From a virus, in IMG/VR virus record IMGVR_UViG_3300032334_001196, positions 1-36,188 of that record: a stretch of 36,188 nucleotides of DNA; one strand, given 5' to 3'. The notes under the pieces are model-generated. The model was not told the DNA's origin. It worked only from the letters and a program-made list of their open reading frames with translations, and searched no databases. Below are positions 1 to 36,188 of the stretch, piece by piece (position 1 is the first letter of the stretch; each line of letters opens with the position of its first letter). The translations under genes were made by a program, and so were the position numbers.

Positions 1-477
1 AATTATCAATCAGGTGTTTTGGATAAAGATACTGGTAAATTCACTCAAAGAACACATAGTGATAAGGAGCAACAAAGATATGGATGGAAACCAGTAAAGG
101 TAAGTTCTTATAGTAAAGCAGATACACCAGGGCCAAAAACTGCTAGTGGGCACAAATTTGATGATAAGCAGAGATTAGTTGCTGTTCCTTATAAGTACAA
201 AGAGAAGGAAGTACCAAAAGGAGTGTGGAAAGGTACTCCATCTACACCTTTTGGTACTAAAATGGACCTCACAACAAAACCTATGGGAACAGCAACAAAG
301 GTTGCTAAAACTTCAGTTCAAGATACTGGTAATTTTGGAAGAGCAGGAGATACTAATAAAGAAGTTAAGATGGATTTGAGTTTGAGAACAGCAAAAGATT
401 TAGCACCAGTCTCTACAGCAAATGAATTTGGAAAAAGAATGGTGTATGCTAAGGTTTCACCATCTGCGAGTAAATAA
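1..477 (+). CDS. Unknown cyanophage protein, 3' part only
   Basis: The reading frame is open from base 1, so the gene begins upstream and only its last 158 residues are visible. The TTG at base 19 is internal. The product is lysine-, threonine- and serine-rich, has no hydrophobic segment and no cysteine, and recognisably belongs to no enzyme family. Its composition and its position just before another late gene suggest a structural or virion-associated protein, but that is inference. It ends in TAA 47 bases before the next gene, with a late promoter motif between them. Confidence 0.6.
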   Translation, partial: NYQSGVLDKDTGKFTQRTHSDKEQQRYGWKPVKVSSYSKADTPGPKTASGHKFDDKQRLVAVPYKYKEKEVPKGVWKGTPSTPFGTKMDLTTKPMGTATKVAKTSVQDTGNFGRAGDTNKEVKMDLSLRTAKDLAPVSTANEFGKRMVYAKVSPSASK

Positions 478-481
478 AAAG

Positions 482-489
482 AATAAATA
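482..489 (+). promoter_or_regulatory. Late promoter motif AATAAATA
   Basis: AATAAATA matches the T4-type late promoter consensus used by cyanomyoviruses (NATAAATA). It lies 36 bases before the ATG at 525 and would drive that long structural-type gene. Confidence 0.55.
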
Positions 490-524
490 AGTATAGAAAA
501 GTACTTTTTACTACTCCTAAGAAG

Positions 525-2465
525 ATGAATAGAAAAGATTTGGACGCCTTGAACGAGTTATATTTGAGTGTTTATGATGGGGAGCAGTTATTGAATGAGG
601 CACCACTTACACCGGAAGAAATTAAGTTTAGAAATGAACGTGCTCAATTGGGAGTAATAAGACAAGGTGGAAAATTTGTAACAACAGGAAAAACTGCTAC
701 AGATTTGTCTAGTCCTGGTGAATATATGGCTTCCGTTTTTACTGGAAGAAATCCACGTCAACGACAACAACAAAGGGCTAGTTCTCTTGCTAATAGATTG
801 AATGATCAAGAAAGAATATTAAGGGCACAAAATACTGCTATTGCAGCAGCAGATAAGGCAGAAAAAACCCCCCCAGCAACTACTCCAGTAGCAACAGAAA
901 GACAAAGACCAGCAGCAGGTTCAACACCTCCACCAAGACCAGCAGCACCACCAAAAGGTCCAGTTCTTTCAAAGAAAGATGGAGTAGAAGGCACAGGAGT
1001 TGGTGCTAATTTTAAAGAAAGAGCATTTAGTGCTGCGGAGAAGTCCCGTTATTCAAGTGTTGCCGCACAAAATGCTGCAAGAACTTCTGCATCATCAGGA
1101 GCAGCAACTCCTGCTGCGGCACAACCAACACCAGCAAGAACACCAGCAGCACCAACACCAGCAGGACCTGCAAAACCTGCTATTGGAACTACACCAGGAG
1201 GAACAAAGTTCGAGAGAAGAACTCCAACCTCTTCTGAACTCAGAGCAGCACAAGCAGCAAGAGCAGAAGGTAAGGGTGAAGAAGGTGCGGTTAAGGCAGG
1301 AGTAGAACAAGGAAAGGCAGATAATATTGTTAAAAGTGGAGCAGTTGCTGCTTTGAAACCAGCAGCACCAACACCATCTCCAACACCTGCTCGTAATGGT
1401 TTTGGTGCTTCTACTGCACCAATGGATGCTAAATCCAGTGTTTCATCGGCAACTGGTATAAATAATAAAAAACCCATAACTCCAGTGAAACAAGAATCTT
1501 ACGAGTGGCCTTCTGCAAAAACAATTAGAGATATTGCAGGTGCTTATGCTTCAATTTACGAAGCAAAGAAAAAAGTAGACCAAGACCAAGATGGTGATAA
1601 TGACTTTGCGGATGTAAGAATTGCGAGAATGATTGCTTCTGGTGTTCCCAAAGCAAAAGCAATTGCTATGGTGAAGAACAAATCTTATAATGAAGAAGTT
1701 GAACTTTGGGTAAATGAACTTATTGAAGAAGGTTATGACCTAAGTGGATATACTTGGGATGATATGTTTGAGATTTATGAAGCAACTGCGATGGCTAAGA
1801 GAGGTTATGATGAAACCGAAATTCGTAATAAGATTGCAAAATCAACAGGTGGTGGAGATGCTGCCGATAGAGCAACTGCTTTAGCAAATAAAGAAACTTT
1901 TGGAAGAGGAAATAAAGCAGCAAGACAAAAATATGCAGCAACACAAAGAGGTGATTTCCGTGATACAACTTCTTCAAATTCTGGTCTTCATGGATATGCT
2001 CACAAGTCCAATGACCCTGCAGTAAAAGCAAAGCAGGCAGCAAGAGGAGCACAAAGAAGTGCTCTGACCCCAAGAGAAAAAAAGGAACTCAATAGAGAGG
2101 CATATGCCGCATACGAGTTTGTAGCATCATATCTTTTAGAGAATAACTTTGCATCAACCGTTGATGACGCAAATGTGATTATCAACAATATGAGTGAGGG
2201 TTGGTTTGAAAGTATTATGGAAGAAAAGAAACCTCTTCCTGTTGCTAAAATGAAAAGAAAGGAAAGCAAACTCCTTGATAATGAAGAGGGACAACTACAA
2301 GCACTAAGAACTGATTTTGGTTCTAAGGAAAGAAAGGCAAGAATAAAAGAACTTGAAAGGTTTGATAACATTAATAGTGTAAGAACAAGTGTTGCTAAGA
2401 GAGGTGGTAAGCAACAGCATTCAATGCCTGAAATTGGAAGATTTAAACCAAAAGATGAAGATTGA
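525..2465 (+). CDS. Long Ala/Pro-rich cyanophage protein with a Ca-binding-like loop
   Basis: 646 residues starting at an ATG preceded by a weak purine stretch (AAGAAG). The first 75 residues are ordinary. Residues of about 100-330 are low-complexity, rich in Ala, Pro, Thr and Gly. The C-terminal third is charged and helical. Near residue 352 an aspartate-rich run (DQDQDGDNDFAD) resembles the calcium loop of EF-hand or dockerin repeats, followed by a basic helix. There is no signal peptide or membrane segment. The late promoter motif before it and the terminator after it make it a monocistronic late unit. It is probably a virion or assembly protein; its function is not recognised. The Ala-rich region creates long antisense open frames that I do not regard as genes. 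Confidence 0.75.
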   Translation: MNRKDLDALNELYLSVYDGEQLLNEAPLTPEEIKFRNERAQLGVIRQGGKFVTTGKTATDLSSPGEYMASVFTGRNPRQRQQQRASSLANRLNDQERILRAQNTAIAAADKAEKTPPATTPVATERQRPAAGSTPPPRPAAPPKGPVLSKKDGVEGTGVGANFKERAFSAAEKSRYSSVAAQNAARTSASSGAATPAAAQPTPARTPAAPTPAGPAKPAIGTTPGGTKFERRTPTSSELRAAQAARAEGKGEEGAVKAGVEQGKADNIVKSGAVAALKPAAPTPSPTPARNGFGASTAPMDAKSSVSSATGINNKKPITPVKQESYEWPSAKTIRDIAGAYASIYEAKKKVDQDQDGDNDFADVRIARMIASGVPKAKAIAMVKNKSYNEEVELWVNELIEEGYDLSGYTWDDMFEIYEATAMAKRGYDETEIRNKIAKSTGGGDAADRATALANKETFGRGNKAARQKYAATQRGDFRDTTSSNSGLHGYAHKSNDPAVKAKQAARGAQRSALTPREKKELNREAYAAYEFVASYLLENNFASTVDDANVIINNMSEGWFESIMEEKKPLPVAKMKRKESKLLDNEEGQLQALRTDFGSKERKARIKELERFDNINSVRTSVAKRGGKQQHSMPEIGRFKPKDED

Positions 2466-2484
2466 TATAATATTACAATTTATT

Positions 2485-2509
2485 AAGCACCTTGACAGGT
2501 GCTTTTTTT
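2485..2509 (+). terminator. Rho-independent terminator
   Basis: Eight-base-pair stem AAGCACCT / AGGTGCTT around a TGAC loop, followed by a T run. It closes the transcription unit of the 646-residue protein. Confidence 0.85.
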
Positions 2510-2550
2510 ATGACTATAATCACTCTGTTAGGGTTGAAAGATAAGTTATA

Positions 2551-2558
2551 TCTAAATA
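2551..2558 (+). promoter_or_regulatory. Late promoter motif TCTAAATA
   Basis: TCTAAATA lies 25 bases before the ATG at 2583. The CTAAATA variant recurs before several genes in this window (3201, 4518, 28523, 30799), always shortly upstream of a start codon. Confidence 0.5.
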
Positions 2559-2582
2559 ACTTGAAGATTATTAAGGGCCCGA

Positions 2583-3029
2583 ATGAGTTATGAAAACCCT
2601 TGGTTATATCAAGGAAAAGTTTTTGAGACAGAAGATATTCAAGAGAATTTTGGATTTGTTTATTTGATAAGTTGTGAAGAAACTCAAAGAAAATATTTGG
2701 GAAGAAAATACTTTTGGTCTTTTAGAACACCAAAAGGAAAGAAAAGAAAAGTAAAACAAGAAAGTGATTGGAAAAATTATTATGGTTCTTGTCCTGAATT
2801 AAAAGAAGATATAAAGAAATATGGAAAGGATAAGTTCCAAAGAACTATAGTGTCTCTTCATAAGACATTAGGTAAGACAAACTATGAAGAGACAAGGCAA
2901 TTATTTTTAAATAACGTCCTGACGGAAGCACTTGACAGTGGAGTTCCTGCGTATTATAATTCTAACATACTTTCAAGGTATTTTAGGAAAGATTACTTTT
3001 ATGAAACTTCACCTCAAAAAAATCTGTAA
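2583..3029 (+). CDS. GIY-YIG-like endonuclease
   Basis: 148 residues. From about residue 24 the chain reads FGFVYLISC..., then KYLGRKYFWS, a basic stretch (KGKKRKVK), YYGS, and an acidic NYEETRQL near residue 100. This order matches the GIY-YIG fold: two tyrosine motifs, a conserved Arg/Lys and a late Glu. Related proteins are common in T4-like cyanophages and are usually annotated as putative (homing) endonucleases. It is a complete free-standing gene, not inside an intron that I can see. Its 3' end overlaps the next start by 29 bases. The family call rests on motif order; nuclease activity is inferred. Confidence 0.65.
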   Translation: MSYENPWLYQGKVFETEDIQENFGFVYLISCEETQRKYLGRKYFWSFRTPKGKKRKVKQESDWKNYYGSCPELKEDIKKYGKDKFQRTIVSLHKTLGKTNYEETRQLFLNNVLTEALDSGVPAYYNSNILSRYFRKDYFYETSPQKNL

Positions 3030-3195
3030 TGATACAATACAACAACATATTGACCGTATGCATGATTTGTGTGAAGATGGTAGAACAAGAGATGCGAAAT
3101 GCATCTATGATGAAATCCGTGATTGGGTAATTCAAAAAGAAAACCTTGAAGTATTATCACTTGATTATATCAGTGGAAACTTTTTAGATTTTTAA
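3001..3195 (+). CDS. Small conserved cyanophage protein
   Basis: 64 residues from the ATG at 3001. The frame is open further upstream, but only inside the preceding gene, and the upstream part reads as a shadow. The product is acidic and helical, with the segment DRMHDLCEDGRTRDAKCIYD and a C-terminal LDF. It has no signal peptide, membrane segment or metal motif. The 29-base overlap with the nuclease gene suggests translational coupling. Its function is unknown. Confidence 0.6.
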   Translation: MKLHLKKICNDTIQQHIDRMHDLCEDGRTRDAKCIYDEIRDWVIQKENLEVLSLDYISGNFLDF

Positions 3196-3200
3196 CCAAT

Positions 3201-3208
3201 TCTAAATA
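3201..3208 (+). promoter_or_regulatory. Late promoter motif TCTAAATA with nearby TATAAT
   Basis: TCTAAATA begins six bases after the preceding stop, and a TATAAT hexamer lies at 3215-3220. Either could start the transcript that carries the long leader before the gene at 3365. No good -35 box is visible for the TATAAT. Confidence 0.45.
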
Positions 3209-3286
3209 CTCTGATATAATGCAAAAATCCATTTTTGGATTCCTATTATGAGTAGGTTTTAATATTATGAGAATTTGATTGTGAAA

Positions 3287-3345
3287 ATTAGAGCCCAGGA
3301 AAGTGCCTCCCGAGAGGGTTGGTGTACCCCCTTTCTATTGGGATG
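3287..3345 (+). ncRNA. Candidate structured 5' leader
   Basis: The 169-base gap before the gene at 3365 is far longer than usual here. CCCA (3294-3297) and GAAAG (3299-3303) can pair with TGGG (3339-3342) and CTTTC (3331-3335), giving a nine-pair helix with a small internal loop. The enclosed bases can form either CCTC/GAGG (3306-3317) or GGGT/ACCC (3316-3329), and these two hairpins share bases and exclude each other. Upstream are two smaller hairpins, one being ATCCA-TTTT-TGGAT. No known RNA family is recognised. Confidence 0.35.
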
Positions 3346-3364
3346 TAGAGTTCAATTAATTTAA

Positions 3365-4003
3365 ATGCAAAATTTCTTTACAGTAACCTTGCCCCTTTTG
3401 GCAGCGGTTACGACCAATACGGCAACATTGCCTGGTTTATTTCCTCCTCCCCCATTGAGTGCCCCGCCACCATTTTCTGTGATTAAGGAGTTTGAGACCA
3501 AGACAACGACCAAAGAGGTTGTTCCCGAAAAACCAAAAGAGAAAAGGTTAATTTGTAAAGGGTGTTCAAATGTAGAGCAAAATGCTCTTGATTACTTCCA
3601 AGATATTGGAATCAAAGACAGAAACGCCCTTGCTACCATCATGGGCAACATTAAGCAGGAATCAACATTCCAATCTAGTGTTTGTGAAGGTGGTAGTATA
3701 ACGTCATACTATAATTGCTCAGGTGGTTATGGTTTGATTCAATGGACATCTGCGAATCGTTATTATGGATTGGGTGATTTTGCTAAGAAGTATGGTGGTT
3801 CTCCATCATCACTTCAAACGCAACTTCGTTATCTAACAAATGAAGTTCAGTGGAAGAGGATTGAGGAGAAGATGAAAACTCCCGGCAAATCAATTTACTC
3901 TTACATGGACTATGCGTACAGTTGGATTGGTTGGGGGCATCATGGTGCTCGCACATCTTATGCCTATGATTATGCATCTCGACTAGTTCAAGTAGAAGTC
4001 TAA
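3365..4003 (+). CDS. Phage tail-lysozyme-domain protein
   Basis: 212 residues. A hydrophobic N-terminus (about 1-25) resembles a signal or membrane anchor and is followed by a proline-rich linker (about 27-55). Residues of about 70-212 match the phage tail lysozyme domain (Phage_lysozyme2 type): an Asn-Ala-Leu-Ala segment, MGNIKQES with the likely catalytic Glu, then GGYGLIQWT, and an aromatic C-terminal half. The family cuts peptidoglycan during DNA entry or release. No clear Shine-Dalgarno sequence precedes the ATG, and the long leader is structured, so initiation may be controlled there. Infection versus lysis as its stage of use cannot be decided from sequence. Confidence 0.75.
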   Translation: MQNFFTVTLPLLAAVTTNTATLPGLFPPPPLSAPPPFSVIKEFETKTTTKEVVPEKPKEKRLICKGCSNVEQNALDYFQDIGIKDRNALATIMGNIKQESTFQSSVCEGGSITSYYNCSGGYGLIQWTSANRYYGLGDFAKKYGGSPSSLQTQLRYLTNEVQWKRIEEKMKTPGKSIYSYMDYAYSWIGWGHHGARTSYAYDYASRLVQVEV

Positions 4004-4008
4004 TATAT

Positions 4009-4036
4009 AAGGGGAGTGTTACTGCTCTCCTTTCTT
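4009..4036 (+). terminator. Possible terminator abutting the next start
   Basis: AAGGGGAG and CTCTCCTT form an eight-pair stem with one G-T pair around an eight-base loop, followed by a T-rich stretch that runs directly into the ATG at 4037. It could end the lysozyme transcript or mask initiation of the next gene. Confidence 0.5.
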
Positions 4037-4447
4037 ATGTTTAAATTTGGAAAACAAAAACCAGATATAAAACAATATGCAATCATAGGAATTGTATTGA
4101 GTTCTATTATTGCAACACTTTCCCAATGTAGTGGTATTAAGCAAGATAGTATTTGGGACTTACTTGACGAAGTTCAAAGAAGATATTTCCCACAAACTAT
4201 TCTCAACGACTTTGTGATTAAAGATCCAGAGAAACTTGATAGAAGAATCAATCGTGATGTTGATGCAGCAATCGCAGAGTATGAACGATTGACAGGAGAT
4301 GATGGAAAGGTTAAAATACCTTCACCACGATACTCAGAGAAACCACAAGACGGGTCTTATGCCCAATTAGTTCTTGGAGGTGAAATGAGATTGTGTTCTC
4401 CTTGGGTTGATGACTGCCCAAAAGATGCGAAATTAATTCAGCGGTAG
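4037..4447 (+). CDS. Conserved cyanophage protein whose 3' end lies inside tRNA-Gly
   Basis: 136 residues from the ATG at 4037 (MFKFGKQKPD...). A GTG at 4016 would add seven residues but sits inside the stem of the upstream hairpin, so I prefer the ATG. Residues of about 12-32 form one hydrophobic segment, probably a signal anchor, and the rest is soluble and charged. There are paired cysteines near the C-terminus (MRLCSPWVDDCP). The last seven codons, including the TAG stop, are also the first 21 bases of the tRNA at 4427. Function is unknown; related small membrane proteins occur in other cyanomyoviruses as far as I recall. Confidence 0.65.
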   Translation: MFKFGKQKPDIKQYAIIGIVLSSIIATLSQCSGIKQDSIWDLLDEVQRRYFPQTILNDFVIKDPEKLDRRINRDVDAAIAEYERLTGDDGKVKIPSPRYSEKPQDGSYAQLVLGGEMRLCSPWVDDCPKDAKLIQR

Positions 4448-4498
4448 AATGTCTGCCTTCCAAGCAGAACGTCAGGAGTTCGAATCTCCTATTTCGCT
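4427..4498 (+). tRNA. tRNA-Gly(UCC)
   Basis: Complete 72-base cloverleaf. The acceptor stem GCGAAAT/ATTTCGC pairs perfectly. The D stem is ATTC/GAAT and the anticodon stem TCTGC/GCAGA, with loop CTTCCAA giving anticodon UCC (reads GGA/GGG). The T arm is AGGAG-TTCGAAT-CTCCT, and U73 is the discriminator. No CCA is encoded. The 5' 21 bases overlap the end of the preceding coding region. Confidence 0.93.
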
Positions 4499-4516
4499 TT
4501 CCCAATTTTTTGGGAA
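4499..4516 (+). other. Perfect hairpin directly after tRNA-Gly
   Basis: TTCCCAA-TTTT-TTGGGAA is a perfect seven-pair palindrome starting one base after the tRNA. It is followed by AATACT rather than a T run, so it is more likely a 3' processing or stability signal than a classical terminator. Confidence 0.45.
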
Positions 4517-4517
4517 T

Positions 4518-4525
4518 ACTAAATA
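4518..4525 (+). promoter_or_regulatory. Late promoter motif ACTAAATA
   Basis: ACTAAATA lies 32 bases before the ATG at 4558, in a spacing like that of the other CTAAATA motifs in this window. Confidence 0.5.
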
Positions 4526-4557
4526 ATCCTCGTAGTTGTAAATCTTAATACAATCTT

Positions 4558-5448
4558 ATGAATTTTAAATCATTTTTTGCTAGTGCCGTTGTTGTTTCTG
4601 CAATGACCGCTCCTGCTATGGCACAAGTCACCAGTGTTTCTCAACTGAGTGATGTGCAACCTACTGACTGGTCTTATCAGGCAGTTTCAAATCTGGTATC
4701 GCGTTATGGATGTGTTGCTGGTTTCCCTAATGGAACTTTTCAACCAGGACAACCTGCCACTCGTGCCCAACTTGCTGCACTGACTAGTGCTTGCCTGGAT
4801 CGCATTAGTGAGTATCAGACTGCTGCTGATGCTGCTCTTGCTGCCGCGCTTCGTGCTCAATTCTCCAAAGAAATTGCTGCCACTAATACTCGTGTAACGA
4901 CTCTGGAAGTTGCTTCTGCTCGTAAGGCACAAGGAGTTGGTCAGTATGTAGGTGTTGGCGTTCTGCTGAATAAGCAAGGAGTTGCTGGCGGTGGTAATGG
5001 TACTAATCAAACCATCTCCGGTGCTACTGTTCAGGCACGTCTTCCTGTTGCTACTGCTTGGGGAAATGAAGTTTCAATTCGCCCTTATGGCAACTTTGTT
5101 GGTAACCCTGCTGGACAGATTGGTGCTGCTGGTGGTGCTCTTGCTACTTATGATTATTCCGTTTCACGCAAGAATCTTGCAAATGGAACTAAAGTAAGTC
5201 GTGCAAACATCTATGGTGGTATTGGTGTTCAAACTCCTTTTGTGAATAATACCACTTCCAATTATCAATCTGCTGTTGGTTCTCAGACTCAAGTTGTTCT
5301 TGCTTTGGGTGTTGAAGGTCGTATTACTGATTCCTTGGTTGGTTTTGCAGATCTTAAGTTCCCCACTACCAATGCTGGTAACAGTTATGGTAGTTCAAAC
5401 GGAACTTATAGTCCCGTGTTCACAACTGGTCTTGGTATCAAGTTCTGA
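4558..5448 (+). CDS. Miniature SLH-domain outer-membrane (porin-like) protein
   Basis: 296 residues. A clear signal peptide ends in PAMA|Q near residue 22. Residues of about 28-83 form an SLH domain (WSYQAVSNLV, CVAGFPNGTFQPGQPATRAQLA) like that anchoring cyanobacterial porins to the cell wall. A short Ala-rich helical linker follows (about 85-120). Residues of about 125-296 look like a beta-barrel of alternating strands and end in Phe, the usual outer-membrane assembly signal. Host porins of this architecture are much longer (OprB-type barrels), so this is a small version with roughly eight strands. It is relatively GC-rich compared with the glycan block. It could alter the host outer membrane, act as a decoy receptor, or be a virion component. 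Confidence 0.75.
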   Translation: MNFKSFFASAVVVSAMTAPAMAQVTSVSQLSDVQPTDWSYQAVSNLVSRYGCVAGFPNGTFQPGQPATRAQLAALTSACLDRISEYQTAADAALAAALRAQFSKEIAATNTRVTTLEVASARKAQGVGQYVGVGVLLNKQGVAGGGNGTNQTISGATVQARLPVATAWGNEVSIRPYGNFVGNPAGQIGAAGGALATYDYSVSRKNLANGTKVSRANIYGGIGVQTPFVNNTTSNYQSAVGSQTQVVLALGVEGRITDSLVGFADLKFPTTNAGNSYGSSNGTYSPVFTTGLGIKF

Positions 5449-5474
5449 TAACCTTTAAGGTGTAAGTACCATTT

Positions 5475-5498
5475 ATCCCCCACAAGGGGGATTTTGGT
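5475..5498 (+). terminator. Rho-independent terminator
   Basis: ATCCCCC-ACAA-GGGGGAT, a perfect seven-pair stem followed by T residues, lies 27 bases after the stop of the SLH protein. Confidence 0.85.
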
Positions 5499-5509
5499 AT
5501 TTGGTCATT

Positions 5510-5517
5510 TATAAATA
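5510..5517 (+). promoter_or_regulatory. Late promoter TATAAATA
   Basis: Exact T4 late consensus, placed between a terminator and the ATG at 5532. The transcript would start only a few bases before the ATG, so the leader would be very short. Confidence 0.7.
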
Positions 5518-5531
5518 CTTCAAAAAGTATA

Positions 5532-5975
5532 ATGGAAACTTTATTCAAATCACTTAGTGATGCTCAGGCATCACTTTTTGTTTTATTTCAAAAAACTTGG
5601 ATTTATCATTGGGATGTTGTTGGACCAGACTTTCATCAACTACACACTGTCTTTGGTGAACAATATAATGAAATGTTTGAAGAGATTGATACTCTCACAG
5701 AACATATGAGATATTTGGGAATGAAACCAGTCAGCACTCTCACAAGAATTATTGAAGTAACTCAAATTGAACAAGCATCAAATAGTGCCCAAGATATTAG
5801 TGCTATGGAAATGGTTAGGCAGTTGAGAGATGATAATAAAAAGATTGTAGAAATATTTACAGAAATTTCAGAAGAAGCAGATAAACAAAAACAATATGCA
5901 ACTTCAAATTTAGTTCAAACTATAATGGAAACGCACGGCAAATTCCATTGGATGTTGAGATCTTTTCTAGAATAA
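5532..5975 (+). CDS. dps: Dps-like DNA-binding ferritin
   Basis: 147 residues, close to the usual Dps length. Residues 20-70 contain the family core: a helix with W..HW.V.G.DFHQLH and F..QY.EMFEEIDTL, which carries the His/Asp/Glu ferroxidase ligands shared between subunits. The C-terminal HGKFHWMLRSFLE fits the last helix. Dps proteins form 12-subunit shells that oxidise and store iron and can bind DNA. In an infected cyanobacterium it would limit iron-driven oxidative damage or protect phage DNA. It stands alone between a late promoter and the next unit, so it is expected late in infection. Dps-like genes occur in other cyanophages. Confidence 0.85.
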   Translation: METLFKSLSDAQASLFVLFQKTWIYHWDVVGPDFHQLHTVFGEQYNEMFEEIDTLTEHMRYLGMKPVSTLTRIIEVTQIEQASNSAQDISAMEMVRQLRDDNKKIVEIFTEISEEADKQKQYATSNLVQTIMETHGKFHWMLRSFLE

Positions 5976-6026
5976 AAATTAATGGTATAATGTAAATACT
6001 TGACTAATTTAAAGGAATGATATAAA

Positions 6027-6281
6027 ATGTTAAAGGTCAGATGTAAAATGTGCAACAAAGAGTTGCACTCTCATCAAACACAGACTAAGTGTTGTGGATG
6101 TGATAATTTAACCACAGTAAAAGATGATAAAATTACTGCATTAGATTTAAGTTTGGTAGAGTTAATATCAAATCCAAATTTAAAAAATAATTCTTCTTCT
6201 CTTTTTACAAGAGAAGATCTTGCATATCAAGAAGCAAGAAGAAACCGTAAAGTTAGAAAAATGGAGTTTGAAATTAAATGA
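6027..6281 (+). CDS. Small zinc-ribbon-like protein
   Basis: 84 residues. The N-terminus has CKMC at about residues 6-9 and KCCGC at about 21-25, a four-cysteine arrangement typical of a zinc ribbon. A helical, basic C-terminus follows (EARRNRKVRKME). It may bind nucleic acid or a protein partner; the partner is unknown. A TATAAT (5986-5991) and GTAAATA lie upstream. Its stop overlaps the next start as ATGA. Confidence 0.65.
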   Translation: MLKVRCKMCNKELHSHQTQTKCCGCDNLTTVKDDKITALDLSLVELISNPNLKNNSSSLFTREDLAYQEARRNRKVRKMEFEIK

Positions 6282-6433
6282 GTTGGGAATCCCCAAACCT
6301 GTCTAAGGGTGATATTGAATTACTTACAATCGCATTGGATGAGTATCTTTATGCGTCAAATTTAGAAGTTCCAGATATGCCTAAAATGGAAAAACTATTA
6401 CATAGATTGGAAGACCATTTGAATAAGTTTTAA
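6278..6433 (+). CDS. 51-residue acidic protein
   Basis: Starts in an ATGA overlap with the zinc-ribbon gene, which implies coupled translation. The product is acidic and helical (MSWESPNLSKGDIELL ... LHRLEDHLNKF) with no membrane segment. It is short, but coding is supported by the overlap and by amphipathic heptad-like spacing of leucines. Function is unknown; it may be a partner of the zinc-ribbon protein. Confidence 0.6.
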   Translation: MSWESPNLSKGDIELLTIALDEYLYASNLEVPDMPKMEKLLHRLEDHLNKF

Positions 6434-6448
6434 TTTTTTATAATTGTA

Positions 6449-6477
6449 TTGACAGACCTTTCAATAACTGATATGAT
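6449..6477 (+). promoter_or_regulatory. Sigma-70 promoter TTGACA-N17-TATGAT
   Basis: TTGACA at 6449-6454 and TATGAT at 6472-6477 with a 17-base spacer form a near-consensus host-type promoter. The start site would fall about 6 bases before the ATG at 6490, so the antitoxin-like mRNA would be nearly leaderless. Confidence 0.8.
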
Positions 6478-6489
6478 AATCTTATATTA

Positions 6490-6681
6490 ATGAAGCAAAT
6501 GAAAAAGTTTACGGTAGAAGAATTCCAAGAAGACTTTGATAATCTAATAGAAAGAGTAGAAAATGGAGAGTCTTTTGTTATCACTAGCGAATACGGAGAT
6601 GCTATGATGATTCCTTATGGTGAGTATAAAGAAATTGACGACCTTATCCGAATACACACGGATCACGAAGAAGGTTGTTGA
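6490..6681 (+). CDS. Orphan Phd/YefM-type antitoxin-like protein
   Basis: 63 residues. KKFTVEEFQEDFDNLIERVENGESFVITSE... follows the Phd/YefM pattern: a beta strand, a helix ending in ...ERVENGE, the strand FVITSEYGD, and MIPYGEYKEIDDL. This family binds DNA as dimers and neutralises a cognate toxin through a C-terminal tail, which here is short and acidic. No toxin-like gene is adjacent. A strong early-type promoter precedes it and the class II tRNA follows 7 bases after its stop, so both are probably on one transcript. It may neutralise a host toxin or autoregulate this unit. The start could also be the ATG at 6499; neither has a Shine-Dalgarno sequence. Confidence 0.7.
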   Translation: MKQMKKFTVEEFQEDFDNLIERVENGESFVITSEYGDAMMIPYGEYKEIDDLIRIHTDHEEGC

Positions 6682-6688
6682 ATTTTAT

Positions 6689-6776
6689 GCGAGTGAGACT
6701 TGGTAGTCAGAGGAGTCTTATAAACTCTTTCCGCCAGATTAGCGGCTTTGACCTGGTTCGAATCCAGGCACTCGTA
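6689..6776 (+). tRNA. Class II tRNA (long variable arm), Leu-like body, anticodon position UAU
   Basis: 88-base cloverleaf. Acceptor GCGAGTG/CACTCGT has a G-U first pair, the D stem is GAC/GTC and the anticodon stem GGAGT/ACTCT. The variable arm is about 23 bases with its own CCGC/GCGG stem, and the T arm CCTGG-TTCGAAT-CCAGG is perfect. A73 is the discriminator. The long arm and A73 indicate tRNA-Leu. The loop CTTATAA, however, puts UAU after U33, one base different from the usual Leu UAA. I am sure it is a tRNA gene and unsure of its charging identity. Confidence 0.8.
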
Positions 6777-6817
6777 TTAGTCACGGAGAGACTTTAAAAG
6801 TACTGGTGGAGTCAATT

Positions 6818-6865
6818 ATGACCCTATGCTTACACACAAACACACACAACGGAGAAAACAAATGA
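6818..6865 (+). CDS. Possible 15-residue leader peptide
   Basis: An ATG with GGTGGAG six bases upstream opens a 15-codon frame rich in Thr, His and Asn (MTLCLHTNTHNGENK). It stops as ATGA on the start codon of the next gene. The good ribosome site and the exact stop/start overlap suggest a coupled leader peptide, but such a short frame could be chance. Confidence 0.35.
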   Translation: MTLCLHTNTHNGENK

Positions 6866-7059
6866 CACCTTACGAATTACGTTTTGAAATCTTTAAGCAA
6901 GCACAAAATCTTGCTGACCAAGAATTTCATGTGACATGGCAATCGGTTGATCGTAAAAATGAATTGTATAAGGATTCTATTGAGTATCCAACATATCCTT
7001 CTTATGAACAGATTGAAAAACTTGCAGAGAAAATCAATGTCTTTGTAAGTAGCAAATAG
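6862..7059 (+). CDS. Small conserved cyanophage protein
   Basis: 65 residues from the ATG at 6862, which has GGAG seven bases upstream. The in-frame ATG at 6826 lies in a CA-repeat stretch without a ribosome site and is rejected. The product is helical with several aromatics (MTPYELRFEIFKQAQNLADQ ... YPSYEQIEKLAEKINVFV). Proteins starting this way are frequent in T4-like cyanophages. Their function is unknown to me. It ends its transcription unit at the terminator at 7110. Confidence 0.7.
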   Translation: MTPYELRFEIFKQAQNLADQEFHVTWQSVDRKNELYKDSIEYPTYPSYEQIEKLAEKINVFVSSK

Positions 7060-7109
7060 GTTTCCAATTTCCAGTTAAAGAATTGCTGGCAAATTTGAAA
7101 GACCTAATA

Positions 7110-7136
7110 GGAGAGTTGCATAAACTCTCCTTTTTT
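7110..7136 (+). terminator. Rho-independent terminator before the glycan block
   Basis: GGAGAGTT-GCATA-AACTCTCC, an eight-pair perfect stem, followed by six T. It isolates the glycan block from upstream genes. The -35 box of the next promoter overlaps its loop. Confidence 0.9.
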
Positions 7137-7144
7137 GGTATAAT
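7116..7144 (+). promoter_or_regulatory. Promoter TTGCAT-N17-TATAAT
   Basis: TTGCAT (7116-7121) and a perfect TATAAT (7139-7144) with a 17-base spacer. The -35 box lies inside the terminator hairpin. It would drive the cytidylyltransferase gene at 7165. Confidence 0.65.
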
Positions 7145-7164
7145 AATAAAAAGTATTTTTTTCT

Positions 7165-7668
7165 ATGAAAGTTGGTTTTAATTGTAGTTGCTTTGATCTT
7201 TTTCATGCCGGGCATGTTACAATGCTCAAAATGGAAAAGGAGATGTGTGATTATTTGAAAGTAGCTCTTCAGGTTGATCCATCCATCGATAGACCTGGAT
7301 TTAAAAATAAACCAGTACAATCTATTTACGAAAGATACGTGCAAGTTCAAGGATGCAAGTATGTAGATGAAATTCTTCTTTATGATACTGAGTCAGATCT
7401 TCTCAATCTCATTATGACACAAACTTTTCACATTAGATTTTTAAGTGAAGAATATAAAGATATTGACTTTACTGGAAAACAATATTGCATTGATAATGGT
7501 GTAAAAATTTATTATCATCAAAGAAAACATCAATATTCAAGTACAGAACTTAGGAGCAGAGTCTATGGACTTGAAAAATTAAGAAAACAAGAAAATGACT
7601 TTAAAAATATCATTCAATATTCACCAGAACTTTTGGAAAAATATTCAGTTAAAAATGAAGATCAATGA
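7165..7668 (+). CDS. Cytidylyltransferase-like (TagD-type) nucleotidyltransferase
   Basis: 167 residues. The N-terminal CFDLFHAGHVTML carries the HxGH nucleotide-binding motif, and YSSTELRSRV near residue 130 matches the C-terminal ISSTxxR motif of the cytidylyltransferase superfamily (glycerol-3-phosphate or ethanolamine-phosphate cytidylyltransferases). Such enzymes activate a phosphorylated polyol, alcohol or sugar with CTP. First gene of the glycan block, with its own promoter and separated from gmd by an 81-base promoter gap. Its substrate cannot be read from the sequence; a CDP-activated glycerol or similar substituent for a surface polymer is plausible. Confidence 0.8.
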   Translation: MKVGFNCSCFDLFHAGHVTMLKMEKEMCDYLKVALQVDPSIDRPGFKNKPVQSIYERYVQVQGCKYVDEILLYDTESDLLNLIMTQTFHIRFLSEEYKDIDFTGKQYCIDNGVKIYYHQRKHQYSSTELRSRVYGLEKLRKQENDFKNIIQYSPELLEKYSVKNEDQ

Positions 7669-7695
7669 TATTAACCCATTAAAGTGTGCGGTTAA

Positions 7696-7724
7696 TTGCA
7701 TTTTCATTAAAACTAATCTATAAT
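7696..7724 (+). promoter_or_regulatory. Promoter TTGCAT-N17-TATAAT for gmd
   Basis: TTGCAT (7696-7701) and TATAAT (7719-7724) with a 17-base spacer, the same combination as the promoter at 7116. It lies 25 bases before the gmd start. Confidence 0.65.
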
Positions 7725-7749
7725 ACATACTATACACATCATTAATTTT

Positions 7750-8769
7750 ATGAACGATTGTAAAAAAATAGCACTTATTACTGGAATAACTGGACAAGAT
7801 GGTTCTTATCTTGCTGAACTTCTCTTAGAAAAGGGATACGAAGTTCATGGAACAATTAGAAGAAGTTCTACTATTAATAACGATAGAATCAAATACTTCT
7901 CTGATGACGTTGTGCTCCATCATGCAGATTTAACGGATTCTACTAATATTATTCATGTAATCAAGGATGTCCAACCAACAGAAATATATAATCTTGCAGC
8001 TCAGAGTCATGTAAAAGTTTCATTTCAAATGCCAGCTTATACGGCAGAAGTTGATGCTTTAGGTACGGTTCGTATTCTTCATAGTCTTTGTATTTTGGGA
8101 ATGGAGAAAGATGTTAGGTTCTACCAAGCTTCAACTTCAGAAATGTTTGGTATGGTCCAAGAAATACCCCAAAAAGAAACAACACAGTTTTATCCAAGAT
8201 CTCCCTATGGAGTAGCAAAACTGTATGGCCACTGGATTACAAAAAATTATAGGGAGTCAATGGGGATTCATGCCAGTTCTGGTATTCTTTTTAATCATGA
8301 ATCCCCACGTAGAGGTGAAACTTTTGTGACAAGGAAAGTTGTTATTGGACTTTCTAAAGTAAAAGCTAGATTATTGGATTGTATTTATTTGGGCAATCTA
8401 AATGCAAAACGTGATTGGGGACATGCAAAAGATTTTGTTGAAGCAATGTGGTTAATGCTTCAGCAAGATGAACCTGATGATTATGTTATCGCTACTGAAG
8501 AGCAACATTCTGTTCGTGAATTTGTGGAAAAATGCGCTCCTTATTTTGGAATGAATATTCGTTGGGAGGGAGAAGATCTTGATGAAGTCGGTATTGATAC
8601 CGTAAGTGATCGTGTAGTGATCCGAGTTTCTGAAAAATATTTCAGACCATCTGAGGTTGATACTTTGGTTGGAGATTCAACTAAAGCTAGAGAAAAACTT
8701 GGGTGGGAACCAAAAATTAGTTTTGATGAACTTGTCAGGGATATGTGCTTGAATGAACAGCGGTTTTGA
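7750..8769 (+). CDS. gmd: GDP-mannose 4,6-dehydratase
   Basis: 339 residues, the normal length for the family. The NADP-binding [16 protein letters not shown] is at residues 9-24. STSEMFG holds the catalytic Thr/Ser and Glu, [12 protein letters not shown] is the YxxxK catalytic motif, and [15 protein letters not shown] is diagnostic. It converts GDP-D-mannose to GDP-4-keto-6-deoxy-D-mannose, the branch point for fucose, rhamnose, perosamine and colitose. The next gene encodes an enzyme acting on exactly this product. No GDP-fucose synthase (fcl) is recognised in the window. gmd is known from several cyanophages. Confidence 0.95.
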
Positions 8770-8787
8770 TTAGGAGAGATATAAGAT

Positions 8788-9951
8788 ATGTATTGGCCTT
8801 TAATGAAGGATACGATCACCTTTACTGATCGTTTAAAAATGGCAAAATTTGTTCTCTTTACAAGTCGTCTTACTAATGGACCAAAAGTAAAAGAGTTTGA
8901 AAATCAGTGGTCTAACTGGTTAGGTTGCAAATATTCTTTGTATGTGTCTTCTGGTAGCACAGCAAATTCTCTTTTAATATCTTCTGTAAAGGATCTTTAT
9001 GGGTTAAAGGATGGGGATAAAGTTATTGTTCCTGCCTGTACTTGGGTTACAAATATTGCTCCAGTTATTCAATCTGGTCTTACTCCTATTTTTTGTGACG
9101 TAAACTTTAATAATTTTAGTTTTGATGAAGATAACCTTGAATATATTGCAAGAGAACATCCAGACGTAAAAGTGATCTTTATTACACATCTTTTGGGAAT
9201 CTCTGCTAATGTTGAAAGGTATAAGGAGTTATTTCCAAATGCTTTAATACTAGAAGATATTTGCGAATCTCATGGAGTAGAAAATAATCAAGGTATTCGT
9301 AGAGGAAAAAATTCTTTAGGATCAACCTTTAGTTTTTATTTTGGTCATCATATGACCACTATTGAAGGGGGAATGGTTTGTACTAACAATAAAGATTTGT
9401 ATGAACTTATGAGAATGAAGCGCAGTCACGGAATGGCTAGGGAAGCTAGTCCAGATCGATTTAAACAATATACTGAAGATAACCCAGATATTTCAAAACA
9501 GTTTCTTTTTATGACTGATGGGTATAACTTTAGAAATCACGAAATTTGTGCAGTCTTAGGTTTATCTCAGTTAGAAAGATTGGATAAAATGATAGAAATT
9601 CGCAGAAGAAATTATAAAGATTTCTTTCTTTCTATATCAAAAAAATCTGATAAGTTTTATATTCCAGAATATCACTCAGGAAATAGTAGTTTTTGTTTCC
9701 CAATTATTTGTAAAGACCCAAAAAATGTAAATAAACTTAAAGAAATTTTTGACTCTAAAGGAATAGAGCATCGTCCTATTGTTAGTGGTAATCTTTTGAG
9801 GCATCCTGCCTTTAAAAAGTATAATGTTTTTACTGAAAAAGAAAACCTAAATGTGGAAATCCTACATACAAGTGGCGTTTATGTTGGAAATAATCATTTC
9901 GTTACGCCCGACCAAATGAAAGTATTATCAAATATACTTGACAATATTTGA
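8788..9951 (+). CDS. ColD-like PLP-dependent GDP-4-keto-6-deoxymannose 3-dehydratase
   Basis: 387 residues of the DegT/DnrJ/EryC1 fold: VSSGSTANSLL binds the PLP phosphate and LEDICESHG holds the Asp that contacts the ring. The usual catalytic Lys is replaced: residues 183-193 read FYFGHHMTTIE, with His at 187 and 188 before EGG. ColD has a His in this place and uses it as a base to remove the C3 hydroxyl instead of transaminating. The C-terminal end (RPIVSGN ... GVYVGNN) also follows ColD. With gmd just upstream, a route to a GDP-3,6-dideoxyhexose such as colitose is likely. Ribosome site TAGGAGAG precedes the start. A plain aminotransferase is unlikely without the Lys. Confidence 0.85.
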   Translation: MYWPLMKDTITFTDRLKMAKFVLFTSRLTNGPKVKEFENQWSNWLGCKYSLYVSSGSTANSLLISSVKDLYGLKDGDKVIVPACTWVTNIAPVIQSGLTPIFCDVNFNNFSFDEDNLEYIAREHPDVKVIFITHLLGISANVERYKELFPNALILEDICESHGVENNQGIRRGKNSLGSTFSFYFGHHMTTIEGGMVCTNNKDLYELMRMKRSHGMAREASPDRFKQYTEDNPDISKQFLFMTDGYNFRNHEICAVLGLSQLERLDKMIEIRRRNYKDFFLSISKKSDKFYIPEYHSGNSSFCFPIICKDPKNVNKLKEIFDSKGIEHRPIVSGNLLRHPAFKKYNVFTEKENLNVEILHTSGVYVGNNHFVTPDQMKVLSNILDNI

Positions 9952-9966
9952 ATTGTTTGATAAAAT
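9938..9966 (+). promoter_or_regulatory. Internal promoter TTGACA-N17-TAAAAT
   Basis: TTGACA (9938-9943) lies within the last codons of the ColD-like gene and TAAAAT (9961-9966) follows after exactly 17 bases. It precedes a good ribosome site (CAGGAG) for the gene at 9991 and could drive the whole coupled block to 27.9 kb. Confidence 0.75.
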
Positions 9967-9990
9967 TTATTTAAAACAGGAGTTTAGTAA

Positions 9991-11058
9991 ATGAGCGAAA
10001 GACAAAAAACAGCACTTGTTTGTGGTGCTGGTGGATTTATTGGAAGTTACATGGTAAGGAGACTTCGAGAGGAAGGATACTGGGTTCGTGGAGTAGATCT
10101 TAAGTATCCTGAATTTTCTTCGTCTGCAGCAAATGAGTTTATTCAAGGAGACTTGACCGATCAAATTTTTGTTGAAAAAGTCGTTCAATTTAAGGGATAT
10201 GCTGGCAACTATTATCATTTTGTAGCATCCAAATATATCGAAACCTTTGATGAGATTTATCAGTTTGCTGCCGATATGGGTGGTGCTGGATATATTTTTA
10301 CAGGAGATCATGATGCAGATGTAATGCATAACTCTGCATTAATTAATCTGAATATTCTGGATTCTGTGAGAAAACTGAATGACTTTACTATCAAAAATAA
10401 GACTAAGATCTTTTATTCATCTTCTGCTTGCATGTATCCAGAATATGCTCAAATGGATGTAGATAATCCTGGTCTAAAGGAATCTGATGCATATCCTGCT
10501 GGACCTGATTCTGAGTATGGATGGGAGAAATTGTTCTCTGAGCGTCTGTATCTTTCTTACAACCGCAATTATGGTATCCCTGTAAGGATTGCTCGATATC
10601 ACAATATCTTTGGTCCTGAAGGTACTTGGACTGGTGGAAAGGAGAAGTCTCCTGCTGCTATGTGCCGTAAGGTTGCTGAACTTCCTCCTGGTGGAGGTAC
10701 AATTGATATTTGGGGGGATGGAGAGCAAACACGTTCATTCTTGTTTATTGATGAATGTATTGAAGCAACTCGTCGTTTAATGGATTCTGATTTTGAAGGT
10801 CCAGTAAATATTGGTTCTGAGGAGATGGTGACTATTAATACTCTTGCCGACACTGCGGCTAAAGTCTCTGGAAAGGAAATTGCTAAAAAGCATATTGATG
10901 GACCTCTTGGTGTTCGTGGACGTAACTCCAACAATGATCTTATTCGTGAAAAACTTGGTTGGGATTACTCCATGACTTTGGAAGATGGTATTTGCAAAAC
11001 ATACGAATGGATTAATGCTCAAGTTTATAAAGATAAAATAATGTATCATCCAATTTGA
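9991..11058 (+). CDS. GDP-mannose 3,5-epimerase-like SDR
   Basis: 355 residues. NAD-binding GAGGFIGSYM is near residue 11, AADMGGAGYI is typical of GDP-mannose 3,5-epimerases, SSACMYPE has the catalytic Cys147, YGWEK has Tyr176/Lys180, and KEKSPAAMCRK has the second catalytic Lys. RYHNIFGPEGTW and GVRGRNSNND complete the match. The family turns GDP-mannose into GDP-L-galactose or GDP-L-gulose. An extra segment of about 20 residues (about 65-88) between the second and third strands is absent from plant enzymes. Context with ColD leaves open that it epimerises and/or reduces the dideoxy intermediate (the ColC step). Confidence 0.85.
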   Translation: MSERQKTALVCGAGGFIGSYMVRRLREEGYWVRGVDLKYPEFSSSAANEFIQGDLTDQIFVEKVVQFKGYAGNYYHFVASKYIETFDEIYQFAADMGGAGYIFTGDHDADVMHNSALINLNILDSVRKLNDFTIKNKTKIFYSSSACMYPEYAQMDVDNPGLKESDAYPAGPDSEYGWEKLFSERLYLSYNRNYGIPVRIARYHNIFGPEGTWTGGKEKSPAAMCRKVAELPPGGGTIDIWGDGEQTRSFLFIDECIEATRRLMDSDFEGPVNIGSEEMVTINTLADTAAKVSGKEIAKKHIDGPLGVRGRNSNNDLIREKLGWDYSMTLEDGICKTYEWINAQVYKDKIMYHPI

Positions 11059-11067
11059 TATGTTGAT

Positions 11068-11955
11068 ATGAAAGTATGTTTTTATACAGAAGGTCATCTT
11101 GGTGATTTTATTATTGGGATCCCCTTTCTAAAATTGTTGATAGAAAAATATCCTAATAATGAGTATTATCAATACATTTATGGGTCAGAGGGTACTATAT
11201 ACCCTGAGATTTTCATGAAAACCGTATCAAACTTGATTCCAACAGAAAAAATAGATGGGGATTTAATTATTCCAACTTGGTTTTGTAATCCAATATATGT
11301 ACCACTTCATTTAAGTACTAAGGAAGTTATTGAAAAATTATACCCATATGATATGGTATCTAACCAAAAGTATTTTTGGAAGCATGTCTATTCAAAATAT
11401 GGATTTGACATAGAAATACCAGAAGATATTGGATTAGATTTTGATTTTAAATCGATTTTGGGTAAACAATCTGTTAAGTTAATTGATAAGATAAAAAATA
11501 ATATTAACAAAAAAATTCTTTTTGTTAATATTAAAGGTAGATCTGGTCAAACTGATAATGAGGATTGGATACCTAAGATAGATAAACTTGCGGCTTTGTA
11601 TCCTCAATATTATTTTTATTATACTAATATTGAAAGTTATGATTCATTAAATACCAATACTATTCATACTCCGACTGTTTTTGGTGAACATAAATCGGAT
11701 ATTATTCATAATTCATATCTCAGTACATTTTGTGATTTAATAGTAGCAAAAAATTCTGGAGCTTTTCAAGCAATATCCATGCAAAATAAAAATATTATGG
11801 ATGAGAAAAAAATTCTCATATGCCAGACGCAAGATAATGTTCATGTTCCAGATCTAGAATGTTTTTATAATCGTAAATTGTATAAAGCGACTAATATTCA
11901 CACTAGAACGACTAATGACACATTTTTAGAACTAAAAAAGATTTTAAACTCATGA
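11068..11955 (+). CDS. GT9-like (GT-B) glycosyltransferase
   Basis: 295 residues. The N-terminal TEGHLGDFIIGIPFLK resembles the GDxxxxxP start of heptosyltransferase-type GT-B enzymes. Near residue 225, VAKNSGAFQAISMQ resembles the nucleotide-sugar-binding C-terminal domain. The gene is notably AT-rich. It overlaps the next gene by four bases. Role: probably adds a sugar to the surface glycan; donor and acceptor are unknown. The fold call is moderate because the motifs are diverged. Confidence 0.6.
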   Translation: MKVCFYTEGHLGDFIIGIPFLKLLIEKYPNNEYYQYIYGSEGTIYPEIFMKTVSNLIPTEKIDGDLIIPTWFCNPIYVPLHLSTKEVIEKLYPYDMVSNQKYFWKHVYSKYGFDIEIPEDIGLDFDFKSILGKQSVKLIDKIKNNINKKILFVNIKGRSGQTDNEDWIPKIDKLAALYPQYYFYYTNIESYDSLNTNTIHTPTVFGEHKSDIIHNSYLSTFCDLIVAKNSGAFQAISMQNKNIMDEKKILICQTQDNVHVPDLECFYNRKLYKATNIHTRTTNDTFLELKKILNS

Positions 11956-12887
11956 CTATAAAAATTAGAGAAATTACAACTGAAGAAGTCTTAAATATTG
12001 ATCGATCAATATTTGCTATAGAAAACTGGTATTTGATGTGTTGGGGAATGGGGGATGCTACAGCAGCTACTCTTTTTCTAGAATCTCGCTCTCCAGTTTC
12101 TTATAAAATTATCTGTCAAAAAAGAATATTTAATGGCGTTAAGTTTATACTAGATAACTACACTCCCTCTCCCCATAAATGCACAGAAATTGTAATCTAT
12201 CCTGACGATTTTCAAGTTTATAAAGGATATCCATTTGATCAAGATGAAATTGTAATGTCTTGTAATGGATTCTTCCCCCAAGATCCACGGTGCATGGTAG
12301 AAGCTCACCGATATGGAAGATTAAAAGTTGCACATATGCCGTTCAACTATTGGGACTTTTGTAGCAATATCCAAAATACTAGAGTTTTACAAAAAGCATA
12401 TGATTACGATCTCAAAGCAACTAAAGATATTGAAGAAAAAACTTGTATTTTATTTCCAGAAAGAGGTGACAGTTGGCAAATGGAAGACTCTTTCTGGCAA
12501 AGTATAGTTGATAAAATGAGAGAAAGAGGATATAAAGTTTTTGTCAATATGACTAAAAAAACTAATGTTTTTAAAAATCAAAAGACTTTTGATGGAACTG
12601 AATCTTTGGACAAGTATGAACTTCAGGATTTAATGGATCATATAGTCAGGCATAAAAATCTAGTTATCATTGGTCAATGTTGCGGCATCTTTGATTTGTT
12701 TAAATATCTTAGTTGTTTAAAACTTATGATCTTTGCCGGTAATGACGGATCTGATCCTAGTATGCCTGATCCCTCAAGGGCGGGATATCAGAACGCACAT
12801 TTACATCAAACACCTTTTACTAAAAATCATATAGATATTAAAACATCAGAGTTTAATATCAACCAATTAGATCTACTCATCCCATAG
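11952..12887 (+). CDS. GT-B-like protein of the glycan block
   Basis: 311 residues, ATGA-coupled to the previous gene. The N-terminal part has WYLMCWGMGDATAATLFLES, reminiscent of a GT9-type glycine loop. The middle has CILFPERGDSWQ, like the first strand of the donor domain, and a second Gly-rich strand IIGQCCGIFDLFKYL. No signal peptide. Probably a glycosyltransferase, but no signature is strong enough to name the family. It is followed by a ribosome site (TAGGAGTG) and the FkbM gene 10 bases later. Confidence 0.45.
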   Translation: MTIKIREITTEEVLNIDRSIFAIENWYLMCWGMGDATAATLFLESRSPVSYKIICQKRIFNGVKFILDNYTPSPHKCTEIVIYPDDFQVYKGYPFDQDEIVMSCNGFFPQDPRCMVEAHRYGRLKVAHMPFNYWDFCSNIQNTRVLQKAYDYDLKATKDIEEKTCILFPERGDSWQMEDSFWQSIVDKMRERGYKVFVNMTKKTNVFKNQKTFDGTESLDKYELQDLMDHIVRHKNLVIIGQCCGIFDLFKYLSCLKLMIFAGNDGSDPSMPDPSRAGYQNAHLHQTPFTKNHIDIKTSEFNINQLDLLIP

Positions 12888-12897
12888 GAGTGTTATT

Positions 12898-13713
12898 ATG
12901 AGTATGCTTGGACCATATGCGTCATATAATAAAGAAACAGGATATGCAGTTCAGATACATCCAACTGCAGAATACACTGGAATATTTGAAAGACTTAATA
13001 TTCAACCAAAAGGTGTTATTCATGTTGGTATGTGGGATTTCTGTGAAATGTTTTGTTATGCAAAACTGGTAGGATCCAAAGTTATCGGAGTGGAGGCAAA
13101 TCCGACAACTTATCAATATATGGCAAAACCAGTTGCAGATAAATGGCAAGTAAAGTCATTTAACGAATATATATCTGATGTTGATGATAAAGATGCAACT
13201 TTTTATTTTTTAGGTGAAGGATCTAGTCTTTATCAAGGTCAACCTCAATGGAACAGAAACAGTGGTATTGAAGTAAAAACAAAAACCCTTTCTACATTGA
13301 TTGAAGAAAATCATATTGATATGAATCAATATGATTTTTTAAATATTGATGTTGAGGGTTCTGAACTTGATGTATTAAAGGGATTTGAAAAGTACTTGTC
13401 TTATATCAACGTAATAGATTTGGAAACATCCTTGGATGATAGGCATATTGTGGGAGCTGATCATCAAACTATTGTTTCTTGGTTAAGTGAACGTGGATTT
13501 GAAATCCGAGAGATGTCATCTTCATATCAAAATGAAGGATGGGGAGATTCTGTTTTTGTTAGAATAAATAAGAAACATTCCTCATTTAATAATATTAATT
13601 GTGGGGACAAAGTTTGGGGTAAAGGTTATCTGGAAAATCATTGCTCTTTCCAAACTTCTGGGACACAACAACTTCATTGGCAAAATAATACACCTGGATT
13701 TGTGGCACTATGA
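12898..13713 (+). CDS. FkbM-family methyltransferase
   Basis: 271 residues. GVIHVGMWDFCEM near residue 39 is the diverged SAM loop, VIGVEANPTTY the second motif, and FLNIDVEGSELDVLKGFE near residue 147 is the diagnostic FkbM motif. The family O-methylates sugars and other hydroxyls. A C-terminal extension of about 45 residues (from about 227) is rich in Asn and aromatics and lies outside the usual domain. It starts after a good ribosome site and overlaps the next gene by four bases. Confidence 0.85.
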   Translation: MSMLGPYASYNKETGYAVQIHPTAEYTGIFERLNIQPKGVIHVGMWDFCEMFCYAKLVGSKVIGVEANPTTYQYMAKPVADKWQVKSFNEYISDVDDKDATFYFLGEGSSLYQGQPQWNRNSGIEVKTKTLSTLIEENHIDMNQYDFLNIDVEGSELDVLKGFEKYLSYINVIDLETSLDDRHIVGADHQTIVSWLSERGFEIREMSSSYQNEGWGDSVFVRINKKHSSFNNINCGDKVWGKGYLENHCSFQTSGTQQLHWQNNTPGFVAL

Positions 13714-14078
13714 AAATTGAAGTAGCAAATGGAGAGATAGTCGATAAACTTACTATTCTTAAAATTAAGTTAAAAAATTCTGATAGTGATTTAAAGACTG
13801 AGCAAATTTCAAAAGAAATGGAATATCTTTTACCAATAGTTGATAGTTTAAATGTACCTCAAGAAATGATTGATGAACTTCAATCTGTTAATGAGAAAAT
13901 TTGGGATACTGAAGATAGTATTCGTTTGTGTGAAAAAAACAAACAGTTTGATGAAAAATTTATTCAGTTAGCCAGAGATGTTTATTATAATAATGACAAA
14001 AGGTTTCACGTTAAAACAAAAATTAACAAGCACACCAATAGTCATATAAATGAACAAAAGATACTTCCAAAATACTAA
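13710..14078 (+). CDS. DUF6165-like protein
   Basis: 122 residues. MKIEVANGEIVDKLTILKIK and later ...LARDVYYNNDKR...KTKIN are characteristic of a small family (DUF6165) found beside polysaccharide genes in bacteria and phages. It is predicted to be mostly helical and soluble, with no catalytic motif. Its neighbours, a methyltransferase on each side, suggest a role in glycan assembly, but no function is established. Confidence 0.6.
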   Translation: MKIEVANGEIVDKLTILKIKLKNSDSDLKTEQISKEMEYLLPIVDSLNVPQEMIDELQSVNEKIWDTEDSIRLCEKNKQFDEKFIQLARDVYYNNDKRFHVKTKINKHTNSHINEQKILPKY

Positions 14079-14104
14079 TAGTAAAAAATAACTTGTGGCA
14101 TATT

Positions 14105-14743
14105 ATGGGACAATTAAATCAAGCAATTAAAATTAAAAATGTTATTGATTTTTATGGAATCAATAGTTTTGTTGAAACTGGTACTGGTAATGCTGAAGTT
14201 GTTAGAGATGTCTCTTCTATAAAAGATGATCTTGATACTCATACAATTGAAATCATTGAACCTTTATATAATAGAAATATGACAAGTTATGGGTATCTCA
14301 AAAATGTCAATTGGCATTTGGGATCTTCAATTAATGTTCTTCCAAAAATTATTCCAGATTTAAAATCAAATACTTTATTTTGGATGGATGCTCATTTTCC
14401 TGGAGCAGATTTTGGTTTTGCATCTTATGAAGATGAAAAAGATTATGATAAGAGACTTCCTTTAAAAAAAGAATTAGAAACTATTTTAAAATATAAAGAT
14501 ATTAAAAACGATATCTTTGTTATTGATGATCTTTGGATTTATGAAGAAGGTCCTTATGAGGGTGGAAACTGGGATAAGAGATCTACTTGTGGTGCAGATA
14601 ATATAGACTTTGTAAATGATCTATTTGAAGACACTCACTATATTATTAAGTCTTATGCTGCTCAAGGATTTATTATTTTGTTTCCTCTTAGTTTTGATAT
14701 TACCAGTGATGTTCAAAATTTAGTTGTTGGAGAAATATCTTAA
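14105..14743 (+). CDS. SAM-dependent methyltransferase-like protein
   Basis: 212 residues from the ATG at 14105; a TTG four codons upstream is less likely. VIDFYGINSFVETGTGNAEV resembles a SAM-binding first strand and glycine loop, and FWMDAHFPGADFG resembles the strand-four Asp motif of class I methyltransferases. There are no membrane segments. The stop overlaps the next start by one base. It would be the third methyltransferase-like gene of the block; the substrate is unknown. Confidence 0.55.
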   Translation: MGQLNQAIKIKNVIDFYGINSFVETGTGNAEVVRDVSSIKDDLDTHTIEIIEPLYNRNMTSYGYLKNVNWHLGSSINVLPKIIPDLKSNTLFWMDAHFPGADFGFASYEDEKDYDKRLPLKKELETILKYKDIKNDIFVIDDLWIYEEGPYEGGNWDKRSTCGADNIDFVNDLFEDTHYIIKSYAAQGFIILFPLSFDITSDVQNLVVGEIS

Positions 14744-15600
14744 TGTCTAAAAAAATACTAATATCTACTTGGTGTACGGATGATTATGCTGATTTTTTAG
14801 GTATACAAAAACTAGTAAAATCTGTAAAGTATTTTCATCCCAACATAGAGCATGTCATTTTCAATACTGAAATGACAAAAAAAGCTTATGAAGAATATCC
14901 TTGGATAAATCCTGTTTGGATGATGCCACCAACATGTATTCCTTTTGCTGAGGATTATGATATGGTCATTCATTTGGACGCCGATTCTATTGTGACTGGA
15001 CCTTTGGATGAACTTTTTGAAAGCGAATCTGATGTTATAGGTGTTAGAAATAACAATAGCTTTAACAAAGCTGGGTCTCATAATGGAATTACAATTTCTC
15101 ATTTAGAACCATATGGTGATGGGTCTCCATTACCCGTTCAAGATTTTATTAATGCCGGACTAGTTGGTGTAAACCGAAAAGAGTTTTGGTATGATTGGTT
15201 AAACTTAAATAAAGAATCTGAACGTATAAAGAGAGAAGTTAATCCTTATGCACATGGAATTGGTGATGAAAATGATACTTTAAATCAGTTGTTTCATTGG
15301 AAAAAGTATAACTCGCAAATAATTGATCCCATAGGATCAAATATTTCATATGGACTCTGTAATATTTGGGGAAATGATCCTAATAATCATTGGGAAAGTT
15401 GGAGTCAAATTTATGTAAAGGATGATAGACTTTATATTGATGATCCAGTTACTGGTGATCCGATGTGGATAAAAGTTATGCATAGAGCGGGTGGGGGTCT
15501 TGGCAGCGAACTAAATAAAAGATATGGTGGATTTCATAACTGGTTAGAATCCGTTGTTTCAAATGAAACTTTAGAATACATTAAAAAAATAACATTATGA
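14743..15600 (+). CDS. GT-A glycosyltransferase, GT8/glycogenin-like
   Basis: 285 residues. The N-terminal ILISTWCTDDYADFLGIQKL is a typical nucleotide-sugar strand. MVIHLDADSIVTGPLDELF near residue 74 carries the DxD metal motif in the GT8 context, and FINAGLVGVN near residue 135 matches the acceptor-side strand. A late MHRAGG holds a candidate third metal ligand His. It would transfer a hexose from a nucleotide sugar with a metal ion. Overlaps its neighbours by one and four bases. Confidence 0.7.
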   Translation: MSKKILISTWCTDDYADFLGIQKLVKSVKYFHPNIEHVIFNTEMTKKAYEEYPWINPVWMMPPTCIPFAEDYDMVIHLDADSIVTGPLDELFESESDVIGVRNNNSFNKAGSHNGITISHLEPYGDGSPLPVQDFINAGLVGVNRKEFWYDWLNLNKESERIKREVNPYAHGIGDENDTLNQLFHWKKYNSQIIDPIGSNISYGLCNIWGNDPNNHWESWSQIYVKDDRLYIDDPVTGDPMWIKVMHRAGGGLGSELNKRYGGFHNWLESVVSNETLEYIKKITL

Positions 15601-16307
15601 CTGACGTTTTAAAATTTGCTGATATTTCTGGAAATATCATAGATCTCTCTTCATCTGAAAATTATAGGCAACATGCATTTGCCGAACACTCTTGTACAAT
15701 TGCAATAGTGAACCAATTTAACAATGATTTTTATTACTTTCTTCGTGATCAAGAAGAACTTAATATTATTGATTTGGGTGCAAATGTTGGTCTTTTTTCT
15801 CTGTATGTTTCTCCCATTGCTGAGAAAATCTTTGCAGTTGAACCAACTCCATCCCATTTTGAATTACTTAATGAGTTGGTTGGTTTAACTCAAAATCAAA
15901 ATATAGAAACACATCAAGTTGCAATTGGATTGGAAAATGGAGAATCCAATTTTCATATTCATGAGAGAAACTCTACTATGAATTCTTTTGTTCAACACAA
16001 AACAGATCCTCATAGTGGAAAAATTGTAAAAGTAAAAACTTTAACTTTAAATAGTTTTATTGATTCACTAAAACTTGACTCAAAAGTTGGTTTTGTTAAA
16101 ATGGATATTGAAGGATTTGAAAATCAAGTTGTTTTTGAACCTTCATTTGAGGATGCAGTTTCAAAAGTAGATGCAATCTATGTTGAAGTGCATGATTATG
16201 AAGATTGTGGTAAAATGGATTATAACTTCAATAAAATTAAAGATCAGTTTAAGTCTTGGGGAAGGACTGTAGAAAAACTTCAATTTGATAGTATGTTAGT
16301 TTATTAA
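15597..16307 (+). CDS. FkbM-family methyltransferase (second)
   Basis: 236 residues. IIDLGANVGLFSLYVSP near residue 57 is a canonical SAM motif, IFAVEPTPSHFELL the acidic second motif, and VGFVKMDIEGFE near residue 168 the FkbM motif. It is closer to consensus than the one at 12898, so the two are probably not a recent duplication. Its N-terminus (FADISGNIIDLSSSENYRQH) is typical of stand-alone FkbM proteins. Likely O-methylates a glycan residue. The start overlaps the previous stop as ATGA. Confidence 0.88.
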   Translation: MTDVLKFADISGNIIDLSSSENYRQHAFAEHSCTIAIVNQFNNDFYYFLRDQEELNIIDLGANVGLFSLYVSPIAEKIFAVEPTPSHFELLNELVGLTQNQNIETHQVAIGLENGESNFHIHERNSTMNSFVQHKTDPHSGKIVKVKTLTLNSFIDSLKLDSKVGFVKMDIEGFENQVVFEPSFEDAVSKVDAIYVEVHDYEDCGKMDYNFNKIKDQFKSWGRTVEKLQFDSMLVY

Positions 16308-16924
16308 TGAAAAAACTTTATCGTAGATTACTTGATATTTGTTATAAAAACAAACTCCACCATCTTGGGAGTTATTTTTCTTGTTTAGAAATATTGAATA
16401 ACATTTATAGTGAAATGAAAGAAGACGATATCTTTATTCTTTCCAATGGACATGCGGTCGTTTCTTTATATGTGATATTAGAAAAGTATTATGGATTAAA
16501 CGCACAAGAATTATTGGATAAGTATGGCGAACATCCAAAAAGAAACGAGTTGGATAAAATTTATTGTTCAACCGGAAGTCTTGGTATGGGAATTACTGTT
16601 TCCGTGGGAAGAGCATTATCTAATCCCAATCGCAATGTGTATTGCATGATTTCTGATGGGGAATGTGCAGAGGGATCTGTTTGGGAAGCACTTAGGTTTT
16701 CTTATGAAAATAATCTAGATAACTTAAAAATTTATGTAAATGCAAACGGGTGGTCTGCATATGATTCGATTGATTTGGATTACTTAGAAAAAAGAATTAA
16801 ATCATTTAATCCAAAAGTAAATTTTATTAGAACAACGGTAGAATCCTTTGGTCTTTCTGGATTAGATGCCCATTATACTAATTTTACTGAACAACAATAT
16901 CTGGAGGCTGTTAAATCGTTATGA
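16307..16924 (+). CDS. Transketolase N-terminal (TPP pyrophosphate) subunit
   Basis: 205 residues. HHLGSYFSCLEILNNIY, FILSNGHAVVSLY and GSLGMGITVSVGRAL match the first third of transketolase. MISDGECAEGSVWEAL...VNANG is the thiamine-diphosphate/Mg motif near residue 114-145. It lacks the other two domains, which a separate gene partly supplies. Split transketolases occur in archaea and in secondary-metabolite or polysaccharide loci, where they transfer a two-carbon unit to build branched or higher-carbon sugars. The stop overlaps the next start as ATGA, suggesting a two-subunit complex. Confidence 0.85.
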   Translation: MKKLYRRLLDICYKNKLHHLGSYFSCLEILNNIYSEMKEDDIFILSNGHAVVSLYVILEKYYGLNAQELLDKYGEHPKRNELDKIYCSTGSLGMGITVSVGRALSNPNRNVYCMISDGECAEGSVWEALRFSYENNLDNLKIYVNANGWSAYDSIDLDYLEKRIKSFNPKVNFIRTTVESFGLSGLDAHYTNFTEQQYLEAVKSL

Positions 16925-17391
16925 GAAGAAAGTTTCAGGAACTTCTTACTGAAGAAATGCGAACAAATGATAATATCTTTCTTTTAGTTGGAGATGTTGG
17001 ATATAAAGTATTTGATCATCTTCGTGAAGAGTTCCCTCAAAGAGTTATTAATCCAGGAGCAGCTGAACAACTTATGATAGGTATGGGAGTTGGTTTTGCT
17101 CTTGAGGGTAAAATTCCAGTTTGCTATTCTATTACGCCATTCGTTCTTTATCGTCCATTTGAGTTTATTCGCAACTACTTGCATTATGAGCAGATACCAG
17201 TTAAACTTGTAGGTAGTGGACGTAATGATGATTATGGTGCCTGTGGTTTTAGTCATTATGCATATGAGGATTTGGAAGTTTTGAAAGCACTGCCAAATAT
17301 TGAAGTTTATCATCCACAGTCTGCCGATGAAGTTGACATTAAAAAGTTTCTCTATTCTGATAAACCATCTTATATTAATCTTAAACGATGA
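16921..17391 (+). CDS. Transketolase pyrimidine-binding subunit
   Basis: 156 residues. RRKFQELLTEEMRTNDNIFL, the loop VINPGAAEQLMIGMGVGFAL with the Glu that activates thiamine diphosphate, and GACGFSHYAYEDLEVLKAL are the second transketolase domain. The third domain, normally about 120-150 residues, is missing, so the pair is a minimal enzyme. With the previous gene it should form one active site at the subunit interface. The block also holds SDRs and an aminotransferase, so a modified ketose for the glycan is more plausible than central metabolism. Confidence 0.85.
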   Translation: MRRKFQELLTEEMRTNDNIFLLVGDVGYKVFDHLREEFPQRVINPGAAEQLMIGMGVGFALEGKIPVCYSITPFVLYRPFEFIRNYLHYEQIPVKLVGSGRNDDYGACGFSHYAYEDLEVLKALPNIEVYHPQSADEVDIKKFLYSDKPSYINLKR

Positions 17392-18209
17392 AAATTTTAT
17401 TTACTGGACATAAAGGAACTCTTGGTAAAGAACTTATACCATACCTTAAGCAAAAACATGATGTTTATTATTATGATATTAACTATTCCAGTGTTGAAAA
17501 TGTAAATCAATTTTTTCGCAATCGACAAATAGATTTTATCATACATTCTGCTATTCGTGGTGGGCGTCGTGTTCGTGAAGATGTCGCAGAAGATTTATAT
17601 AATAATGTAATGATGTTTGAGTGCTTAGCGTCTCAAGCAATTCCTATGATTAATTTTTGTAGTGGAGCTTCTTACGGGAGGAAGCTAGATATTGCTAATG
17701 TTGATGAGAGAGATTTTGGTAAAATTATTCCAGATGATTATTATGGTCTATCCAAATATCTGATCACACATCGTTGCCGTCAAATGATTAACGTTTATAA
17801 CCTAAGATTTTTTAATGTCTTTGGTTCAGAATCTCCAAAGGATATGTTTACTTCAGTTAATATAATGAACTATATTAACAAAAAAGAAATTATTATTTTT
17901 AAAGATAAACTGATGGATTTCTTTGGAATTGATGATACTAAAAAAGTAGTTGACCTTTATCTTTCTAAGGATAAAAAATTGCCTAAAGAGGTTAATCTGG
18001 TGTATAATAAAGGTTATTATCTTTCCGAAATTGCGGAGATGATTAATAATCTATCCGATTATAGAGTACCTATTAATATATTGGAATCTGGATACGATAA
18101 ATCATATTCTGCTTCGGGATATGAACTTTCTAGATTAAACATAGAGTTAAATGGTATTAATACCTCAATTAAAAAATGTTATCAGTATTATTTAAATCAT
18201 GCAAAATAA
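17388..18209 (+). CDS. NAD-dependent epimerase/dehydratase (extended SDR)
   Basis: 273 residues. FTGHKGTLGKEL near residue 4 is the NAD loop, IHSAIRGGRRV the fourth-strand region, NFCSGASYGRK the catalytic Ser region and YYGLSKYLI the YxxxK motif. RFFNVFG is typical of sugar-nucleotide epimerases and reductases. It follows the split transketolase by overlap, so it may reduce or epimerise the same intermediate. The specific reaction is not evident. It overlaps the next gene by 11 bases. Confidence 0.8.
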   Translation: MKILFTGHKGTLGKELIPYLKQKHDVYYYDINYSSVENVNQFFRNRQIDFIIHSAIRGGRRVREDVAEDLYNNVMMFECLASQAIPMINFCSGASYGRKLDIANVDERDFGKIIPDDYYGLSKYLITHRCRQMINVYNLRFFNVFGSESPKDMFTSVNIMNYINKKEIIIFKDKLMDFFGIDDTKKVVDLYLSKDKKLPKEVNLVYNKGYYLSEIAEMINNLSDYRVPINILESGYDKSYSASGYELSRLNIELNGINTSIKKCYQYYLNHAK

Positions 18210-18933
18210 AACTTGTTTAATTTATCAACCAGTTGGACTTGGGGACATTTTATGGATTCATGGACTTGTTGACGTTGTTATTAATGAAGGATTTACTGTT
18301 TATTATCCTGTGGGTGATATTTATTATGATCTAGTTGTAAAATATTTAAAAAAAGACAATCTAATTTGGGTTAGGGAATCTGGTGATTTTCCCCTCAAAC
18401 AATATTATGGGACACCTAACATTCATCAGAATGAGAATGAACTTTATCTGCCAGTTAGTTTTGCTGATAGGTATCTTCCAAAGTGTTCTGTAATGGCAGC
18501 AAAGTATTATTTTATTTCTGTTCCTATTTCTGATTACAGAAAATCTTTTGATATTATTAGAAATAACGAGAGGGAAAATAAGTTAATTGAAACTTATGGT
18601 CTTACTGGCGACTATGTAATTGTTAATCGTGCTTTTGGCACAGATCCTGATGATTCAGATAATTTTACTGTAGAAACTGATAAAAAGGTCCATGTGATGA
18701 ATTTTAAACAAGATAAATCAAATGGATTCAATGTATTTGATTGGATCAAAGCATTTGAAAATGCATCAGAAATTCATACAGTTGGAACATGTATTTGTTA
18801 TCTTATAGATAAATACTGCCAAGATACTGAAATTCATATGTATCAGAGGAGACATCCAAACCAAGAACAGACCCATCATAATGAAATAAATCTTGTATAT
18901 AGGAATCCCAACTGGATTTATGAGAATGAATAA
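18199..18933 (+). CDS. Short GT9/GT-B-like protein
   Basis: 244 residues. IYQPVGLGDILWIHGLVDVV is close to the N-terminal loop of heptosyltransferase-type enzymes, and YVIVNRAFG resembles the start of the donor domain. HTVGTCICYLIDKYC near residue 195 may be the donor-binding loop, with Cys replacing the usual Ser/Thr. It is shorter than usual GT-B enzymes (more than 300 residues), so it may be reduced or have a different role such as a scaffold. Function inferred from fold resemblance only. Confidence 0.5.
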   Translation: MQNKTCLIYQPVGLGDILWIHGLVDVVINEGFTVYYPVGDIYYDLVVKYLKKDNLIWVRESGDFPLKQYYGTPNIHQNENELYLPVSFADRYLPKCSVMAAKYYFISVPISDYRKSFDIIRNNERENKLIETYGLTGDYVIVNRAFGTDPDDSDNFTVETDKKVHVMNFKQDKSNGFNVFDWIKAFENASEIHTVGTCICYLIDKYCQDTEIHMYQRRHPNQEQTHHNEINLVYRNPNWIYENE

Positions 18934-18947
18934 AAAGGAGATTAGTT

Positions 18948-19787
18948 ATGATTGAAAGAGTAAAGTTTAATTTAGTTGATAGTACATTTTCTCATTTGGA
19001 CGGTGGTAGATTACCAATTCCAAACAAAGGATATTCGGTACACGGAAAAGAATCCAAATATATTAAATGGGTTACTGATGGTAGTGGAGTGGCAAAGTTT
19101 TATACAGATCGTAGAATTTTGGAAGCATTTAATGATGACTCTGACGAAATTAAATATGCTTGGTTTTTGGAATCAAAACCAATCGTTCCAGATCTTTTTC
19201 AATTTCTGAGAAATAATCTTGATGCTTTCTTAGAAAAGTTTGAATATATCTTTGTTTTTGAAAAAGAACTTTTAAAACTAAGTCCCAAGTTTAAATGGGT
19301 TCCTGCTCAGGGATTTTGGATTCGTGAACCAAAAATTTATGAAAAGTCTAAAATAATTTCTATGATTACTTCAAACAAAGTTATGTGCGAAGGGCATAAA
19401 AAAAGATTAGAGTATGTTGAAAAGTTTAAAGATCAGGTCGATCATTTTGGAAATGGATTTAAGTGGATCGACTGGAAGGAAGAAGGACTCTGTGATTATA
19501 TGTTTTCGATAGCAATGGAAAACTGCGAAGTTCCTGGATACTTCACTGAAAAAATCCTAGATTGCTTTGCAACCGGAACAATACCTGTTTATCTAGGAGA
19601 TCCTACTATTGGAGAATATTTTAATATGGATGGAATCATAACAATATCAGATGAATTTTATATTTCTGATGAGTTGTATTATAGTAAAATGGATGCAATC
19701 AAAGATAATCTAGAGAGAGCAAAAAAAATGGAAGTTCTTGAAGATTATATCTGGGAAAATTATTTGAAGGAAAAGTTTGGCAAATGA
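18948..19787 (+). CDS. GT10-like (alpha-1,3-fucosyltransferase-like) glycosyltransferase
   Basis: 279 residues, preceded by the best ribosome site of the block (AAAAGGAG). From about residue 185, FSIAMENCEVPGYFTEKILD continues as CFATGTIPVYLGDPTIGEYF. This is the GT10 donor motif (ENxxxxxYxTEK...G.IPVY.G), which binds GDP-fucose or a related GDP-sugar. The N-terminal half is poorly conserved. GDP-sugar enzymes (Gmd, ColD-like, epimerase) are in the same block, so a GDP-6-deoxy or dideoxy sugar is a consistent donor. Confidence 0.75.
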   Translation: MIERVKFNLVDSTFSHLDGGRLPIPNKGYSVHGKESKYIKWVTDGSGVAKFYTDRRILEAFNDDSDEIKYAWFLESKPIVPDLFQFLRNNLDAFLEKFEYIFVFEKELLKLSPKFKWVPAQGFWIREPKIYEKSKIISMITSNKVMCEGHKKRLEYVEKFKDQVDHFGNGFKWIDWKEEGLCDYMFSIAMENCEVPGYFTEKILDCFATGTIPVYLGDPTIGEYFNMDGIITISDEFYISDELYYSKMDAIKDNLERAKKMEVLEDYIWENYLKEKFGK

Positions 19788-20107
19788 TTTATGTTTTTGA
19801 TTTAGATCATACTCTTTGTGATGTAAAAAAGGATGATAATGGAAACTGGAAATATTTTGAAGCTACTCCTTACTATGACAGAATTGAAAAAGTAAATCAA
19901 CTTTGGGAAGAAGGTCATACAATTATTGTTGAAACTGCCAGAGGTTGTAGTTCAAAAATTAATCACTATGAAAAAACTTTTGATCAACTTCGCTCTTGGG
20001 GACTTAAGTTCAATACATTAAGAACTGGTGTAAAATATGTGGCAGATTATTATATTGATGACAAAGCAGTAAATAGTGAGGATTTTTTTAATGGGAAGTG
20101 TAAATAG
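19784..20107 (+). CDS. HAD-superfamily sugar phosphatase-like protein
   Basis: 107 residues. VFDLDHTLC at the N-terminus has the DxD nucleophile/acid pair (Asp6, Asp8), ETARG near residue 52 carries the Thr/Ser motif, and YIDDKAV near residue 93 the acidic pair. It is a small capless HAD of the kind annotated as capsule-biosynthesis phosphatase. It would dephosphorylate a sugar phosphate on the way to a nucleotide sugar. It overlaps genes on both sides. Confidence 0.8.
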   Translation: MIYVFDLDHTLCDVKKDDNGNWKYFEATPYYDRIEKVNQLWEEGHTIIVETARGCSSKINHYEKTFDQLRSWGLKFNTLRTGVKYVADYYIDDKAVNSEDFFNGKCK

Positions 20108-21425
20108 GATCGTCAAAAAATCACCCAACTTTATCAAGTGGTCTTATTACAATCTTGTACCTTTTCATAAAAGGTATGGGAAAGTATATAAGGAAACACT
20201 TGATTTTTTGCTTCATACTTCTAAATGGAATGAAGAAGAAAAAAAGTTTTATCAGTTAATGGAATTGAAATCTTTGTTAGCATATTGCTATGAGAATGTT
20301 TCATATTACAGAGATATTTTTATTGAAAACAAATGGGATCCAAGAGATTTTAAAACAGTTGAAGACTTAAAAAATTTTCCAGTCTTAACTAAAAAAATTA
20401 TTATTGAAAATCGTGATCGTTTAATTGCTGATAATAGAAGACTTGATCGAGCATATCCAATTACAACTAGTGGATCTAGTGGAGATAAACTAGAATTTTT
20501 TGTGGATGATAATACTCTTAAAAAAGAATCTGCTTTTAACATGAGAGCATACATTGAGCAGGGTGCAAAAATGTATGACACTCCAAGTGTTTGGTTGAGA
20601 AGATATGTACCAAAAAATAGTGATTCTCCTTTGTGGTATTACGATTATGAACTAAAACGTTTGTACATGTCTGCATATCATTTAAATTCTGAAACTATTA
20701 AATTGTATATTGATAAGATTAATTCTGGTAATTATCAAACGATATGTACATATCCATCGTCTGCTTATATTCTTGCTTGTTTATGTGAGGAGAATAATCT
20801 TTCCTTGAAAAGAGTGAAAAAAATTCATGTCACTTCTGAGAAAATGCTAAATCAGTGGTACGATAAGGTGGTCGATGTTTTGGGTATCATTCCATGTGGA
20901 CATTATGGTCAAATGGAAAAAGTATCTCTCATGCATCAGACAGAAGAATCGAAAGACTATAAACAAAATTATGAATATGGTGTCGATGAGTTTTATGATA
21001 ATGGTGATGGAACTTATGGATTGATTGCTACTGGATTCATTAACTATTATATGCCTTTCATTCGATATCAAACTGAAGATACTTTTGTTTTGGAAAATGG
21101 TAGAATCAAAGAAATCAATGGGCGTAGTAGTGATATCTTAGTTTCCGCTTCTGGATCTAGATTACCAGGAGTTAATTTTTATAGTTGGATTGATAAGAAA
21201 ATGCCAGCTGTTAAAATGTTCCAGATCATTCAAAAGTCTGATAAAGATATTATTTTTAATTACGTTCAAAATTCAGATTATGATTTTGACATAAAGGATG
21301 ATATAATGAAAGGATTAACATCCCGTCTTGGTGATATGAATTATACAATAAATCAAGTGGATGAAATTAAAAGAGATCTAAGAACAAACAAAATTAGAAG
21401 CATTATTAACGAGGTTAAAGTATGA
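20091..21425 (+). CDS. CapK/PaaK-like adenylate-forming protein
   Basis: 444 residues from the ATG at 20091, which has GAGG nine bases upstream; a GTG five codons earlier is possible. ITTSGSSGDKLEFF near residue 130 is the phosphate-binding loop of adenylate-forming enzymes, GHYGQMEK near residue 270 the adenine motif, and RYQTED near residue 330 the hinge-side motif. CapK-type homologues of phenylacetate-CoA ligase lie in capsule clusters, possibly activating an acyl group for attachment to the polymer. Substrate unknown. Confidence 0.8.
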   Translation: MGSVNRIVKKSPNFIKWSYYNLVPFHKRYGKVYKETLDFLLHTSKWNEEEKKFYQLMELKSLLAYCYENVSYYRDIFIENKWDPRDFKTVEDLKNFPVLTKKIIIENRDRLIADNRRLDRAYPITTSGSSGDKLEFFVDDNTLKKESAFNMRAYIEQGAKMYDTPSVWLRRYVPKNSDSPLWYYDYELKRLYMSAYHLNSETIKLYIDKINSGNYQTICTYPSSAYILACLCEENNLSLKRVKKIHVTSEKMLNQWYDKVVDVLGIIPCGHYGQMEKVSLMHQTEESKDYKQNYEYGVDEFYDNGDGTYGLIATGFINYYMPFIRYQTEDTFVLENGRIKEINGRSSDILVSASGSRLPGVNFYSWIDKKMPAVKMFQIIQKSDKDIIFNYVQNSDYDFDIKDDIMKGLTSRLGDMNYTINQVDEIKRDLRTNKIRSIINEVKV

Positions 21426-22648
21426 ACGTTAGCTTTATCGGTCTTGGAAAACTTGGACTGCCTCTCGCATGTTGCTTAGCAAAAAGTGGAAATAAAATTT
21501 TAGGAGTGGATAAGAATGAATATATTCTTGAAAAATTAAATCGTAAAGAACTTCCTTTTTATGAACCAGGGTTAACTGATATTTTTCCTCACGAAAATTT
21601 TATTGGATTTACTGATTCTTATTCTAGAGCAGTAGAGGAAACAGACGCTTCAATTATTCTAGTTAATACTCAACTTGGTGATAGTGGATATTCTGCAGAG
21701 TTTGTTGAATCTGCTCTAACAGATCTTTCTGTAAATTTAAAGAAAACTAATAAAGACTACCATTTGATTGTTCTTTCATCTACAGTTCTTCCTGGAACTA
21801 TTCTTAAACTTATTCGTTTAGTTGAAAAAATATCAGGGAAAAAATATGGTAAAGAATTTGGATTTTCCTATGTACCAGATTTTGTAAAACTTGGTAATGT
21901 CATTAAGGACTTTTTGAATCCTGAATTTTTTCTTATCGGTGCAAATAATACTGAGGATATTATCAGGACTCAATCTATTTGGAGTGGGTTCCATCAAAAT
22001 AATGCTCCTAAGAAAATTCTTTCTTTAGAAGAAGCAGAAATTGCTAAGGTTGCTCTTAATGCTTTTATTGTAAACAAAATTACCTTTGCAAATTTTCTAG
22101 GTCAACTTTGTGATGGTATGAATAATGTTAATGTCCATAATATTACAGAAACAATAGGACTTGATAAAAGAATTTCTCCATACTTTTTTGGATATGGGAC
22201 ACCATATGGTGGAACTTGTTTTCCAAGAGATACTTCTGCCTTTATTAAATTTGCTGAGAATAGGGGAAGAAATGCAAAACATCTTAAGTTTGCTGATGAA
22301 GTGAATGAAAGTTTGCATGAAGATCTTTTGAGAAAATGTGAGGGGTATAAAAACGTTGGAATTCTTGGGGTATCATTCAAACCATCATCACCTGTCACAA
22401 TAGGATCTCCTTCAGTTAGATTGATTGAACAACTTGCAAAACGTGGAGTGAAGGTTTTCATTTATGATGAGATTGATCAGACGTATGATAATCTCAATGG
22501 ACTTTTAGATTCGGTTATAAAATGTTCTTCAGCACAGCAATGTGTAGATAAGTCTGATGTAGTTGTTATTATGCATCCCAATAAGGCATTTGCTTCTCTT
22601 GATACAACTAACAAAGTGTTCGTTGATTTTTGGGGAGTTGTTTCGTAA
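21422..22648 (+). CDS. UDP-glucose/GDP-mannose dehydrogenase-family protein
   Basis: 408 residues. SFIGLGKLGLPLACCLAKSG is the NAD loop. SSTVLPGT and ALNAFIVNKITFANFLG give the central domain with the Lys/Asn pair. YGTPYGGTCFPRDTSAF has the catalytic Cys at residue 266. GVSFKPSSPVTIGSPS is the C-terminal NAD-side motif. The family oxidises C6 of a nucleotide sugar to a uronic acid in two steps. The usual KPNTDDxR motif is altered here (KPSSPVTIGSPS), so the substrate may differ. Part of the coupled chain (ATGA with the previous gene). Confidence 0.85.
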   Translation: MNVSFIGLGKLGLPLACCLAKSGNKILGVDKNEYILEKLNRKELPFYEPGLTDIFPHENFIGFTDSYSRAVEETDASIILVNTQLGDSGYSAEFVESALTDLSVNLKKTNKDYHLIVLSSTVLPGTILKLIRLVEKISGKKYGKEFGFSYVPDFVKLGNVIKDFLNPEFFLIGANNTEDIIRTQSIWSGFHQNNAPKKILSLEEAEIAKVALNAFIVNKITFANFLGQLCDGMNNVNVHNITETIGLDKRISPYFFGYGTPYGGTCFPRDTSAFIKFAENRGRNAKHLKFADEVNESLHEDLLRKCEGYKNVGILGVSFKPSSPVTIGSPSVRLIEQLAKRGVKVFIYDEIDQTYDNLNGLLDSVIKCSSAQQCVDKSDVVVIMHPNKAFASLDTTNKVFVDFWGVVS

Positions 22649-23682
22649 TGATTAAAGTTAAAGAATCTATTAAACAACTTGAAGAATATAATGTTGGTGG
22701 AAGAAGAAATCTTTCTTCCGACTGGGAATGTTTTGATTGGAATGAATCTGAGTTTCCTCCATCAAATAAAGTTTTTGATGTTGTCAAAAGATTCTATCGT
22801 TATGAAAGATATCCAGATGTTGCAACTTCAAAATTAAAGGAAAATCTTTCTAGATATACTTCTGTCTCAGAAGATTTTATTGAAGTTTATAATGGATCTG
22901 ATGATGCTTTAAGGGACATTTTTACAGTCTTTGTCGATAAAGATACTCAGGTATTGTCTTACCAACCTTCTTATACTCAGGTCGATACTTTCATTACTAC
23001 AAATACTGATAACTATGATCGGGTTCAAATTGAAGACCCTTTAGGGAAACACCGATATGATTTTGACCATTGCAAATATGCTGATGTTGTTTATCTTGTA
23101 AATCCAAATAATCCTACTGGTAAGTTGTTAAATCCTAAAGAGATTGAAAAATTGATTACATCTTTACCAGATGTTTTATTTGTTGTGGATGAAGCTTATT
23201 ATGAGTTTGCTAAACAATCTTGTTGTCATTTAGTTGCAACAAATAAAAATTTAATCGTAACTAGAACCTTTTCAAAAGCATTTGGTCTTGCATCTCTTCG
23301 CTTAGGATACATCATTGCTCACCCAGATCTACTTGTACATCTTAGAAAGTTTAGAAATGGTAAGTCTGTAAATGCTCTTGCACAACTTTGTGGTGTCGCT
23401 TGTTTAAATGATTTAGATTATTTGGAGTTTTGCATTTCTGAAATGAATGATGCTAAAAAGTTTTTCATGGATAATCTACCAAATCAGTATGAGGCGGTGG
23501 AAAGTTTTGCAAATTTTGTTCTTGTCAAGACACCCGATTCTAAAACTGTGTTAAATAAAATGAAAGAGAACAAAATTCTTATTAGAGACAGGAGCTCTTT
23601 TCAAAATTTAGATAACTGTGTTAGAATAACAATTGGATCTAAAAAACAAATTATTAAAATTTTGGATGTATTGAATAAATGA
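22648..23682 (+). CDS. HisC-like PLP aminotransferase
   Basis: 344 residues from the ATG overlapping the previous stop; longer versions start inside the upstream gene and are rejected. NGSDDALRDIF, NPNNPTGKLL, VVDEAYYEFA and TRTFSKAFGLASLRLGY with the PLP Lys at 210, plus a C-terminal CVRITIG arginine motif, match histidinol-phosphate aminotransferases. Here it more likely aminates a sugar or amino-acid-like precursor of the glycan than works in histidine synthesis. The true substrate is unknown. Confidence 0.8.
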   Translation: MIKVKESIKQLEEYNVGGRRNLSSDWECFDWNESEFPPSNKVFDVVKRFYRYERYPDVATSKLKENLSRYTSVSEDFIEVYNGSDDALRDIFTVFVDKDTQVLSYQPSYTQVDTFITTNTDNYDRVQIEDPLGKHRYDFDHCKYADVVYLVNPNNPTGKLLNPKEIEKLITSLPDVLFVVDEAYYEFAKQSCCHLVATNKNLIVTRTFSKAFGLASLRLGYIIAHPDLLVHLRKFRNGKSVNALAQLCGVACLNDLDYLEFCISEMNDAKKFFMDNLPNQYEAVESFANFVLVKTPDSKTVLNKMKENKILIRDRSSFQNLDNCVRITIGSKKQIIKILDVLNK

Positions 23683-24608
23683 TTGGATACAACAGACTAG
23701 GTATTAATGGACGACTAGCAAATCAAATGTTCCAGTATGCTTCATTGAGAGGCATTGCAGCAAAACATGGATATGATTGGTGTATTCCACCAAGAGATAG
23801 GCAAACCTATCAAATGGCAGAATACATTTTAATGGATGGATTTAAACTTCCCCACGTGAAAGAGAATAATATTGGATTTGTCCCAGAAAATTTTCCAACA
23901 CGTGATGAACCATGCCATGATTTTGATGAAGAACTTTTTGAAAATTGTCCAGACAATATAAACCTTGAAGGATTTAGACAATCTGAAAAGTACTTCAAAC
24001 ATATTGAAAAAGAAATTCGAGAAGACTTTGAATTCGTTGATGATATCTATGAACCATGCAAAGAGTTCATATCACAATTCGATGATAATATTATTTTTCT
24101 CCATGTAAGAAGGGCAGACGCTACTGGAAGACCTCATCAATACCCTGTCGCTGGAATTGAGTGGTATGAAAAAATGTTGAAGGAAAATTTTTCGGATGAT
24201 GTTCCCGTTCTTGTTTTAACCGATAAGTTAGACTGGGTTCAGGAACAAAAACTATTCAAACAAGATAGATTCTTTATATCAGAGCAGAGAGAATATTCAA
24301 CTCAAGCGGTTTGGAACGGTAGAGGAAAGATGGAATATAGTCTATCTCCTTGGATTGATCTGTGCCTTATGAGTTTGTGTAATGGATCTATTTTCCCAAA
24401 TAGTACCTATGGTTGGTGGGGATCTTGGTTGCAGAAAAATAAAAAGTATTCAACCGTTTATCAACATCCTTATTTTGGTCCTTTCTTTACGGATCAACAT
24501 GATTGTTATAGAGACCTGAAAGATTTGTATCCTGACGGATGGATTAGAGGGCATCTTCCAGAGGAGTTTATTGATAAGGAATATACTGCCTCTGAAAATG
24601 AACTATGA
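23679..24608 (+). CDS. GT11 glycosyltransferase (alpha-1,2-fucosyltransferase-like)
   Basis: 309 residues. GRLANQMFQYASLRGIA at the start, FLHVRRAD near residue 142 and FPNSTYGWWGSWL near residue 245 are the three GT11 motifs; HVRRAD is the GDP-fucose-binding site. It is a paralogue of the gene at 26252, sharing FDEELF, EKYFKH and EREIRED-like stretches. It has a charged C-terminal tail not present in the paralogue. Donor is probably GDP-L-fucose or a related GDP-deoxysugar. Confidence 0.9.
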   Translation: MIGYNRLGINGRLANQMFQYASLRGIAAKHGYDWCIPPRDRQTYQMAEYILMDGFKLPHVKENNIGFVPENFPTRDEPCHDFDEELFENCPDNINLEGFRQSEKYFKHIEKEIREDFEFVDDIYEPCKEFISQFDDNIIFLHVRRADATGRPHQYPVAGIEWYEKMLKENFSDDVPVLVLTDKLDWVQEQKLFKQDRFFISEQREYSTQAVWNGRGKMEYSLSPWIDLCLMSLCNGSIFPNSTYGWWGSWLQKNKKYSTVYQHPYFGPFFTDQHDCYRDLKDLYPDGWIRGHLPEEFIDKEYTASENEL

Positions 24609-25414
24609 TGGATTTAACATTTATCATTCCAACAAGAATTGAAACAGAAGATAGATTAAGAAATATTATATCTTCTGTTTCTTATTTGTTAAAACATATA
24701 CCTGCCAAAGTTCTTGTAAAAGAAGTTTCTTCACATGCAACATTTAAATTCAGAGCTTTACCTGAAATTAAAAAGCATGTCGATACTTCTAATCTAGACT
24801 ATATTTTTGAGCAAACTAATGATAATCTTTTTTGCAAGAGTAAAGTTTTAAATGATTTAATTCTTGCTGCCGATACAAAAATTGTCGCTAACTATGATGC
24901 TGATTGCATTTTACCAATTTCATCTTATCATGAGGCATATGAATTAATTGATAAAGGGCAAGCTGATGTTGTCTACCCTTATGGGTGTGGAGTTTATCAA
25001 TGGAAAGCAGAATATAATAGTGAAATTTTTGAGACCTTTATAAGTCAACTAGATACTAGTGTATTGGATAAAAATAAGACCTTATCAAATTCAACGATTG
25101 GTTGGACGCAATTTATTGATCGCCAAACTTATATTGATTCTTACATGATGAATGAAAACTTTGTTTCTTGGGGTTGTGAAGATGATGAGTTTTATTTCCG
25201 TATGAGCACTCTTGGTAATCGTATTGCTAGAGTTAATAACTATGTCTACCATTTGGAACATGGTCGAACTTATAATTCCTGGTTTAGTAATCCAAACTTT
25301 AATAACAACCAAATACTCTGGAATAAAATTAAGACATTTGACAAAAGACAATTAGTGCAGTATTATGAAAGTCAAGGTTATGTTAAAAACCTTAGAATGC
25401 AAATATTAAAATGA
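24605..25414 (+). CDS. GT2-like glycosyltransferase
   Basis: 269 residues. LTFIIPTRIETEDRLRNI is the N-terminal GT-A strand, IVANYDADCILP near residue 97 has the DxD, and FVSWGCEDDEFYFRM near residue 185 resembles the WGxEDxD acceptor motif of galactosyltransferases (GT7/GT27 relatives). No membrane segment. It sits between a GT11 and an SDR with ATGA overlaps on both sides. Likely transfers a hexose or hexosamine; specificity unknown. Confidence 0.75.
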   Translation: MMDLTFIIPTRIETEDRLRNIISSVSYLLKHIPAKVLVKEVSSHATFKFRALPEIKKHVDTSNLDYIFEQTNDNLFCKSKVLNDLILAADTKIVANYDADCILPISSYHEAYELIDKGQADVVYPYGCGVYQWKAEYNSEIFETFISQLDTSVLDKNKTLSNSTIGWTQFIDRQTYIDSYMMNENFVSWGCEDDEFYFRMSTLGNRIARVNNYVYHLEHGRTYNSWFSNPNFNNNQILWNKIKTFDKRQLVQYYESQGYVKNLRMQILK

Positions 25415-26265
25415 AAAAAATATTAGTTCTTGGATCTAGCGGTCAGATCGGAGATTATCTGACAGAATACCTTCGTAAGAAAGGTCATGAAGTTTCAGAG
25501 TTTGATATTGTGAATGGTGAGGAAGAAGACCTTACTAAAATTCCTAATATTAAACTGATGCATGATATTAGTCTTGCAGACTTTGTATTCTTCTTAGCAT
25601 TTGATGTTGGTGGATCTCGATACCTGAAGAAGTATCAACACACCTATGACTTCATCAATAATAACATTCGACTGATGGCAAATGTTTTTCAGTATCTTGC
25701 TGAATACCGTAAACCATTTGTCTTTGCTTCATCTCAAATGAGTAATATGGGACATTCTCCCTATGGTGTCTTGAAGAAAGTAGGAGAACTATATACTCAA
25801 ACTCTTGGGGGTCTAACCGTCAAGTTCTGGAATGTCTATGGCGTAGAGAAAGACGTAGAAAAATCACACGTTATCACCGACCTTATTCGTAGAGGATTTG
25901 AAGAGGGTGAATTTGAAATGCTTACGGATGGAACTGAAGAAAGGCAGTTTCTTTATGCGGAAGATTGTTGTGAAGGTTTAGAAACTGTTATGAATTGCTA
26001 CGATAATTTCAAACCAACAGATTCATTGCATATTACATCATTTAGAACTGATTCTATTAAGAGTGTTGCTGAAATAATTAAGGGCCAATTTAATTTAATT
26101 GGTAAATATGATGTAAAAATCAAACCAGGTATTGCTAAAGATAGTGTCCAAATGGATAAACGAAATGAAGCAGATACCTATATTACCGGATGGTGGATGC
26201 CCAAAACTCCACTTGATCAAGGTATCGCAAAAGTATTTGAGGAAATGAAGAATGATTGGATTTAA
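25411..26265 (+). CDS. NAD-dependent epimerase/dehydratase (SDR)
   Basis: 284 residues. VLGSSGQIGDYLTEYLRKKG is the NAD loop near residue 5. FASSQMSNMG has the catalytic Ser and HSPYGVLKKVGE the YxxxK motif. FWNVYGVEKD matches epimerases, and RQFLYAEDCCEGL is the conserved C-terminal strand. Base composition here and in the next gene is less AT-rich than in the middle of the block. Sugar-nucleotide substrate unknown. Overlaps the next gene by 14 bases. Confidence 0.8.
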   Translation: MKKILVLGSSGQIGDYLTEYLRKKGHEVSEFDIVNGEEEDLTKIPNIKLMHDISLADFVFFLAFDVGGSRYLKKYQHTYDFINNNIRLMANVFQYLAEYRKPFVFASSQMSNMGHSPYGVLKKVGELYTQTLGGLTVKFWNVYGVEKDVEKSHVITDLIRRGFEEGEFEMLTDGTEERQFLYAEDCCEGLETVMNCYDNFKPTDSLHITSFRTDSIKSVAEIIKGQFNLIGKYDVKIKPGIAKDSVQMDKRNEADTYITGWWMPKTPLDQGIAKVFEEMKNDWI

Positions 26266-27130
26266 TCACATTGGAACTATGGGTCGGTTGGGAAATCAGA
26301 TGTTCCAACATGCTTCAACAAAAGGTATTGCTAGAAAATTAGGATTAGAATATTGTATTCCTCCGGCAGATAGACTTGATTTTCAGATTGATAACTATGG
26401 ATTGTTCGAAGCATTTGAAATGTCAAATGTCGATCACGTTCAATTTTTGAATAATGGAAATGCTCCAGTTGTTCAGGAACGACATTTCCATTTTGATGAG
26501 GAATTATTTACTCTTTGTCCAGACCATGTTACTCTGAATGGATTTTTTCAAACCGAAAAATACTTTAAACACGTTGAACGTGAGATTAGAGAAGATTATA
26601 CCTTTAGACCAGAATGGATTGGACCTTGTACAGAGTTTATGAGTCAGTTTGAGGATCAAGAAGTAATCTTTCTTCATGTTCGTAGGGGTGATCCTAATCT
26701 TGCGGATAAACGTGGATTTAAATGGGCATATGTAAATATTCAGGATCAACATCCTGTTCAACCTCTTGATTATTACGAAAATGCTCTCAAGCAGTTCCCA
26801 GAAGACTATCCAGTTCTTGTATTTTCGGATTCGATTGATTGGTGTAAGGAGCAAGAGATCTTTAAACCAGATCGTTTTATGTTCTCCGAACCAGAAGATA
26901 AATACGACGATGGTGCATTGGTTCCTTATGTTGATCTATGTATTATGTCTTTGTGTTCTCATGCAATTATAGCAAATAGTTCCCTTTCTTGGTGGGGAGC
27001 TTGGTTGCAGAAGAATCCAAATAAGAAAGTAATTGCACCTAAGATGTGGTTCGGTCCCGTATACAGTCAACACAACACAAAAGATTTGATCCCAGAGTCA
27101 TGGACAATAATTAACGATGGACAAGAATAA
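26252..27130 (+). CDS. GT11 glycosyltransferase, second copy
   Basis: 292 residues. It carries the same three motifs as the gene at 23679: GRLGNQMFQHASTKGIA, FLHVRRGD near residue 142 and ANSSLSWWGAWLQ near residue 235. Both paralogues also share CIPP.DR, FDEELF and PVLV...DWV/C..Q. Protein divergence is clear, so the duplication is not recent. It overlaps its neighbours by 14 bases at both ends. Two GT11 enzymes may add deoxyhexoses at two positions of the polymer. Confidence 0.9.
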   Translation: MIGFNHIGTMGRLGNQMFQHASTKGIARKLGLEYCIPPADRLDFQIDNYGLFEAFEMSNVDHVQFLNNGNAPVVQERHFHFDEELFTLCPDHVTLNGFFQTEKYFKHVEREIREDYTFRPEWIGPCTEFMSQFEDQEVIFLHVRRGDPNLADKRGFKWAYVNIQDQHPVQPLDYYENALKQFPEDYPVLVFSDSIDWCKEQEIFKPDRFMFSEPEDKYDDGALVPYVDLCIMSLCSHAIIANSSLSWWGAWLQKNPNKKVIAPKMWFGPVYSQHNTKDLIPESWTIINDGQE

Positions 27131-27905
27131 ATCAATACCTAAAATCAAAGGATTTCCACAGATTTTGTGGTTGAATTTGGATAATGATACTCATCGTCGT
27201 GAGTATATGGAGGAGCAATTTCAATATTGGGAAATTGAAAATCATACTCGTATTTCTGGATATGATGGTAGAGTGGATGATGTATGTGAGCATTTAAGTG
27301 GACGTGTTCCAGACAATATGACACAAAATGAAATTGGATGTTGTATTTCTCATCTCAAAGCAATTAAATATTTTTATGAAGAAACAACTGATGATTATAT
27401 TCTTATTACAGAAGACGATGTTGTTTTGGATATTGTAAAATATTGGAACTTTTCTTGGAAAGATTTTATTTCACATCTTCCTCATGATTGGGATTGCGTT
27501 CAATTGACAACTATTTGTACTGGTAATATTCATGTTACCTTGCATCATTATTTCATTAATGATTTTTCTGCAGCAGCATATTTGATTACTAGACACCATG
27601 CTGCAAAAATTATTAAAAATCATGTTCGTGGTGAAAAATTTAAACTTGACAATGGTGTAAAACCAAGAGCAGTTTCAGAAGATACTATATTTGGATCTGG
27701 TAAAACATATTCCATTCCTCTTTTTCTTTATCGACTTGATCTTGGGTCTGCAATTCATCCAGAGCATATTGACATTTATCACAAAGGAAGTCATGATGCT
27801 CTTCTTGATTATTGGAAGAATCAGGGATGTCAAAGAGGCATTAAAGAATTGATGGAATATGATCCTTATCTTAATAGGATTTCAGAACCAACACAAAGTG
27901 CTTGA
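27117..27905 (+). CDS. GT25-like LPS glycosyltransferase
   Basis: 262 residues. ILWLNLDNDTHRREYMEEQF at the start, NEIGCCISHLKAIKYFYEE near residue 75, and DYILITEDDVVLDI with the metal-binding EDD near residue 100 are the GT25 hallmarks. AAAYLITRHHAAKII near residue 160 fits the C-terminal half. The family transfers galactose or glucose to LPS cores. It is the last gene of the block, and its TGA stop is part of the -35 box of the hli promoter. Confidence 0.85.
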   Translation: MDKNKSIPKIKGFPQILWLNLDNDTHRREYMEEQFQYWEIENHTRISGYDGRVDDVCEHLSGRVPDNMTQNEIGCCISHLKAIKYFYEETTDDYILITEDDVVLDIVKYWNFSWKDFISHLPHDWDCVQLTTICTGNIHVTLHHYFINDFSAAAYLITRHHAAKIIKNHVRGEKFKLDNGVKPRAVSEDTIFGSGKTYSIPLFLYRLDLGSAIHPEHIDIYHKGSHDALLDYWKNQGCQRGIKELMEYDPYLNRISEPTQSA

Positions 27906-27930
27906 CACCCCTTTATTTTTGCTATATAAT
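27902..27930 (+). promoter_or_regulatory. Consensus sigma-70 promoter for hli
   Basis: TTGACA (27902-27907) and TATAAT (27925-27930) with a 17-base spacer: both boxes are perfect. The stop codon of the GT25 gene is inside the -35 box. The start site is about 20 bases before the hli ATG. Confidence 0.9.
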
Positions 27931-27958
27931 TGTGTAATGTTTCTTAACAAAACGGAAA

Positions 27959-28168
27959 ATGACTGTAACGACTAATGAGTTCGGGCAACAAAACATGTTT
28001 GCTAAAGAACCCAAGATGTACATCTCTGATGCCGATGCCATCAAGTATGGTATGATGACTCATAACGAACGAGCAGAACTTGCTAACGGTCGTTGGGCAA
28101 TGCTTGGCATCATTGCTGGACTTGTATCTTATGCTATTACTGGACATCTCTTCTTTGGTGTAGTATGA
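27959..28168 (+). CDS. hli: High-light-inducible protein
   Basis: 69 residues. The C-terminal helix ERAELANGRWAMLGIIAGLV is the chlorophyll-binding motif (ExxNGRxAMxG) followed by a short membrane end. The 35-residue N-terminal arm is polar. Hli proteins bind chlorophyll and carotenoid and quench excess light energy at photosystem II. Phage copies are thought to protect the photosystems during infection, alongside the phage-encoded D1. Its strong promoter suggests early or continuous expression. Its stop overlaps the following start. Confidence 0.95.
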   Translation: MTVTTNEFGQQNMFAKEPKMYISDADAIKYGMMTHNERAELANGRWAMLGIIAGLVSYAITGHLFFGVV

Positions 28169-28254
28169 TGAGTGAAGCAATCTTTACCATCACAAGCATT
28201 GCCTTCTTTGTGCTTCTTGCACATTCTATTGATCAACTTTCAGAAACTTACTAA
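28165..28254 (+). CDS. 29-residue single-pass membrane peptide between hli genes
   Basis: Starts as ATGATG overlapping the hli stop. The product is MMSEAIFTITSIAFFVLLAH followed by a short polar end (SIDQLSETY): one hydrophobic helix with charged ends. Size and shape recall the tiny subunits of photosystem II or cytochrome b6f, but no specific match is recognised. It is coupled to hli on one side and has the next hli 11 bases downstream, so a role with the photosystem is likely by context only. Confidence 0.6.
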   Translation: MMSEAIFTITSIAFFVLLAHSIDQLSETY

Positions 28255-28265
28255 GGAGAACTAAA

Positions 28266-28385
28266 ATGAAATTCGGATTTACACCTGAGGGAGAGATTTT
28301 AAATGGTCGCCTCGCTATGCTTGGATTTGTAATCGCAGTTGGAACCTATCTTACCACTGGGCAACTAGTTCCTGGAGTATGGTGA
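28266..28385 (+). CDS. hli: Minimal high-light-inducible protein
   Basis: 39 residues. GEILNGRLAMLGFVIAVGTY contains the ExxNGRxAMxGF chlorophyll-binding motif with almost no N-terminal arm, close to the minimum for one pigment-binding helix. A ribosome site (AAGGAG) precedes it. It forms a three-gene cassette with the hli and the small membrane peptide upstream and ends before a strong terminator. Confidence 0.93.
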   Translation: MKFGFTPEGEILNGRLAMLGFVIAVGTYLTTGQLVPGVW

Positions 28386-28413
28386 AATACTAATAAAATA
28401 AGTAATCATACTT

Positions 28414-28447
28414 ATCCCCGCTCTAAATACGAGTGGGGATTTTTTTT
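28414..28447 (+). terminator. Strong terminator with TAAATAC loop
   Basis: ATCCCCGCTC / GAGTGGGGAT forms a ten-pair stem with one G-T pair around TAAATAC, followed by seven T. The apex contains CTAAATA, the late promoter motif. The remaining gap to 28523 is AT-rich, with nothing else recognised. Confidence 0.9.
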
Positions 28448-28522
28448 ATTTGGATGATTTATCATATTTTCCAAATTTATTTTTCAATTTTTGTTGTTGT
28501 TTTGTTAATAAAAGCAGCAATC

Positions 28523-28530
28523 TCTAAATA
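28523..28530 (+). promoter_or_regulatory. Late promoter motif TCTAAATA for the lysis genes
   Basis: TCTAAATA, 25 bases before the ATG at 28555 and downstream of a strong terminator, so the lysis module would be transcribed independently and late. Confidence 0.6.
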
Positions 28531-28554
28531 GGATAGTGTTATAAATGAGGTAAA

Positions 28555-29226
28555 ATGACCTTAGATCTTCATAACTTTTTTAAGTATTATGATGATGGTA
28601 ATGCAAATCATGTAGCAGCAGTTCAATGGTTAGAGGATAACTTACCTGCTGAATTTCTGGATGATTCTGAGACTGAATGGATTGGGATGTTCAGAACAAA
28701 ACCGCCAACACCATCAGTATTGTCGGTTCCCTACTTCAATCAAGTAGACAACTATAGAGATGCACATCGCACATGCAACTCTTCATCGTGTGCTATGTGC
28801 CTTGCTTTCCTCAAACCAGGAAGCATCAAAGGTGATGATGAGTATGTTAAGAAAGTATTTGCCATTGGTGACACAACTGATCACTCAGTTCAAACCAAGG
28901 TTCTACAAGGTTATGGTATTAAGTCACACTTTAGTTACAATCTTTCTTTCTCTGATATTGATAAGAGTTTGGATGCTGGCAAACCCGTCGTTATTGGTAT
29001 TCTTCACAGGGGTTCTCTTTCTTCACCTACTGGTGGGCACATGTGTGTAATTATTGGTAAGACACCAGATGGTAAAGGATATTATGTTAACGATCCTTAT
29101 GGTTCGTTAAATGATAACTATACTGGACCAGTAGAAAATGGTAAGAAGACCATTTATACCAAAGCAGTTCTTAAGCATCGTTGGTGCCCAGGTGGCAGCG
29201 ATGGTTGGGGTCGCATTTTCGATTGA
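28555..29226 (+). CDS. C39-like peptidase with N-terminal phage module
   Basis: 223 residues. Residues 1-50 (LHNFFKYYDDGNANHVAAVQ, then WLEDNLPAEFLDD) form a module also at the start of the next gene. Residues of about 60-223 match the papain-like Peptidase_C39_2 fold: VPYFNQVDNYRD, SSSCAMC with likely nucleophile Cys79, GGHMCVI with His162, and VNDPYGS with Asp180. The enzyme may cut a peptide bond in peptidoglycan cross-links or process a protein. Directly upstream of the lysozyme, so an envelope target is plausible. Confidence 0.75.
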   Translation: MTLDLHNFFKYYDDGNANHVAAVQWLEDNLPAEFLDDSETEWIGMFRTKPPTPSVLSVPYFNQVDNYRDAHRTCNSSSCAMCLAFLKPGSIKGDDEYVKKVFAIGDTTDHSVQTKVLQGYGIKSHFSYNLSFSDIDKSLDAGKPVVIGILHRGSLSSPTGGHMCVIIGKTPDGKGYYVNDPYGSLNDNYTGPVENGKKTIYTKAVLKHRWCPGGSDGWGRIFD

Positions 29227-29244
29227 TACATAAGGAGAAAACTA

Positions 29245-29916
29245 ATGGCACGTATCGACTTACACAACTTCTTCAAGTTTTACGACGAGAAGAATCCTAA
29301 TCACATCAAAGCAGTTCAGTGGTTAGAAGATAACCTACCTGTTAAGTACCTTGAGGATAACATTGATTGGGCAGAGATTTATAGAGGAAAAAAGGGTAAT
29401 GCGGCACCAGCATCTACATCAACTGCTTCTGCTCCTGTAGCAGGTGGTGATGATATGCCTATGATGGGTCTAAAACTTATTAAAGAGTTTGAAGGATGCC
29501 ATCTAAAAGCATATCCAGATCCTCTATCTGGTGGTCTTCCAATCACGATTGGTTGGGGAACCACTCGTAAGAAGGATGGATCACCATTCCATATGGGTGA
29601 TACTATCACTCAACAGGAAGCAGATGAGTTATTGATTACTCAATGTAAGAACCAGTTTCTTCCATCACTTCGTAAAATTCCACACTGGAATGAAATGTCT
29701 GACGGCAAAAGAGGAGCACTTCTCTCCTTTGCTTATAATCTTGGTGCTGGTTTCTATGGTGGTGACAATTTCAATACTATTACACGCACACTGAAGAATA
29801 AAGAATGGGACAAAGTTCCAGATGCTTTATATCTCTACCGTAATCCTGGATCTAATGTAGAAGCAGGACTTGCTCGTAGAAGAAAAGCAGAAGGTGAATC
29901 TTGGAAAAAAGGTTAA
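29245..29916 (+). CDS. GH24 phage lysozyme with the same N-terminal module
   Basis: 223 residues. Residues 4-50 repeat the module of the preceding gene (LHNFFKFYDEKNPNHIKAVQ...). A Pro/Ala/Ser linker follows (about 52-68). Residues of about 73-223 are a GH24 muramidase: LIKEFEG with catalytic Glu83, YPDP with Asp92, ITIGWGTT with Thr101, and NLGAGFYGG and GLARRRKAE in the C-terminal lobe. It cuts the glycan backbone of peptidoglycan. No signal peptide, so it needs the holin-like protein encoded next for release. Ribosome site AAGGAG. Confidence 0.92.
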   Translation: MARIDLHNFFKFYDEKNPNHIKAVQWLEDNLPVKYLEDNIDWAEIYRGKKGNAAPASTSTASAPVAGGDDMPMMGLKLIKEFEGCHLKAYPDPLSGGLPITIGWGTTRKKDGSPFHMGDTITQQEADELLITQCKNQFLPSLRKIPHWNEMSDGKRGALLSFAYNLGAGFYGGDNFNTITRTLKNKEWDKVPDALYLYRNPGSNVEAGLARRRKAEGESWKKG

Positions 29917-29958
29917 CCTATCACACAAACTAAAATGAACAACAAAAAGGAAAATGGT

Positions 29959-30294
29959 ATGGGACAATTAATTCGTGTTGTGATTTTGAGTTGGTCTGCC
30001 GCACTACTTACTGCAAGTTATGCTGGTATGTTTGCTAAAATGGATCCTACATTCATTGCTACAGTATTTACTGCTTCTGCTGCCACCTTTGGTATTAATA
30101 CAATGAAGAAAGGTGGTGATGACGATGATGAAAAAAAGGAACTTCCAAGAACTGAGACAGTTGTAGAACCTACACCAGAACCAGTTTGGGAAGACCCAGC
30201 ACCTTCAGGACTTGAGCAAAGAGTTGGTGCTCTGGAAGCAAAAGTAGAAGGTGAAGATGGTGAAGGATTTGTTCAAACTCGTACAGGGGCATAA
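29959..30294 (+). CDS. Holin-like membrane protein
   Basis: 111 residues from the ATG at 29959, which has AAAAGGA seven bases upstream; an ATG at 29935 lacks a ribosome site. Residues of about 4-25 and 29-48 are two hydrophobic helices with a short turn (AKMDP) between them. They are followed by a long acidic tail (DDDDE, then Glu/Pro-rich). Position directly after the lysozyme and two-helix topology suggest a holin. The acidic C-terminus is unlike the basic tails of many holins, so an alternative role as membrane protein remains. Confidence 0.6.
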   Translation: MGQLIRVVILSWSAALLTASYAGMFAKMDPTFIATVFTASAATFGINTMKKGGDDDDEKKELPRTETVVEPTPEPVWEDPAPSGLEQRVGALEAKVEGEDGEGFVQTRTGA

Positions 30295-30309
30295 AACAAA
30301 TGAGGACTT

Positions 30310-30504
30310 ATGGCACGAGAGTGGGACACTCCTAAACGTGAGTGTTGGAACAAACCAATACATCAAATACTTAAAGCAATAGATAATCACACCCGTCTTC
30401 ATTTGGAGACGGGTAATTTTTGGCATGAGGAACAAGCACAGATACTAAGAAAGTATGTTAAAGATTTAAAAGTTTTTATACACAAAGAGGAAGGAAGAGA
30501 ATGA
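30310..30504 (+). CDS. Small conserved protein of the lysis region
   Basis: 64 residues. The product (MAREWDTPKRECWNKPIHQI ... HLETGNFWHEEQAQILRKYV) is helical, rich in His and Trp, without membrane segments. The stop overlaps the next start as ATGA, the beginning of a chain of coupled small genes. Function is unknown. Confidence 0.6.
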   Translation: MAREWDTPKRECWNKPIHQILKAIDNHTRLHLETGNFWHEEQAQILRKYVKDLKVFIHKEEGRE

Positions 30505-30611
30505 CTGATTTTCCTTGGGGAGTTTGCATAATTCTCGGTTCTGGTTTAATTTTTACTTGTTATTGTATTTACTATATACTAAGAATGGCATATTTAGAGG
30601 AAAGGGAATGA
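30501..30611 (+). CDS. 36-residue membrane peptide
   Basis: Starts and ends in ATGA overlaps with its two neighbours, with GGAAGAG upstream. Most of the chain (GVCIILGSGLIFTCYCIYYI) is one hydrophobic helix with three cysteines, followed by a charged end (LRMAYLEERE). Exact coupling on both sides is the main evidence that it is real. It may be an accessory of the holin-like protein. Confidence 0.6.
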   Translation: MTDFPWGVCIILGSGLIFTCYCIYYILRMAYLEERE

Positions 30612-30832
30612 AAGAACTATCACTAATTCTATCAGCACTCAGTTTAACTGTATCTTTAGGTTTAGCAGTTGGTGCTTATATAACCTACAAAAAAGCAGAA
30701 ACGATTATCAATCACCCAGAAGACTTTGTAAGTTCCATCGTAGATAAAGTTGTGGAAGAACAAGTCGGCAAAGCATTTCAAAAATTACCCATTCCCAACC
30801 TAAATACTTCGAAGTTTAAGTTACCATTCTGA
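30608..30832 (+). CDS. 74-residue membrane-anchored protein
   Basis: From the ATG at 30608 with AGGAAAGGG upstream; the frame is open earlier but without a ribosome site. Residues 5-27 form a transmembrane helix (LILSALSLTVSLGLAVGAYI). The rest is an amphipathic, charged domain ending in PIPNLNTSKFKLPF. Its topology suggests an inner-membrane protein with a cytoplasmic tail, possibly part of the lysis machinery. Its stop overlaps the nuclease start as TGATG. Function unknown. Confidence 0.6.
   Translation: MKELSLILSALSLTVSLGLAVGAYITYKKAETIINHPEDFVSSIVDKVVEEQVGKAFQKLPIPNLNTSKFKLPF
30799..30806 (+). promoter_or_regulatory. Late promoter motif CCTAAATA
   Basis: CCTAAATA lies within the end of the preceding gene, 26 bases before the nuclease ATG at 30832. 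A plausible separate late start for the nuclease and the gene after it. Confidence 0.4.
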
Positions 30833-31251
30833 TGGATAATAAGGATCCTTATATTTACAGAATCAAACAGATTTTAAAAGTAGTTGATGGTGATACGATT
30901 GACGCATCAATAGATTTGGGGTTTGATATTGCATTAGAAAAAAGAATTCGTCTTGCTGGTGTAGATACTCCCGAATCAAGAACGGCAGATGTTAATGAGA
31001 AAAAGTATGGGATTGAGTCAAAAGAATGGTTGAAGCATAAAATAGAAAATGCTAAGAACATTTTAATTAAAACTGAGCTTCCAGATAGTACTGAGAAGTA
31101 TGGAAGAATTATTGGTCACCTATTCATTAATGACCAAACAAACTCACTTAATGAACAAATGATTGATGCTGGCATGGCCTGGTCTTACGATGGAGGTGCA
31201 AAGAAGAAAAACTTTGCTGAATTAGATGCCAAACGTACCAGAAATTCCTGA
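30832..31251 (+). CDS. Staphylococcal-nuclease homologue
   Basis: 139 residues. ILKVVDGDTIDASIDLGF is the calcium-binding start, KRIRLAGVDTPESR carries the Arg and Glu of the active site, and EKYGRIIGHLFI the second Arg. LNEQMIDAGMAWSYDGG is the C-terminal helix. The fold (SNase/OB) cuts DNA or RNA with calcium. It has no signal peptide, so it would act inside the cell or in the virion. Host DNA breakdown is possible. It overlaps the next gene by 26 bases. Confidence 0.9.
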   Translation: MDNKDPYIYRIKQILKVVDGDTIDASIDLGFDIALEKRIRLAGVDTPESRTADVNEKKYGIESKEWLKHKIENAKNILIKTELPDSTEKYGRIIGHLFINDQTNSLNEQMIDAGMAWSYDGGAKKKNFAELDAKRTRNS

Positions 31252-31954
31252 TATAAAAACAAATAGTATAGAAACACCAAGGGTGGAGGTTCCAGTTATT
31301 CGTAATTTGGAACCTCCACCTATTCTTATACCAATTAATAGAACACTTCCAAAACCTATTGTGGATGTTCCTATGGATGGTATTCCAAACTATGAACCTA
31401 TTGATGCTCCTACAACTGAAGAGTTTAGGAAAATGATAAATGCTCAACAAGAACCAAAGAAAGAAGAAGAAATACAAGATAAATCCAGAGGACTTCCAGA
31501 CACTAAATCAATTACTGATACTTTAAAACAAGCACCAATTTCATTACCACCACAACAACAGAAGATTGATTCTTCAACACCAGAAATAGATGTTCCGACT
31601 ATTAATGTTCCTTATATTGGACCAATTCCAGTCCCATCTACCGAAACGGTGGTATTATCTGGCACCACTGCTACTGCTAGTGTTGCTGCGGCTCTTATTG
31701 GCAAATCTTTGGTTGAACAGTTGGTAAAAGTTTTAAAACCACCTATTCAGCAGATCTTTGTGCGGGCAAAGCAATTGATGAACCGAGATCTGACGCCTTA
31801 TGAGTCTCAGTTGCTTTTTGCTTTTGAACTGGATAAGAAGACTTCAAAACTTTTGAAGAAGGAACAGAAGGATGAGAGATTACGCCAGAGAAAGGCATTT
31901 GCTGAATCACAACGACATCCGCACATATCTTTGCATAAGGAGAAGAAGGAATAA
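31226..31954 (+). CDS. Pro-rich virion-associated-type protein
   Basis: 242 residues. An N-terminal half of about 140 residues is rich in Pro, Ile and Val with short repeats of IP/VP type (MPNVPEIPDIKT, VEVPVIRNLEPPPI). A middle hydrophobic, Ala-rich helix (TATASVAAALIGKSLVEQLV) and a basic helical C-terminus follow. Similar proteins are conserved in T4-like cyanophages and are usually considered structural or unknown. Its last 212 bases are also coding on the opposite strand. It starts inside the nuclease gene. Confidence 0.7.
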   Translation: MPNVPEIPDIKTNSIETPRVEVPVIRNLEPPPILIPINRTLPKPIVDVPMDGIPNYEPIDAPTTEEFRKMINAQQEPKKEEEIQDKSRGLPDTKSITDTLKQAPISLPPQQQKIDSSTPEIDVPTINVPYIGPIPVPSTETVVLSGTTATASVAAALIGKSLVEQLVKVLKPPIQQIFVRAKQLMNRDLTPYESQLLFAFELDKKTSKLLKKEQKDERLRQRKAFAESQRHPHISLHKEKKE

Positions 31955-32465
31955 AGAAGATACCTGCTTTCTTTGCTTCTCCACATTTTAATAATCTTAC
32001 AAGTTCAAAATCCAATCGTGCTTTATCAGTTTCTGCTTGTTGTCTAGCAGTCCAAGTATCTGCTGCTGTCTTGCATCTTGCTTGTAATCCACCATCTAAT
32101 GGAAATGATAAAGTTGCTGACAGACCAAAGTTATTTGCAAAACTATCTTTTTGACCCGTTCTTTCTAATCCATCAATACCTGTTGTTATATCATTATCAA
32201 TATTTGCATAAGATTCAAAGGGTCTTGAACCACTTTTGGATGTGGTCATAAAGGGAGTAAGATTAAACGTTGGTCCCTGACAACTTACTCCACCACCGTA
32301 GGAGTTGGTCACGTATGGACCCTGTAAGACTTGTACTGCCTGGTTTGTTACACTTCCTGTTGATGTTGCCTGTGGATTTGCAATTGCAGTTACAGGAGTA
32401 TCCCCCTCTGCATACGCAGGGAGAACAAAGACACTTAGGGCAAGGATTACTTTGAGACATTTCAT
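31743..32465 (-). CDS. Exported cyanophage protein overlapping the plus-strand gene
   Basis: 240 residues. Signal peptide MKCLKVILALSVFVLPAYA. The body is soluble with three cysteines (VSCQGP, QARCKTA, LLKCGE) and a strand-rich middle (GLSATLSFPLDGG), and a conserved-looking YAKICADVVVI. The C-terminal 70 residues are encoded antisense to the Pro-rich gene, which converges here. Third in a minus-strand operon of three exported proteins with one base between it and the previous stop. May be an envelope or virion surface protein; unknown. Confidence 0.65.
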   Translation of the reverse strand: MKCLKVILALSVFVLPAYAEGDTPVTAIANPQATSTGSVTNQAVQVLQGPYVTNSYGGGVSCQGPTFNLTPFMTTSKSGSRPFESYANIDNDITTGIDGLERTGQKDSFANNFGLSATLSFPLDGGLQARCKTAADTWTARQQAETDKARLDFELVRLLKCGEAKKAGIFFIPSSPYAKICADVVVIQQMPFSGVISHPSVPSSKVLKSSYPVQKQKATETHKASDLGSSIALPAQRSAE

Positions 32466-32466
32466 C

Positions 32467-32826
32467 TTACTGGGTAAATACTGACATCGAATCTGTAACA
32501 GATTGAATTGTCGTGGTTCTATTGACTGTTGTATCTTTAATCAATCCAGGACCCATATAAGTTTCTGAAAACTGAAATGGTTGTCCTTGGTTCACAATAG
32601 AATATCCTGCTCCAAGAGTTGGAGTTCCTGGAATGTTGATATTTGTTCCAGTAACTGTATAACTAAATCCAGTTTGGAAATCTTGTTGTCTAATTATCTC
32701 ATTTACTGTTGTGGTGGATTCAGTATGAGAAGTTACAGTACCACTAGTAAAGTTTGGTGTGACTGGAGCTGCTAGGGATGGTAAAGAAAACCCTAGCAGA
32801 CAAATGCCTGCTAGGATATGTCTCAT
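32467..32826 (-). CDS. Small exported beta-rich protein
   Basis: 119 residues. Signal peptide MRHILAGICLLGFSLPSLAA. The mature part is Thr/Ser/Gly-rich with alternating strands and no cysteine (TVTSHTESTTTVNEI, FSYTVTGTNINIPG, SVTDSMSVFTQ). The style resembles the proteins on both sides, especially the one at 32823, with GTNI and ...GQ.F.F.E stretches in both. It starts in an ATGA overlap with the upstream stop. Likely a secreted or surface beta-structure protein. Confidence 0.65.
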   Translation of the reverse strand: MRHILAGICLLGFSLPSLAAPVTPNFTSGTVTSHTESTTTVNEIIRQQDFQTGFSYTVTGTNINIPGTPTLGAGYSIVNQGQPFQFSETYMGPGLIKDTTVNRTTTIQSVTDSMSVFTQ

Positions 32827-33317
32827 TTGAATACGCTCAGTTCTACACTACGCTGACCGATTGCGGTGGTTCCAGCACCACCACCAGTAACTGTAAGAGC
32901 ACCAGTAGTTGTATCAATTGTACCTGCAAGAGTACCTTTATCACCTGCTGTCTGTGTGGTATTTTTACCATACAAAGTTGGTGATGCAATTGCACCATTG
33001 GTGACGGTTTGTGATGTGACAGTACTATCTCCAACATTTAGTGATTCTGTAAACGAGAATGCCTGACCATCATTATTGATAGCATAAGTACCAGCACTCA
33101 TAGTTGCTGCTGCACTTGATGTGCCACCAGTTAAACCACCTAATGCTGAAACACCAATGTTAGTTCCACCAACTGCGTAGGAACTACCAATTCTTTCTGT
33201 TTGTACCGCTGCACCCTGTACTGTTAATTGAACGGAATCAGTGATTCTTGATGTAATTTCACCTGCAAAAACAGGAGTAGTTAAGAATAAGGAAAAGGCT
33301 AATAGAAGTCTTTTCAT
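32823..33317 (-). CDS. Exported Gly/Thr-rich beta protein
   Basis: 164 residues. Signal peptide MKRLLLAFSLFLTTPVFA|G. The mature chain is Gly/Thr/Ala-rich and strand-forming (GEITSRITDSVQLTVQGAAV, YAVGGTNIGVSALGGL, INNDGQAFSFTE). The segment GTNI...NNDGQAFSFTE parallels GTNI...VNQGQPFQFSE in the next gene, so the two are probably diverged paralogues. First gene of the minus-strand operon, 25 bases from its own late promoter. Function unknown. Confidence 0.7.
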   Translation of the reverse strand: MKRLLLAFSLFLTTPVFAGEITSRITDSVQLTVQGAAVQTERIGSSYAVGGTNIGVSALGGLTGGTSSAAATMSAGTYAINNDGQAFSFTESLNVGDSTVTSQTVTNGAIASPTLYGKNTTQTAGDKGTLAGTIDTTTGALTVTGGGAGTTAIGQRSVELSVFK

Positions 33318-33341
33318 TTTTCTATTTTATAGGACTATTAG

Positions 33342-33349
33342 TATTTATG
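33342..33349 (-). promoter_or_regulatory. Minus-strand late promoter CATAAATA
   Basis: TATTTATG on the plus strand reads CATAAATA on the minus strand, 25 bases upstream of the ATG at 33317. It would drive the three exported-protein genes late in infection. Confidence 0.65.
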
Positions 33350-33385
33350 GATACTACTTTTCAAATTTGATTACTTATGGTATAG

Positions 33386-33393
33386 TATAAATA
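33386..33393 (+). promoter_or_regulatory. Late promoter TATAAATA
   Basis: Exact T4 late consensus 22 bases before the ATG at 33415, divergent from the minus-strand late promoter about 40 bases away. Confidence 0.75.
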
Positions 33394-33414
33394 AGTCGAA
33401 CTTATTAAATTTTT

Positions 33415-33639
33415 ATGACTGAACAACAAGAACATCTTGCAAATCTTGTAAAGCAAGCACAAGACCTATCCCTTGAATTGGAAGGACTACAAACCAAGGC
33501 CACAGTAAAAAGAGAACTATTTTTGAAAGTACAAGGTGCGATTGAGTATCTTACGCAAACAGGTGTATCTCTTCCAGAACCAGAACCAGAAGAAATCCCA
33601 CTATCAGAAACAGAAGAAACTGCGACAGAAGCAGAATGA
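33415..33639 (+). CDS. Small coiled-coil protein
   Basis: 74 residues. Residues 1-50 are a helix with heptad spacing (QQEHLANLVKQAQDLSLELE, then KRELFLKVQGAIEYL). The tail is acidic (PEPEPEEIPLSETEETATEAE). It is widely seen in T4-like cyanophages as a conserved unknown. The late promoter before it and the terminator after it make a single-gene late unit. It could be an assembly chaperone, but that is only suggested by shape. Confidence 0.75.
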   Translation: MTEQQEHLANLVKQAQDLSLELEGLQTKATVKRELFLKVQGAIEYLTQTGVSLPEPEPEEIPLSETEETATEAE

Positions 33640-33645
33640 TTTACG

Positions 33646-33668
33646 GTCCCCGAAAGGGGACTTTTTTT
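33646..33668 (+). terminator. Rho-independent terminator
   Basis: GTCCCC-GAAA-GGGGAC, a six-pair stem with a stable GAAA loop, followed by seven T. It lies seven bases after the stop of the coiled-coil gene and just before the next promoter. Confidence 0.92.
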
Positions 33669-33673
33669 ATGCC

Positions 33674-33707
33674 TTGACGGGGCAGTAGGTCCGTGCTATG
33701 ATAAATA
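33674..33707 (+). promoter_or_regulatory. Combined sigma-70 / late promoter of leader copy A
   Basis: TTGACG (33674-33679) and TATGAT (33697-33702) with a 17-base spacer; the late motif GATAAATA (33700-33707) overlaps the -10 box. The stretch GTGCTATGATAAATAGG is identical to that before psbA. Confidence 0.8.
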
Positions 33708-33710
33708 GGT

Positions 33711-33800
33711 GTTAAGGAATCAACACATTCCTTAACCTTCTGCAACCGAGATCATCAGAAGTAAAGCGTCTCTCATACCCACACTGGAGGGTGGTGTAGG
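33711..33800 (+). ncRNA. Structured leader RNA, copy A
   Basis: Three successive hairpins. The first is GTTAAGGAA / TTCCTTAAC around TCAACACA (33711-33736). The second is CTTCTG / CAGAAG around a 13-base loop (33737-33761). The third has CCCACACT pairing with GGTGTAGG, with one mismatch, around GGAGGGT (33778-33800). Copy B before psbA has the same order, the same loops 1 and 3, and compensatory changes in the stems. The transcript leads into the beta-helix virion gene at 33850. Resembles in location and company the PhotoRC class of cyanophage psbA leaders; no covariance search was possible. Confidence 0.75.
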
Positions 33801-33819
33801 AAATACTGTACTTGTTCAG

Positions 33820-33827
33820 TATAAATA
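33820..33827 (+). promoter_or_regulatory. Late promoter TATAAATA after leader A
   Basis: Exact late consensus between leader A and the ATG at 33850. Transcripts from it would lack the structured leader, so the gene could be made both with and without it. Copy B has no equivalent. Confidence 0.7.
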
Positions 33828-33849
33828 AGCTACATATGAAATTTATAAA

Positions 33850-35016
33850 ATGTCCCTATCCACCAATACCGTTTATAGAGTTTTTGTAGAAAAACTTGGT
33901 GGTGCTAATCCATCTACCTTTGTGGGGGATGAAGGTGAAGTATTTTATAATCCAAATGATGGTGTTCTAAAACTATCAGATGGTTCTACTCCAACTGGAA
34001 TAGTTATGAACCCAATAATGCCAGTTGGTTTTTTTACACCACCAGACAATCACTGGTATGTAAATCCAAATAGAACTGATACATACACTTCAACTGGTTC
34101 TGTTGCTGCTCCTTATAAAACTGTTGGTGCAGCATTAAGTGCAATTCAAAATGCTCTACAAACTGGAATTGTATCTTTTACTGATAATGGAGATAGTATT
34201 GCAAATCCACAATTTATTATTCTTCAAAGTTCTACAACAGAGAATATAGGACTTACAACAGGACACATTTATATTCAAGGAGATACTACAAGTGGTTCTC
34301 AAATGCCCATATGGATTTATGGAACAGTCACCATCAATCCAACAGTAGGAAGTTTATATCAAAACCGATTTGGTATTTCTAATCTTGGTATTGTAAATAC
34401 TGGAAGTAATCCTGGTATTGGGACAACACACTCATTAATAGTTACTGGTTCGGCACCTCTTCGTTGTTATCTAAATGATTGTAATATCATTGCAGGTTCT
34501 ACAGGAAATCAGGCAATTTTTATGGATAATAGTGGAACTGGAACTCAATTATATGCAGAAGTTCAACAATTATCCAGAGCAGGTACATCAGGAACTGATT
34601 ATGTTGTAAAAGTCAGTAAAGGATATGCATTTTTTAGTAACTGCTCAACTGGTGGTTCAACTGCTACATTTAATGTAAGTGGAACAGGAACTCTACAAAT
34701 CCAGTATAGTAAAATTGACAGTGCTGGGGAAGCCTGTGTAAAAGTTGATGGTGGTGGAACTGCCATAGTTACTAGCACATCTCTAACAAATACTGTAGGA
34801 CATGGAGTATCAATGGTTGGTGTTAGTACTCTTGTAACAATCAATAATTACTTTGATATACCTACATCTCCTGCTACTAACAGAGCAATTGCTGGCGTCT
34901 CTGGAGTTACTGTTCTTCATTCCAATACAGTAGTTGCTTATTTAAAAAATTCAAAGTATAGCACTGCAATTGGTGCTGGATATGTTGGATTAGTAACTGC
35001 ATTAACTGCATTATAA
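33850..35016 (+). CDS. Beta-helix virion (tail-fibre/receptor-type) protein
   Basis: 388 residues. Residues 20-50 (FVGDEGEVFYNPNDGVLKLS, then DGSTPTG) match the short N-terminal module seen on many phage fibre and tropism proteins. Residues of about 68-350 consist of short strand-turn repeats rich in Gly, Ser, Thr and Asn (LYQNRFGISNLGIVN, FNVSGTGTLQIQYSKIDSAG), typical of a right-handed parallel beta-helix. No catalytic motif of a depolymerase is obvious. Probably a host-contact or decorative virion protein. It is unusual for such a gene to carry a psbA-type structured leader. Confidence 0.7.
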   Translation: MSLSTNTVYRVFVEKLGGANPSTFVGDEGEVFYNPNDGVLKLSDGSTPTGIVMNPIMPVGFFTPPDNHWYVNPNRTDTYTSTGSVAAPYKTVGAALSAIQNALQTGIVSFTDNGDSIANPQFIILQSSTTENIGLTTGHIYIQGDTTSGSQMPIWIYGTVTINPTVGSLYQNRFGISNLGIVNTGSNPGIGTTHSLIVTGSAPLRCYLNDCNIIAGSTGNQAIFMDNSGTGTQLYAEVQQLSRAGTSGTDYVVKVSKGYAFFSNCSTGGSTATFNVSGTGTLQIQYSKIDSAGEACVKVDGGGTAIVTSTSLTNTVGHGVSMVGVSTLVTINNYFDIPTSPATNRAIAGVSGVTVLHSNTVVAYLKNSKYSTAIGAGYVGLVTALTAL

Positions 35017-35034
35017 TTTATTTGAGGAAGGGGG

Positions 35035-35068
35035 TTGACAGCATTTCCTGACAGTGCTATGATAAATA
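35035..35068 (+). promoter_or_regulatory. Combined sigma-70 / late promoter of psbA
   Basis: TTGACA (35035-35040) and TATGAT (35058-35063) with a 17-base spacer, overlapped by the late motif GATAAATA (35061-35068). This allows expression by the unmodified host polymerase and by the late polymerase. Confidence 0.85.
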
Positions 35069-35072
35069 GGTC

Positions 35073-35190
35073 TTAAGGAACCAACACATTTCTTAACCTT
35101 GCCGCACCAGGACTAGGCAAGTAAAATCCGTCCTTATACCTATGCAGGAGGGTTGCATAGGAATACTTTTACCGTTCAGCACCTCCTGAA
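35073..35190 (+). ncRNA. Structured psbA leader RNA, copy B (PhotoRC-like)
   Basis: First hairpin TTAAGGAA / TTTCTTAA around CCAACACA (35073-35096). Second hairpin CTTGCC / GGCAAG (35098-35121). Third hairpin CCTATGCA / TGCATAGG around GGAGGGT (35139-35161), perfect. A fourth, TTCAG / CTGAA (35175-35190), has the loop CACCTC, and CCTCC at 35182-35186 is complementary to GGAGG in the third loop, so a pseudoknot or kissing contact is possible. No good ribosome site precedes psbA, so translation may depend on this RNA. Confidence 0.8.
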
Positions 35191-35216
35191 CTCATATCTA
35201 CCCCTTTAACGAAAAA

Positions 35217-36188
35217 ATGACTGCTACAATTGCTACACGCAAAACTTTTAATGCCTGGGACGAATTTTGTTCCTGGGTGACTTCTACCGATAACCGTCTT
35301 TATGTCGGTTGGTTCGGCGTTCTGATGATTCCCTGCCTTCTTGTTGCTACTTCGGTTTTTATTATTGCATTTATTGCAAATCCCCCTGTAGACATTGATG
35401 GCATTAGAGAACCTGTTGCTGGGTCTCTAATGTGGGGAAACAACATCATCTCTGGTGCTGTTGTTCCTTCTTCTAATGCGATTGGACTGCATCTCTATAA
35501 TCTTTGGGATGCTGCTTCTATTGACGAAGCACTTTATAATGGTTGGGCATATCAAGCAGTGGTATTCCACTTTTTGATTGGTGTCTGGTGCTATCTTGGT
35601 CGGGAATGGGAACTTTCATACCGTTTGGGTATGCGTCCTTGGATTGCAGTTGCTTATAGTGCTCCTGCTGTTGCTGCAACCGCAGTATTCTTGATTTATC
35701 CCTTTGGTCAAGGAAGTTTTAGTGATGGAATGCCTCTTGGTATTTCTGGAACTTTTAATTATATGCTTGTATTTTCTGCAGAGCATAATATTCTTATGAA
35801 TCCATTTCATATGTTAGGTGTTGCTGGTGTTTTTGGTGGTGCTTTTGCTGGAGCAATGCATGGTTCACTAGTGACTTCTTCACTAGTCCGTGAAACTACT
35901 GAAACCGAATCACAGAACTATGGATACAAGTTCGGTCAAGAGGAGGAAACTTATAATATAACTGCGGCACACGGATATTTCGGTCGTCTTATCTTCCAAT
36001 ATGCTTCGTTCAACAACTCTCGTTCATTGCACTTTTTCCTTGCTGCACTTCCTGTAGTTGGTATTTGGTGTGCTGCTATGGGTATTGCAGTTTCATCTTT
36101 TAACTTGAACGGTCTAAATTTTAATGAATCAATCCTTGACAATCAAGGTCGTCCAATTCCTACTTGGGCAGATATGCTCAATAGGGCA
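35217..36188 (+). CDS. psbA: Photosystem II D1 protein, 5' part
   Basis: The first 324 residues of D1 (normally about 360); the C-terminal Mn-ligand tail lies beyond the window. Key residues are present: Glu130 (high-light form), Tyr161, Asp170, Glu189, His190, His198 (P680 ligand) and His215 (iron/quinone side). Position 195, His in many cyanobacteria, is Asn here ([10 protein letters not shown]). No intron interrupts the visible part. Phage D1 replaces the rapidly damaged host protein during infection, keeping electron flow going. Driven by the dual promoter and structured leader upstream. Confidence 0.98.

Follow-up and report, generated by a model that had tools for sequence, protein, structure and literature searches.

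A predicted ColD-like sugar 3-dehydratase from a distinct, largely viral clade in the glycan gene cluster of a cyanophage

Organization of the glycan gene cluster

The window (the whole stretch of DNA analyzed here) is the 36,188-base linear IMG/VR virus record IMGVR_UViG_3300032334_001196. Judged from the psbA gene at its end and from the kinship of its genes with those of Synechococcus and Prochlorococcus phages, the source virus is a T4-like cyanophage. A single, co-directional glycan cluster extends from about 7.1 to 27.9 kb and has a G+C content of 0.29-0.36, compared with 0.35-0.41 for most of its flanks. The principal features are listed in Table 1; it should be noted that terminator-like sites such as the hairpin given there are no commoner in the window than chance would provide (1 vs a mean of 2.1 in shuffles). 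The cluster also encodes a GT25 protein, two FkbM methyltransferases, a UDP-glucose dehydrogenase-type protein, two more SDRs, a class I/II aminotransferase and the halves of a split transketolase. The GT10 protein is a possible user of a GDP-L-fucose-like sugar, and the GT10 and GT11 genes together fit a fucose-like sugar donor, with host LPS, capsule or the virion as candidate acceptors.

Table 1. Coordinates of the features discussed in the text
Feature	Coordinates	Strand	Basis
Terminator-like hairpin, immediately before the glycan cluster	7109..7131	+	hairpin scan
Cytidylyltransferase-like protein, start of the glycan cluster	7165..7668	+	Pfam CTP_transf_like
gmd, GDP-mannose 4,6-dehydratase	7750..8769	+	TIGR01472; 7kf3
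Putative His-type DegT-fold sugar 3-dehydratase (ColD-like), 387 aa	8788..9951	+	Pfam, PDB, AF2 model
G186-H187-H188 codons; H187 occupies the PLP lysine position (ColD H188)	9343..9351	+	
GDP-mannose 3,5-epimerase-type SDR (GME; GDP-L-galactose/L-gulose branch)	9991..11058	+	2c59
Small RmlD/epimerase-type SDR, candidate 4-ketoreductase (inferred only)	17388..18209	+	Pfam Epimerase, RmlD_sub_bind
GT10 (fucosyltransferase-type) glycosyltransferase	18948..19787	+	Pfam PF00852
GT11 (alpha-1,2-fucosyltransferase-type) glycosyltransferase	23679..24608	+	Pfam PF01531
Second GT11 glycosyltransferase	26252..27130	+	Pfam PF01531
psbA	35217 to 3' end of window		

The gmd product scores 521.6 bits against TIGR01472 (cut-off 415) and 451 bits against 7kf3. 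An earlier note on this DNA had held that this gene makes the substrate of ColD, and the match to TIGR01472 bears it out as a genuine gmd. The gene ends 18 bp upstream of the ORF at 8788-9951 that is the subject of this report; its product is presumed to be GDP-4-keto-6-deoxy-D-mannose, and to serve as the substrate of the enzyme encoded by that ORF. A GME-type gene begins 39 bases after the ORF. Its product has a score of 295.7 bits to 2c59, with the next families below 80, and retains the GME catalytic residues S145, C147, Y176, K180, K219 and R311.

Several other genes deserve mention. The class I/II aminotransferase gene (22630-23682, HisC-like) adjoins the UDP-glucose dehydrogenase-type gene. 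The N- and C-terminal halves of the transketolase are encoded by two neighboring genes (16307-17391); they were considered as members of the colD pathway and rejected, since just 3 of 33 colD phage records contain the C-terminal half. A seemingly similar transketolase pair occurs near gmd and a ColD-like gene in a Pelagibacteraceae locus (L142). At 4558-5448 the window encodes an SLH-domain protein with a resemblance, below the por_somb cut-off, to the N-terminal part of iron-uptake porins of cyanobacteria.

A DegT-fold protein with histidine in place of the catalytic lysine

The ORF at 8788-9951 is intact, encodes 387 aa, and is preceded by an AGGAG ribosome-binding site. It matches Pfam PF01041 (DegT_DnrJ_EryC1) with E 2.3e-55 and 188.7 bits, well above the gathering cut-off of 19.8. 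Comparison with six relatives of 76-92% identity gave dN/dS values of 0.04-0.10, with the changes concentrated at third codon positions, as expected for purifying selection. The ORF, its His-His motif, the selection acting on it and its gmd neighbor are not due to chance.

The best four PDB sequence matches were all ColD, at 192-197 bits (best 196.6). These were followed by E1 at 121-125 bits (best 124.6), by 9wvy, a putative NDP-4-keto-6-deoxyglucose 3-dehydratase, at 120 bits, and by the GDP-perosamine synthase PerA at 94 bits. An AlphaFold (AF2) model of the protein (pLDDT 94.2, pTM 0.92) was superposed on known structures with VIA-align, as the earlier note had advised, and ColD was again the closest: 3b8x aligned over 375 residues at 2.1 A with Z 49.3, whereas E1 reached 45.9 and no aminotransferase exceeded 43.6. 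A search of BFVD for full-length near relatives returned only a 145-aa fragment of 40% identity.

To match ColD positions, the H188 mutants were used to set a chain offset of two residues. With this alignment H187 of the phage protein coincides with ColD H188, the residue altered in 3b8x (H188N) and in 2r0t and 3gr9 (H188K). The same column is lysine in all five Lys-type DegT proteins compared; thus, the active-site lysine of aminotransferases of the PerA, PseC and ArnB type is absent from the ORF and its column holds His. The His187-His188 pair had been reported in the earlier note, with correct numbering; together with the preceding G186 it is unchanged in 83 of 83 viral homologs. ColD residues H188, H215, D159, N248, E329 and R331 correspond to H187, H214, D157, N247, E327 and R329 of the phage enzyme, and all six positions, H188 as the substitute for lysine and the others as presumed active-site residues of ColD, are conserved throughout the viral clade. 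ColD S187 is replaced by Gly186. Of the four cysteines that hold the Fe-S cluster of E1, the phage enzyme retains C159 and lacks the other three, and the E1/RfbH profile NF011936 gives 187.8 bits, below its cut-off of 423. With ColD-type residues, no lysine and a position among the His-type enzymes, the predicted activity is that of a ColD-like 3-dehydratase and not of an aminotransferase, as had been proposed, whereas the accompanying suggestion of an E1-type enzyme fails on the missing cysteines.

Phylogeny of the His-type enzymes

Trees were constructed for two sets of 84 and 58 proteins. His-type enzymes were split from Lys-type ones at 100/100 and formed three distinct clades: E1, core ColD (100/100), and a third (100/100) in which the phage enzyme is found. 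This third clade has a bacterial branch with the motif A-H-H and a virus-dominated branch with G-H-H, which adjoins true gmd genes and includes a few MAG sequences. Bacterial members of the phage clade that are linked to gmd also carry Gly before the His pair. MAG-derived relatives within the viral clade, which are possibly phage contigs, were kept out of the cellular count. One of them, the Crocinitomicaceae MAG contig PACT01000001.1 (L106), has an fcl nearly equal to the S-SKS1 phage gene along with a ColD-like protein of the viral clade, and probably represents phage DNA that was binned with a bacterial genome.

In AU tests, union of the viral branch with ColD was rejected (p 0.0003), union with E1 was strongly rejected (p about 0), and union with the Lys-type enzymes was disfavored (p 0.022). 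Three identities were discarded on these grounds: a ColD orthologue, given the separate clade in the trees; an Fe-S enzyme of the E1 type, given also the three missing cysteines; and a Lys-type aminotransferase, given also the His in the lysine column. The phylogenetic comparison advised in the earlier note separates the protein from the Lys-type aminotransferases, but does not place it in the ColD clade. Since its residues and fold are ColD-like but its clade is separate, the phage enzyme would work like ColD without being a ColD orthologue. Sequence and modeled fold give good support to its assignment as a ColD-like 3-dehydratase whose clade is distinct and composed mostly of viral proteins; as far as we found, this clade is an uncharacterized branch of the 3-dehydratases.

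The bacterial sister branch is large, and its A-H-H-M-S-T motif occurs in Prochlorococcus single-cell genomes (L161, L163) and in other cyanobacteria (L172, L146, L180). In several genomes its members have HddA-, HddC-, GmhB- and DmhA-like neighbors, all of which score below curated cut-offs; it is possibly a family of 3-dehydratases for heptose or other 4-keto sugars. In Nodosilinea (L172) a fused PDH E1-like gene adjoins the sister-clade gene. Phage 3-dehydratases of the E1/RfbH type, with CxC cysteines, were also observed, in Synechococcus phage S-H68 (L003:7827-9122) and at L072:6171-7451. The former lies near a dTDP-glucose 4,6-dehydratase gene and rhamnose-type genes, and at L072 the E1-type gene is accompanied by a ColD-like one.

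Distribution in phages and potential hosts

One scan located relatives of the ORF on 194 IMG/VR stretches, and among annotated phages close relatives are encoded by S-CAM7 and many ACG-2014f genomes. The gene, which the earlier note considered unusual for a virus, is therefore common in cyanophages. Database names of the relatives are CDP-4-keto-6-deoxy-D-glucose-3-dehydrase, aminotransferase or hypothetical protein. The best 80 of the 194 stretches, 92 to 54% identical to the ORF, were analyzed for their neighborhoods. Of these 80 loci, 69 had a gmd gene of at least 45% identity within the fetched flanks, as did 54 of the 57 with adequate flanks. An Fcl-type gene stands beside gmd and colD in 34 of the best 80, and 15 have the arrangement of the window, gmd-colD-GME without Fcl; the remainder have neither or are cut. 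All are loci on metagenomic contig fragments, so a gene missing from a record may still exist in the virus.

The gmd-fcl cassettes of the sequenced cyanophages P-SSM2, S-SRM01, S-SCSM1 and S-SKS1 have no ColD-like gene in them, and these four phages are apparently outside the annotated-phage matches, to judge by tallies by organism; the published account of S-SCSM1 includes gmd, fcl and GME (PMC9602691). The existence of gmd-fcl cassettes without colD makes colD look like an optional addition to the known fucose cassette.

Among 201 genomes of one picocyanobacterial family, reached via a Prochlorococcus single-cell genome, Fcl was found in 119 and any ColD-like gene (E 1e-40) in 12; the nearest ColD-like protein of the family is 39% identical to that of the phage. 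A few picocyanobacterial genomes (L224, L229, L232, L233) have adjoining ColD-like and ColC-type genes, apparent colitose pathways in potential hosts. We found no report of a cyanophage or phage-encoded colitose enzyme of this kind in the literature covered, which was largely open-access.

Proposed reaction

E1 and SpnQ bind an Fe-S cluster through four cysteines and require a reductase, whereas ColD has no Fe-S cluster, ends its reaction by hydrolysis and has its PMP restored by glutamate (PMC8987622). Homologs of ColD from C. jejuni likewise use glutamate and form a 3-deoxy product (PMC10440746). With the ColD active-site residues kept and the E1 Fe-S cysteines not, a ColD-type 3-dehydratase acting on the Gmd product is the best reading. 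Very probably, then, the ORF product is a GDP-4-keto-6-deoxy-D-mannose 3-dehydratase that depends on PMP and operates as ColD does, with glutamate and without an Fe-S cluster, although its identity to ColD is about 31% and its clade lies apart from all characterized ColD proteins.

Given the fold, residues, clade, gene order and gmd linkage that were observed directly, a route can be proposed in which substrate, chemistry, final sugar and acceptor are predictions. Glutamate would load the cofactor as PMP, which would form a ketimine with the C4 ketone of the substrate. H187, the substitute for lysine, would take the C4' proton of the cofactor, the C3 hydroxyl would leave the ketimine, and hydrolysis without an Fe-S partner would give GDP-4-keto-3,6-dideoxy-D-mannose. 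A reductase would turn this into a 3,6-dideoxyhexose, which the glycosyltransferases of the cluster might attach to a host-surface or phage-directed glycan. The last step would be simplest via the Fcl of the host, to give GDP-L-colitose, or via the phage SDR at 17388-18209, to give another sugar.

Two other views of the enzyme were weighed. The heptose-type genes beside the sister clade in several bacteria indicate that another GDP-4-keto-6-deoxy sugar is possible as substrate, and C. jejuni does possess a heptose C3-dehydratase (PMC10440746). Action on a 4-keto-6-deoxyheptose nucleotide is nevertheless improbable: members of the phage clade are found beside true gmd and not beside DmhA-like genes, they have Gly and not Ala before the His pair, and the C. 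jejuni enzyme, at 62-67% identity to ColD, falls in the clade of ColD instead of that of the phages. More improbable still is the view of the ORF product as a remnant without the Lys, or as an aminotransferase forming GDP-perosamine by means of another base. GDP-perosamine synthase shares the DegT fold and is the next GDP-sugar relative, but the purifying selection, the invariant His pair, the His-type clade with its ColD-type residues and the AU result for the Lys-type union all speak against it.

The finishing step and the end sugar

Colitose synthesis requires a C5-epimerase/C4-reductase. ColC-type proteins encoded beside true ColD genes, including the rare picocyanobacterial pairs, form a clade of their own (support 97), and none was found in any phage cassette examined. 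The Fcl-type proteins of the phage colD cassettes group instead with GDP-fucose synthases from three sources: E. coli, picocyanobacteria and phages that have no colD. When the records of 14 gmd-colD-GME loci, including a contig of 153.5 kb (L024), were searched with Fcl, only GME and more distant SDRs were recovered and none at the level of Fcl. An Fcl hidden elsewhere in these phages was consequently set aside, as far as the 14 records, which are fragments, extend. The dedicated route to colitose that the earlier note envisaged is thus not borne out, as the window has neither a ColC-type gene nor Fcl and the gene next to colD is of the GME type.

Colitose is still our leading guess for the end sugar. 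A phage or host Fcl would epimerize C5 and reduce C4 of the 3-deoxy ketone, diverting the fucose pathway to 3-deoxyfucose, and we rate GDP-L-colitose as the product at a little short of an even chance. In its favor are the 34 loci with an Fcl-type gene beside gmd and colD, the gene order gmd-fcl-colD-glycosyltransferase in S-CAM7 and ACG-2014f, the frequency of Fcl relative to ColD-like genes in the picocyanobacterial family, and the GT10 and two GT11 fucosyltransferase-type genes of the window. Two points weigh against it: the phage Fcl proteins fall outside the ColC clade of true ColD, and the host of this virus, known only by the cyanobacterial psbA, may be without Fcl. In the gmd-colD-GME phages the SDR at 17388-18209 could instead be the 4-ketoreductase, with another 3,6-dideoxyhexose, not inverted at C5, as its product. 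It has the SDR fold and a YxxxK motif, and 9 of 11 gmd-colD-GME records contain it, as against 0 of 22 other colD records. However, the nine records are closely related, so that the association may reflect common descent; the gene is missing from two gmd-colD-GME records, the 153.5-kb contig among them; and it has no informative PDB relative (22 bits). We regard this alternative as rather unlikely. Least probable for this step is that the GME-type enzyme stands in for ColC and both epimerizes and reduces the 3-deoxy ketone. It does follow directly after colD in the window and in 15 relatives without Fcl, but every catalytic residue matches ordinary GME, and three alignment columns alone distinguish these enzymes from those of Fcl-bearing phages; S-H68, with no gmd in the stretch read, has the same states in those three columns. 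GME is also present without a ColD-like gene of the phage clade in S-SCSM1 and S-H68, and the GME reaction, in which NAD stays tightly bound, has no net redox change (PMC6678494). With nearly all its columns ordinary, re-purposing of GME is not indicated and was rejected.

The broader picture that we would draw, tentatively and with somewhat less assurance than colitose itself, is of aquatic phages that have inserted into their gmd-fcl fucose cassettes a GDP-4-keto-6-deoxymannose 3-dehydratase from a family in which viral members predominate and which is separate from both ColD and E1. The surface glycan of the infected cyanobacterium might in this way gain a 3,6-dideoxyhexose that most hosts cannot make, with a reductase of the host, or a new one of the phage, completing the synthesis. 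Sugars of this kind are strong surface determinants of bacteria. The predicted enzyme hints at a virus that rebuilds the surface sugars of its host with a rare dideoxy sugar, and a widespread phage enzyme that probably makes the precursor of such sugars offers a chemical handle on the long glycan clusters of large cyanophages. The reading predicts a testable sugar in infected cells, and it corrects the database names of these genes, now given as CDP-sugar dehydrase, aminotransferase or hypothetical protein.

Comparison with known systems

The nearest known system is ColD (WbdK; 2gms, 2r0t, 3b8x, 3gr9), with which the phage enzyme shares the fold over 375 residues, His in place of Lys, the active-site positions, the lack of the Fe-S cysteine set, and a gmd gene in the cluster. 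It differs in its low identity, its separate clade and the change from Ser187 to Gly186, and in being phage-borne without a ColC partner. E1/RfbH, the CDP-4-keto-6-deoxyglucose 3-dehydratase (3bcx), is also a His-type DegT dehydratase, but it has four Fe-S cysteines and needs a reductase; the phage enzyme retains a single one of these cysteines, and CDP-glucose genes were not observed. The C3-dehydratase of C. jejuni HS:5/HS:11 carries out the PLP/glutamate-dependent C3 deoxygenation of a GDP-4-keto-6-deoxy sugar that is predicted for the phage enzyme; it differs in its heptose substrate and in its much closer identity to ColD, given above (PMC10440746). Among phages, C490910_227 of S-CAM7 (AOV62151.1) and gp225 of ACG-2014f are 55-57% identical to the ORF, lie near gmd and belong to the same clade, but in both an Fcl-type gene stands between gmd and colD, and the proteins are annotated as CDP-sugar dehydrase or aminotransferase. 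The gmd-fcl(-GME) cassettes of S-SCSM1 and P-SSM2 likewise place phage genes of the GDP-fucose and GDP-L-galactose type in a glycan cluster (PMC9602691), and differ from the window in having no ColD-like gene.

Follow-up and report, generated by a model that had tools for sequence, protein, structure and literature searches.

A second PhotoRC-II leader, upstream of a non-psbA gene, as a probable mark of gene insertion beside psbA

The DNA stretch analysed here as a whole, hereafter the window, is an IMG/VR virus record of 36,188 bases, whose 3' end falls inside psbA. It contains two copies of the PhotoRC-II leader RNA, each preceded by a combined promoter: copy 2 is located in front of psbA and is an ordinary, standard leader, while copy 1 precedes a gene encoding a 388-aa protein, a position which is unusual yet recurrent. 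In the favoured interpretation, to which a probability of roughly two in three is assigned, copy 1 is the mark of an insertion, leader and promoter having been shuffled as a cassette beside psbA, and is itself largely dispensable. The second copy does not yet show that the new gene belongs to the psbA control circuit, and most likely came with the insertion of the gene; an Rfam match before a new gene need not mean a new regulon member. The question bears on psbA itself, a much-studied host-derived cyanophage gene, and on how phages set its expression.

Results and discussion

Two promoter and leader cassettes

A scan of the window with the whole of Rfam revealed one tRNA and two PhotoRC-II RNAs (RF01717) spaced by 1361 bases, copy 1 scoring 56.7 bits and copy 2 scoring 50.9 against a cut-off of 39; PhotoRC-I and wcaG gave nothing above the Rfam cut-off across the 36,188 bases. 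These results agree with a preliminary description, which proposed a promoter-plus-leader cassette occurring twice, about 1.36 kb apart, and a PhotoRC-type motif. From the promoter through hairpin 3 the copies share 72.7% identity, while 200 shuffles gave at most 55.8%. The features of the region are:

33645-33668, + strand: terminator-like hairpin of the ORF at 33415-33639, directly 5' of the copy 1 promoter
33674-33707, + strand: copy 1 promoter, TTGACG-17-TATGAT (33674-33702, 10/12) overlapping ATAAATA
33711-33736, + strand: copy 1 hairpin 1 (P0), just 3' of the promoter, its stem compared with shuffles across leaders
33723-33814, + strand: copy 1 PhotoRC-II (RF01717), 56.7 bits
33737-33761, + strand: copy 1 hairpin 2 (P1), arms 33737-33742 and 33756-33761
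33748-33772, + strand: copy 1 pseudoknot, GAGAT (33748-33752) with GTCTC (33768-33772)
33778-33800, + strand: copy 1 hairpin 3 (P2), with a C-A mismatch (33780/33798)
33820-33827, + strand: late promoter TATAAATA between the copy 1 leader and the 388-aa gene (core 33821-33827)
33850-35016, + strand: 388-aa gene between the leaders; strand-rich product, putative virion or adhesin role
35035-35068, + strand: copy 2 promoter, TTGACA-17-TATGAT (35035-35063, 11/12) overlapping ATAAATA
35073-35096, + strand: copy 2 hairpin 1 (P0)
35084-35174, + strand: copy 2 PhotoRC-II (RF01717), 50.9 bits
35098-35121, + strand: copy 2 hairpin 2 (P1), arms 35098-35103 and 35116-35121
35109-35134, + strand: copy 2 pseudoknot, AGGAC (35109-35113) with GTCCT (35130-35134)
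35139-35161, + strand: copy 2 hairpin 3 (P2)
35174-35191, + strand: copy 2 hairpin 4 (P4), GTTCAG-CACCTC-CTGAAC, with a C-rich loop; absent from copy 1
35217-36188, + strand: psbA (photosystem II D1; PF00124, E 1.2e-87), running off the window

Copy 2 is thus upstream of psbA (start 35217), copy 1 upstream of the 388-aa gene (start 33850) and not of psbA. The fusion of a sigma-70 promoter to a late promoter, also part of the preliminary description, is found in both cassettes, where a TTGAC-17-TATGAT site is overlapped by an ATAAATA core, at 33701 and 35062 respectively. Of the + strand sigma-70-type sites here, these are the top two; one site on the minus strand scores 10/12 as well, and the total in the region, five against 6.2 expected by chance, is no excess. 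ATAAATA cores in the whole window are fewer than expected by chance (13 vs 18). A short overlapping reading frame, beginning with ATGAAATTTATAAAATG, is also found at 33836-33889, just 5' of the start of the 388-aa gene, and its opening bases are kept in relatives.

Comparative support for the leader structure

Homologous leaders were collected by scanning IMG/VR with a pattern describing the third hairpin, and leader counts refer to the matches listed. The pattern fixed ATACC, GGAGGGT and GGAA(A)TA, the conservation of which is by construction, while arms and upstream sequences were left free. For covariation analysis, 80 leaders, at least three of which are not psbA leaders, were picked from 118 listed, with an identity limit of 88%.

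In this set hairpin 3 and the pseudoknot are paired in 99.3% of the cells, and both-sided changes occur at 10 of the 12 pairs, four of five in the pseudoknot and six of seven in hairpin 3. The changes number 179, against 39 in shuffles, none of 500 being as high; similarly, none of the 500 matched the observed paired share, both-sided pairs or cells, or covariation score, while for further pair types the observed value was reached by 22. Folding of single leaders is unremarkable (z -1.1 and -1.4, with an overall range of -1.1 to -1.8), and at minimum energy copy 1 takes a fold other than that of the family. The support for the structure is for this reason comparative. The z values are what would be expected of chance hairpins between genes, with no functional RNA, an explanation refuted by the pairing and covariation figures; both copies, moreover, match the Rfam model, and such an origin is regarded as extremely improbable. 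Taken together, sequence comparison argues that the PhotoRC-II leader is a functional structured RNA, as the preliminary description had maintained on the grounds of covariation.

That description had been based on compensatory changes between the two copies (CTTCTG/CAGAAG vs CTTGCC/GGCAAG and, in hairpin 3, T-A to C-G and G-C to A-T), which are correct, but had overlooked the C-A mismatch in hairpin 3 of copy 1. Its three hairpins are present; it had missed a pseudoknot of 5 bp and, before psbA only, a hairpin with a C-rich loop, and the loop 1 motif YCAACACA, said to be kept, is absent from most of the leaders listed.

The pseudoknot joins the hairpin 2 loop, by 5 bp, to the sequence immediately 5' of ATACC. 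It could be parsed in 120 of 123 distinct listed leaders, 115 of which pair at all five positions and three more do so one base downstream; the three unparsed ones carry AGGAA and would give four pairs. Among 112 verified psbA leaders, five pairs are found in 108 and four in one, with three unparsed. Alleles include GAGAC/GTCTC, AGGAC/GTCCT, AAGAC/GTCTT, GAGGC/GCCTC and GGGAT/ATCCC, and the two copies in the window carry different ones.

Of 118 leaders, 112 exceed their shuffled controls for hairpin 2 and 106 for hairpin 1. For hairpin 4, a best-stem test placed 118 of 118 leaders above shuffles, but is lenient, scoring also an unrelated stem in copy 1; for this reason a C-rich loop was required in a second test, passed upstream of psbA by 112 of 112 verified leaders, as compared with 194 of 2240 shuffles. 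Where copy 2 has hairpin 4, copy 1 carries the late promoter at 33820-33827. Another stem is predicted there at about 33803-33822; it has no C-rich loop and, by eye, seems not kept in relatives.

Hairpin 4 of copy 2 (35174-35191) has the loop CACCTC, for which AGGAGG in the loop of hairpin 3 would be a possible pairing partner. Together with the following base, CACCTC corresponds to the usual anti-Shine-Dalgarno letters of 16S rRNA. The C-rich loop is kept in other psbA leaders, and inspection by eye suggests that the G-rich loop of hairpin 3 and its C-rich counterpart in hairpin 4 perhaps form a kissing contact near the psbA start, which copy 1 would perhaps be unable to make. With its four hairpins and pseudoknot, the 5' leader of psbA probably sets the stability or the translation of the mRNA. 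The fuller structure, including pseudoknot and hairpin 4, offers concrete mutations.

Distribution of single and paired leaders

Among the matches listed, psbA is found directly behind the leader in 110 of 120 distinct pattern contexts. Eight contexts are unlabelled: L062, L065, L109, L122 and L141 reach the contig end, L097 and L110 begin like psbA, and the record of L095 is without an Rfam match. Only two, the window and L068, precede a gene other than psbA. Phage records holding psbA number 512. A group of 23 isolate genomes was chosen by hand, six from DNA matches, 13 from psbA matches and four besides: 19 carry exactly one PhotoRC-II, immediately upstream of the annotated start of psbA or in contact with it, the distance in S-SM2 being about 200 bases, and four (S-CREM1, S-CAM7, S-PM2 and S-CAM3) gave no PhotoRC-II match in this search, run with the stricter filters of Infernal, which weak second copies could escape.

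Besides the window, 154 of 157 distinct IMG/VR records match PhotoRC-II and eight have two copies, a count enriched by the 14 records found via the 388-aa gene (five of them also via the RNA pattern), and affected by the many records which are short fragments, where a second copy may fall outside. The 388-aa gene is present in five of the eight (G036, G067, G068, G069 and G072), while other genes lie between the leaders in G039, G053 and G116, and at least three different gene sets are found in this position; several records seem nearly identical, and the eight correspond to about five arrangements. Two further records came from a scan for leaders with ATAAATAA behind them: in G157 copy 1 precedes the same 388-aa gene, cut by the contig end, and in G156 the gene behind the leader is another one, with the same N-terminal domain (69% over 48 residues). 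No leader was found in cellular genomes by a scan with the exact pattern, which diverged copies could escape.

Relation of copy 1 to the 388-aa gene

The preliminary description was right in placing one leader before a non-photosynthetic gene, and proposed that this would extend the psbA regulon to that gene. According to such a reading, copy 1 is kept for a psbA-like control of the 388-aa gene at the RNA level (by light, redox or stability), the sigma-70 site being used early and the late site afterwards. It is in keeping with this that a leader precedes seven of the eight genes with the N-terminus of the 388-aa protein, and also other non-psbA genes in G039, G053, G116 and G156. Moreover, the arms of hairpin 2 are kept in copy 1, and the five copy 1 alleles retain 5, 5, 4, 5 and 4 of the five pseudoknot pairs.

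Against it, a full-length ortholog in L193 (93% identity) is preceded only by TTGACA...TATAAATAAG, the late promoter being kept, and no leader was detected before it even at E up to 0.5. Likewise no leader precedes the gene in L187, L188 and L200, which carry homologs with a different N-terminus. A separate late promoter follows the copy 1 leader, and a block of 41-46 bases containing it precedes six of six full-length relatives of the gene; judging from this sequence conservation, the late promoter appears to be the conserved control element of the 388-aa gene. In addition, hairpin 4 with its C-rich loop is absent from copy 1.

The stability of hairpin 3 also differs. In three of five copy 1 alleles (window, G067, G068) it is less stable than in all of the 112 verified psbA leaders; the G072 allele is near the bottom of the range, as is the psbA leader of the same record, and the G157 allele is normal. 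Hairpin 3 is on the whole weaker before the 388-aa gene (one-sided Mann-Whitney p 1.5e-4, five alleles vs 112 psbA leaders), a value which is optimistic, the five alleles being related. The comparison was made initially with 119 leaders, seven of them on contigs too short to show psbA, and the 112 verified ones gave the same result. No weakening is seen where a leader precedes other cargo (G039, G116, G156; one-sided p 0.81); these leaders, like the intact hairpin of G157, speak for the regulon extension. The evidence is mostly, though not decisively, against this extension, which is considered unlikely. In the insertion interpretation, the 388-aa gene would be transcribed mainly from a late promoter of its own, which closely follows the leader, and copy 1 would therefore be largely dispensable for it.

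Origin of the second copy

A relative with an unfilled site is present in L009, where a homolog of the ORF at 33415 (96.6% over 58 of 74 residues), the terminator, a single leader and psbA follow one another with nothing between; terminator and flank share 89.9% DNA identity with the window over 367 b. Similarly, in the isolates DSL-LC02 and DSL-LC03 a relative of ORF 32823 is directly followed by the psbA leader and psbA. In G039 a relative of the same ORF adjoins a 126 aa gene with its own leader, followed by a 161-aa gene and then by the psbA leader. An HNH-like motif was recognized by eye in the 161-aa product, which also resembles a helix-turn-helix family, at a score under the Pfam cut-off. 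The same two genes (126 aa, 161-aa) are carried by G053, and in G039, G053 and G116 alike the cargo is separated from the psbA leader by a gene with an HNH-like motif. A related HNH-like gene is found in L186 (383-964), after half of the first hairpin of a leader and before a full leader and psbA; the arrangement (L186:300-1135) makes homing into the leader possible.

Copy 1 alleles vary among phages sharing the 388-aa gene. When leaders are ranked by local bit score, copy 1 resembles leaders from other phages more closely than the copy 2 of its own genome in five of the six two-copy genomes compared; the rank of that copy 2 is 15 in the window, 63 in G067, 19 in G068, 70 in G039 and 45 in G116. 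A tandem duplication of the psbA leader within one genome, followed by divergence, is hard to reconcile with these five; in the sixth, G072, the two copies are mutually closest (89.3% over 103 b), as a duplication would predict, a closeness which fits shared selection as well. This origin is held to be very improbable. For copy 1 as an insertion mark, the events envisaged are that it arrived by recombination between phages, as the 388-aa gene was inserted beside psbA, leader and promoter acting as an exchangeable cassette which would provide homology on both sides. Since an insertion of this kind accounts for the doubling, no new regulon is needed.

A broader proposal, offered tentatively and with less than even odds, is that PhotoRC-II and its early/late promoter constitute a landing pad for the swapping of gene modules beside psbA, helped by free-standing HNH-like genes, the four-hairpin, pseudoknotted leader perhaps including the contact between loops 3 and 4 which copy 1 cannot make. 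If so, each module swapped in would bring a working promoter and a folded leader. Leaders with and without the neighbour gene, the unfilled site and the leaderless ortholog are natural experiments, by which RNA function may be told from an insertion mark.

Other elements were observed around psbA in these records. A Group I intron (RF00028, 67.1 bits) is located at L186:2176-2407, just behind the matched part of psbA; psbA is divided in L193 as well, and broken into several pieces in L199; a glutamine riboswitch (RF01739, 53 bits) is found at L009:10215-10273, about 3.5 kb downstream of the region where psbA starts.

The 388-aa gene

Residues 5-56 of the 388-aa protein match phrog_36222, a family of unknown function (E 5.9e-12); the similarity of the N-terminus to the Mtd N-terminal domain (E 0.072) is below the cut-off, and there is no significant match to any Pfam family. 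A profile search against solved structures was also performed, its best match (E 0.26) being attributable to chance, and AlphaFold2, run on an alignment of seven sequences at least 94% alike, produced no usable fold (mean pLDDT 33). The label of beta-helix virion gene, used in the preliminary description, is therefore unproven. The body of the protein is found behind a different N-terminus in L200, L187 and L188, while in L224, near a contig end, PhotoRC-II and a late promoter precede a gene with the same N-terminal domain and another body. Because N-terminus and body occur in different combinations, a tail or receptor-binding role is suggested; domain swapping of this sort would suit such proteins, as in phage adhesins.

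Comparison with known systems

Both leaders score above the gathering threshold of PhotoRC-II (RF01717; Weinberg et al. 2010, PMC2864571). With respect to the excerpted text of that report, copy 2 precedes a cyanophage psbA as described, while copy 1 differs in preceding a non-photosynthetic gene. The leader defined here extends beyond the RF01717 model at both ends, by hairpins 1 and 4, and includes a pseudoknot with covariation, which a covariance model cannot hold. In excerpts of Rivas 2020 (PMC7657543), RF01717 is listed as a family for which the Rfam and ZWD versions are not the same, in a set with added covarying pairs; according to this listing, the pseudoknot pairs may have been seen before.

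Sigma-70 and gp55 late motifs, together with a 5'-UTR hairpin, are reported upstream of cyanomyovirus psbA in the excerpted text of Puxty et al. 2018 (PMC5931967), so that a combined early/late promoter with a structured 5' UTR before psbA is already in print. The same excerpts treat psbA alone and do not name PhotoRC-II, and their phage, S-PM2, has no RF01717 match at E up to 0.1 with strict filters. As the psbA arrangement has been published, it is copy 1 that needs explaining.

Promoter and stem-loop cassettes of T4-like phages, called PeSLs, were reportedly described by Arbiol in 2010 and Comeau in 2014. The likeness lies in repeated units of promoter and stem-loop beside exchanged genes; the difference is that the stem-loops here belong to a psbA leader with covariation and a pseudoknot, accompanied by a late promoter. 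As to PeSLs as sites of homologous recombination, allele swapping and an unfilled site are observed here, from which recombination itself is inferred. For another cyanophage region, PeSLs were judged an unlikely cause in the excerpted text of PMC4503421.

In the excerpted main texts of openly licensed papers, no report was found of PhotoRC-II before a gene other than psbA, or of two PhotoRC-II copies per genome. The two cassettes represent a known RNA family in a new neighbourhood, with a structure richer than its covariance model can hold.
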